Shown piece by piece: positions 1 through 39,148 of a DNA stretch of 39,148 nucleotides. This stretch comes from Collimonas silvisoli (lineage in GTDB: Bacteria > Pseudomonadota > Gammaproteobacteria > Burkholderiales > Burkholderiaceae_D). A model generated the notes under the pieces. The model had not been told where the DNA came from and searched no databases. It worked only from the letters and a program-made list of their open reading frames with translations. The first letter of the stretch is position 1. Each line of letters starts with the position of its first letter. Where the stretch lies: NCBI RefSeq assembly GCF_018305005.1, contig NZ_JAGQEG010000054.1, positions 1-39,148 of the forward strand, read 5' to 3'. A program made the translations under genes and the position numbers.

Positions 1-1
1 A

Positions 2-124
2 AAAGCGGTGATCGGCGCCGTCATGCACAAAATGACACATCTTATTTACGGAGTGCTCCGTACTGGCAAGCCCTTCGATCCAAATTATTTAACCAACGGG
101 CTTGCTATTCAAGACGGTATCTGA
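2..124 (+). CDS. IS110-family transposase, C-terminal end (cut by window edge)
   Basis: Reading from base 2, the plus strand gives 40 sense codons and a TGA at 122-124. The peptide contains AVMHKMTHLIYGVLRTGKPF followed by DPNYL. This matches the conserved C-terminal tail of IS110/IS116/IS902 transposases (Transposase_20 domain), as I know the family. The DEDD N-terminal domain would lie to the left, outside the window. The stop codon is embedded in the string TCTGACCCCAC, which is also the outer half of the palindromes at 208-274 and 21386-21454. Whether the copy is intact cannot be judged from this fragment. Confidence 0.75.
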   Translation, partial: KAVIGAVMHKMTHLIYGVLRTGKPFDPNYLTNGLAIQDGI

Positions 125-207
125 CCCCACATGACGGATTCGGAGAAAGACAGGGCGCACTGTGCGGCTTTGTTCTTTTTACCGATGAGGCGGCTACTCC
201 GTGGTCC

Positions 208-274
208 GCTAAGTGGGGTCAGAGTGAAGTTTCTGCAAAAAGCGCGCAGAAAGTTCACTCTGACCCCAGTTAGC
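208..274. repeat. REP-like palindrome, GGGGTCAGAGT type, copy 1
   Basis: This is a 67-bp inverted repeat. The left arm includes CTAAGTGGGGTCAGAGTGAA and the right arm its near-perfect complement ending in CTGACCCCAGTTAGC. The tips pair CTTTCTGC with GCAGAAAG. A second copy at 21386-21454 shares the leader GTGGTCCG-pyrimidine-TAAGTGGGGTCAG but has a different tip. Palindromes of this form often accompany REP-associated tyrosine transposases in Proteobacteria; that link is recalled, not shown here. Confidence 0.8.
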
Positions 275-352
275 TGCGTTTGTTAGGCGCAAACCGGGCA
301 CGGGCATTGTCATGTTTATGAAACTATCAATAAGCGCTGAACAGGACAACTG

Positions 353-1198
353 ATGAAAAATTTGCAAGGCAAGGTCGCTGTCGTCACCGGCGCGGCTGAA
401 GGTATCGGCAAGGGCATTGCGACGCGGGCGGCGGCGGAAGGAATGAAGCTGGTGCTGGCCGATATCAACGCGGCCAAGCTGGAAGTTACCGTGGCCGAGT
501 TCAAGGCCAATGGCGTCGAGGTGATCGGCGTGCCTACCGACGTCGCCAAGGAACAGCAGGTCAATGCGCTGGCGGAACAGGCGTTTGCCAGATTCGGCAA
601 AGTGCATCTGCTGGTGAATAACGCCGGCGTCGCCGTCGCCAAGCCGGCCTGGGAAACCACGCAGCAGGATTGGGATTGGGTCATGGGCGTCAATTTCTAT
701 GGCGTCACCCACGCCTTGCGCGCCTTCGTTCCCACCATGTTGCAGCATGGCGAAGAGGGGCATATCGTCAACACCGCTTCCATGGCCGGTTTGACCTCGC
801 AGCCCAGCCTGGCCAGTTACAACGCCAGCAAGCATGCGGTGGTGACGGTGTCCGAGGGTTTGCATCACGACCTCGCACTGCGGCAGGCGCGGATCAAGGT
901 GTCGGTGTTGTGTCCGGGCTGGGTCAAGACCGCGATCGCGCATTCTGAACGCAATCGCGCTGAAGCCGTTGATAGCGCTGCAACCCAGGGCGTCGATGCG
1001 GTAGCGGCCAAGGTCGGCATGTCGGTGCTGCACGCGGTGCAGAACGGCATTCCGGTGGCGCAGGTGGCCGACGAAGTGTTTGACGCGATTGCTGCGGAGC
1101 GCTTTTATATCCTGACCCATCCGGAAATGAAGCAGGCAATTCAGATCCGGATGGAGGATGTGTTGCAGCAGCGGGCGCCGACTTTGTTGAGGATTTGA
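353..1198 (+). CDS. SDR-family NAD(P)-dependent oxidoreductase
   Basis: This is a classical short-chain dehydrogenase/reductase of 281 aa, slightly longer than the usual 250. The Rossmann cofactor motif TGAAEGIG lies at residues 12-19 and NNAG at 89-92. The catalytic set is N114, S143, Y156 and K160 (YNASK). An acidic residue, D37 in LADIN at the end of beta-2, suggests a preference for NAD over NADP. The substrate cannot be read from the sequence. The gene stands alone, downstream of an IS110 end and a REP-like palindrome, and converges on amaB with a shared hairpin at 1232-1259. The ATG at 353 has AGGACAACTG upstream as a moderate ribosome site. The C-terminal extension after residue 250 probably helps form the substrate pocket. 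Confidence 0.93.
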   Translation: MKNLQGKVAVVTGAAEGIGKGIATRAAAEGMKLVLADINAAKLEVTVAEFKANGVEVIGVPTDVAKEQQVNALAEQAFARFGKVHLLVNNAGVAVAKPAWETTQQDWDWVMGVNFYGVTHALRAFVPTMLQHGEEGHIVNTASMAGLTSQPSLASYNASKHAVVTVSEGLHHDLALRQARIKVSVLCPGWVKTAIAHSERNRAEAVDSAATQGVDAVAAKVGMSVLHAVQNGIPVAQVADEVFDAIAAERFYILTHPEMKQAIQIRMEDVLQQRAPTLLRI

Positions 1199-1231
1199 GG
1201 ATTGCCTGAAAGGGTGTCCGGTAAACCGGCG

Positions 1232-1259
1232 GGGCGGACCAGCATCAGCTGATCCGCCC
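1232..1259. terminator. Hairpin between convergent SDR and amaB genes
   Basis: A 12-bp stem, GGGCGGAyCAGC, has a 4-nt loop (ATCA on the plus strand) and lies between the two stop codons. On the minus strand the one imperfect pair is a G-U wobble, so the stem is fully paired in amaB RNA. No long U tract follows on either side, so intrinsic termination is plausible but unproven. Confidence 0.5.
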
Positions 1260-1287
1260 TGAGAGTCAAGCTTAGTCGGAATGAAAT

Positions 1288-2808
1288 TTAATCGATATCA
1301 AACTTGACGCCCTGCGCCAGCGGCAGGGTGCGGCTGTAGTTGATGGTATTGGTCGCGCGGCGCATGTACGTCTTCCACGCATCGGAACCGGATTCGCGGC
1401 CGCCGCCGGTTTCCTTCTCGCCGCCGAAAGCACCGCCGATTTCTGCGCCGCTGGTGCCGATGTTGACGTTGGCCAGACCGCAATCGCTGCCGCTGGCGGA
1501 CATGAAGGCCTCCGCTTCGCGCACATCGTTGGTGAAGACGGCTGATGACAAGCCTTGCGGCACGGCGTTGTTGAGGCGTACCGCATCCTCGAAACTATCG
1601 TAGCGCAGCACGTACAGAATCGGCGCGAAGGTTTCGTGATGCACGATGTCGCTTTGCTGCGGCATGCGTACCAGCGCCGGCCGCACGTAGAACGCCTGGG
1701 CGGCGTCGCCTACCGGCAAGCGTTCGCCGCCGGTCACCACGCCGCCTTCGGCCTTGGCCTGGGCCAGCGCCGCTTGCATGGCTTCGAATGCAGCTTGATC
1801 GACCAGCGGGCCGACCAGCGTGCCGCCATCCAGCGGATCGCCGACTTTGACGCTGGCGTAGATGCGTTCGATGCGGCTGACTACATCGTCATAAATGCTG
1901 CTGTGGACAAACAGCCGGCGCAAGCTGGTGCAGCGCTGGCCGGCGGTGCCGACCGCGGAGAAAGTGATGGCGCGCAAAGCCAGGCTCAAGTCGGCGCTAG
2001 GGGTGACGATCATGCCGTTGTTGCCGCCCAGTTCCAGCAGGCTGCGGCCAAGACGTTCTGCTACCGTGGTGGCGACTTTGCGCCCCATGCGCACGCTGCC
2101 GGTAGCGCTGACCAGCGGCACCAATGGCGAAGCGGAAAGCGCTGCACCGATCTCGGCGCGGCCCAGCAATACCTGGCACAGATCGGCCGGCAGCAGATCC
2201 GGCCGTTGCTGTGAAAACCGCTTTGCAGCTTTTTCAAACAAGGCATGCACCGCGAGCGCCACGACCGGGGTTTTTTCCGATGGCTTCCAGATCACGGCAT
2301 TGCCGCAGACCAGCGCCAGCGCAGCATTCCAGGCCCATACCGCGACCGGGAAATTGAAGGCGGTGATGACGCCGCAAACGCCCAGCGGATGCCAGGTTTC
2401 CATCATCCGATGGCCTGGGCGCTCGGAGGCGATGGTCAGGCCGTACAGCTGGCGCGAGAGACCGACGGCGAAATCGCAGATGTCGATCATTTCCTGCACT
2501 TCGCCTATGCCTTCAGACAGGATCTTGCCGGATTCCAGCGTTACCAGCTTGCCCAGCGGTTCACGATATTCGCGCAGCACTTCGCCCAGGATACGCACCA
2601 GCTCGCCGCGTACCGGGGCTGGCACCGCGCGCCATTTTTCGTAGGCTTGCTGGGCGTTCTTGATGGCGCTGTCGGCTTCTTGCACGGTGTGTGCGCGCAG
2701 CGAAGCAATTGCCGCGCCGTCACGCGGTGAGCGCGAATGGAGATCGTTGCCGGCATGGGCGGAAAAATCGAAGCCGAGTTCAGCGAAGATGGTGGAGATT
2801 TGCGTCAT
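1288..2808 (-). CDS. amaB: L-piperidine-6-carboxylate / 2-aminoadipate semialdehyde dehydrogenase (ALDH7 type)
   Basis: This 506-aa NAD-dependent aldehyde dehydrogenase oxidises 2-aminoadipate 6-semialdehyde, in equilibrium with piperideine-6-carboxylate, to 2-aminoadipate in lysine breakdown. The ALDH7 signature is clear: ELGGNNGMIV with catalytic E259, then FSAVGTAGQRCTSLRRLFVH with nucleophile C293. The segment WKPSEKTP near residues 175-181 is the cofactor-binding loop. These match antiquitin/AmaB rather than betaine-aldehyde or succinate-semialdehyde enzymes. The ATG at 2808 is supported by AAAGG seven bases upstream. The gene is last in a minus-strand cluster with a LysR regulator, a D-2-hydroxyglutarate dehydrogenase and HglS, which act on later intermediates of the same pathway. 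A 159-bp gap to lysR suggests its own promoter. The alternative name pcd is used for the same function. Confidence 0.92.
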   Translation of the reverse strand: MTQISTIFAELGFDFSAHAGNDLHSRSPRDGAAIASLRAHTVQEADSAIKNAQQAYEKWRAVPAPVRGELVRILGEVLREYREPLGKLVTLESGKILSEGIGEVQEMIDICDFAVGLSRQLYGLTIASERPGHRMMETWHPLGVCGVITAFNFPVAVWAWNAALALVCGNAVIWKPSEKTPVVALAVHALFEKAAKRFSQQRPDLLPADLCQVLLGRAEIGAALSASPLVPLVSATGSVRMGRKVATTVAERLGRSLLELGGNNGMIVTPSADLSLALRAITFSAVGTAGQRCTSLRRLFVHSSIYDDVVSRIERIYASVKVGDPLDGGTLVGPLVDQAAFEAMQAALAQAKAEGGVVTGGERLPVGDAAQAFYVRPALVRMPQQSDIVHHETFAPILYVLRYDSFEDAVRLNNAVPQGLSSAVFTNDVREAEAFMSASGSDCGLANVNIGTSGAEIGGAFGGEKETGGGRESGSDAWKTYMRRATNTINYSRTLPLAQGVKFDID

Positions 2809-2899
2809 TGGAAGACCTTTGTTCCGAAGTCGATCTGGTCGCCGCAGGATGGGCGACGGCTTGGGCTAACTTGTAGGGCTGAGTATAGGAATAAATCAG

Positions 2900-2913
2900 G
2901 ATTTCTTAAAATC
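2900..2913. promoter_or_regulatory. Candidate LysR-type operator upstream of amaB
   Basis: The dyad GATTT-CTTA-AAATC lies in the AT-rich 159-bp gap upstream of amaB and downstream of the lysR stop. It contains a T-N11-A spacing as expected of LysR-type binding sites. The direct repeat ATCAGGA flanks it on both sides (2895-2901 and 2921-2927). LysR sites are loose, so this is only a candidate. Confidence 0.3.
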
Positions 2914-2967
2914 AAAAAATATCAGGACATCATTACCTTTGATCATGTTGGGCACCTCAAGTTTCGC

Positions 2968-3852
2968 TCAAGTTTCGGCCAGCTCGCCCAGTATCCATTC
3001 CTGGAATTTGATCACGGCGGCTTTGCTGGCGTTTTTCTCAGGATAGGTCAGGTAATAGGATTGCGGGCTTTTGACGGCGAACGGGAAGGGCACGTGCAAC
3101 TGGCCGAGGGCGATCTCGGTTTCCACCAGGAATTTCGGCATCAGCGCCACCCCGAGGCCGGCGGCGGCGGCCTGGATCACCATCGACAGTTGTTCAAAAC
3201 GCGGACCGGAGAGGGCGTCGGGGCAGGCCACGCCGACGTGGTTGAACCAGTCTTGCCAGGCTTGCGGCCGGGTGGTGTGTTGCAATAAAGTCATTTCCGG
3301 CAAATCTTCGATGCGTTTGATTTTCCGGCCCAGCTCCGGGCTGCACACCGGCAGCACTTCTTCACCCATCAGCCGCACCATGACCGCGCCGGGCCAGTTC
3401 GGCTCGCCGAAGTGGATTGCTGCATCCACCGCGCGGCTGTTGAAATCGAAGGGCAGCACTTCGGTGCTCAGGTTGAGGATGACGTCGGGATGAGCGGAGG
3501 TGAATTTGGCCAGGCGCGGGATCAGCCATTTGACGCCGAAAGTGGGCAATGTTGCCAGATTGAGCACGCCGCCGGAGTTCTTGTGCGCCATCACCTGAAA
3601 CGTCGCCATTTCGATTTCTTTGAGGATGACGGCAACCTGGGCCGCATATTCGGCCCCGGCTGCGGTCAGGATCAGGCGGCGGTTGATGCGTTCGAACAGT
3701 TTCACGCCGAGATAATCTTCCAGGATCGCGGCCTGGCGGCTGACTGCGCCCTGGGTCATGTGCAGTTCGTTGGCGGCCTTGGTAAACGACAGGTGCCGCG
3801 CTGCCGTGTCGAACGCGATCAGGCAGGAGGTGGAGGGGATGAATCTGCGCAT
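2968..3852 (-). CDS. LysR-family transcriptional regulator (GcvA-like)
   Basis: This is a 294-aa LysR-type regulator. The N-terminal winged helix (about residues 5-65) carries FTKAANELHMTQGAVSRQ, typical of the helix-turn-helix in the GcvA-like branch, and is followed by LGVKLFERINRRLILTAAG. The rest is the periplasmic-binding-like effector domain. I chose the ATG at 3852 (MRRFIPSTSC) because the longer frame to 3978 adds a low-complexity N-terminus absent from the family and runs into the end of the upstream gene. The ribosome site is weak. It is transcribed in the same direction as its neighbours, between the hydroxyglutarate dehydrogenase and amaB, rather than divergently. By position it probably controls this lysine catabolic cluster; the effector is unknown, with aminoadipate or a related acid a reasonable guess. 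Confidence 0.9.
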   Translation of the reverse strand: MRRFIPSTSCLIAFDTAARHLSFTKAANELHMTQGAVSRQAAILEDYLGVKLFERINRRLILTAAGAEYAAQVAVILKEIEMATFQVMAHKNSGGVLNLATLPTFGVKWLIPRLAKFTSAHPDVILNLSTEVLPFDFNSRAVDAAIHFGEPNWPGAVMVRLMGEEVLPVCSPELGRKIKRIEDLPEMTLLQHTTRPQAWQDWFNHVGVACPDALSGPRFEQLSMVIQAAAAGLGVALMPKFLVETEIALGQLHVPFPFAVKSPQSYYLTYPEKNASKAAVIKFQEWILGELAET

Positions 3853-3974
3853 TTTTCTTGGTGCCGAATAGGTAGGTGCTGCCGAGCAGGCACTATACCA
3901 AACGCGCGGCCGCTTTTCAGCGTTACCTTTAGCGCGAACTTCAGGCTGCCTGCGCAGAGAGTCAGGCATAAGTA

Positions 3975-5402
3975 TCAAGGAGCTGAACCGAAGCGCGTCA
4001 GCCCCAGCAGCTGGGCCGGATCGAAAACGCTTTGCATCCTGGCCGCCAGCGCCTGTGATTCGGGCACGGTGTAGCGCTCATAGAACTGCTGGTTGAACGG
4101 ACCGACGCCATGCTCGGCGCTGAAACTGCCGTGATATTTGCGCACGGCCAGATCGTAGATTTCCTGGCGCAGGGCGTGGATCCGTTGCGGCGGGAATTCA
4201 TCTGCCAGTTGCTGCGGCAGCACCAGGTTGAAATGCAGGCCGCCATCGCCCCAATGGCCGAAGTCGAATACTTTGACGCCAGGGTAACTGCGTGCCAGCA
4301 GCGCCACCGCTTCATCGCGGAACAGCGCCAGCTTCGAGCGCGGTACGGCGATGTCGAAAGCGATGACCTTGCCCTCCTGGCGCACACTGTCGGTGATGGC
4401 GTGGCGGATGCGCCACAGCACTTCAGGTTTGTCGATCACTGCATCCAGGATCAGGTCGCCGAAACAGGCTTCGAGCCAGGCGCCGAACAATTTTTCCAGA
4501 TCGAAATCGGCGCTGCGCGGCCGGGCGCTGCTCAATTCGATCAGGAAGGTGTAGGGCGGCAGCGGTTCGAACGGCGCTTGTATCGAAGGAATATGCTGCA
4601 AAACCGACTGCATGGCATTCTGCGAGATGCCTTCAAACGCGCTCAGGAAATCCGAGAAATTACGCTCGGCGTCGCGCAACAGCAAGGCGGCGGCTTGCAG
4701 CGAGGCCGGCGCCACCAATGCGGTGGCGGTTTGTTGCGGCAGCGGATGCACCTGCAGCACTGCCTGGGTGATGATGCCGTAGGCGCCGCCGCTGCCGATG
4801 AAGCATTGTTTCCAGTCGGGGCCGGTATTGTTTTTCCGGAGGCGGTTGGTCAGGTCCAGGCGCTGGCCGGGCGGGTCGATCAGCAGCGCTTCCAGCCCCA
4901 GCACGTTATGCCGCACGTCGCCGTAGCGGATCAGGCGCGCGCCGCCGGTGTTGGCGGCCAGCATGCCGCCTAGCGAGGGATCGGCCGCCAGGTCGATCGG
5001 GAACTGCAGATCATGCTGCTTGAGCGCCTGGTTCAAGTCGGACAGGCGGGTGCCGGCGTAAGCTTGCACCACGCGATCGACCGGATCGATGTCGATGACG
5101 CCCTTGATGCGTTCCATGCTGAGCACCACATCGAGCCCCGAACGATCCGGCGACGCCGCGCCCACCAGGCCGGTATTCGCCCCTTGCGCGACGATGCGGA
5201 TTTTTTCGCCGGCGCACAGGCGCATCAGCTCGGCTGCTTCTTCAACGCTGGCCGGGCGGGCGATGCAAAGGCTCTGGCCGTCGCCGTAGCGGGCGCCCTT
5301 TTCGTAGGGTTGGCGCTGATCCGGCGCGATCAGGCAGCCTTGCGGGCCGAGCAGGCCGCTGATGCGTTGCAGGATGAGATTCGTGTTGCGCATGTCAGGC
5401 AT
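3975..5402 (-). CDS. FAD-linked D-2-hydroxyglutarate dehydrogenase
   Basis: This 475-aa flavoprotein has the VAO fold: a FAD_binding_4 domain (about 35-215, with VAQGANTGLVG at 71-81 and GGMLAANTGG at 145-154) and an FAD-oxidase C-terminal domain. The metal- and substrate-binding segments GHWGDGGLHFN (382-392) and SAEHGVG (428-434) are characteristic of D-2-hydroxyacid dehydrogenases of the D2HGDH/D-lactate group. The D-2-hydroxyglutarate assignment rests mainly on context: the upstream gene encodes HglS, whose product is D-2-hydroxyglutarate. The enzyme would pass electrons to a quinone or ETF and return carbon to 2-oxoglutarate. The start codon overlaps the hglS stop by one base (TGATG), so the two are translationally coupled. 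A second ATG three codons in is also possible. Confidence 0.85.
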   Translation of the reverse strand: MPDMRNTNLILQRISGLLGPQGCLIAPDQRQPYEKGARYGDGQSLCIARPASVEEAAELMRLCAGEKIRIVAQGANTGLVGAASPDRSGLDVVLSMERIKGVIDIDPVDRVVQAYAGTRLSDLNQALKQHDLQFPIDLAADPSLGGMLAANTGGARLIRYGDVRHNVLGLEALLIDPPGQRLDLTNRLRKNNTGPDWKQCFIGSGGAYGIITQAVLQVHPLPQQTATALVAPASLQAAALLLRDAERNFSDFLSAFEGISQNAMQSVLQHIPSIQAPFEPLPPYTFLIELSSARPRSADFDLEKLFGAWLEACFGDLILDAVIDKPEVLWRIRHAITDSVRQEGKVIAFDIAVPRSKLALFRDEAVALLARSYPGVKVFDFGHWGDGGLHFNLVLPQQLADEFPPQRIHALRQEIYDLAVRKYHGSFSAEHGVGPFNQQFYERYTVPESQALAARMQSVFDPAQLLGLTRFGSAP

Positions 5403-6439
5403 CAGCAGGAGGAAGAGGAGGGCGAGGCGGTCATCTTGAAAATGCCCTGGGCGTTGCCGCTGTCGAAAGTCAGGTCGAGTTTTTCGCTTTGGGTTGCTTC
5501 ATCCAGATAACGGTCGCGTGAAATGAATTCGTAGAACGATCCCGGTACCTGCATCTCGATCAAGGCGCCGTCCGCATCGCGCATCAGGCGGGTTACGGTG
5601 CTGGCGCGGAAAGCGGTTTGCCGCACCCGGCCGTTCCTGGAGACTTCGATTTTTTCCTTGATGGCGCGGCCCAGCGCGCGTTGCGCATCCGCTACCTGTT
5701 CCACATTGGGAACCCGATCGGTGGCGTGGTTGAAGGCGTTGCCTTCGGTCGAAATCCAGGCCATTTCGGCCGATTCCGCCAGCAAGGTCTGGTATTCAGC
5801 GATGCTGGGCAGCGCGTGCTGACGATCGAAACACTTTACCAGCACCGGCAATAGAACTAGCGCATCGGTCAGCGGCAAGCTTTTGTCATGGTCGAGTTGC
5901 TGCAGCAGCTGCGCCGAGTGCGCATCCAGCGGGTCTTGCGAGGTCGACAGAACCTTGTTGACGGTGGCCTGGAACTCGCTGGAGAAGTGGTGCGGATGCA
6001 GTTCGCTCAAGAAGAACTGGGCGCTTTCCTCGGGGTCGTCTTCGTGCGCATAAGCACGGCCGGTCATGCTGATCCGTTGCAAAGGATAGACGCCGTTTAC
6101 GTGATAACCCAGCGGCCGCAGAATCCGGGTGAACGCCGCCTCGCCGGCCGGCAAGGTGCCGGTGCTGATGCCAAGCACGGTGCGCAAAGCGCCATGGTCG
6201 AAGCGGATCTTGTTGCCGGCGCGCACCGAGTCCTGCACATAGTCATTGCCTTGCGGGACGGCTTTCAGCAATTTCTCGAATAGCAGCATGTTCAGCGCCT
6301 GCGCTATTTCGATGCGGGAAACCGTGTCGGCCCGGGGCCGCAGGGTGCTGGCGGGGATTTGCAGCTGATCGGACAATTGGCCGGCGTGCTCGGCGCCTAA
6401 TAGTGACGCCAGCATGAATTGCAGGTTGGTGGTGGACAT
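5402..6439 (-). CDS. hglS: 2-oxoadipate dioxygenase/decarboxylase (DUF1338, HglS family)
   Basis: This 345-aa DUF1338 protein belongs to the non-haem Fe(II) family that converts 2-oxoadipate to D-2-hydroxyglutarate, established for Pseudomonas putida HglS in lysine breakdown. The likely metal ligands are H82 in RFDHGALRTV, H238 in EGNAFNHATDRV and E304 in GSFYEFISRD. It is shorter than the P. putida enzyme as I recall it (about 460 aa). The ATG at 6439 is preferred over an in-frame TTG at 6451; neither has a good Shine-Dalgarno sequence. It is the first gene of the cluster and couples to the dehydrogenase that consumes its product. The C-terminus ends in a short serine tract before a cysteine, probably disordered. 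Confidence 0.88.
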   Translation of the reverse strand: MSTTNLQFMLASLLGAEHAGQLSDQLQIPASTLRPRADTVSRIEIAQALNMLLFEKLLKAVPQGNDYVQDSVRAGNKIRFDHGALRTVLGISTGTLPAGEAAFTRILRPLGYHVNGVYPLQRISMTGRAYAHEDDPEESAQFFLSELHPHHFSSEFQATVNKVLSTSQDPLDAHSAQLLQQLDHDKSLPLTDALVLLPVLVKCFDRQHALPSIAEYQTLLAESAEMAWISTEGNAFNHATDRVPNVEQVADAQRALGRAIKEKIEVSRNGRVRQTAFRASTVTRLMRDADGALIEMQVPGSFYEFISRDRYLDEATQSEKLDLTFDSGNAQGIFKMTASPSSSSC

Positions 6440-6540
6440 AAGCGCGCTCAAGAGGAGGGACGATAAGCGCAGTGTAGATTTGAATCGATGCCGGATAAAA
6501 CGATTAATACTGATGCATCAATGCGTTTTTCTCATGATGC

Positions 6541-6667
6541 AAACGCCGCCTCTGCCAGCCTACTGCGCGGGGCAATCTTGGGGTTTGCGATGCTCACTGT
6601 ACTTTCGTACAGCTGCGCTTCTCAACCCCAACCTTGCCCCGCTCGCTACGGCTGGCAGAGGCGGTTT
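6541..6667. repeat. 127-bp near-perfect nested palindrome
   Basis: Outer arms CGCCTCTGCCAGCC and GGCTGGCAGAGGCG, middle arms GGGGCAATCTTGGGGTT and AACCCCAACCTTGCCCC (15 of 17 paired), and the tip CTGTAC-TTTC-GTACAG all nest on one centre near 6604. It fills the gap between hglS and the ggt terminator and has no coding capacity. It looks like a miniature element or a long hairpin RNA. No target-site duplication is obvious. Only one copy is in this window. Confidence 0.85.
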
Positions 6668-6686
6668 GCCGTTCTTTTACAGAAAT

Positions 6687-6712
6687 AAAAAAGGAGAGCA
6701 TCGCTCTCCTTT
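6687..6712 (-). terminator. Intrinsic terminator of ggt
   Basis: The stem AAGGAGAG/CTCTCCTT has a 5-nt loop. On the minus strand it is followed by a run of U, 35 bases past the ggt stop codon. This is a standard Rho-independent terminator. Confidence 0.85.
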
Positions 6713-6746
6713 GTGGATAGATCAGAAATTTAATCTATATGGTGGT

Positions 6747-8516
6747 TTAGTAGCCGATCGCAGCGCCCGCAGGGCGGCGTGTATCGTTTGCGCCGTAATA
6801 GAGGCCGGGACGGACAATGCCCGATACGCCGGCGTCATTGCCCGAGCTGGCTCCGGCAACGCCGGCGGCGCCTGGCAGGCCGATCATGATCAGTTCAGCC
6901 GCGCCCCAAGGGGTTTGCTCCTTCATCTTGTAGCCCATGCCGTCCAGGATCTTGAGTGTGTCCGGCGACAGTCCGCGGGTTTCGTAATACACCTCGTCCG
7001 GCAGCCATTGATGATGGATGCGCGGCGCATCCACCGCTTCTTGCGGCGCCATGCCGTAGTCGATCACGTTGAGGGCGGTTTCCAGCGTGATGGTAATGAT
7101 CCGCGAACCGCCTGGGGAACCCAGCACCATATAGGTCTTGCCGTCCTTGGTGACCAGGGTCGGCGCCATCGACGACAGCGGGCGTTTGCCCGGAGCGATC
7201 GAATTGGTGGCGCCTTGCACCAGGCCGAACAGGTTTTGCACGCCGGCCTTGACGGTGAAGTCATCCATTTCATCGTTCAGGAAGAAGCCGGTGCCTGGGG
7301 CGATCACCACGGCGCCGAAGCGGCCGTTGATGGTGTAGGTGGTGGAAACCGCATTGCCGTCCTTGTCGACGATCGAGTAATGGGTGGTTTCAGGCTTTTC
7401 ATGCGGCGCCATGCCCGGTTGCACTTCTTTCGACGGCGTGGCTTTGTCAGCGCTGATTTTTTCGCGTATCGATGCCGCGTACTCTTTGCTCAACAGACGC
7501 TCCAGCGGATTTTTGACAAACGCCGGATCGCCGAGGAAGGTGTTGCGGTCCATATACGAGTGACGCATGGCTTCGGTCATGTAATGCACTGCGGATGCCG
7601 AGTGGAAGCCGAGCGCCTTCATGTCGTAACCCTCAAGAATGTTGAGGACTTGGCACATGGTGGCGCCGCCTGAGCTGGGCGGCGGTGCGGAGACGAACAC
7701 ATAACCGCGGTAGGTGCACGACAGCGGGGCGCTTTCGCTGATCTTGTAGCCGGCAAAATCGGCCGCGGTGATGATGCCGCCGCCTGCCTTGGAAGCACGT
7801 TCCACTGCTGCCGGAATCGCGCCCTTATAGAAAGCATCGGGACCGTTGCGTGAGATGGCTTCCAGCGTCATGGCCAGATCCTTCTGCACCAGACGGTCGC
7901 CCGGCTGCAATGGCGTGCCGTCGCGGCGCAGGAACAGGCGCGCCGATTCCGGGTCTTTTTTGAACTGGGCGATGGTGGTGTCGAGAATGTCGGTGTCGCC
8001 GCGGTTCAGGATATAACCGTCGCGCGCCAGCTTGATCGCCGGTTGCATCACCTGGGCGCGGGTCAGCTTGCCGTATTTGCGTTGCGCGGTGTCGAGGCCG
8101 AGCACGGTGCCTGGCACGCCCGCGGCCAGATAACCAAACAAGCTGGCGTTGGTGATCGCCTTGCCGGCAGAATCCAGATACATATTGGCGCTGGCTGCAG
8201 CCGGTGCGGTTTCGCGGAAGTTGATGAAGGTATCGCGGCCGTCAGCTAGGTGGATGGTCATGAAACCGCCGCCGCCGATATTGCCGCAGCAGGGATTCAC
8301 TACCGCCTGCGCATAACCGACCGCTACCGCCGCATCGATGGCGTTGCCGCCCATCTTCAGGATGTCGACTCCGACCTGCGAAGCCAGGTGCTGGGAAGTC
8401 ACCACCATGCCGTTCTTCGCTTCCACCGCAGGCGCGGACGCCGCCTGCACGCTGCCCAGCAATCCCAGCAGCAGCGCCGACGCCGCCAATGGTTTCAACC
8501 AATATGTAATACGCAT
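6747..8516 (-). CDS. ggt: Gamma-glutamyltransferase, periplasmic
   Basis: This 589-aa proenzyme cleaves the gamma-glutamyl bond of glutathione and transfers or hydrolyses the glutamyl group. A Sec signal peptide (about 1-25, cleavage after SVQA) sends it to the periplasm. Self-cleavage is expected before T377 in PETTHYSIVDKDGNAVSTTY, making the catalytic N-terminus of the small subunit. R101 in NFRETAP binds the substrate carboxylate, and PGKRPLSSMAPTLV carries the paired serines near the active site. All key residues are present and the length is normal. Ribosome site GGGAGAAGG lies just ahead of the ATG. It is monocistronic, with its own terminator, and divergent from recA across a 408-bp gap. 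Confidence 0.96.
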   Translation of the reverse strand: MRITYWLKPLAASALLLGLLGSVQAASAPAVEAKNGMVVTSQHLASQVGVDILKMGGNAIDAAVAVGYAQAVVNPCCGNIGGGGFMTIHLADGRDTFINFRETAPAAASANMYLDSAGKAITNASLFGYLAAGVPGTVLGLDTAQRKYGKLTRAQVMQPAIKLARDGYILNRGDTDILDTTIAQFKKDPESARLFLRRDGTPLQPGDRLVQKDLAMTLEAISRNGPDAFYKGAIPAAVERASKAGGGIITAADFAGYKISESAPLSCTYRGYVFVSAPPPSSGGATMCQVLNILEGYDMKALGFHSASAVHYMTEAMRHSYMDRNTFLGDPAFVKNPLERLLSKEYAASIREKISADKATPSKEVQPGMAPHEKPETTHYSIVDKDGNAVSTTYTINGRFGAVVIAPGTGFFLNDEMDDFTVKAGVQNLFGLVQGATNSIAPGKRPLSSMAPTLVTKDGKTYMVLGSPGGSRIITITLETALNVIDYGMAPQEAVDAPRIHHQWLPDEVYYETRGLSPDTLKILDGMGYKMKEQTPWGAAELIMIGLPGAAGVAGASSGNDAGVSGIVRPGLYYGANDTRRPAGAAIGY

Positions 8517-8835
8517 ACCTTCTCCCTTTTATTAGTGGGCAAAGCGCTTGCCCCTTCCTTGAAACATGACGCATAAGCCAGCAGCGGACCGGCTACCGGC
8601 GCAGATAATTTGCGCGACAATTATTGCATCCTCTTGCGCGTCCGGCATGCTTTTTACTTTGCCGGATAACGATATGCGCATAAAGCATAAATTGCGCCTG
8701 ATGCCATCAAGCTGATTCACGTAAGTTCGCACCTAAAGCGTGCGCTGGCTCGACGAATTCTGGTTGATCAGCATTCCAGTCAGCGATGTCTGCACATACA
8801 ATACACATTCGGTTTTCAGAAAAATGCGACAGTGC

Positions 8836-8864
8836 TTGCATAAATCACTGTTTTTTTATACAGT
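8836..8864 (+). promoter_or_regulatory. Probable recA promoter overlapping the SOS box
   Basis: TTGCAT at 8836-8841 serves as a -35 candidate. TACAGT at 8859-8864, 17 bases later, is a possible -10, and TATACA at 8857-8862 is an alternative with shorter spacing. The LexA box lies over the spacer and -10, so bound repressor would block polymerase. The exact -10 is uncertain. Confidence 0.5.
8848..8863. promoter_or_regulatory. LexA (SOS) operator of recA
   Basis: CTGTTTTTTTATACAG is a perfect match to CTGT-N8-ACAG, extended to CACTG...CAGTG at 8846-8865. It lies about 60 bases ahead of the recA start. This is the standard SOS control of recA, and recX would be included by read-through. The rest of the 408-bp gap back to ggt (8517-8835) shows no other clear element. 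Confidence 0.92.
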
Positions 8865-8924
8865 GCTACCTGAAGTTCCAGCTCATGTTCCGAATCACCC
8901 ACCATTTTTGCCGAAAGAACAACC

Positions 8925-10031
8925 ATGGACGATAAAAAATCCGCACCCAATCCGGATAAAAGCAAGGCCCTTGCCGCGGCCTTGGCGCAGATCGAAAAAC
9001 AATTCGGCAAAGGTTCGGTCATGCGCATGGAAGACGGCGCCGTGGTCGAAGAAGTGCAAGTAGTCTCGACCGGTTCGCTCGGCCTGGATATCGCGCTGGG
9101 CGTCGGCGGTTTGCCGCGCGGCCGGGTAGTCGAGATCTACGGTCCTGAATCCTCCGGTAAAACCACGCTGACACTGCAAACCATCGCCGAAATGCAAAAG
9201 CTGGGCGGCACCTGCGCGTTTATCGACGCCGAACATGCGCTGGACGTCGGTTATGCGCAGAAGCTGGGCATCAACCTGTCCGAACTGCTGATCTCGCAAC
9301 CGGATACCGGCGAACAAGCGCTGGAAATCACCGATGCGCTGGTGCGCTCCGGCGGCGTCGACCTGATCGTGGTCGATTCGGTTGCCGCGCTGACTCCGCG
9401 CGCTGAAATCGAAGGCGATATGGGCGATTCCCTGCCAGGCCTGCAAGCGCGCCTGATGTCGCAAGCACTGCGCAAGCTGACCGGCAGCATCAACCGCACC
9501 AACACGCTGGTGATCTTCATTAACCAGATCCGCATGAAGATCGGCGTCATGTTCGGCAATCCGGAAACCACCACCGGCGGCAACGCCCTGAAGTTCTACG
9601 CTTCGGTTCGTCTGGACATCCGCCGTACCGGTTCGATCAAGTCGGGCGACGAAGTGATCGGCAATGAAACCAAGGTCAAGGTCGTCAAGAACAAGATCGC
9701 GCCGCCGTTCAAGGAAGCGCACTTCGATATCTTGTATGGCGAAGGCACATCACGCGAAGGTGAAATCCTCGATCTCGGTTCCGACGCCAAAATCGTTGAA
9801 AAGTCCGGCGCCTGGTACAGCTATAACGGCGAACGTATCGGCCAGGGCAAGGACAACGCCCGTACATATTTGAAAGAACGGCCGGAACTGGCGCGTGAAA
9901 TCGAAAACAAGGTACGTGCTTCGCTGGGCGTGCCTGAACTCGGCGCAATCAAATCGGACGGCGGCGACAAAGCCGAAAAAACCGCTGCCAAGGCAAGCAA
10001 GGCTGCTGCCAAGGCTGAAGAGCCGGTTTAG
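8925..10031 (+). CDS. recA: Recombinase RecA
   Basis: RecA coats single-stranded DNA, drives homologous strand exchange, and acts as co-protease for LexA self-cleavage. The 368-aa sequence has Walker A GPESSGKT at 73-80, the Walker B strand [19 protein letters not shown], and the L2 DNA-binding loop around [22 protein letters not shown]. The C-terminal tail is rich in lysine and alanine ([18 protein letters not shown]), as in other betaproteobacteria. Start at the ATG of [10 protein letters not shown]. The promoter carries a perfect LexA box. recX follows after 164 bases, with a paired-hairpin repeat in between that could attenuate read-through, consistent with the low RecX levels known in other species. 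Confidence 0.99.
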
Positions 10032-10061
10032 AACCTGGTGGCATGCTAATAGCTGCGGATT

Positions 10062-10130
10062 CGTCATCCCCGCGAACGCGGGGATCCATGTTACTGACTA
10101 AGATGGATTCCCGCGTTCGCGGGAATGACG
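10062..10130. repeat. Paired dRS3-like hairpin element, copy A (recA-recX gap)
   Basis: Two 27-bp arms (10063-10089 and 10103-10129) lie in inverted orientation around a 13-bp spacer. Each arm is itself a hairpin. The left core is ATCCCC-GCGAACGC-GGGGAT and the right core ATTCCC-GCGTTCGC-GGGAAT. The left arm carries a paired T-to-C/A-to-G change that keeps its stem intact. The outer ends read GTC and GAC, the inner ends CCAT and ATGG. Confidence 0.93.
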
Positions 10131-10195
10131 CGTCAACCTAAGAGATTTGGCTCTGTCTCTGTATTACAGAATCACCAGCCATCCTGAGAACATCT

Positions 10196-10651
10196 ATGGC
10201 AAGACTGCAGATAAGCCTCAAGGCAAGAGCGTTGCGCTACCTGTCGGCACGCGAACACAGCCGCCTGGAACTGGCGCGCAAGCTGGCGCGTTATGCGCAG
10301 GAAGGCGACGATATCGAAGCCTTGCTGGATACGCTGGAAGCAGCAAAACTCCTGTCCCAGGCGCGTTTCTCCGAATCCCTGATTCATCGGCGCGCCCATC
10401 GCTACGGCAACAGCCGCATCCTCTCCGAACTGCAAAGCCACGGCATCGATGCTGAAGCGCTGGTGGATATCAAGGCAGATCTGGCCAGCGGCGAAATCGC
10501 GCGCGCGCGTGAAGTCTGGCGCAAGAAATTCAATCAGCCTGCGGCAGACGCCACCGAGCGCGCCAAGCAAATGCGGTTTTTACTGCAACGCGGGTTTTCT
10601 CATCGGGCGATACAGGCTGCGGTCAGAGGTGACGAAGAGGGCGACGAGTAG
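10196..10651 (+). CDS. recX: Regulatory protein RecX
   Basis: This 151-aa RecX modulates RecA by capping or destabilising its filaments. The all-helical three-repeat family pattern is visible: [23 protein letters not shown] near the N-terminus, a central segment [20 protein letters not shown], and the C-terminal [22 protein letters not shown]. The length is typical. The ATG at 10196 has only a weak purine-rich site (GAGAAC) upstream. It lies 164 bases after recA in the same direction and is separated from it only by repeat element A, so it probably depends on read-through from the SOS promoter. It converges on the acetyltransferase gene after a 63-base gap with no clear terminator. Confidence 0.95.
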
Positions 10652-10714
10652 TCATACTGACGGTTTCGGCATCGACAGCAGCGGGTTTCTAGACGCCGGG
10701 GCTATCTGTTGTGA

Positions 10715-11296
10715 TCAACGAGTGTTTTCGGCGATCGCATCAAGTTGTTCTTGCTCAAAACTTCCCAATGTGTAGAGATTGAGTCCCTTGCCGACGGATG
10801 TTCGACGGAAATGCATACGCCTAAAAATACGTTGCATGGATTGCGCATATTTATTGCAAAACGCTATAAGTTTGGTATTTGCAGGTTGCATTGCGACAAA
10901 CAAATTGATCATATTTTTTCCGTGACCTTGTCCTCGAAGCTCATATTTGATAGCGCATTTATCGATTATCTTGACGACGCTTCCATCTTTCTCTTGAAAT
11001 GTCTTGATCTGCAGAAAGCCTATTGGCTCACCTTGATAAGTACATACCAAAAGCTCACGCTCTACGTCCTTGCTGTGTTTTTTATTTCGTGGCCACAAAA
11101 ATTGCAGCTTCGAAAAAAAACGTATTGATGCAAACAGTGAGAGAAGTGCTGCTATATAACCAGTAGAGGATAAGAAGGAGTCCGTGAATGCGCCATCCAG
11201 GCTGCCTCGGACTACAAGGTCGAATATGAAAGGTATATCCAAGATGCTTGCATCGTGAATCGAGGTATCGGTAAGTAAATTGGAGATTGATGTCAT
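10715..11296 (-). CDS. GNAT-type acetyltransferase, AT-rich and probably acquired
   Basis: This 193-aa protein has a GNAT fold in its second half. The beta-strand GEPIGFLQIKTF precedes motif A, KYELRGQGHGKNMINLF, where R121-G-Q-G124-H-G126 is the acetyl-CoA pyrophosphate loop. A typical later helix follows in FCNKYAQSMQRIFRRMHFRR. The first 75 residues are not a standard GNAT N-terminus and include a hydrophobic stretch (GYIAALLSLFASIRFF). The substrate is unknown. Codon use is markedly AT-rich compared with recX and sucC on either side, which points to recent acquisition. The ATG at 11296 has a weak ribosome site. No transposase or attachment site is visible at its borders. Confidence 0.75.
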   Translation of the reverse strand: MTSISNLLTDTSIHDASILDIPFIFDLVVRGSLDGAFTDSFLSSTGYIAALLSLFASIRFFSKLQFLWPRNKKHSKDVERELLVCTYQGEPIGFLQIKTFQEKDGSVVKIIDKCAIKYELRGQGHGKNMINLFVAMQPANTKLIAFCNKYAQSMQRIFRRMHFRRTSVGKGLNLYTLGSFEQEQLDAIAENTR

Positions 11297-11688
11297 ATTG
11301 TCGGCGACCGGATACCCTCAAAAAAGCTGCAAGCAGGGCTCATTATATTCAGAAGAGTCGCAGTCCTGGAAATATTTCAAATTGGAAATGTGTCGTAACG
11401 TTTTGTAACTCGGCTTCGAATTTGGCCTGTTGTTAATACTAGAAATACTTACGGCGCAATATCATCCGTAACCGGAGACAGCTTCCGAGAATGCAAAAAT
11501 TTCTTCGAAGCCGGATTGTTCGAGATACCCCCGTCATTTATGTGGCTCTGCCTCTGGCACAAGACACCACCTCGTCAGGTTACAAGAGCCAAGCTCGCCG
11601 GAACTACAACACGGTCAATAACAATGGGGGCGAAGCTGCGCAAGCTGTGCTACACTTTTGGGGTTTTTTGCAAACCGCAGGAGCGGCA
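11297..11688. other. AT-rich gap with no recognised gene
   Basis: This stretch separates the AT-rich acetyltransferase gene from the DUF2889 gene. An open frame crosses it (11491-11811), but it has no family resemblance and runs into the DUF2889 coding sequence, so I do not call it. The run TTTTGGGGTTTTTTG at 11656-11670 is the only conspicuous composition feature. The low GC continues that of the acetyltransferase gene, so the acquired segment may extend to about 11570. Confidence 0.5.
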
Positions 11689-11711
11689 GTTACCATAGAA
11701 ACTGTGGTAAC
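11689..11711. promoter_or_regulatory. Candidate operator: GTTACCA-N9-TGGTAAC dyad
   Basis: Perfect 7-bp arms are separated by nine bases, ending 23 bases ahead of the DUF2889 start. The position fits a repressor or activator site for the DUF2889-sucC unit. No known regulator is assigned. Confidence 0.35.
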
Positions 11712-11734
11712 GATACGCAAATCAGTCCATCAAT

Positions 11735-12379
11735 ATGTCTCTGACAACCCCTATTTCCCGCCGAGCGTTGAAGCACACCCGCGCGATTCACATCGACGCG
11801 TTTGTACGTGATGACGACCTATGGGAAATCGACGCGCATGTTACCGATACCAAACCTTTCGATCTTGCTTTGCCATCTGGAAATTTGCCGGCAGGCCAGC
11901 CGCTGCACAGTCTGTGGCTGAGGCTGACGCTCGATCGCCAGTTTGTCATCGTTGAGGTCGAGGCCAACTCTGAAGCCGTGCCTTACCGTGGCTATTGCAA
12001 TACCATCGAACCGGATTACCAGAAACTGATCGGCCTGAGCCTGGTCAAGGGTTTTCGCCATACGCTCAAGGAGCGCATCGGCGGCGCGCTTGGCTGTACC
12101 CATTTGACCGAACTGGCGCAGATATTGCCGACCGCGGCGCTGCAGGCTTTCGGCGGCGAGATAGATCGCCGCAACGATCCGGCTGCGGAGCAAAAGAAAC
12201 CGCCCCAGCTCGATCGCTGCCATGCTTTACGTAGTGATGGCGCAGTTGTCGCCAAATATTATCCGAAGTGGGCAACCAGCCCTCCAGCAGAAGTTGACAT
12301 CGAATCGCATCTAGAATCGCCGCATCTAGAACCACCGCATTTAGAGCCACATTTATCCAAGCAAGCAATTTCATTTTAA
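11735..12379 (+). CDS. DUF2889 family protein
   Basis: This 214-aa protein has no known function and matches the DUF2889 pattern near its start: R-A-L-K-H-T-R-A-I-H followed by DDDLWEIDAHVTDTKPFDL, then the conserved YRGYCNTIEPDYQKLIGLSLVKGF and GGALGCTHLTEL. The invariant cysteines in YCN and GCTH suggest a metal or redox site, which is inference. After residue 190 the family core ends, and a low-complexity tail repeats HLE-(S/P)-P three times, encoded by 15-base units at about 12307-12355. It lies 24 bases upstream of sucC in the same direction, so the two are probably co-transcribed. The ATG at 11735 lacks a good ribosome site. Confidence 0.8.
   Translation: MSLTTPISRRALKHTRAIHIDAFVRDDDLWEIDAHVTDTKPFDLALPSGNLPAGQPLHSLWLRLTLDRQFVIVEVEANSEAVPYRGYCNTIEPDYQKLIGLSLVKGFRHTLKERIGGALGCTHLTELAQILPTAALQAFGGEIDRRNDPAAEQKKPPQLDRCHALRSDGAVVAKYYPKWATSPPAEVDIESHLESPHLEPPHLEPHLSKQAISF
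12307..12355 (+). repeat. 15-bp tandem repeats in the DUF2889 C-terminus
   Basis: Three in-frame units related to GCATCTAGAACCACC encode HLESP, HLEPP and HLEPH. They add an extended proline/glutamate tail to the protein. Such short in-frame units can change number by slippage. Confidence 0.7.
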
Positions 12380-12403
12380 TTAAGTGTCAGAAGGGAAGCT
12401 CGT

Positions 12404-13570
12404 ATGAAGATCCATGAGTATCAGGGTAAAGAAATTCTCCGCCAGTTCGGCGTGACAACACCGCGTGGCATCCCGTGCCTGAACGTCGATGACGCGGTCA
12501 AGGCAGCTGAAACCTTAGGCGGTTCGGTTTGGGTGGTAAAAGCCCAGATCCACGCTGGTGGTCGCGGCAAGGGCGGCGGCGTTAAAGTTGCCAAGTCGCT
12601 GGAGCAAGTGCGTGAGTACGCCAGCCAGATTCTCGGCATGCAACTGATCACGCATCAAACCGGACCAGAAGGCCAGAAAGTCCGCCGCCTGCTGATCGAA
12701 GAAGGCGCTGACATCAAACAAGAACTGTACGTCAGCATGGTGACTGACCGTGTCAGCCAACGCGTGGTGCTGATGGCATCCAGCGAAGGCGGCATGGACA
12801 TCGAAGAAGTAGCCGCCAGCCATCCAGAGAAGATCCATCAAGTGGTCATCGATCCGGCTACCGGCCTGACCGACGCTGAAGCAGACAGCATCTCGACCAA
12901 GATCGGCGTACCTGCCGGTTCCATCGCTGACGCACGCAAGCAATTGCAAGGTCTGTACAAGGCTTACTGGGATACCGATTCCTCGCTGGCTGAAATCAAC
13001 CCGCTGATCGTTACCGGTTCCGGCAAGGTTATCGCTCTGGACGCCAAGTTCAACTTTGACTCCAATGCGCTGTTCCGTCATCCTGAAATCGTTGCCTATC
13101 GTGATCTGGACGAAGAAGATCCAGCTGAAATCGAAGCTTCCAAGTTCGATCTGGCTTATATCTCGCTCGACGGCAATATCGGTTGCCTGGTGAACGGCGC
13201 CGGCCTGGCCATGGCCACCATGGACACCATCAAGCTGTTCGGCGGCGAGCCAGCCAACTTCCTGGACGTCGGCGGCGGCGCCACCACTGAGAAAGTGACT
13301 GAAGCATTCAAGCTGATGCTGACGAATCCGGGCCTGAAGGCCATCCTGGTCAACATTTTCGGCGGCATCATGCGTTGCGACGTCATCGCAGAAGGCGTGA
13401 TTGCGGCTTCCAAGGCAGTGCACTTGTCGGTGCCGCTGGTGGTCCGCATGAAGGGCACCAACGAAGAAATCGGTAAAAAAATGCTGGCCGACTCCGGCTT
13501 GCCGATCATCTCGGCAGACAGCATGGAAGAAGCGGCGCAGAAGGTTGTTGCCGCAGCTAACGGTCAATAA
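12404..13570 (+). CDS. sucC: Succinyl-CoA ligase (ADP-forming), beta subunit
   Basis: This 388-aa ATP-grasp subunit of the TCA-cycle enzyme makes succinate and ATP/GTP from succinyl-CoA, together with SucD. It begins with the invariant [17 protein letters not shown], continues through the nucleotide-binding region ([18 protein letters not shown]), and ends with the subunit-interface segment [17 protein letters not shown]. Length and motifs are normal. Ribosome site AAGGGAAG stands seven to eight bases before the ATG. In most relatives sucD follows within a few dozen bases. Here a 353-bp hairpin-bounded nuclease cassette separates the two genes. Confidence 0.99.
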
Positions 13571-13579
13571 TCTGAAAAA

Positions 13580-13932
13580 CGTCATTCCCGCGAACGCGGG
13601 AATCCATTTTACAGAATGCCAAGCTACGTTTACATGATGTCGAACAACTCGCGAGCTACGTTATATATCGGCGTAACTTCAGATTTGATCAAACGTACCT
13701 GGCAGCACAAAGAAGCTTTTGTGGATGGTTTTTGCGAAAAATACGGATTGAAAGCCTTGGTCTGGTATGAGATTCATGAAGATATTGCCGAGGCAATCAA
13801 ACGCGAAAAACAGCTGAAAAAATGGAATCGAATATGGAAAATTCATCTGATTGAACAATCCAATCCGAATTGGCAAGATTTATATCCCGGTTTATTGAAC
13901 TAACATGGATTCCCGCGTGCGCGGGAATGACG
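13580..13932. mobile_element. GIY-YIG cassette bounded by dRS3-like inverted hairpins
   Basis: The left arm at 13581-13607 and right arm at 13905-13931 are inverted copies of the dispersed repeat (cores GCGAACGC and GCGTGCGC within ATTCCC...GGGAAT). The 297-bp interior is almost wholly the GIY-YIG gene: the start codon lies 9 bases after the left arm and the stop codon ends one base before the right arm. Other copies of the same element in this window carry only a 12-18-bp spacer here. The cassette splits the sucC-sucD operon. Mobility is inferred from structure, not shown. Confidence 0.75.
13616..13903 (+). CDS. Small GIY-YIG nuclease (COG2827 type)
   Basis: This 95-aa single-domain GIY-YIG endonuclease belongs to the group often labelled as a predicted UvrC-like or YhbQ-related nuclease. 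The GIY strand appears as Y4-V-Y6 and the YIG strand as Y17-I-G19. R27 and H31 follow in LIKRTWQHK, and the likely metal ligand is E64 in IKREKQLKKW. The conserved tail NPNWQDLY closes the domain. No separate DNA-binding domain is present, so target recognition would have to come from the core or from DNA structure. The gene is more AT-rich than sucC and sucD. It has no clear Shine-Dalgarno sequence, and its ends abut the two hairpin arms. The family is well known; its role with these repeats is inference. Confidence 0.9.
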   Translation: MPSYVYMMSNNSRATLYIGVTSDLIKRTWQHKEAFVDGFCEKYGLKALVWYEIHEDIAEAIKREKQLKKWNRIWKIHLIEQSNPNWQDLYPGLLN

Positions 13933-13949
13933 GATAAAAAAGGAATCGT

Positions 13950-14831
13950 ATGAGTATCCTGATCAACAAAGACACCAAAGTCATCACCCAAGGCATCACC
14001 GGCAAGACCGGCCAATTCCACACCCGCGGCTGCCGCGATTACGCGAACGGCAAGAACGCTTTTGTCGCTGGCGTCAATCCAAAGAAAGCCGGCGAAGATT
14101 TCGAAGGCATCCCGATTTTCGCTAACGTTTCCGAAGCCAAGGCAGCCACCGGCGCCAACGTATCGGTCATTTACGTTCCGCCGGCAGGCGCAGCAGCTGC
14201 AATCTGGGAAGCTGTCGAAGCGGAACTGGACCTGGCCATCTGCATTACCGAAGGCATTCCGGTACGCGATATGCTGGCACTGAAAGACCGCATGGCAAAA
14301 GCCGGCAGCAAGACTTTGCTGCTCGGACCGAACTGCCCAGGTCTGATCACGCCAGACGAAATCAAGATCGGCATCATGCCAGGCCATATCCACAAGAAGG
14401 GCCGTATCGGCGTGGTTTCGCGCTCCGGCACCCTGACTTATGAAGCAGTCGGTCAATTGACCGCACTGGGCCTGGGCCAATCGTCGGCAGTCGGCATCGG
14501 CGGCGATCCGATCAATGGCTTGAAGCACATCGACATCATGAAAATGTTCAACGATGATCCAGACACCGACGCCGTCATCATGATCGGTGAAATCGGCGGT
14601 CCGGACGAAGCCAATGCCGCTTATTGGATCAAGGACAACATGAAGAAGCCGGTGGTCAGCTTCATCGCCGGTGTTACCGCTCCTCCGGGCAAGCGCATGG
14701 GCCACGCCGGCGCGCTGATTTCGGGCGGCGCCGATACTGCGCAAGCCAAGCTGGACATCATGGAAGCATGTGGCATCACCGTGACCAAGAATCCATCGGA
14801 AATGGCGCGTTTGCTGAAGGCGATGCTGTAA
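13950..14831 (+). CDS. sucD: Succinyl-CoA ligase (ADP-forming), alpha subunit
   Basis: This 293-aa CoA-binding subunit is phosphorylated on the active-site histidine H252 in KRMGHAGALISGG. Other landmarks are the N-terminal CoA-binding segment TQGITGKTGQFHT (13-25), GPNCPGLITP (126-135) and the second signature SRSGTLTYEAV (157-167). AAAAAGGA precedes the ATG at good spacing. It should share a transcript with sucC, but the 379-base gap now includes two strong hairpins and a nuclease gene, so SucC:SucD balance may depend on read-through. An intrinsic terminator follows at 14900. Confidence 0.99.
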   Translation: MSILINKDTKVITQGITGKTGQFHTRGCRDYANGKNAFVAGVNPKKAGEDFEGIPIFANVSEAKAATGANVSVIYVPPAGAAAAIWEAVEAELDLAICITEGIPVRDMLALKDRMAKAGSKTLLLGPNCPGLITPDEIKIGIMPGHIHKKGRIGVVSRSGTLTYEAVGQLTALGLGQSSAVGIGGDPINGLKHIDIMKMFNDDPDTDAVIMIGEIGGPDEANAAYWIKDNMKKPVVSFIAGVTAPPGKRMGHAGALISGGADTAQAKLDIMEACGITVTKNPSEMARLLKAML

Positions 14832-14899
14832 GTTTCGCTGAGCAGCACGGCAGGTGCTTATCGTATAGATAATTAGCTGTCCGCAAGATGAAATGGGAA

Positions 14900-14921
14900 G
14901 GGAGCTTCGGCTCCCTTTTTT
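14900..14921 (+). terminator. Intrinsic terminator after sucD
   Basis: GGGAGC-TTCG-GCTCCC is followed by six T. The UUCG tetraloop makes this a very stable hairpin. It lies 69 bases past the sucD stop. Confidence 0.92.
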
Positions 14922-15072
14922 ATTGGCAGGCCAATAGGGCCTGGATTGCGGCCACCACATCCGGAAGCCGGGCCGCCGCCGACTTTGCAATTTGTCTTGC
15001 CGTCCCCCGCAGAACCAAGGAAAATGCTTATAACCAGGCAATCGTTTGATCTGCCATAACCTTTTATCGATC

Positions 15073-15846
15073 ATGTCTCGACATATGCCGCTTGAGTTTG
15101 CCGCCAAAACGGATATTGGTATGGTGCGAGTACAAAACGAAGACACCGTCGTGATCGACGATGTCTTGCGGCTGGCGATCCTGGCCGACGGCATGGGCGG
15201 CTACAACGCCGGCGAAGTCGCCAGCAGCATCGCCACCGTCGCCATCCAGGAAGAAATCGAAAGCCAGCTGCAGGAGTACCGCCGCCTGCAGCAGCCGGAA
15301 GCGGAGCTGCCGGTCCGCCAATGGCTGATGCAAGCGGTGCGCCAAGCCAACAGCACCATCATCAACGCCGCCCGCCGCGAGCCGGAATACCGCGGCATGG
15401 GCACCACCCTGGTGGCGGCCTGGTTCGAGCCGCAAGACTGCGTCAGCATCGCCCATGTCGGCGATTCGCGCGCCTATCGCATCCGCGGCGGCCTGCTGGA
15501 GCCGCTGACGCGAGACCACTCCCTGCTGCAAGAACAGATCGACGCCGGCCTGATCCGCGCCGAAGATGCGCAATTTGCCCTCAACCGCAATATCGTCACG
15601 CGCGCCGTCGGTATCGATTACCAGCTGGTGGTGGAAGTCCATCAGCATGAGGTGCAAGCCGGCGATCTTTACCTGCTGTGCTCCGACGGTTTGTCGGACC
15701 GGATCGGCGATGAAGATATCTTCAACATTATCAGCGACGCCCAGGGCGACCTGACGATGGCATGCACCATGCTTATTAATGCAGCCAATGAGTCTGGCGG
15801 CCAGGATAATGTGTCGGTGATCCTGATTCGGGTGCCGGATAACTAA
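15073..15846 (+). CDS. PP2C-family serine/threonine phosphatase (Stp/PppA-like)
   Basis: This 257-aa bacterial PPM phosphatase uses two metal ions. All signature motifs are present: R19-V-Q-N-E-D24, LADGMGG (D39-G43), GMGTTLVAA, IAHVGDSRAYRI, LTRDHSLLQEQ, LCSDGLSD and GGQDNVSVILI. I chose the ATG at 15073 (MSRHMPLEF); an upstream TTG at 15046 is possible but less likely, and 15085 is an in-frame alternative. No good ribosome site is seen for any. The next gene on the same strand encodes an FHA-domain protein that would bind phosphothreonine, so the pair suggests Ser/Thr phosphorylation signalling. No kinase gene is in the window. The gene lies between sucD and the pilin locus. Confidence 0.93.
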   Translation: MSRHMPLEFAAKTDIGMVRVQNEDTVVIDDVLRLAILADGMGGYNAGEVASSIATVAIQEEIESQLQEYRRLQQPEAELPVRQWLMQAVRQANSTIINAARREPEYRGMGTTLVAAWFEPQDCVSIAHVGDSRAYRIRGGLLEPLTRDHSLLQEQIDAGLIRAEDAQFALNRNIVTRAVGIDYQLVVEVHQHEVQAGDLYLLCSDGLSDRIGDEDIFNIISDAQGDLTMACTMLINAANESGGQDNVSVILIRVPDN

Positions 15847-16082
15847 TAAGCCCGGTTGCCAAATTGCCGTTCGAGACTGACGGCAAGCGCAATCAGCGAA
15901 CTCGCAATATAAATCCCGAAATTTGAGTATCATTGCCCCGAAACAATATTAGACTGGGGGTTTGTTGAAGTATGAAAAACCGGATGTTTGAGCAACGCCA
16001 ACACCAATAGCTACGGATATGGCCAGATCCGCAGCATGGTTTTAAATTAACTTACAGATAGCGTTTCCCAAGAGAGATAGGA

Positions 16083-16685
16083 ATGGCGAAGATCATCCTG
16101 ACCAAAGGCGGCACCGTGATACAAGAGATGACGCTCACCAAAGAGCGCACCACCATCGGCCGCCGCGCCCACAATGACATGGTCATTGACAACCTCGCCA
16201 TCAGCGGCGAGCACGCGGTCATTATCACTATCTATAACGATTCGTTTCTGGAAGACCTCAACAGCACCAACGGCACCCAGGTCAACGGCCATCCGGTCAC
16301 CAAGCATTTTTTGCAGCATAACGATGTGATCCAGATGGCAAGGTACAAGCTGCTGTATCAGGTCGATACGGATGAAGAAATCAAGGATAACCGGCCCAAG
16401 ATGTTCCCGGTGCCGCGGCCGGACGCCACCATCACGGTACTGGACGGTCCTAGCGCCGGTAAGGAAATGCTGCTGACTAAAGTCTTGACTACTATTGGTC
16501 GTCCCGGAATCCAGGTCGCGATAGTTACGCGACGGCCGCATGGTTACGAGCTGACACATGTCGAAGGGCAGACTTATACGCGGGTCAATGACACGCCTTT
16601 GAGTGCGGGGGCCAGGGCGCTCAAGGATGAGGATGTGATTGATATTGCGGGGACTTTGATGCGATTTTCCTGGAAATCTGCATAG
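16083..16685 (+). CDS. FHA-domain protein, tandem FHA with degenerate second copy
   Basis: This 200-aa cytoplasmic protein has two FHA-like units. The first (about 3-93) is intact: IGRR at 25-28, SGEHAVI with S41 and H44, and DLNSTNGTQVNG with N63-G64, the standard phosphothreonine-binding set. The second (about 115-196) keeps TTIGRPG and the closing strand DEDVIDIAGTLMRF, but lacks the SxxH and STNG signatures, so it probably no longer reads phosphothreonine. A proline-containing linker (RPKMFPVPRP) joins them. AGATAGGA precedes the ATG. It follows the PP2C gene after 236 bases with no obvious terminator. The function is probably as a reader in Ser/Thr kinase signalling; the partner is unknown. 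Confidence 0.9.
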   Translation: MAKIILTKGGTVIQEMTLTKERTTIGRRAHNDMVIDNLAISGEHAVIITIYNDSFLEDLNSTNGTQVNGHPVTKHFLQHNDVIQMARYKLLYQVDTDEEIKDNRPKMFPVPRPDATITVLDGPSAGKEMLLTKVLTTIGRPGIQVAIVTRRPHGYELTHVEGQTYTRVNDTPLSAGARALKDEDVIDIAGTLMRFSWKSA

Positions 16686-16752
16686 ACCGCCGCACAATCG
16701 TTGCACAACACATTTTCTCATCATATAAAAAAGCACCGTCATTCAATCGCGC

Positions 16753-16819
16753 CGTCATTCCCGCGAACGCGGGAATCCATGTTGACCTTAAAATAGATCC
16801 CCGCGTTCGTGGGGATGGC
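16753..16819. repeat. Paired dRS3-like hairpin element, copy D (FHA-pilA gap)
   Basis: The left arm (16754-16780) is canonical, with ATTCCC-GCGAACGC-GGGAAT. The right arm (16793-16819) has drifted to ATCCCC-GCGTTCGT-GGGGAT, with a paired change that preserves most of the stem. The spacer is 12 bp. Translating the reverse strand gives WIPAFAGMT, a peptide seen in many spurious annotations. Confidence 0.88.
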
Positions 16820-17151
16820 ACAGCTGCTTGCATCAAATGAATTTTATCGGACTACTAAGTCACGATAAATACCTGTTGCCCATATCGCAACGAAATTACT
16901 CTGTGATATGGCGTCATCTCGGAATTTAAGCTGAACGCCTGTTTCATTTGCCCTAGTAATCGATGAAACTAGGACACGTCTTGCCACATTTCATACGCTG
17001 GCGGTCACACGTGCGTCAGGTGTAGGATTAAGTCATCAACGACGAATAATCTTAGTTTCTTTGTGACAAACTTTGTCAGCGCAGCATCAAAAATCTGCCA
17101 AATTTCCTCACTTTCCCCATCGTGGATCTTTCAAAACCGGAGATTTTCCAC
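16820..17151. other. AT-rich pilA upstream region
   Basis: No coding sequence is seen in this stretch. It is AT-rich and leads to the sigma-54 promoter at 17152. The only clear structured site is the palindrome at 17064-17078. The length and composition fit an upstream activating region where a DNA-bending protein and an enhancer-binding activator would act. Confidence 0.5.
17064..17078. promoter_or_regulatory. Palindrome TGACAAACTTTGTCA, candidate PilR enhancer site
   Basis: This is a perfect dyad with 7-bp arms around one C, centred about 105 bases upstream of the expected pilA transcription start. TGTC-type half-sites are reported for PilR in Pseudomonas. The distance suits an enhancer for a sigma-54 promoter. 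Assignment to PilR is inferred. Confidence 0.5.
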
Positions 17152-17167
17152 TGGCACAGACATTGCT
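17152..17167 (+). promoter_or_regulatory. Sigma-54 promoter of pilA
   Basis: TGGCAC-N5-TTGCT is a perfect -24/-12 element with GG and GC twelve bases apart. Transcription should start near 17178, giving a leader of about 37 bases before the pilA ATG. Confidence 0.9.
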
Positions 17168-17214
17168 GTATATCCCGTGTAGTGAAGCCCCCTTTTTATT
17201 AACCGGAGAAACAA

Positions 17215-17697
17215 ATGAAATCGATGAAAATGATTAAACGCGCACAGCGCGGTTTTACCCTGATCGAATTGATGATCGTTGTGGCGATCATTGGTATTTT
17301 GGCCGCGGTCGCGTTGCCTGCTTATCAGGACTATCTGGTACGTTCGCGTGTCTCAGAAGCAGTCGTGGCTGCTGATGCTGCAAAAATAACGGTTGCCGAT
17401 AATGCTGCTAACGGACTTCCCTTTGGAAATGGTTTGAATGCTGGTATAGCGACACAGAACATTGCAACCCCTGTAGCGATTGATGGCACAACCGGCGCAA
17501 TTAGCGTTGTCACTACGGCGAAGGCGGGCAATTTCACGCTTAACGTGACGCCAGGTGACGGCAAGCTAGCAACCGCTCTTGTGGCTGGCACCCCACCAGC
17601 TAATCAACTTGTGTGGGCTTGCTGGGTAAGCTCGGCGAATGTCTATAAATATGTTCCAGCCAATTGCCGTCAAACTGCTGCTACTGCTTTGCTATAA
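17215..17697 (+). CDS. pilA: Type IVa major pilin
   Basis: This 160-aa prepilin is the main subunit of type IV pili for twitching, adhesion and DNA uptake. A 13-residue positively charged leader ends in RG, with prepilin-peptidase cleavage before F14. [20 protein letters not shown] forms the hydrophobic helix with the essential E5 of the mature protein. The globular part is alanine-, threonine- and glycine-rich. Two cysteines near the end (VWACWV and YVPANCR) form the expected disulphide D-region. A methionine at residue 4 is an alternative start, but CGGAGA is well placed for the first ATG. Control is by the sigma-54 promoter at 17152, implying PilS/PilR. tfpZ follows, separated by a terminator. 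Confidence 0.97.
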
Positions 17698-17787
17698 GTC
17701 TTCAAATCAATGGGGGTCAGACTCGTTTGATATTTTAGTCAAATGGGTCAGCTTGGACTGGTCCGCCGACTTCAGTGTTTGATTCAA

Positions 17788-17812
17788 AACGCCCGCTTTG
17801 CGGGCGTTTTTT
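17788..17812 (+). terminator. Terminator between pilA and tfpZ
   Basis: AACGCCCGC-TTT-GCGGGCGTT is followed by further T residues, 91 bases after the pilA stop and 23 bases before the tfpZ start. It probably lets most transcripts end after pilA while some read through, giving high pilin and low accessory protein. Confidence 0.88.
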
Positions 17813-17834
17813 CGCTTCTTTGTTCAGGTACTTC

Positions 17835-18590
17835 ATGAAAATAAACCGTTTTCAGGCTTTTGGCTTTCATTTGCTGGGTTCTGTGGTCGTGGCGCTTTTT
17901 TCTTCTGCGCTCGTTTTTCTGGTCTGGTATCGTTGGCCATTGCCGGTCGCCACCGGCGTGACGGAAATCTTCATTTTATTGCTGGCGGTGGATGTCGTGA
18001 TCGGGCCTTGCATTACGCTGATTGTATTCAACACGGCAAAAAAAGAATTGAAGCGCGATCTGGCGATGATTTTATTGCTGCAAATCTGTGCTTTTCTGTA
18101 CGGGTTGCATGCCGTATTTGGCGCGCGGCCAGTCTATCTGGTCTTCAATGCCGACCGGTTTGATCTGGTCTACGCCAATGATCTGAGTGAGGAAAAACTG
18201 CGCAAGGTTATTGATCCCCAGTTTCGGTCTGTGCCTTTGCTCGGCACGGAGGTGATTGCCGCCCGTGCGCCTGATTCTGGAAAAGAACGCAATGATATTT
18301 TGTTCAGTGCGGTGGCAGGCGGCGATGACTTGCCCCAACTGCCGCAATATTATGTCCGTTATGCCCAATTGAAGGGCGACGTGCAAAAACACATTCATCC
18401 ATTGCAAGAACTCAAGTCCTTCAACTACGAACAAACGGCTGCGATTGACGCACTGGGCAGCAAGTATGCGTCAATCCAAGACGGCATCGGCTTTGTGCCG
18501 TTGCGAGGAAAGGCCAAGGATTTGACCGTGATTGTGCGGCGCGATTCCGTCGAAGTTTTGGAAGTGAAAGACTTGAGGCCGTGGAACTAG
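17835..18590 (+). CDS. tfpZ: TfpX/TfpZ-family type IV pilin accessory protein
   Basis: This 251-aa inner-membrane protein belongs to the family encoded next to particular pilin alleles, and is thought to help stability or assembly of its cognate pilin. Three hydrophobic segments occur: about 10-31 (LLGSVVVALFSSALVFLVWY), 38-60 (VTEIFILLLAVDVVIGPCIT) and 75-95. The family signatures are VDVVIGPCITLIVFNTAKK, YGLHAVFGARPVYLVFNADRFDLVYA and the later LPQYYVRY. The rest is a soluble, probably periplasmic, domain. I start at the ATG of MKINRFQAFG; an upstream in-frame start would lie inside the pilA terminator. AGG precedes it at fair spacing. Its presence marks the pilin as a modified or divergent allele type of the P. 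aeruginosa group V kind. Confidence 0.88.
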   Translation: MKINRFQAFGFHLLGSVVVALFSSALVFLVWYRWPLPVATGVTEIFILLLAVDVVIGPCITLIVFNTAKKELKRDLAMILLLQICAFLYGLHAVFGARPVYLVFNADRFDLVYANDLSEEKLRKVIDPQFRSVPLLGTEVIAARAPDSGKERNDILFSAVAGGDDLPQLPQYYVRYAQLKGDVQKHIHPLQELKSFNYEQTAAIDALGSKYASIQDGIGFVPLRGKAKDLTVIVRRDSVEVLEVKDLRPWN

Positions 18591-18829
18591 GCTGCCTGGC
18601 TGCGGCTAGTCCTGCATATAAGCGGCATGGAATTGCAGATGCAGGGGAGTGCCTGCTGATGAATGGCGTACAACGTAAAAAAATCCGTGACCATCATCAT
18701 GCCGCAATGAAGCTATATCGTGGCCCTGTCTACGTTTAGCCTCCTACAAGGGTGGTTGGTGGTGACTACCAGAAGCTCACTCGTGAGCAGTGCGACCAGG
18801 GCGTAATATCGCTGGTGCATGCCTGTAAC
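18591..18829. other. Gap after tfpZ, no recognised gene
   Basis: No open frame of note and no repeat from the families above is present. The stretch joins the end of tfpZ to the broken integrase and may be decayed mobile DNA, but nothing in it can be matched. Confidence 0.4.
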
Positions 18830-19087
18830 CTATCCGTTGGGTCCTCGCTTTGATGGAGTGACCTTCAGCATGTAGCGCTCAAGCACATCGGTGAGCAGCC
18901 AATCCTTGGACTGATTAGAGGAGAGATGTGTCCCCTTATCCATTGAGGATTCGATACTTCTGACCCACATCTGGGCTTCTGCTTTGGTGGCAAATGAATT
19001 TACTTCTTCGGGAAACCCTTGACGCCGTACTCGGGCCTGCCATACGCCTTCCAATTGGGACAAGAACGGATTTTTAGCTAAAAAATG
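18830..19087 (-). pseudogene. Tyrosine-recombinase (phage integrase) N-terminal remnant
   Basis: The minus strand encodes GVWQARVRRQGFPEEV, then SFATKAEAQMWVRSIESSMD, then a SAM-like segment LLTDVLERYMLKVTPSKRG before a stop. This is the arm-type DNA-binding region and the start of the core-binding domain of phage integrases. The frame runs back to a stop at 19088 with no ATG, only a TTG at 19063. The whole catalytic domain (R...HxxR...Y) is absent. The gene is therefore broken at both ends. It sits between the pilin locus and moaC and suggests a past integration event; no att repeats were found. Confidence 0.75.
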
Positions 19088-19177
19088 CTACCGGAAATCG
19101 GCAATGCATTGGACTAGCAGAAACGCTCACAAGAGATTGGTTGAAGAAATATTACTCATAAAAATCAATCGCTTACC

Positions 19178-19675
19178 TCACTCTGCTATCCAATCCCCCG
19201 ACTTGCCGCCATGCTTTTCCATCACCCGCACATCGGTAATCACCATCCCCCGGTCCACCGCCTTACACATGTCATAGATAGTCAGCAACCCAATCTGGAC
19301 CGCAGTCAACGCTTCCATCTCCACCCCAGTCTTGCCCACCGTTTCCGCCTGCGCATTGCAGGTAATGTTGGCGCCGGCTTCATCAATGCTAAAGTCGACA
19401 GTAACCCGCGTCAGCGCCAGCGGATGGCATAACGGGATCAGGTCGCTGGTGCGCTTGGTGGCCATGATGGCGGCGATGCGGGCGATGCCCAGCACGTCGC
19501 CTTTTTTTGCGGTGCCGGACTGGATCAGCGCCAGCGTCCCAGGTTTCATGCGGATGCGGCCGCTAGCAACGGCGATGCGATGGGTGTCGTTTTTGTTGCC
19601 GACATCGACCATGTGGGCTTGGCCGGAAGGGTCAAAATGGGTCAGTTTGGCGGGCGAAGGGGTTTTGTCGGTCAT
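19178..19675 (-). CDS. moaC: Cyclic pyranopterin monophosphate synthase MoaC
   Basis: This 165-aa enzyme acts with MoaA in the first stage of molybdenum cofactor synthesis, making cyclic pyranopterin monophosphate from the 3',8-cyclo-GTP intermediate. Conserved stretches are [35 protein letters not shown] (77-91), [11 protein letters not shown] and the active-site region [11 protein letters not shown] with D135 and K138. I start at the ATG of [10 protein letters not shown] (19675). A longer open frame reaches 19780 but only translates repeat copy E (WIPAFAGTT), which cannot be a genuine N-terminus. The gene is alone here, divergent from bepA. Confidence 0.96.
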
Positions 19676-19708
19676 GGTGGTATTTTCTGTAGATGCTGCA
19701 ATTAGCTG

Positions 19709-19776
19709 CGTCGTCCCCGCGAAAGCGGGTATCCATTTTAAGTTCGACTTGGATTCCCGCTTTCGCGGGAATGACG
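19709..19776. repeat. Paired dRS3-like hairpin element, copy E (moaC-bepA gap)
   Basis: The left arm (19710-19736) has core GCGAAAGC and the right arm (19749-19775) has GCTTTCGC, which are exact reverse complements of each other yet differ from the GCGAACGC/GCGTTCGC pair of the other copies. The spacer is 12 bp. This shared change in both arms shows that they evolve together. Confidence 0.92.
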
Positions 19777-19854
19777 CCAATTTTTGAATTACTTATGTGG
19801 ACTTACTTAATATTAGTATCATAGCATCGTGATTTTGACACTATCCAGCGCTCA

Positions 19855-21360
19855 ATGAATCGACCTCTGCCATCCCCGCGACGATTGCTACTTGCCGCGC
19901 TCATCAGCGCCTGCTGCGGTTTGCCGATAACGTCTGCAGTCGCGGCACAAAACCTGCCAACCCTGGGCGATACCTCGCGTGAATCGCTGTCGCCGCTGAT
20001 GGAGCGCAAGCTGGGTGAAGAAGTCATGCACGATATCCGGCGCGATCCCGATTATATGAACGATGCACCGCTGCTGGAGTATCTGAACAACTTCGGCTGG
20101 ACGCTGGTTGCCGCCCGGCCCGAAGTGCGCGGCGAAGCGGGCTTCGATTTTTTCTTCTTTGCGGTGCGTGATCCGGTCTTGAATGCGTTTGCCTTGCCCG
20201 GCGGTTTTATCGGCGTGCATTCCGGCCTGCTGTTGGCGGCGCAAAGCGAATCGGAACTGGCTTCGGTGCTGGCGCATGAAATCGGCCATGTGGCGCAACG
20301 GCATATCGCGCGCATGGTGGGCAGCCAGAAGCAGGATTCGATGATTGCCTTGGCCGCCATGCTGCTGGGGGCGCTGACCATGCGCGGCAGCGGCGACGCC
20401 GGCGCGGCGGTGATGATGGGCGGCACCGGGCTGGCGATGCAAAGGCAGTTGAATTTCAGCCGCGACGCCGAGCGCGAGGCGGATCGCATCGGGCTGTCGA
20501 TTCTGGATGCGGGCGGTTTTGACACCAGCGGCATGGTGGCTTTTTTTGGGCGCATGCAAACCGCTTCCCGCAACTATTCGGATGTCGTCCCGCCGTATCT
20601 GCTGACGCATCCGCTGACCACCGAGCGGATTGCCGACATCGAGGCGCGCATCCGCGAGCAGCGCTACCGGCAGCGTGCGGATAGCCTGGATTTCCAGTTG
20701 ATACGCGCTCGTGTGCGGGTGCTGCAGGATGACACCGAGCAGGGCCGGCGCGACGCTCAGTTCGTTTTCGATGCGCAGTTGCAGCAAAATACCAAGCAGC
20801 AAATCGTTGCCGCTAAATATGGCATGGCTTTTCTGGCGTTCAAGCAGGGGGCCTATGACAAGGCGGAGGATTTACTGCAACAGGCGGTGGCGGCGGCGTC
20901 GCCGGCAAAACAGAGTCTGGTGCTGACCGATCTAGGGGTAGAGATCATGCTGGCTACCAATCGCGAGGGCGATGCTTTGAAGCTGGTGCAGCAGGCGCAG
21001 ATTCAATATCCCTTGTCGCGTGGATTGGCGCATCAGTATGCTCGGGTGCTGATTGCCGCCAAGCGTCTGGATGAAGCTACCAAGTATCTGCGCGAGCAAG
21101 CGCAGTTGTATCGCCAGGATGCCGATGTGCAGGATTTACTGGCCAAGGCGTATTCGGCGCAGGGCAAGCGGGCCTTGCAGCATATGGCTTTGGCGGAATC
21201 TTATGTGTTGACTGGGAGTGTGCCGGCAGCATTGGATCAATTGCGGATTGCGCGTGACTCGGCGGATGCCGGGTTTTATGATCAGTCTATGATTGATGCG
21301 CGGGAGCGGGAGTTGCAGGAGCGGTGGAAGGAGGAGTTGAAGGCGTCTAAGGAGCGGTGA
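19855..21360 (+). CDS. bepA: M48 metalloprotease with TPR domain, BepA-like
   Basis: This 501-aa periplasmic protease/chaperone of outer-membrane protein (LptD/BAM) quality control is known from E. coli BepA (YfgC). Zinc ligands are H141 and H145 of HEIGH and E208 in SRDAEREADRIG. A signal peptide precedes AVAAQN near residue 31; an internal LISAC also resembles a lipobox, so lipid anchoring at C20 is possible. From about 290 onwards the sequence is helical repeat (TPR): FLAFKQGAYDKAEDLLQQAV, LVQQAQIQYPLSRGLAHQYA, LAKAYSAQGKRALQHMALAE. Length and order match the family. The ribosome site is weak. A REP-like palindrome follows directly. Confidence 0.93.
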   Translation: MNRPLPSPRRLLLAALISACCGLPITSAVAAQNLPTLGDTSRESLSPLMERKLGEEVMHDIRRDPDYMNDAPLLEYLNNFGWTLVAARPEVRGEAGFDFFFFAVRDPVLNAFALPGGFIGVHSGLLLAAQSESELASVLAHEIGHVAQRHIARMVGSQKQDSMIALAAMLLGALTMRGSGDAGAAVMMGGTGLAMQRQLNFSRDAEREADRIGLSILDAGGFDTSGMVAFFGRMQTASRNYSDVVPPYLLTHPLTTERIADIEARIREQRYRQRADSLDFQLIRARVRVLQDDTEQGRRDAQFVFDAQLQQNTKQQIVAAKYGMAFLAFKQGAYDKAEDLLQQAVAAASPAKQSLVLTDLGVEIMLATNREGDALKLVQQAQIQYPLSRGLAHQYARVLIAAKRLDEATKYLREQAQLYRQDADVQDLLAKAYSAQGKRALQHMALAESYVLTGSVPAALDQLRIARDSADAGFYDQSMIDARERELQERWKEELKASKER

Positions 21361-21385
21361 CGTAGACGTTTTTACTCTGTGGTCC

Positions 21386-21454
21386 GTTAAGTGGGGTCAG
21401 GGTAATTTTACGACGGTGAAACGTGTCGTAAAAAAAACTCTGACCCCACTTAAC
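21386..21454. repeat. REP-like palindrome, GGGGTCAGA type, copy 2
   Basis: This is a 69-bp inverted repeat with outer arms GTTAAGTGGGGTCAG and CTGACCCCACTTAAC (perfect) and inner TTTTACGAC/GTCGTAAAA. It lies between the convergent ends of bepA and the gene at 21454-22050 and may double as a bidirectional terminator. Copy 1 is at 208-274. Confidence 0.88.
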
Positions 21455-22050
21455 TAGGCTGGACGGGGTTTTTGCACAAAACCGAAATGCGCTGCGATGT
21501 CTTCTGTGGCGATATGCGCGACAGTTAATGTTGTTCCGGCTTTCTGCCATGTCAGGATTTGATGCTCCGATGGATTCGTCATCCATTCGAGCAGGGCTTC
21601 ATCGCTGACGCCTTCTCCATCCATGCGCAAATCGGCGAGGCATTGCGCCAGATCGCGGTCATCTATTGCTGCAACTTGATTCTGAGCGACTAGCAGCAGC
21701 CGGCCTTGTTCGGTCAGCATGACGGCTTCGGTTGCCGCCATTGCTTCGCCGGTTTGCAAGACAAAACCCCGAGCCGGATCGGTATGGGCGATATAAGGCG
21801 TCAGCTCCAGATCGACATACACCCGTTGCGGGCCGTTCTGGAAGTACCAGCAGCCGTGCTCATCCACGCTGTAGTTGCGGTTGATGAAGCCAGCCAGCGC
21901 CGTGTGCATGATCTTGTCGCCCGGCAGGTTCTGGCGCTGCGCCGTTTCATCGCGCATGCGCCAGGCGCCGCGCGCATCCAATCCCAGCCAGCCGTAGCAG
22001 TGGGGAACGTCGGGCCATTTCAGCATGGCTTGGGCGACGACTTGATCCAT
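21454..22050 (-). CDS. Conserved hypothetical protein (no family assigned)
   Basis: This 198-aa soluble protein is of a type I recognise as common next to yheT-like hydrolases in Burkholderiales, without known function. It has MLKWPDVPHCYGWLGLDARGAWRMRDE at the start, then NRNYSVDEHGCWYFQNGPQRVYVDLELTPYIAHTDP in the middle. No signal peptide, transmembrane segment or catalytic motif is visible. The ATG follows the TAA of the upstream hydrolase gene with no gap, so translation is coupled. The stop codon lies at the end of REP-like copy 2. It appears to be the last gene of a three-gene minus-strand unit (23475-21454). Confidence 0.8.
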   Translation of the reverse strand: MDQVVAQAMLKWPDVPHCYGWLGLDARGAWRMRDETAQRQNLPGDKIMHTALAGFINRNYSVDEHGCWYFQNGPQRVYVDLELTPYIAHTDPARGFVLQTGEAMAATEAVMLTEQGRLLLVAQNQVAAIDDRDLAQCLADLRMDGEGVSDEALLEWMTNPSEHQILTWQKAGTTLTVAHIATEDIAAHFGFVQKPRPA

Positions 22051-23022
22051 TTAGCTATCCTGCAAAAAACGCAGCATGTGCTGCGGCAGCCAGTCGAGCC
22101 GGCCGGGCGGGTTGCCGGTGGCGAAACCGACGTGGCCGCCTTGCTCCGGATATTCGAGGGTGACGCTGGCGGCGGCCTTGGGTGGCAAATGCTGCGGCGG
22201 CAGGAAGGGGTCGTTGCGGGCGTTGAGCACCAGCGTCGGCACGGTGATGTCGTTCATCACCAGCTTGGCGCTGGCGCGATGCCAGTAATCGTCGGTGTCG
22301 CGGAAGCCGTGCAGCGGTGCGGTGACGATATTGTCGAACTCGTACAGGTCGCGCGCGCGCAGCATTTTTTCGCGGTCGAACAGGCGCGGGAATTGCTGCA
22401 ATTTGTCGAGCGATTTGCTTTTCATGGTGCGCAGGAAGGAGCGCGTGTACAGCATGTTGAAGCCATGCGACAGGGCGGCGCCACCGCCGGCCAGATCCAG
22501 CGGTGCGGAAATGGCGCAGGCGGCGTCGACGATTTCCGCCTGATGCTGGGATTCGCCGAGCCAGCGCAGCAATGCATTGCCGCCGAGTGAAACGCCGGTG
22601 GCGTACAGTTTGCCGAATTGTTTGAGCGCTCGGTTGGCGAGCAGGCGGCGCAGTATCCAGTCGACTTCTTCGGCGTCGCCGGAGTGATAAAAGCGCGGCG
22701 CCTGGTTGATTTCGCCGGAACAGCCGCGGAAATGCGGCACCGCACCGGACCAGCCCAGCGTCGCCAGTTGCGCCATCAGGGCGCGGCTATAGTGGCTGCC
22801 GGAAGAGCCTTCCAGGCCGTGAAACAGCACCACCAGCGGCTGCCCGGGCTGGCCGTCGACAAAATCGATATCGATGAAATCGCCATCCGGCGTATCCCAG
22901 CGCTCGCGCCTGTAGACGACCATGGGTTTGCTGATGCAAGTGGCGGGGTAAATGGTTTGCAGATGACCGCCCGGCAGCCATAGCGGCGCCGGGTAGGTGC
23001 TTGGTGAGACGGAAGAACGCAT
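22051..23022 (-). CDS. Alpha/beta hydrolase, YheT family
   Basis: This 323-aa hydrolase belongs to the YheT/ABHD-like group (COG0429), whose physiological substrates are mostly unknown esters or lipids. LPGGHLQTIYP near residue 16 is the family signature. FHGLEGSSGSHY (68-78) forms the oxyanion region, and GVSLGGN (143-149) carries nucleophile S145. An aspartate in NARNDPFLPP and a histidine in GGHVGFATG complete the triad. No signal peptide is present, so it is cytoplasmic. It lies 21 bases after the NTF2-like gene and abuts the downstream hypothetical gene. The start at 23022 has AGGAG rather far upstream; no better start is nearby. Confidence 0.92.
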   Translation of the reverse strand: MRSSVSPSTYPAPLWLPGGHLQTIYPATCISKPMVVYRRERWDTPDGDFIDIDFVDGQPGQPLVVLFHGLEGSSGSHYSRALMAQLATLGWSGAVPHFRGCSGEINQAPRFYHSGDAEEVDWILRRLLANRALKQFGKLYATGVSLGGNALLRWLGESQHQAEIVDAACAISAPLDLAGGGAALSHGFNMLYTRSFLRTMKSKSLDKLQQFPRLFDREKMLRARDLYEFDNIVTAPLHGFRDTDDYWHRASAKLVMNDITVPTLVLNARNDPFLPPQHLPPKAAASVTLEYPEQGGHVGFATGNPPGRLDWLPQHMLRFLQDS

Positions 23023-23043
23023 ACTATTCTGTGTTGCTCCTGT

Positions 23044-23475
23044 TCAGTGCAAGGTGGTGCTGGATACGTTTTCTTCAGGTGCCGCACCAGGCGCTACCGA
23101 GGCGTGATGCAGCACGATGCGCCAGCCGCGCGGTGTCTTCATATAGATATTGGTCGCCAGGATATGCATCTCCCGATCGGAGTCGCTGGCTTGATGCAGC
23201 TCTTCCACCAGATTATGAATACTGGTCGACATATTCTGCGTCACGTGCAGCTGGCGCGCACGGATATGCACGCCGCCGCGTTCGAACAAGCTCTCGAAAG
23301 TGGCCCGGATCGCCGCATGTCCATGCAGTCGCGGCGCATTCGGATGGATGCAGACGATTTCGTCGTCGTCGGCCCATAGGGCCATCATGGCCTCGATATC
23401 GGCCCGGCTCATGGCGTCGTAAAAAGCGGTCTCGGTTTCTTCGGCTGAACCATGCATAAACTTGGCGTGCGGCAT
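23044..23475 (-). CDS. NTF2-like / SnoaL-type protein (YybH-DUF4440 group)
   Basis: This 143-aa protein has the cone-shaped NTF2 fold. Helix AEETETAFYDAMSRADIEAMMALWADDDEIVCIHPNAPRLHGHAAIRATFESLF is typical in layout, followed by strands ending in MKTPRGWRIVLHHAS. Such proteins either bind small ligands or act as small isomerases or hydrolases; the function here is unknown. The ribosome site GGAGG stands four to five bases from the ATG, the best in this cluster. It heads the unit with yheT and the hypothetical gene. A terminator for the ilvE unit lies just upstream, so it must have its own promoter, probably within the 50-base gap, or depend on read-through. Confidence 0.88.
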   Translation of the reverse strand: MPHAKFMHGSAEETETAFYDAMSRADIEAMMALWADDDEIVCIHPNAPRLHGHAAIRATFESLFERGGVHIRARQLHVTQNMSTSIHNLVEELHQASDSDREMHILATNIYMKTPRGWRIVLHHASVAPGAAPEENVSSTTLH

Positions 23476-23495
23476 ATAGCCTCCGTGCTGTCATC

Positions 23496-23520
23496 AAAAA
23501 AGGGAGCTGCGCTCCCTTTG
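23496..23520 (-). terminator. Terminator after the ilvE-CHCC zinc-finger unit
   Basis: Stem AAGGGAGC/GCTCCCTT with a 3-nt loop is followed on the minus strand by six or more U. It ends transcription just past the zinc-finger gene stop at 23527. Confidence 0.88.
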
Positions 23521-23526
23521 TTTCGA

Positions 23527-23727
23527 TCAATGGCCTTTGATCACGGCGCCCGGTTTCAGCCGGTACTGCGTGCCGCAGTAAGGGCATTTGGCGCTGCCGC
23601 TGCTGTCGAGATTCAGAAACACCCGGGGATGCGAAGACCAGGTCGGCATCAGCGGGTTAGGACAATGCGCCGGCAAATCCTTGCCGTCGAGTTCAACCGG
23701 GGTTTGAAGGTTTGTTGCTGTGTTCAT
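23527..23727 (-). CDS. Small CHCC zinc-finger protein
   Basis: This 66-aa protein has the zf-CHCC fold related to the mitochondrial complex I subunit NDUFS6. The zinc ligands are C22, H33, C48 and C51 (C-x10-H-x14-C-x2-C), ending CPYCGTQYRLKPG. The bacterial role is not established. I start at the ATG of MNTATNLQTP, preceded by GGAGAAACAG; a longer frame upstream reads through the ilvE 3' end. It is 46 bases downstream of ilvE on the same strand and ends at the terminator, so it is co-transcribed with ilvE. Confidence 0.9.
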   Translation of the reverse strand: MNTATNLQTPVELDGKDLPAHCPNPLMPTWSSHPRVFLNLDSSGSAKCPYCGTQYRLKPGAVIKGH

Positions 23728-23773
23728 CTGTTTCTCCAAAATTACTTGTGCTGTATTAAGTACTGACGCCGGC

Positions 23774-24700
23774 TTATTGCCCGACCACGGTAAGCCAGTG
23801 TTGATATTTGGCCGACTTGCCCGCCACCACATCGAAGAACATCGCCTGCAATTTTTCGGTGATCGGGCCGCGCTTGCCTTCGCCTATGGTGCGATTGTCG
23901 AGTTCGCGGATCGGCGTGATTTCTGCGGCGGTGCCGGTAAAAAAGGCTTCATCGCTGCAATACACTTCATCGCGGGTAATGCGTTTTTCGATGACTTCGA
24001 TGCCGCTGTCGCGCGCCATGGTCAGCACCGCATCGCGCGTGATGCCGTCCAGGCAGGAGGCCAGATCGGGCGTGTAGATCTTGCCGTTCCTGACGATAAA
24101 CACGTTTTCGCCGGAGCCTTCCGAGACGTAGCCGTCGGTATCCAGCAGCAGCGCTTCGTCGTAACCGTCGGCCAGCGCTTCCTGGTTCGCCAGGATGGAA
24201 TTGATGTAATAGCCGCTGGCTTTGGCGCGCACCAGCGAAACGTTGACGTGATGGCGGCTGAATGAGGAAGTCTTGACGCGTATCCCTTTTGCCAGCCCGT
24301 CTTCTCCCAGGTAGGCGCCCCAGGGCCAGGCGGCAATCGCGACGTGGATCGTGTTGCCCTTGGCGGCGATGCCGAGTTTTTCCGAACCGATCCAGATCAG
24401 CGGCCGCATGTAGCAGGATTCCAGCTTGTTCTCGCGCACCACCTGGATTTGCGCATCGATCAGGGTTTGCAGATCGTAAGGCACTTGCATCTGGAAAATC
24501 TTGGCCGAATTCAACAGGCGCTGAGTGTGCTCTTTCAGGCGGAAAATCGCCGGGCCTTGTTCGGTCTTATAGGCGCGCACGCCCTCGAAAACCGCCATGC
24601 CGTAGTGCAGCGAATGCGTCAGGACGTGGATATTGGCGTCGCGCCAGTCAATCAGTTTGCCGTCTTTCCAAATCTTGCCGTCGCGGTCATCCATGGACAT
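23774..24700 (-). CDS. ilvE: Branched-chain amino acid aminotransferase
   Basis: This 308-aa PLP enzyme of fold type IV performs the last step of leucine, isoleucine and valine synthesis and the first of their breakdown. The PLP lysine is K160 in SLVRAKASGYYINS. Also clear are THSLHYGMAVFEGVRAY near residues 28-44, EALLLDTDGYVSEGSGENVFIV, and TGTAAEITPI near the phosphate cup. I choose the ATG at 24700 because GGGAG lies eight bases upstream; a TTG two codons earlier would crowd that site. The zinc-finger gene follows. It is divergent from pgk, with the solo repeat F in the 244-bp gap. Confidence 0.96.
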   Translation of the reverse strand: MSMDDRDGKIWKDGKLIDWRDANIHVLTHSLHYGMAVFEGVRAYKTEQGPAIFRLKEHTQRLLNSAKIFQMQVPYDLQTLIDAQIQVVRENKLESCYMRPLIWIGSEKLGIAAKGNTIHVAIAAWPWGAYLGEDGLAKGIRVKTSSFSRHHVNVSLVRAKASGYYINSILANQEALADGYDEALLLDTDGYVSEGSGENVFIVRNGKIYTPDLASCLDGITRDAVLTMARDSGIEVIEKRITRDEVYCSDEAFFTGTAAEITPIRELDNRTIGEGKRGPITEKLQAMFFDVVAGKSAKYQHWLTVVGQ

Positions 24701-24741
24701 GTTCAAATCTCCCGTTTCAAATAAGAGGGCTTCAAAACCCT

Positions 24742-24767
24742 GTCATCCTCGCGTGCGCGGGAATGAC
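24742..24767. repeat. Solo hybrid dRS3-like hairpin, copy F (ilvE-pgk gap)
   Basis: A single hairpin begins with the left-arm outer end (GTCATCCTCGCG) and finishes with the right-arm outer end (GCGCGGGAATGAC). Both outer GTC/GAC ends are kept and both inner CCAT ends are lost. It looks like a paired element that collapsed by recombination or slippage between its two CGCG cores. Confidence 0.85.
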
Positions 24768-24944
24768 GCTGCTAGGTTTTAAGGCAGGTAAATTGACATT
24801 TTAACGGATTCGACGCGGCCTACTCTGTAGAATATTGGTCTCGCCGTGTGTCTTTCGAGAACCGCTATGTGCGCAAAACCATGTTTTGACGGAGGCTGCT
24901 GGAGTAAAATAGCGACTTTTCCTCACTGATATTGTCTGATCGAC

Positions 24945-26135
24945 ATGAAATTCAATCGACTAAGCGACTTGATCGCGCAACACCAGCTGCAAGGCAAGCG
25001 CGTGTTTATCCGTGCCGACCTCAATGTGCCGCAAGACGCGGCCGGCAATATTACTGAAGATACGCGCGTGCGCGCTTCGGTGCCGGCGATTCGCCAGGCG
25101 CTTGACGCGGGGGCGGCGGTGATGGTGACTTCACATCTGGGACGTCCGGTCGAAGGCGAATTCAAGCCGGAAGATTCGCTGGCGCCTATCGCCAAGCGTC
25201 TGGCGGAATTGCTGGGGCAGCCGGTTGAGTTGCGCCAAAACTGGGTCGATGGCGTAGAAGTAGCGCCGGGTCAGGTGGTGTTGCTGGAAAATTGCCGCGT
25301 CAACAAGGGCGAGAAAAAGAATAGCGACGAGCTGGCGCAAAAGATCGCCAAGCTTTGCGATATCTATGTGAACGACGCTTTCGGCACCGCCCATCGGGCC
25401 GAAGCCACCACCCACGGCATCGCCAAATTTGCGCCGGTTGCTTGCGCCGGCCCCTTGCTGGCGGCTGAGCTGGACGCTTTGGGTAAAGCCTTGAACCAGC
25501 CGGCGCGGCCGCTGGTGGCGATCGTTGCCGGCTCCAAGGTGTCGAGCAAGCTGACTATATTGAAAGCGCTGGCCGACAAGGTCGACAATCTGATCGTCGG
25601 CGGCGGCATCGCCAATACCTTCTTGCTGGCCAGCGGCCTGAAAATCGGCAAATCGCTGGCGGAACCGGATCTGGTCGATGAAGCTAAAGCGATTATCGAG
25701 ATGATGGCCAAGCGCGGCGCCTCGGTGCCGATTCCAGTGGACGTGGTGTGCGCCAAGGAGTTTTCACCGATGGCGGCGGCGCAGGTCAAGGATGTCGGCG
25801 ATGTGGCCGACGACGACCTGATTCTGGACATCGGCCCCAAGACCGCGGCGACGCTGGCAGCGCAAATCGGCCAGGCCGGCAGCATCGTCTGGAACGGCCC
25901 GGTCGGCGTGTTCGAATTCGATCAGTTCGGCGAAGGCACCAAGACGCTGGCGCTGGCGATTGCCGGTTCCAAGGCATTTTCGATTGCCGGCGGCGGCGAT
26001 ACGCTGGCGGCGATCGCCAAATACAAGATTACCGACAAGATCGGTTATATCTCCACCGGCGGCGGCGCTTTCCTGGAGTTTCTGGAGGGAAAGACCTTGC
26101 CGGCGGTTGAGATTCTGTTGCAGCGCGCTGCTTGA
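24945..26135 (+). CDS. pgk: Phosphoglycerate kinase
   Basis: This 396-aa glycolytic and gluconeogenic enzyme interconverts 1,3-bisphosphoglycerate and 3-phosphoglycerate with ADP/ATP. The N-terminal signature [14 protein letters not shown] (18-31), the substrate arginines in [12 protein letters not shown] and [10 protein letters not shown], the [12 protein letters not shown] segment, and the C-terminal nucleotide motif [15 protein letters not shown] are all present. Length is normal. The ATG at 24945 has no strong ribosome site. TAAAAT at 24905-24910 is a possible -10, but the upstream -35 is poor. The gene starts a lower-glycolysis block with pyk and fba. Confidence 0.98.
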
Positions 26136-26166
26136 CTAAAGGGATATTCGGGATATTCGAGAACTC

Positions 26167-26235
26167 CGTCATCCTCGCGAACGCGGGGATCCAGGTTGCA
26201 GCCTAAAATGGATTCCCGCGTTCGCGGGAATGACG
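26167..26235. repeat. Paired dRS3-like hairpin element, copy G (pgk-pyk gap)
   Basis: The right arm (26208-26234) is canonical, with core GCGTTCGC. The left arm (26168-26194) has decayed at two points (CCTCGCG and CCAG). The spacer is 13 bp. It fills much of the 171-bp gap between pgk and pyk. Confidence 0.9.
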
Positions 26236-26306
26236 CCGACGGGATGATTCGAATTCCTTATTAAGATCGCTACACATTTTATTCATGCGGTACTGAAAGG
26301 TTGTCC

Positions 26307-27740
26307 ATGCAAAGAGCTACCAAGATCGTCGCCACTATCGGACCTGCATCCAGCGATGCCGACACACTGGCGCGGATGTTCACCGCCGGGGTCGATGTGG
26401 TGCGCCTGAATTTTTCGCATGGCAAGGCGCAGGATCATATCGATCGCGCCAAGCTGGTGCGTGAAGTAGCCGCGGCTTGCGGCAAGCAAGTCGCCATCAT
26501 GGCCGATTTGCAGGGCCCGAAGATCCGGGTCGGCAAGTTCGAGCAAGGCAAGATCGAATTGACGAATGGCGAAAAATTCATTCTCGACGCCGATTGCGCC
26601 ATGGGCAGCCTGGAGCGCGTCGGTCTCGATTACAAGGCCTTGCCGCGTGACTTGAAACCCGCTGATGTGCTGTTGCTCAACGATGGCTTGATCGTATTGA
26701 CGGTCGAGAAAATCATCGGCAACGAAATTCACACCATCGTCAAGATCGGCGGTGAACTGTCCAACAACAAGGGCATCAACCGCCAGGGCGGCGGTTTGTC
26801 GGCGCCGGCGCTGACCGCCAAGGACATGGATGACATCAAGACTGCCATGAGTTTCCGGGCCGATTACGTTGCTGTTTCTTTCCCGAAGAACGCCACCGAT
26901 ATGGAAATGGCGCGGCAACTGGCGAATGTCGCCGGCGAAGCTTACGATCACAAGCCGATGATGATCGCCAAGATCGAACGGGCCGAAGCGATCCCGGTGT
27001 TGCAAGAAATTCTCGATGCTTCCGACGGTATCATGGTGGCCCGCGGCGATCTGGCGGTGGAAGTCGGCAATGCCGCTGTGCCTGCGCTGCAAAAGCGCAT
27101 GATCAAGATGGCGCGCGCGTCCAACAAGCTGGCGATCACCGCGACCCAGATGATGGAGTCGATGATCGTCAATGCGGTGCCGACCCGGGCCGAAGTATCC
27201 GACGTCGCCAACGCTGTGCTGGACGGCACCGACGCCGTGATGACTTCCGCTGAAACCGCTTCCGGCAAATATCCGGTGGAGACGGTGGAAGCGATGGCGG
27301 CGATTTGCCTGGAAGCCGAGAAATCGGAAGACTGCAAGCTCGACGCCGATTTCCTGAATGTCCGCTTCACCCGTGTCGATCAATCTATTGCCTATGGCGC
27401 CTTGTTTACCGCGCACCATTTGCGGGTCAAGGCGATTGCGGCACTGACCGAATCCGGCTCCACGCCGCTGTGGATGAGCCGGCACAACATCGATATCCCT
27501 ATTTTTGCCCTCACCCCAAGTGTCGCCACCCAGCGCAAAGCTGCCTTGTACCGCAATGTGCAAACTTTTGAACTGGGTAAATCCACTGACCGCGAAGCAG
27601 TGTTGAAGGCCGCGCAGAATTTGCTGCTGGCCAAGGGCGTGGTGCAACTGGGCGATCTGGTGGTGGTCACATGGGGTGAGCCGATGGGGCAAATCGGCGG
27701 CACCAACGCGCTCAAGATCATGAAGATCGGCGAGTATTGA
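26307..27740 (+). CDS. pyk: Pyruvate kinase
   Basis: This 477-aa enzyme converts phosphoenolpyruvate and ADP to pyruvate and ATP. Signatures are TKIVATIGPASS at the N-terminus, VVRLNFSHGKAQDH, MADLQGPKIRVGKF, the catalytic IAKIERAEAI, GIMVARGDLAVEVG and ATQMMESMI. The B domain occupies roughly residues 75-170. The sequence ends with the allosteric C domain, of the PykA-like subtype by my reading. I use the ATG at 26307 because AAAGG sits six bases before it; a TTG two codons earlier is less likely. It is preceded by repeat G and followed after 96 bases by fba. Confidence 0.97.
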   Translation: MQRATKIVATIGPASSDADTLARMFTAGVDVVRLNFSHGKAQDHIDRAKLVREVAAACGKQVAIMADLQGPKIRVGKFEQGKIELTNGEKFILDADCAMGSLERVGLDYKALPRDLKPADVLLLNDGLIVLTVEKIIGNEIHTIVKIGGELSNNKGINRQGGGLSAPALTAKDMDDIKTAMSFRADYVAVSFPKNATDMEMARQLANVAGEAYDHKPMMIAKIERAEAIPVLQEILDASDGIMVARGDLAVEVGNAAVPALQKRMIKMARASNKLAITATQMMESMIVNAVPTRAEVSDVANAVLDGTDAVMTSAETASGKYPVETVEAMAAICLEAEKSEDCKLDADFLNVRFTRVDQSIAYGALFTAHHLRVKAIAALTESGSTPLWMSRHNIDIPIFALTPSVATQRKAALYRNVQTFELGKSTDREAVLKAAQNLLLAKGVVQLGDLVVVTWGEPMGQIGGTNALKIMKIGEY

Positions 27741-27836
27741 ATTGCTTGGAGCAGAATCGGTTGGGGCACTTTCTTTTCGCATTGCTGCCCAACTTGAGCG
27801 CTGTTCCACAACAGATTTTTATTATCGGAGTACAAC

Positions 27837-28901
27837 ATGCCTCTCGTATCCATGCGTCAATTGCTGGACCATGCAGCTGAAAACAGCTATGGCCTGCCTG
27901 CTTTCAACGTCAACAACCTGGAACAAGTCACCGCCATCATGCAGGCTGCCGATGAAGTCGGCGCGCCGGTCATCATGCAAGCCTCGGCCGGCGCCCGCAA
28001 ATATGCCGGTGAAGCGTTTTTGCGGCACCTGATCGAAGCGGCGGTAGAAGCCTACCCGCACATTCCGGTGGTGATGCATCAGGATCACGGCCAGTCGCCG
28101 GCGGTATGCATGGCGGCGATCAAGTCAGGTTTCACCTCGGTGATGATGGACGGTTCGCTGATGGAAGACGGCAAATCGGTTGCCAGCTACGAATACAACG
28201 TTGAAGTATCGCGCAAAGTGGTGGAGTTCTCGCACGCCATCGGCGTCACCGTGGAAGCGGAACTGGGCGTGCTCGGTTCGCTGGAAACCATGATGGGCGA
28301 CAAGGAAGACGGTCACGGCGCCGACGGCAAGATGACCCGCGAGCAGCTGCTGACCGATGTCTCGCAAGCCGCCGATTTCGTCAAGCAGACCCAATGCGAT
28401 GCGCTGGCGATTGCGATCGGTACTTCGCACGGCGCGTACAAGTTCTCGCGCAAGCCAACCGGCGATATCCTGGCGATTGAGCGCATCAAGGAAATCCACA
28501 CCCGCATTCCCAACACCCATCTGGTGATGCATGGTTCGTCATCGGTACCGCAGGAATTGCTGGCGGAAATCCGTCAGTTCGGCGGCGACATGAAAGAAAC
28601 CTACGGTGTGCCGGTGGAAGAAATCCAGGAAGGGATTCGTCACGGCGTACGCAAGATTAATATCGATACCGATATTCGCCTGGCAATGACTGGCGCGATC
28701 CGCCGTTATCTGATCGAAAATCCAAGTAAATTCGATCCGCGCGATTACCTCAAGCCGGCGCGCGAAGCTGCCAAGGCAGTGGTGAAAGCCCGTTTCCTGG
28801 CGTTTGGCTGCGAAGGCCAGGCTGCCAAGATCAAGCCTGTTTCCCTGGAAAAAATTGCAGAGAAATACAAGAAGGGCGAGCTGGCGCAGATCGTTCAGTA
28901 A
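27837..28901 (+). CDS. fba: Fructose-bisphosphate aldolase, class II
   Basis: This 354-aa zinc-dependent aldolase splits fructose-1,6-bisphosphate to dihydroxyacetone phosphate and glyceraldehyde-3-phosphate. Zinc and substrate residues lie in [12 protein letters not shown], in the EAELGVLG strand, in [13 protein letters not shown] and in [26 protein letters not shown] binds phosphate. The length and sequence suit the CbbA-like class IIB subgroup. ATCGGAG precedes the ATG at good spacing. It is the third glycolytic gene in the run, and two hairpins follow before purC. Confidence 0.97.
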
Positions 28902-28919
28902 CAGCTATATGCGGTGCCG

Positions 28920-28940
28920 GCGCCAGGCAAGTCCTGGCGC
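28920..28940 (+). terminator. Hairpin after fba, without U tract
   Basis: GCGCCAGG-CAAGT-CCTGGCGC is a perfect 8-bp stem, but AATAAC follows rather than U. It may stabilise the fba mRNA 3' end rather than terminate. Confidence 0.5.
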
Positions 28941-28948
28941 AATAACTT

Positions 28949-28988
28949 ACCAGGTGCAGAATGATGTTTACATCGTTCTTTACCTGGT
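28949..28988 (+). terminator. Long hairpin ahead of purC, terminator or leader structure
   Basis: The pairs ACCAGGT/ACCTGGT, AGAA/TTCT and ATGT/ACAT nest with small symmetric internal loops, followed by TTTTC. It ends only 21 bases before the purC ATG, so it could act as an fba terminator, a purC attenuator, or both. Confidence 0.6.
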
Positions 28989-29009
28989 TTTCTGACTTTT
29001 GGAACAACC

Positions 29010-29906
29010 ATGACAAGCCTCTACCAATCCACCATTACCTCACTGCCATTGCTCGGTCGCGGCAAGGTGCGCGAAAACTATGCCGTCGGTGAAGACAAGA
29101 TTCTGATCGTGACTTCCGATCGCCTGTCGGCTTTCGACGTCATCATGAATCAACCTATTCCGGGCAAAGGCAAGGTCTTGAACCGCATGTCCGATTTCTG
29201 GTTTGAAAAGCTGGCGGCGATAGTCCCCAACCATCTGACCGGGATTGCCCCGGAGTCGGTGGTGGCGCCGGATGAAGTCGAGCAAGTGCGTGGCCGTGCA
29301 GTGGTGGCGAAGCGCCTGCAGCCGATCATGGTCGAAGCGGTGGTGCGTGGCTACATCATCGGATCGGGCTGGAAAGACTATCAGGCGACTGGTGCGATCT
29401 GCGGCATTTCCTTGCCGGCGGGTTTGCAACAGGCTGCCAAGCTGGCTGAGCCGATTTTCACCCCGGCCGCCAAGGCCGAGATGGGCGAGCATGACGAGAA
29501 CATCAGCTTTGCCGACATGGAAAACCGCATCGGCAAGGAATTGGCTGAAAAGATCCGCAGCATCAGTATCGAACTGTACAAGACCGCAGCCGACTACGCG
29601 GCGACGCGCGGCATCATCATCGCCGACACCAAATTCGAATTCGGCCTCGATCAGGACGGCGTTCTGCATCTGATGGATGAAGTGCTGACTGCCGATTCAT
29701 CGCGCTTCTGGCCGGCCTCCAGCTATCAGGTCGGGATCTCGCCGCCATCGTTCGACAAGCAGTTCGTGCGCGATTACCTGGAAACCGTCACCAGCTGGAA
29801 CAAGACTGCGCCTGCGCCGACCCTGCCCGAAGATGTCATCGAAAAAACCGGCGCAAAATATCGTGAAGCGCTGTTTAGCTTGACCGGCGAAACGCTGAAG
29901 GATTGA
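29010..29906 (+). CDS. purC: SAICAR synthase
   Basis: This 298-aa enzyme of purine synthesis joins CAIR with aspartate using ATP. The sequence shows [11 protein letters not shown] at the start, [38 protein letters not shown], and the later [16 protein letters not shown] and [10 protein letters not shown] signatures of the longer (yeast/Burkholderia-like) PurC form. A short purine-rich site precedes the ATG. It opens the tight purC-purE-purK-sua5 operon; its stop sits within three bases of the purE start. The long hairpin just upstream may regulate entry into the operon. Confidence 0.97.
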
Positions 29907-29908
29907 TG

Positions 29909-30415
29909 ATGACTAAGGATACTGTGAGCCAGCCGCTGATCGGCATCGTCATGGGTTCCTCCTCAGACTGGGAGGTGATGCAGCACGCGGTCGCCATCCT
30001 GAGCGAGTTTGGCGTTGCCCACGAGGCGCAGGTGATCTCGGCGCACCGCATGCCGGATCAGATGTTTGCTTATGCTGAAACGGCCCGTGCGCGCGGCTTG
30101 CGCGCCATCATCGCCGGCGCCGGCGGCGCTGCCCATCTGCCGGGCATGATCGCCGCCAAGACCATCGTGCCGGTGCTGGGCGTACCGGTGCCGTCCAAGT
30201 ATCTGCGCGGCGAGGATTCCTTGCTGTCCATCGTGCAGATGCCGAAAGGGATTCCGGTTGCTACTTACGCCATTGGCGAAGCTGGCGCGGCAAATGCCGC
30301 TTTGTCGGCCATCGCCATGCTGGCCGCCACCGACGAGGTACTCGCCGATAAGCTGCTGGCGTTCCGCGCCAAGCAGACGCAAATTGCCCTTGATATGAAA
30401 TTGCCTCCGGTATGA
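29909..30415 (+). CDS. purE: N5-carboxyaminoimidazole ribonucleotide mutase
   Basis: This 168-aa class I PurE moves the carboxyl group of N5-CAIR to make CAIR for PurC. The signatures [25 protein letters not shown] with the catalytic histidine, and [14 protein letters not shown] are complete. Three start codons lie in a row (TTG, ATG, ATG). I use the ATG at 29909 because AAGGA is six bases upstream of it; 29906 would overlap the purC stop by one base and sit too close. It overlaps purK by four bases (ATGA). Confidence 0.97.
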
Positions 30416-31626
30416 GTGGTATGGAAGACAAAGCGCACAATTCGACAGATCCTATTGTTCCCACCACTACGCCGGCAACCTGGCTGGGCGTGATGGGCGG
30501 CGGCCAGCTGGGCCGCATGTTCACCCATGAGGCACAAGCCATGGGTTACAAGGTGGCCGTGCTCGAGCCAGAGCAGGATTGCCCCACCGGGCATGTCGCC
30601 GATCGCCATTTTCTGGCCGACTACAGCGATGAAGTGGCCTTGACCGAGATGGCCGGTTTGTGTGCGGCGGTGACCACCGAATTTGAAAACGTTGCCGCCG
30701 AGAGTCTGGCGATACTGGCGCGCCACAGCTTTGTCGCTCCGGCCGCAGCCTGTGTCTCGGTAGCCCAGGATCGCATGGTGGAAAAACGTTTCTTCACCGA
30801 ATGCGCCAAGACATCGACGGTGCTGCCTGCACCGCATCATCTGATTGCGTCGGCAGCGGATATCGATAATATCCCGGCCGATTTATTGCCCGGGATCCTG
30901 AAAACGGTCCGGCTCGGTTATGACGGCAAGGGGCAGGCGCGGGTGCGCAGCCTGGACGAAGTGCGTCAGGCATTCGCCGACATGAACGGCGTCGCCTGCG
31001 TGCTGGAAAAGATGCTGCCGCTGGCTTATGAAGTGTCGGTGCTGGTGGTGCGCGGCGTTGACGGTACGGCTGCGGTGTATCCGATCGCCGAAAACGTGCA
31101 TCGCGACGGCATCCTGTTTACCACCACGGTGCCGGGCCCGAATGTCTGCGGCGAAACCGCCAAGCGCGCCCAGCATGCGGCGCTGGCCATCATTGAGCAG
31201 CTCGCGTATGTCGGCGTCTTGTGCATTGAATTTTTTGTCTTGCAAGACGGTTCGCTGGTGGTCAACGAGATGGCGCCGCGCCCGCATAACAGTGGCCACT
31301 ACACCATGGATGCCTGCGTCACCAGCCAGTTCGCGCAGCAGGTGCGCGCCATGGCGCGCATGCCTTTGGGCGATACCCGTCAACATTCACCGGCGGTGAT
31401 GCTGAATATCCTGGGCGATGTCTGGTTCGACGGCGACAGTCAGCAAGCGCGTGAACCGGCATGGGACCGGATCCTGGCTTTGCCGGCGGCGCATTTGCAT
31501 TTGTACGGCAAGGCGCAGGCCCGTCGTGCGCGTAAAATGGGACATATCACTTTTGTCGCAGCGACCTTGGCAGAAGCGCAGCAACAACTGGCGGCGGCCT
31601 GCGACATCCTCGGCATCGCACTGTAA
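30412..31626 (+). CDS. purK: N5-carboxyaminoimidazole ribonucleotide synthase
   Basis: This 404-aa ATP-grasp enzyme makes N5-CAIR from AIR, bicarbonate and ATP, feeding PurE. The N-terminal glycine motif [18 protein letters not shown], the central [14 protein letters not shown] loop, and the metal-binding [25 protein letters not shown] are diagnostic. The first 24 residues before TWLGVMG are longer than usual, so a start at the second methionine (30421) is possible, but the ATGA overlap with purE favours 30412. Next is sua5, with no gap. Confidence 0.97.
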
Positions 31627-32661
31627 ATGAAAAACTCGGCTATCGATCTGCAAGCAATCCAGCTGGCGGCACGCAAGCTGGAAGCCGGCGCATTGGTCGC
31701 GTTTCCTACCGAAACGGTGTATGGACTGGGTGCCGACGCTGAAAATCCGGCCGCGATTGCCAGCATCTACGCCGCTAAAGGGCGCCCATCCAACCATCCG
31801 GTGATTGTTCATGTGGCGCCCGAAGCGGACATCAGCTACTGGGTTGAGTCGGTGCCGCCACAGGCGCAAGCGCTGATAGCCGCTTTTTGGCCGGGGCCGC
31901 TGACGCTGATTTTGCCGCGTGCAGCGCATATACCGGACCAGGTTTCAGGCGGTCAGAGCTCGATCGGTTTGCGTTGTCCGTCGCATCCGGTGGCTCAGGC
32001 ATTGTTGCGCGAGTTCAAGGGTGGCAAGGGTGGCGTTGCTGGTCCGTCCGCTAATAAATTCGGCCATGTCAGTCCGACCACGGCGCAGCATGTGCGCGAC
32101 GAATTCGACGCCGATGGCGATAGTCCGATCGCTTGTATCTTGGATGGCGGTCAAAGCGAAGTCGGTATCGAATCGACCATCATCGATTTATCGCGTCTCG
32201 CCACGCACGGCCCGGTGTTGCTGCGGCCCGGTCATATCAGCGCCGCACAAATTGCCGCAGTGCTGGGGGTTGCGGTACAAGCCGCCGACGCCACCGCTCC
32301 GCGCGCCTCCGGCACGCTTGAGTCGCACTATGCGCCGCGCACTCCGGTGCTGTTGGTGCCTTCTGAGCAGTTGACAAGCACGCTGCGGCAATTGCATCAG
32401 GCCGGGCAAAGTCTGGCGCTGATCAGCTATTCGATGCTGGCCGCGGACACACCGCCGCTGGCCGCGCAATTCCCCATGGCAGCTTCGCCTCAGGCTTATG
32501 CCCACGATCTTTATGCGGCACTGCGCAATATGGATCATGCAGCGGCAGACTTGATCATGGTTGAGGCACCGCCGTCCGACCTGGCCTGGCAAGGTATCAA
32601 CGATCGTTTGCGTCGCGCTGCGCACGATTCATCTGCCGTACTGGCGGGTTTCAAAAAATAA
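31627..32661 (+). CDS. Threonylcarbamoyl-AMP synthase, Sua5 type
   Basis: This 344-aa Sua5/YciO/YrdC protein makes threonylcarbamoyl-AMP from threonine, bicarbonate and ATP for the t6A modification of ANN-decoding tRNAs. The YrdC domain (about 10-210) has AFPTETVYGLGADA, YAAKGRPSNHPVIVHV, SIGLRCPSHPVA, GPSANKFGHVSPT and VGIESTIIDL. The linker SGTLESHYAPRTPV and a C-terminal Sua5 domain (about 235-344) distinguish it from the short TsaC form. The ATG directly follows the purK stop. No terminator is clear after it; the 269-bp gap to ompW holds a 7-bp-arm dyad at 32731-32761 (CACGCGC...GCGCGTG). tcdA at 37038 acts on the same tRNA modification. Confidence 0.94.
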   Translation: MKNSAIDLQAIQLAARKLEAGALVAFPTETVYGLGADAENPAAIASIYAAKGRPSNHPVIVHVAPEADISYWVESVPPQAQALIAAFWPGPLTLILPRAAHIPDQVSGGQSSIGLRCPSHPVAQALLREFKGGKGGVAGPSANKFGHVSPTTAQHVRDEFDADGDSPIACILDGGQSEVGIESTIIDLSRLATHGPVLLRPGHISAAQIAAVLGVAVQAADATAPRASGTLESHYAPRTPVLLVPSEQLTSTLRQLHQAGQSLALISYSMLAADTPPLAAQFPMAASPQAYAHDLYAALRNMDHAAADLIMVEAPPSDLAWQGINDRLRRAAHDSSAVLAGFKK

Positions 32662-32930
32662 TTTGAGGTAAAAAAGCTACAACTATAGTCAAATGATTCT
32701 AAAGCTGGCATAGTGTAAAAAAAAGAATAGCACGCGCGTTCTTTTTGGTCGAAGGCGCGTGGACAGATATCCGGAAATCATGGATACGCCACCTTGGTAA
32801 GCGCAGTCGAATAAGAGAGCGTTGTCTGGCCCGTCCAGAATTGCAAAACGCCGGAAAAATGGGTTTGTACTGTATTCGCTGCAGGCAAAGATCCCGCTAC
32901 TAAAAATGAAGTGTAACTTGGAGAAGACAT

Positions 32931-33653
32931 ATGAAAAAACAATTTAACGTATTGCCAAAGCTGGCTGCCCTGTCCGTACTGGCAGCCTTCGCAGCTCCCG
33001 CGATGGCGCAGCAGGCTGGCGACAACGTGGTCAATGCAGGCTGGGCTCACATCGGCCTGAATCAATCCAGCGAATTATTGAAAATCAACGGTACTGCGAT
33101 CCCGAATACTGGCGCCCACGTTTCGGACGCTGATACGTTGATCCTGCAATTCACCCATTTTTTCACGGACAATATCGCAGTCACTGCCGATCTGGGCATA
33201 CCGCCGAAATTCAAACTCAATGGTGCGGGCGCTCTGCAGAGCCAAGGGCAGATTGGCACGGCCAATCAATGGAGTCCGGCGCTGCTGGCCAAGTACTACT
33301 TCGGTGATGCTAACAGTCAGTTCCGCCCTTATGTCGGTGCCGGTGCTGCCTATGTCTGGTATTCGAATATCAAGATCAATAACAACTTCCAGCAGCTGCT
33401 CGGCGCCGTTGCCGGGAACCCTGGGGCACCCACCAGCGCTGACCTGAGCAGCTCTTTGGCGCCGGTCGCAAACGTTGGTATGGTCTACAATTTCGACAAA
33501 AACTGGTCTGCCAACTTCTCCCTGTCTTATGTGAAACTGAGCACCAAAGCTGACCTGAAGACACAGCGTCTTGACGGTACTACGTCTCACGCCACGACTA
33601 AACTGACTCTGGATCCACTGGTGTCTGTGCTGACAATCGGCTATAAATTCTAA
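32931..33653 (+). CDS. ompW: OmpW-family outer membrane protein
   Basis: This 240-aa small beta-barrel has a signal peptide ending at APAMA (cleavage after 26). The mature part alternates polar and hydrophobic residues in eight strands and ends in GYKF, with the C-terminal phenylalanine needed for BAM insertion. Segments QFTHFFTDNIAVTADLGIPPKF, LLAKYYFGDANSQFRPYVGAGAAYVW and YNFDKNWSANFSLSYVKL are typical of OmpW. It probably forms a narrow hydrophobic channel. GGAGAAG precedes the ATG. It is monocistronic with its own terminator. Confidence 0.96.
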   Translation: MKKQFNVLPKLAALSVLAAFAAPAMAQQAGDNVVNAGWAHIGLNQSSELLKINGTAIPNTGAHVSDADTLILQFTHFFTDNIAVTADLGIPPKFKLNGAGALQSQGQIGTANQWSPALLAKYYFGDANSQFRPYVGAGAAYVWYSNIKINNNFQQLLGAVAGNPGAPTSADLSSSLAPVANVGMVYNFDKNWSANFSLSYVKLSTKADLKTQRLDGTTSHATTKLTLDPLVSVLTIGYKF

Positions 33654-33678
33654 GTTGTGGGATGAGGTTTGTGTTGAA

Positions 33679-33704
33679 AGCCCTGCATAGTCAGGGTTTT
33701 TTTT
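33679..33704 (+). terminator. Terminator after ompW
   Basis: AGCCCTG-CATAGT-CAGGG is followed by eight T, 28 bases past the stop codon. It is a standard intrinsic terminator. Confidence 0.85.
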
Positions 33705-33777
33705 CGTCTATCGCGTAGAGTCCCGAATTGCGTTAAAGTTAAAGTGTTATTAGAAGGTAACCAGAGGAGTAGCAGCC

Positions 33778-34311
33778 ATGAGTAACGAAGTTGCGGTATT
33801 AGGGGGCGGGTGTTTCTGGTGCCTGGAGGCTGTATATCAAGAAATCAAGGGCGTACAGCATGTCGAATCCGGCTATACCGGCGGTCATGTAACGAACCCG
33901 AGTTATGAGCAAGTCTGCGAAGGCACCACCGGCCATGCTGAAGTAGTGGCAGTGACATTCGATACGGAGCAGATCAGTTTTCGCGAGTTATTGGAAATCT
34001 TCTTCACGATCCACGATCCGACTACCTTGAACCGGCAGGGCAATGACGTCGGCACGCAATACCGTTCTGCGATCTATTATCAGTCGCCGCAGCAGAAGAA
34101 GGTCGCGGAACAAGTGATTGCAGAAATGGCCAATGTCTGGGACGCACCCATCATCACCGAGTTGAGTCCTGCAGAAGCCTATTACAAGGCGGAGGACTAC
34201 CATCAGAACTACTTCCGCCAACATCCCTTACAGGGCTATTGTGCGTTTGTAGTCGCGCCAAAAGTGGCAAAGCTGCGCAAGATATTTACCGAGAAGGTCA
34301 TCGGCAACTGA
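33778..34311 (+). CDS. msrA: Peptide-methionine (S)-S-oxide reductase
   Basis: This 177-aa MsrA repairs oxidised methionine in proteins. The active-site motif is GGGCFWC with catalytic C12, preceded by the usual short N-terminal strand. GYTGGHVTNPSYEQVCEGTTGHAEVV and HDPTTLNRQGNDVGTQYRSAIYY are the family signatures. A resolving cysteine is likely in PLQGYCAF near the end. A purine-rich AGAGGAG site lies upstream. It is a single gene, convergent with cfa, with a perfect hairpin between them. No MsrB domain is fused and none is nearby. Confidence 0.97.
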   Translation: MSNEVAVLGGGCFWCLEAVYQEIKGVQHVESGYTGGHVTNPSYEQVCEGTTGHAEVVAVTFDTEQISFRELLEIFFTIHDPTTLNRQGNDVGTQYRSAIYYQSPQQKKVAEQVIAEMANVWDAPIITELSPAEAYYKAEDYHQNYFRQHPLQGYCAFVVAPKVAKLRKIFTEKVIGN

Positions 34312-34316
34312 GGGTT

Positions 34317-34346
34317 TATCCACTGTTCCAGGCAGAACAGTGGATA
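34317..34346. terminator. Perfect 12-bp hairpin between msrA and cfa
   Basis: TATCCACTGTTC and GAACAGTGGATA pair fully around CAGGCA. It lies between two convergent stops, five bases after msrA and 15 before the cfa stop. No U tract follows on either strand, so it is either an unusual terminator or a 3'-end stabiliser for both mRNAs. Confidence 0.6.
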
Positions 34347-34361
34347 TGTGTAGTCTGCAGA

Positions 34362-35576
34362 TTATTTCGAAGCCTGATAAATATAATCCCGGGACCAGGG
34401 CAGGGTGCTCGCGCTGCGTCCTGCTTTACGGCACACAACCTGGTACAGCGACACCCAATCGCGCTCGAAGCCGTAAGAACTGCCCGCCAGATAAATGCGC
34501 CAGATACGGAAACGCCGGTCATCCACTGTTTTTCTGACTTCCTCGGCGCGCGCTTCCAGATTGTCTGCCCAGATGCCGCAAGTCTTGGCGTAATGGCGCC
34601 GTAGATTTTCCACGTCGAATACTTCCAGTCCGCCTTCCTGCATGGTTTTCAACACCAGGCCGATATGCGGCAATTCGCCGTGCGGGAACACGTACTTGTC
34701 GATGAATTCGCCGCCGCCGTATGGCGATTCGCCGTTGTCGATGTCGGTCGTGGTGATGCCATGATTCATCGCGATGCCATCGTCCGCCAGCAAACTACGG
34801 ATGCGCGAGAAATACATAGGCAGATTATTCAGGCCGACATGTTCGAACATGCCGACGCTGGTGATCCTGTCGAAGCTGCCGGTAATATCGCGATAGTCTT
34901 GCAAGCGAATTTCTATCTGGTCTTCAAGGCCGGCTTGCGCAACCCGCTCTTTGGCCAATGCGTACTGGTTTTCCGAGAGCGTGATGCCGACACATTTTGC
35001 GCCGAACTTTTGCGCTGCCCGCAATACCAGCGCACCCCAGCCGCAGCCGATATCGAGCAGGGTCTGGCCCGGCCGGACCTGGATCTTGGTCAGGATGTGA
35101 TCGATCTTTTTGAGTTGGGCAGTGGCCAGGTCTTCATCGCCGTTCTCGAAATAGGCGCAGGAATAGACCATGTTCTGGTCCAGCCACAGCTTGTAAAAAT
35201 CATTGGAGACGTCGTAGTGATAACGAATCGCTTCGGCGTCTTTTTCCTTGTTGTGGCGGAAGGTGCGGGTAATGCGGGAAAATTTGCCATCCGCCTTCAG
35301 TGTATTGGCGGCCAGTGCATTGCCGACGGCGATGATTTCCTTGATTTTCCCTTCGACTTCGATTTTGCCTTCGACATAGGCCTCGCCGAGATTGGCGAGG
35401 GATGGCGTCAGCAGATAAGTGAGAGAGGATACATGTGGCACGCGTACGGTAACCTCCGGCGTCGCATATGTGCCAAAGTCAAACCGCTGGCCGTTCCACA
35501 ATTCCAGCCGCAACGGCAGTGCGGCATGGTGACGGACTTCACTAACCCAGTTTTCAAGCTTCTTTTCCCAGAACAC
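34362..35576 (-). CDS. cfa: Cyclopropane-fatty-acyl-phospholipid synthase
   Basis: This 404-aa SAM-dependent enzyme adds a methylene across unsaturated acyl chains of membrane phospholipids, usually in stationary phase or under acid stress. The N-terminal lipid-binding part includes LGEAYVEGKIEVEG. The methyltransferase domain starts near IRYHYDVSNDFYKLWLD, with the SAM loop LLDIGCGWGALV, the acidic ESVGMFEHVG-like segment (TSVGMFEHVGLNN), and the bicarbonate-site region GEFIDKYVFPHGELPH. The start is GTG at 35576, supported by GGAGGAG seven bases upstream. The gene is 62 bases downstream of pdxH on the same strand. Confidence 0.96.
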   Translation of the reverse strand: MFWEKKLENWVSEVRHHAALPLRLELWNGQRFDFGTYATPEVTVRVPHVSSLTYLLTPSLANLGEAYVEGKIEVEGKIKEIIAVGNALAANTLKADGKFSRITRTFRHNKEKDAEAIRYHYDVSNDFYKLWLDQNMVYSCAYFENGDEDLATAQLKKIDHILTKIQVRPGQTLLDIGCGWGALVLRAAQKFGAKCVGITLSENQYALAKERVAQAGLEDQIEIRLQDYRDITGSFDRITSVGMFEHVGLNNLPMYFSRIRSLLADDGIAMNHGITTTDIDNGESPYGGGEFIDKYVFPHGELPHIGLVLKTMQEGGLEVFDVENLRRHYAKTCGIWADNLEARAEEVRKTVDDRRFRIWRIYLAGSSYGFERDWVSLYQVVCRKAGRSASTLPWSRDYIYQASK

Positions 35577-35638
35577 GATTTCTCCTCCGGTGATTAAATA
35601 CTTGTACCAAGCGGCCAGCGTTGACCAATGACGCGGAA

Positions 35639-36292
35639 CTAAGGCTGCAGGCGTTGCCGCTGCCAGCTGCCATTTGCGTCCAGGGTATACAAAATCCGGT
35701 CATGCAAACGGGACCGCCGTCCTTGCCAAAATTCTACCGTATCCGGAAAAAGTCTGTAGCCGCCCCAATGCTTTGGGCGCGGCGGGTGATCGTAAAACTC
35801 TTGTTCGGCTTTTGCGTATTCGGCTTCGAGCATGTCGCGGCCGTCGATGGGCTGGCTTTGTGCCGATGCAATCGCACTGAGGCGGCTGCGTAACGGCCGG
35901 CTGTGAAAATAAGCATCGCTCTCGCTTTCTGAGACACGCTCGACTCTTCCTTCGATGCGTACCTGGCGTTCCAGCGCTATCCAGTGAAACAGCAGTGCAG
36001 CGTAGGGATGTTCCAGAAGTTCGTGGCCCTTGCGGCTTTCGAAATTGGTAAACCAGGTGAAACCACGTTCATCAAACTGTTTGATCAGTACGATGCGGGA
36101 TGATGGCCGGCCATTGCTGCCCACCGTTGCCAGGCTCATCGCATTCGCTTCAGGCACTTCAGCCTGGATGGCTTCATCAAACCATTTTCCGAACTGCGTA
36201 ATCGGATCGGCGGCGCTGTCGGCTTCTGACAGGCTGGCCTGGCTGTAGTCGATTCTGAGATCTGCGATTGATTGCTCCTTGGTTTGGCTCAT
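35639..36292 (-). CDS. pdxH: Pyridoxamine 5'-phosphate oxidase
   Basis: This 217-aa FMN enzyme completes PLP synthesis and salvage by oxidising PNP or PMP. Typical pieces are [73 protein letters not shown]-like ([11 protein letters not shown]), [18 protein letters not shown] and the C-terminal RLHDRILY. Length is normal. The ATG overlaps the upstream hemerythrin-gene stop by four bases (ATGA), so translation is coupled. cfa follows. Confidence 0.97.
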
Positions 36293-36837
36293 GCTGAAAT
36301 ACCTCGACGTTGTTGCATTGCTGCTCCTAGCTGTTGCATCTGCTGCTCATTGAAAATGCGCTTGGCCATGGGGGCGATCCAGGTTTCTTCTTTTTCCATG
36401 TGAGCAGAGTAGATGGTAGAAAATTGATGGACGTCTTGCGGCGACAGCAGCGTCGCCGGGGTTGCCGCTTCGCCGTCGGCGATATGCGTCAATTGTTGAT
36501 TGAGAGAGTGCCAGAGCTTATCCATCTGCTGATGTTCAGCCAGGATTTCGGGCATCAGTTTTTGCAGCAGGGCGGCGTCTTCGCCTGTTGCTGTGGCGTT
36601 CAACATCGGCAGCAGGTCGTGTTCTTCATCGGCATGATGATGCGGGGCGGCTTGATTGAAATAGCGCATGACGCTGTGGGCCGCCTGTTGTGCCTGGTCA
36701 TCGTTGCCGTGCTGCGGCACATGGTCGAGCAAATTCTGCAGTGTGGCGAGCTGCTTGCGTATCCGTTCGTGGCAGTGCTTGAGGACTGCGATCGGCTGGC
36801 TGAAATCCGGCGCCGTGCTTATTAATGCGTTTGGCAT
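36289..36837 (-). CDS. Hemerythrin-domain protein
   Basis: This 182-aa cytoplasmic four-helix HHE protein probably holds a di-iron site. Likely ligands are H21/H23 in LKHCHERI, the cluster [14 protein letters not shown] (about 66-79), H120-region residues in [10 protein letters not shown], and [12 protein letters not shown] near the end. Such proteins sense or carry oxygen or NO, or store iron; the exact role is unknown. It overlaps pdxH by four bases. A dyad at 36880-36905, 43 bases ahead of the ATG, is a candidate operator. The ribosome site is weak. Confidence 0.9.
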
Positions 36838-36879
36838 GGTGATGTATCTCGTGGGTTAACCTGGGATGCTCCCGGTGGA

Positions 36880-36905
36880 TAGATGCTTATCTGATAATTC
36901 ATCTA
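36880..36905. promoter_or_regulatory. Imperfect dyad upstream of the hemerythrin gene
   Basis: Outer TAGATG...CATCTA and inner TTATC...GATAA form a dyad with a one-base asymmetry. It resembles, but is three bases longer than, the NsrR type of NO-responsive site. The rest of the 200-bp divergent gap to tcdA is AT-rich and promoter-like. Confidence 0.35.
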
Positions 36906-37037
36906 TAAATAACAATGTAGTTATATTAAAACACTTCAAAATAAATCCGTCTTGCGGAGCCGGTAAAATAGCGTCAATAGCGATATCCGGTCGTCCTCGG
37001 ATATTTTGACGATTGCCTGTATTTTTTGCTTCCAACC

Positions 37038-37892
37038 ATGCCTTCATCTGTCGTATCAAGCGCCTCTGGCGTTTCCGCTCCCACTACTATCGATCTCGAT
37101 GAAATCGATTTCGACCGGCGCTTTGGCGGCATCGCACGCCTGTATGGCGCCGCCGCGCTGGCGCGTTTTCTGCAAGCGCATGTCTGCGTGATCGGAGTCG
37201 GCGGCGTTGGTTCCTGGGCGATCGAGGCATTGGCGCGCAGTGCGATCGGCAATCTGACCATGATCGATCTGGATAATCTGGCCGAATCCAACATCAATCG
37301 TCAGGTCCATGCGCTGACCGATACGCTGGGCCAGGCCAAAGTGAGCGCGCTGGCGGCCCGTGTTGCGCAGATCAATCCCTACTGCCATGTCACCGAGGTG
37401 GAAGATTTCATTACTGCAGATAACTTGCCGGAAATGATAGGCGAGCAGCGTTACGACTATGTGATCGACGCCATCGACAATGTTCGTGCCAAGACCGCGT
37501 TGATTGCCTATTGCCGCGACAAGGGCATTCGTCTGATCACGATTGGCGGCGCAGGCGGTCAGGTCGATCCTACCCGGATTGAAATCCGCGATCTCTCCAA
37601 GACCGAGCAGGAACCTTTGCTGGCCAAGGTACGCAAGCGTTTACGCTCGGAACACCGTTTCCCGCGCGGCGACAGGAACCGCTTCGGCGTCGATGCGGTG
37701 TTTTCCACCGAACCCTTAAGTGCGCCGCTCACCGAAGAGGTATGCAGCATCGACGCTGACGCCGCGCCCGGTGTCACGGGGCTGAATTGCGCCGGTTATG
37801 GCTCGGCGGTGGTGGTTACCGCGACCTTCGGCCTGGTGGCAGCCGCCCACGTCCTGCGCAAGCTGGCGGCGGATGTAGCGGTTGTTGCTTGA
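37038..37892 (+). CDS. tcdA: tRNA threonylcarbamoyladenosine dehydratase (TcdA/CsdL)
   Basis: This 284-aa E1-like (ThiF/MoeB superfamily) enzyme uses ATP to cyclise t6A37 of tRNA to ct6A. It has FDRRFGGIARLYGAAALARF then the ATP loop VCVIGVGGVGSWAIEALARS, the acidic LTMIDLDNLAESNINRQVHA, VIDAIDNVRAKTALIAYC and IGGAGGQVDPTRIEI. The tail VTGLNCAGYGSAVVVTATFGLVAA is membrane-leaning, as in E. coli TcdA. The ATG at 37038 (MPSSVVSS) is used; an upstream in-frame TTG is less likely. It depends on the t6A made by the Sua5 pathway, whose first gene lies at 31627. Confidence 0.94.
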   Translation: MPSSVVSSASGVSAPTTIDLDEIDFDRRFGGIARLYGAAALARFLQAHVCVIGVGGVGSWAIEALARSAIGNLTMIDLDNLAESNINRQVHALTDTLGQAKVSALAARVAQINPYCHVTEVEDFITADNLPEMIGEQRYDYVIDAIDNVRAKTALIAYCRDKGIRLITIGGAGGQVDPTRIEIRDLSKTEQEPLLAKVRKRLRSEHRFPRGDRNRFGVDAVFSTEPLSAPLTEEVCSIDADAAPGVTGLNCAGYGSAVVVTATFGLVAAAHVLRKLAADVAVVA

Positions 37893-38200
37893 CTTGCCCA
37901 TAGTGTCTACATAGAATCCCGTGGACTATCTTCGTAGGAGATCCGGTTTTGGACAGTTGTACCAGTAGCCGCGGATGGGCGCGCAGCCCGCTGCAATTCA
38001 TCTGCTAGTCAGTAGTAGGCCATTGCTACAGTTTATGAATTGACGCGCTGTAGTATCTCGTGCGATCCGGCATCGCCACCATATATTCCCATCCCTTCGT
38101 TTGTTTGCATTGTTAGCTGATCTTCAGTACCTGAAGCAGCGCTGAACACCCACGGATTGTCGCCAGCTGGCATGGCGATGTACACAGAAAGGTAGTGAAG
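37893..38200. other. mgtC leader region with dyad 37994-38042
   Basis: This 308-bp gap has no coding frame. CAATTCAT at 37994-38001 and ATGAATTG at 38035-38042 form perfect 8-bp arms around 33 bases. Nothing matches a magnesium or manganese riboswitch that I can recognise, although MgtC genes in other bacteria do have regulatory leaders. Confidence 0.4.
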
Positions 38201-38905
38201 ATGGATTGGAAAATATTTACCTTGCGCGTATTGCTCGCCTTGACCTTAGGTTCATTGATAGGCGCAGAGCGTCAAATGCGCCAGCGCATGGCCGGTTTGC
38301 GGACTAACGCCCTGGTGTCGATAGGTGCATCGCTGTTCGTCATGGTCTCGGCGTTCGAGTCGGATCCGCAAGGTGCGACCCGGATCGCGTCTTATGTCGT
38401 GTCTGGTATCGGTTTCCTTGGCGCCGGCGTCATCATGCGCGAAGGGATTAACGTGCGCGGGCTCAATACCGCTGCGACGCTGTGGTGCTCGGCGGCGGTC
38501 GGCGTGCTGTGCGGGCTTGGTCATGCACTGGAAGCCGCCATCGGCGCCGCTGCAATATTAGGCGCCAATGTATTGTTGCGAGGGGTTTCCCACTTGATCA
38601 ATCGCCAGGATCTGCATAGCGCGACTGAAATCGAGCAGGTATATCGCCTCTCTATAGTATGCAGGCCGGAAGACGAGGTGCAGGTACGTACTTTGATGCT
38701 GCATATGTTGAATGGCATGCCGCACCTGGTTGTGCAGTCGCTGCATAGCGAGGACTTGGCTTCCGGCACTCAACTGGAAGTGCGGGCAGATTTGATTACT
38801 TCACCTAGCAACCATTCGCAGCTGGAACAGATAGTCAGCCGTATCAGTCTGGAAAAGGGCGTGAGCGCTGCGCGCTGGGCAGTATTGAATTCTGTGGATG
38901 TGTAG
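38201..38905 (+). CDS. MgtC/SapB-family membrane protein
   Basis: This 234-aa inner-membrane protein has the MgtC signature: FTLRVLLALTLGSLIGAERQ with GLRTNALVSIGASLF, then YVVSGIGFLGAGVIMREG and LNTAATLWCSAAVGVLCGLG. About four transmembrane helices fill residues 1-130. The C-terminal 100 residues form a soluble ACT-like domain. Homologues aid growth in low magnesium or restrain the F-type ATPase in some pathogens; the role here is unknown. I start at the ATG of MDWKIFT because AAAGG is eight bases upstream; a GTG two codons earlier is too close to that site. It stands alone, before a strong promoter at the window edge. Confidence 0.9.
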   Translation: MDWKIFTLRVLLALTLGSLIGAERQMRQRMAGLRTNALVSIGASLFVMVSAFESDPQGATRIASYVVSGIGFLGAGVIMREGINVRGLNTAATLWCSAAVGVLCGLGHALEAAIGAAAILGANVLLRGVSHLINRQDLHSATEIEQVYRLSIVCRPEDEVQVRTLMLHMLNGMPHLVVQSLHSEDLASGTQLEVRADLITSPSNHSQLEQIVSRISLEKGVSAARWAVLNSVDV

Positions 38906-38975
38906 TTGATAGGTGCTGTTGATGGGCGTGGATTTGGGTAAAAAGAAGTAAATCGAAATATATTTAACAAAGTAC

Positions 38976-39004
38976 TTGCTGGGTTTTAAAAGGGTTGCTA
39001 TAGT
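38976..39004 (+). promoter_or_regulatory. Strong outward promoter, stable-RNA-like
   Basis: TTGCTG at 38976-38981 and TATAGT at 38999-39004 are separated by exactly 17 bases. A GC-rich discriminator (TCGCCTCC) follows, and there is no open frame to the window end. This pattern is common ahead of rRNA or tRNA genes, which would lie to the right. The downstream 140 bases are G-rich and could be a leader. Confidence 0.5.
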
Positions 39005-39148
39005 TCGCCTCCCGTTGAGAACGACGCGAGATAAGCGAAGCAGCTGAAGAGAAGTTGGGGCTGATTTGGCGCGGAGTTTGAGGTGGGGAGGCGGGGCTGA
39101 TGGTGGTGTGGGTAGTAAAAAGTTTTTCGGTGAGTGGTAAAAAAGTAG

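Follow-up and report, generated by a model that had tools for sequence, protein, structure and literature searches.

CGTC REPs are known from five bacterial phyla and consist of a CGTC tag, a stem of 8-9 bp, a loop of 4-5 nt and a CCA tail, mostly arranged as head-to-head dimers (Di Nocera 2013, PMC3733652, in the excerpts of the paper used here). According to the same excerpts, these repeats 'apparently lack a dedicated transposase', and no associated transposase was found (PMC3733652). The word GIY-YIG occurs 0 times in PMC3733652. The RAYT/REPIN system, as outlined in the excerpts used of PMC3116915 and PMC8266576, resembles the locus described here in layout, since in both one enzyme gene lies between palindromic repeats and is accompanied by many gene-less inverted pairs. 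The two differ in the enzyme, which is GIY-YIG here instead of a Y1/HUH transposase, and in the tag, which is CGTC instead of GTAG (PMC3116915, PMC8266576, same excerpts). The present cassette is therefore not a member of the RAYT/REPIN system, because no Y1 (HUH) transposase lies between its repeats.

GIY-YIG enzymes only hydrolyse DNA and cannot join strands. Our locus resembles the GIY-YIG homing endonucleases in the nuclease domain, in the apparent mobility of the gene and in weak matches to the group I intron endonuclease model TIGR01453, which were obtained for 19 of 42 relatives (best E 1.5e-5). Unlike homing endonucleases, the gene is accompanied by no visible intron or intein, and the hairpins, its putative target, flank it on both sides instead of being destroyed by the insertion. 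In Neisseria, a small GIY-YIG enzyme, Ssn, reportedly cuts single-stranded DNA at such a hairpin and is said to affect natural transformation, in a study in Nature Communications (2025). The cassette enzyme probably belongs in or near the Ssn site-specific single-strand nucleases, and its pairing with the hairpin has presumably already been published as the Ssn family; a mobile cassette with hairpin borders is not known to be part of that study. If so, the pairing of enzyme and target is established already, and the mobile-unit half is the addition here. What may be new is thus the sequence evidence for a mobile unit and a candidate driver for the CGTC REPs. Two Neisseria records hold homologues at 51-52% identity, which may or may not be the published Ssn. 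Our literature search, whose reach did not include the Ssn work, found no paper joining GIY-YIG with REP.

The window analyzed here comprises 39,148 nt of Collimonas silvisoli (assembly GCF_018305005.1, contig NZ_JAGQEG010000054.1, positions 1 to 39,148). The following features bear on the argument.

10062-10130: gene-less dimer, 15-nt spacer; hairpins at the same place in 1/11 genus relatives (G083 only)
12404-13570, + strand: sucC, host gene, upstream neighbour
13580-13932, + strand: whole cassette, 353 bp; block missing in 10 of the 14 genus genomes whose sucC-sucD gap could be read
13580-13606, + strand: left arm, CGTC-tagged hairpin CGTCATTCCCGCGAACGCGGGAATCCA (CGTC tag, 8-bp stem, 4-nt loop, CCA tail)
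13616-13903, + strand: GIY-YIG nuclease gene, 95 aa (PF01541 match, conserved residues, dN/dS)
13906-13932, - strand: right arm, same hairpin inverted with the tag outward, CGTCATTCCCGCGCACGCGGGAATCCA
13950-14831, + strand: sucD, host gene, downstream neighbour
16753-16820: gene-less dimer, 14-nt spacer; 4/11 relatives (two arms in G083 and G197, one arm in G061 and G186)
19709-19776: gene-less dimer, 14-nt spacer; 0/11 relatives at a score of at least 12, a decayed arm being visible in G195
24742-24768, - strand: single degenerate arm
26167-26235: gene-less dimer, 15-nt spacer; 5/11 relatives (two arms in G083, G117, G197 and G195, one in G186)

The initial annotation had described a gene nested between inverted 27-bp hairpins, and this layout was confirmed: the 95-aa frame lies within the sucC-sucD gap, between inverted hairpins of 27 nt each. 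The distance of 9 bases given from the left arm to the ATG was also correct, and the stop lies 2 nt from the right arm instead of 1. Likewise, all four of the further hairpin pairs described in the window are present, with spacers of 14-15 nt when measured with 27-nt arms instead of 12-13. The pairing between the arms of the cassette reaches 32 nt at 94%, and each arm by itself folds, when computed as DNA, into an 8-bp stem with a 4-nt loop (-8.0 kcal/mol; z -2.8 and -3.2). By tag, stem, loop, tail and head-to-head dimers, the window hairpins belong to the CGTC REP superfamily. They share with the published repeats the tag, the 8-bp stem, the 4-nt loop, the CCA tail and the dimeric arrangement, and differ from them, as presented in the excerpts used, in that a GIY-YIG gene accompanies the hairpins (PMC3733652). 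With up to one mismatch, TCCCGCGNNNGCGGGNATCCA matched 81 times genome-wide, compared with 0 times for the reversed control; the hairpin repeats are not a product of chance. An RNA family was rejected, since the window between 9500 and 20500 gave no Rfam match at the gathering score.

The protein matched the GIY-YIG profile PF01541 at E 2.6e-12 (47.3 bits, compared with a curated cut-off of 22.6). In an alignment of 42 sequences, Y17, G19, H31, E64 and N83 were invariant and R27 nearly so; we take these six to be the core residues of the superfamily. A structure model of the 95-aa protein reached a pLDDT of 93.4, and the nearest folds were UPF0213 BH0048 (probability 1.00, E 1.7e-3) and Slx1 (probability 0.97), with no match at E 0.001 or better in the fold search. 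Slx1 is a branched-DNA nuclease. The small UPF0213/Slx1 group thus supplies the closest solved folds of the model, while a sequence search of solved structures gave no convincing match. By profile, core residues and fold, the protein is a member of the GIY-YIG superfamily. Across three genus members, dN/dS was 0.07-0.12, and the gene thus evolves under constraint. No NCBIfam model matched the window protein at E 0.001, and 33 of 72,556 plasmid records contained a match to it. A defence gene was rejected for lack of a PADLOC match at E 0.01. A phage gene was rejected as well: PHROGs gave no match at E 0.001, and none of 50,697 phage records matched at E 1e-5.

A comparison of empty and filled sucC-sucD sites had been proposed together with the initial annotation, for which a gene fixed at this place in all relatives would have been unfavourable. 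The cassette gene was found in 4 of 15 genus genomes (own included), each time between sucC and sucD, and was absent from the other 11. We located sucD in 14 of the 15 (none from G196), and among these 14 readable gaps, ten are 19-20 bp long without a repeat and the four filled ones are 375-399 bp (a second sucC-sucD pair of G061, with a gap of 4 bp, was left out). Thus, empty sites exist in 10/14 genus genomes and the gene is not fixed there. The hairpins are intact on either side of the gene, and the empty genus gaps contain neither a hairpin nor a remnant of one. Since one genome represents each species, this comparison is one between species and carries no within-species polymorphism. Comparison of these gaps indicates that hairpin, gene and hairpin form a block that is present or absent at one site. 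No target-site duplication was seen at sucC-sucD, at the window dimers or in Sphingobium, where the flanks are short and diverged.

One of the four genus copies (G102) is a pseudogene; this member has a 1.7-Mb genome, and its eroded cassette (L016) contains stops and broken arms. The copy of G132 is broken as well. Cassettes between sucC and sucD occur in three genera of the family and in one further betaproteobacterium. A quick protein tree hinted at repeated insertion at sucC-sucD, with the location changing state 5 times or more. This reading was dropped because the AU test did not reject a single clade for the sucC-sucD copies (p 0.54; 92 columns). Homologues also lie near other genes of the TCA cycle, namely mdh-sucD (L113), lpdA-zapE (L105), lpdA (L030, L139) and gltA-lpxB (L259).

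Related cassettes were found at more than one site, and several of the comparisons show a similarity that stops at the hairpins. In G014 (genus g15), a related cassette lies downstream of an ftsK-like gene; the sucC-sucD gap of this genome is 12 bp, and those of the four other g15 genomes examined are 96-107 bp and contain no cassette. The similarity of this cassette to those of G083 and G195 extends over 358 nt at 80% and ends 1 nt (left) and 2 nt (right) from the outer arm ends, and its left similarity to the window copy runs 13 nt past the arm. The site beside the ftsK-like gene was unusable as an empty site: the four other members of its genus that were searched gave one match each at 73-74% identity, as does the other ftsK copy of G014. 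In G252, three copies with unrelated flanks share similarity that starts at CTTCGTCAT of the left hairpin; in two of them (L242 and L244) it ends at ATGACGAAG of the right hairpin, and in L243 the right arm is truncated near the contig end. These hairpins are longer and were positioned by eye, because the arm score does not fit them.

Other copies share either more or less than the stretch from arm to arm. Two copies of G069, 98% identical, share 562 bp that extend 12 bp past the left arm and 74 bp past the right arm, and in G367 two copies on one contig are 91% alike over 743 bp, a length that goes far past the places where arms would lie. The copy pairs of G246, G437 and G590 are similar inside the gene region only, and the copies of G372 and G474 are so placed, close together, that they overlap in the compared stretches. 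When copy pairs were filtered (at least 75% identity, less than 900 nt, arms scored in both), 7 pairs passed; the similarity ends at most 13 nt from the arms in 3, is longer in 3 (G069/G121 type) and ends inside the arms in 1. Movement of the cassette as a unit is thus supported by the comparisons in which the borders fall at the arms, and not by the remaining copy pairs. Outside the right arm, five copies of genus g42 (L024, L027, L034, L035, L036) have a stretch in common that holds a motif close to TGAATGNCNGCTATGTAGAAC.

A site on Sphingobium plasmids, between fnrL and a response regulator gene, is filled in 7 records and has both flanks without the gene in 5; the sequence was read for four filled and five unfilled records. 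Among the unfilled ones, TomTYG64 contains a single fused hairpin that is CGTC-tagged at either end, and TomTYG74 has a less perfect form of this hairpin; such a structure would be expected if the gene had been lost by slippage between equal stem halves. TomTYG65 contains one untagged hairpin of another stem type, and TomTYG72 and S. herbicidovorans contain no hairpin. These unfilled sites may be either pre-insertion sites or remnants. Single hairpins, of which two are fused and carry a CGTC tag at each end, stand at L263, L264 and L266, at a site occupied by the cassette in sister plasmids.

A homologue was present in 40 of 195 family genomes (E 1e-6), mostly as one copy per gene-bearing genome, and a phylum-wide profile search (E 1e-10) found homologues in 110 of 398 genomes, with up to 6 copies each. 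Arms were counted when, in inward orientation and no further than 250 bp away, they had a structural score of 13 or more. The scoring was set after part of the data had been seen; at the three thresholds tried, 12, 13 and 13.5, both arms were found at 23, 19 and 19 of 50 family loci and at 42, 40 and 40 of the best 80 of 573 wide loci. The initial annotation would have been refuted by homologues that usually lack the arms, and this outcome did not arise, just as the gene was not fixed at sucC-sucD. At the reported score, one strict arm or more was present at 43/50 family loci and 54/80 wide loci (best 80 of 573), and two were found at only 19/50 and 40/80 (best 80 of 573); 7/50 and 26/80 (best 80 of 573) had no arm at this score. 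Control windows 700-1550 bp away scored in 1/235 cases for the family and in 2/429 for the wide set (best 80 of 573). The counts include a few loci with cut flanks and are probably lower bounds, since longer stems or loops (G252) and the opposite orientation (for example L152 and L166) are uncounted. Among 31 control loci with UvrC-type or other GIY-YIG genes, not one had CGTC arms on both sides, and two had one hairpin.

Comparison of the family genomes indicates that those with the gene hold far more CGTC hairpins. The median REP count was 55.5 in the 40 genomes with the gene and 0 in the 155 without it, and at least 10 REPs were found in 33/40 and 21/155, respectively (Fisher 1.5e-16). When gene labels were shuffled within genera, the observed value was reached in 0/5000 shuffles. 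Because the REP pattern was built from the hairpin of the own genome, genomes with other stem types are undercounted. In 19 of the 21 gene-less genomes with at least 10 REPs, all GIY-YIG matches lie in frames of at least 300 aa, and it follows that REPs persist, or spread, without the small enzyme. In the other two, G184 and G080, a small GIY-YIG frame is present (121 and 114 aa, respectively), with no CGTC hairpin nearby.

The two arms of a cassette are matched to each other. Left-right arm identity was 0.955 at 19 family loci, compared with 0.825 after shuffling (0/2000), and 0.899 at 40 wide loci from the best 80 of 573, compared with 0.762 (0/2000). In G590, the true left-right pairing alone among 120 attains the observed value; the same is true of G437 (1/6), and G246 (2/6) is uninformative with arms that are nearly alike. 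Further, distances between the proteins correlate with those between the hairpins (Mantel r 0.32, n = 59 loci, 0/2000). Hairpins matched in cis fit an enzyme that would read its own hairpin; the matched arms and the correlation of protein with hairpin could also stem from simple linkage. G590 has six homologues, five of which were fetched (L247-L251), with four stem types among their hairpins.

The own genome (241 contigs) contains a single copy of the cassette and two GIY-YIG matches, namely the cassette gene and a second match inside a UvrC-sized frame of 629 aa. It further contains 42 gene-less inward dimers (40 fetched places plus the window; two places gave none). In the relatives, the window dimers were scored at an arm score of at least 12, with one or two arms counted. 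By eye, many of the 14-16-nt spacers start with NNTT and end like CTAANA, and beside its arms the cassette starts with TTTTAC and ends with CTAACA. The dimers look as if they were cassettes without the gene, and the change could have gone in either direction. Flanks are common to 25 of 43 units, with the cassette among the 18 others. A MITE-like repeat with the ends CCTAATGCCGTTCAGTTARG encloses a hairpin dimer, and 11/42 dimers share its flanks (in G000: L206, L209, L210, L214, L220, L221, L224, L225, L228, L233 and L237), with the ends strongly paired in 7. The copy number of the dimers is therefore not all due to the nuclease. The earlier description of the dimers as non-autonomous derivatives agrees with the many fitting spacer ends and does not cover those 11. 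Alike dimers with 24- and 25-nt spacers were dropped as proof of REP copying, because they share flanks with the MITE.

We consider it somewhat probable, from the comparison of sequences, that the locus is a minimal mobile cassette of two inverted CGTC REP hairpins and one GIY-YIG nuclease that recognizes them. The nuclease would nick or cut the hairpin in single-stranded DNA, either on the lagging strand or on the incoming strand during transformation. Host repair might then copy the hairpin-bounded stretch elsewhere, by template switching or by annealing between hairpins; rejoining would fall to the host, since the enzyme itself can only hydrolyse. The copied stretch could be either the gene-bearing cassette or a short gene-less dimer, the latter acting as a non-autonomous partner. 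A wider reading is more tentative, and we hold it at slightly less than even: a mobile element whose sole enzyme is a hairpin-cutting GIY-YIG nuclease, and which spreads itself and its dimers without a transposase, may be the missing driver of the CGTC REPs and a second, independent origin of a REPIN-like system, with paralogues each reading their own hairpin. The interpretation offered at the outset was thus supported in part: some comparisons agree with a cassette that moves as a unit, some copy borders and the dimers within the MITE do not follow it, and the nuclease as the mover and a homing or gene-conversion mechanism are candidates.

The most serious competitor, which we regard as rather unlikely, is a hairpin nuclease tamed by the host for a cell function on REPs, such as the control of transformation or recombination, with the cassette moved passively by homologous recombination or transformation. 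The constraint on the gene (dN/dS 0.07-0.12), the single copy in most gene-bearing family genomes, the copies of G069 and G367 that share more than the arm-to-arm stretch, the tie to transformation reported in the Ssn work and the general inability of GIY-YIG enzymes to join strands all agree with such a role. However, arm borders at the unrelated G252 sites and across genera suggest a copying step at the hairpins, and the presence of up to 6 copies per genome and the absence of the gene from 11/15 genus genomes speak against a host function. The hairpins might instead be spread by another enzyme, a RAYT/Y1 or MITE transposase, with the nuclease as a passenger or parasite of the repeats; we judge this improbable. 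A Y1-type transposase gene is present in each of the 12 genomes searched, the paired ends CCTAATGCCGTTCAGTTARG and the flanks shared by 11/42 dimers point to a MITE, and 21 gene-less genomes have at least 10 REPs. Yet the Y1 genes also occur in G028 and G164, with 0 and 1 REPs, and gene presence predicts REP number within genera. Further, none of 12 Y1 loci (from 22 matches in 12 genomes) had CGTC hairpins on both sides, one having a dimer on one side, in agreement with the excerpts used of PMC3733652.

An old insertion followed by decay only, in which the cassette entered sucC-sucD long ago and the differences between species are losses, has in our estimate a low probability. It would account for the occurrence of sucC-sucD copies in an additional betaproteobacterium besides three genera of the family, for the single clade that the AU test did not reject and for the broken copies of G102 and G132. 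It is difficult to reconcile with the empty genus gaps, which lack a hairpin remnant such as the fused one left at some Sphingobium sites without the gene, and with the relative of the cassette at a different site in G014. A mobile cassette as proposed above may help to explain the spread of a repeat family without a known mover, and, if true, the proposal would suggest that an autonomous/non-autonomous pair of the REPIN kind can arise with an unrelated nuclease. The link between gene and hairpin makes the spread of CGTC REPs testable at the bench, where a protein of 95 aa and an oligonucleotide of 27 nt would suffice.

Two minor observations concern other repeats and the arms of relatives. 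In G083 and G197, some arms hold an inner insert (L052; CGCGGGCACCAAGGTGGGGAATCC is one example), which resembles a short template switch inside the stem. The window also contains another repeat, GTGGTCCGYTAAGTGGGGTCAGRGT, at 195-225, 208-274 and 21373-21403, with an inverted pair at 208-236/246-274, and a stretch similar to this repeat lies near sucD in G130.
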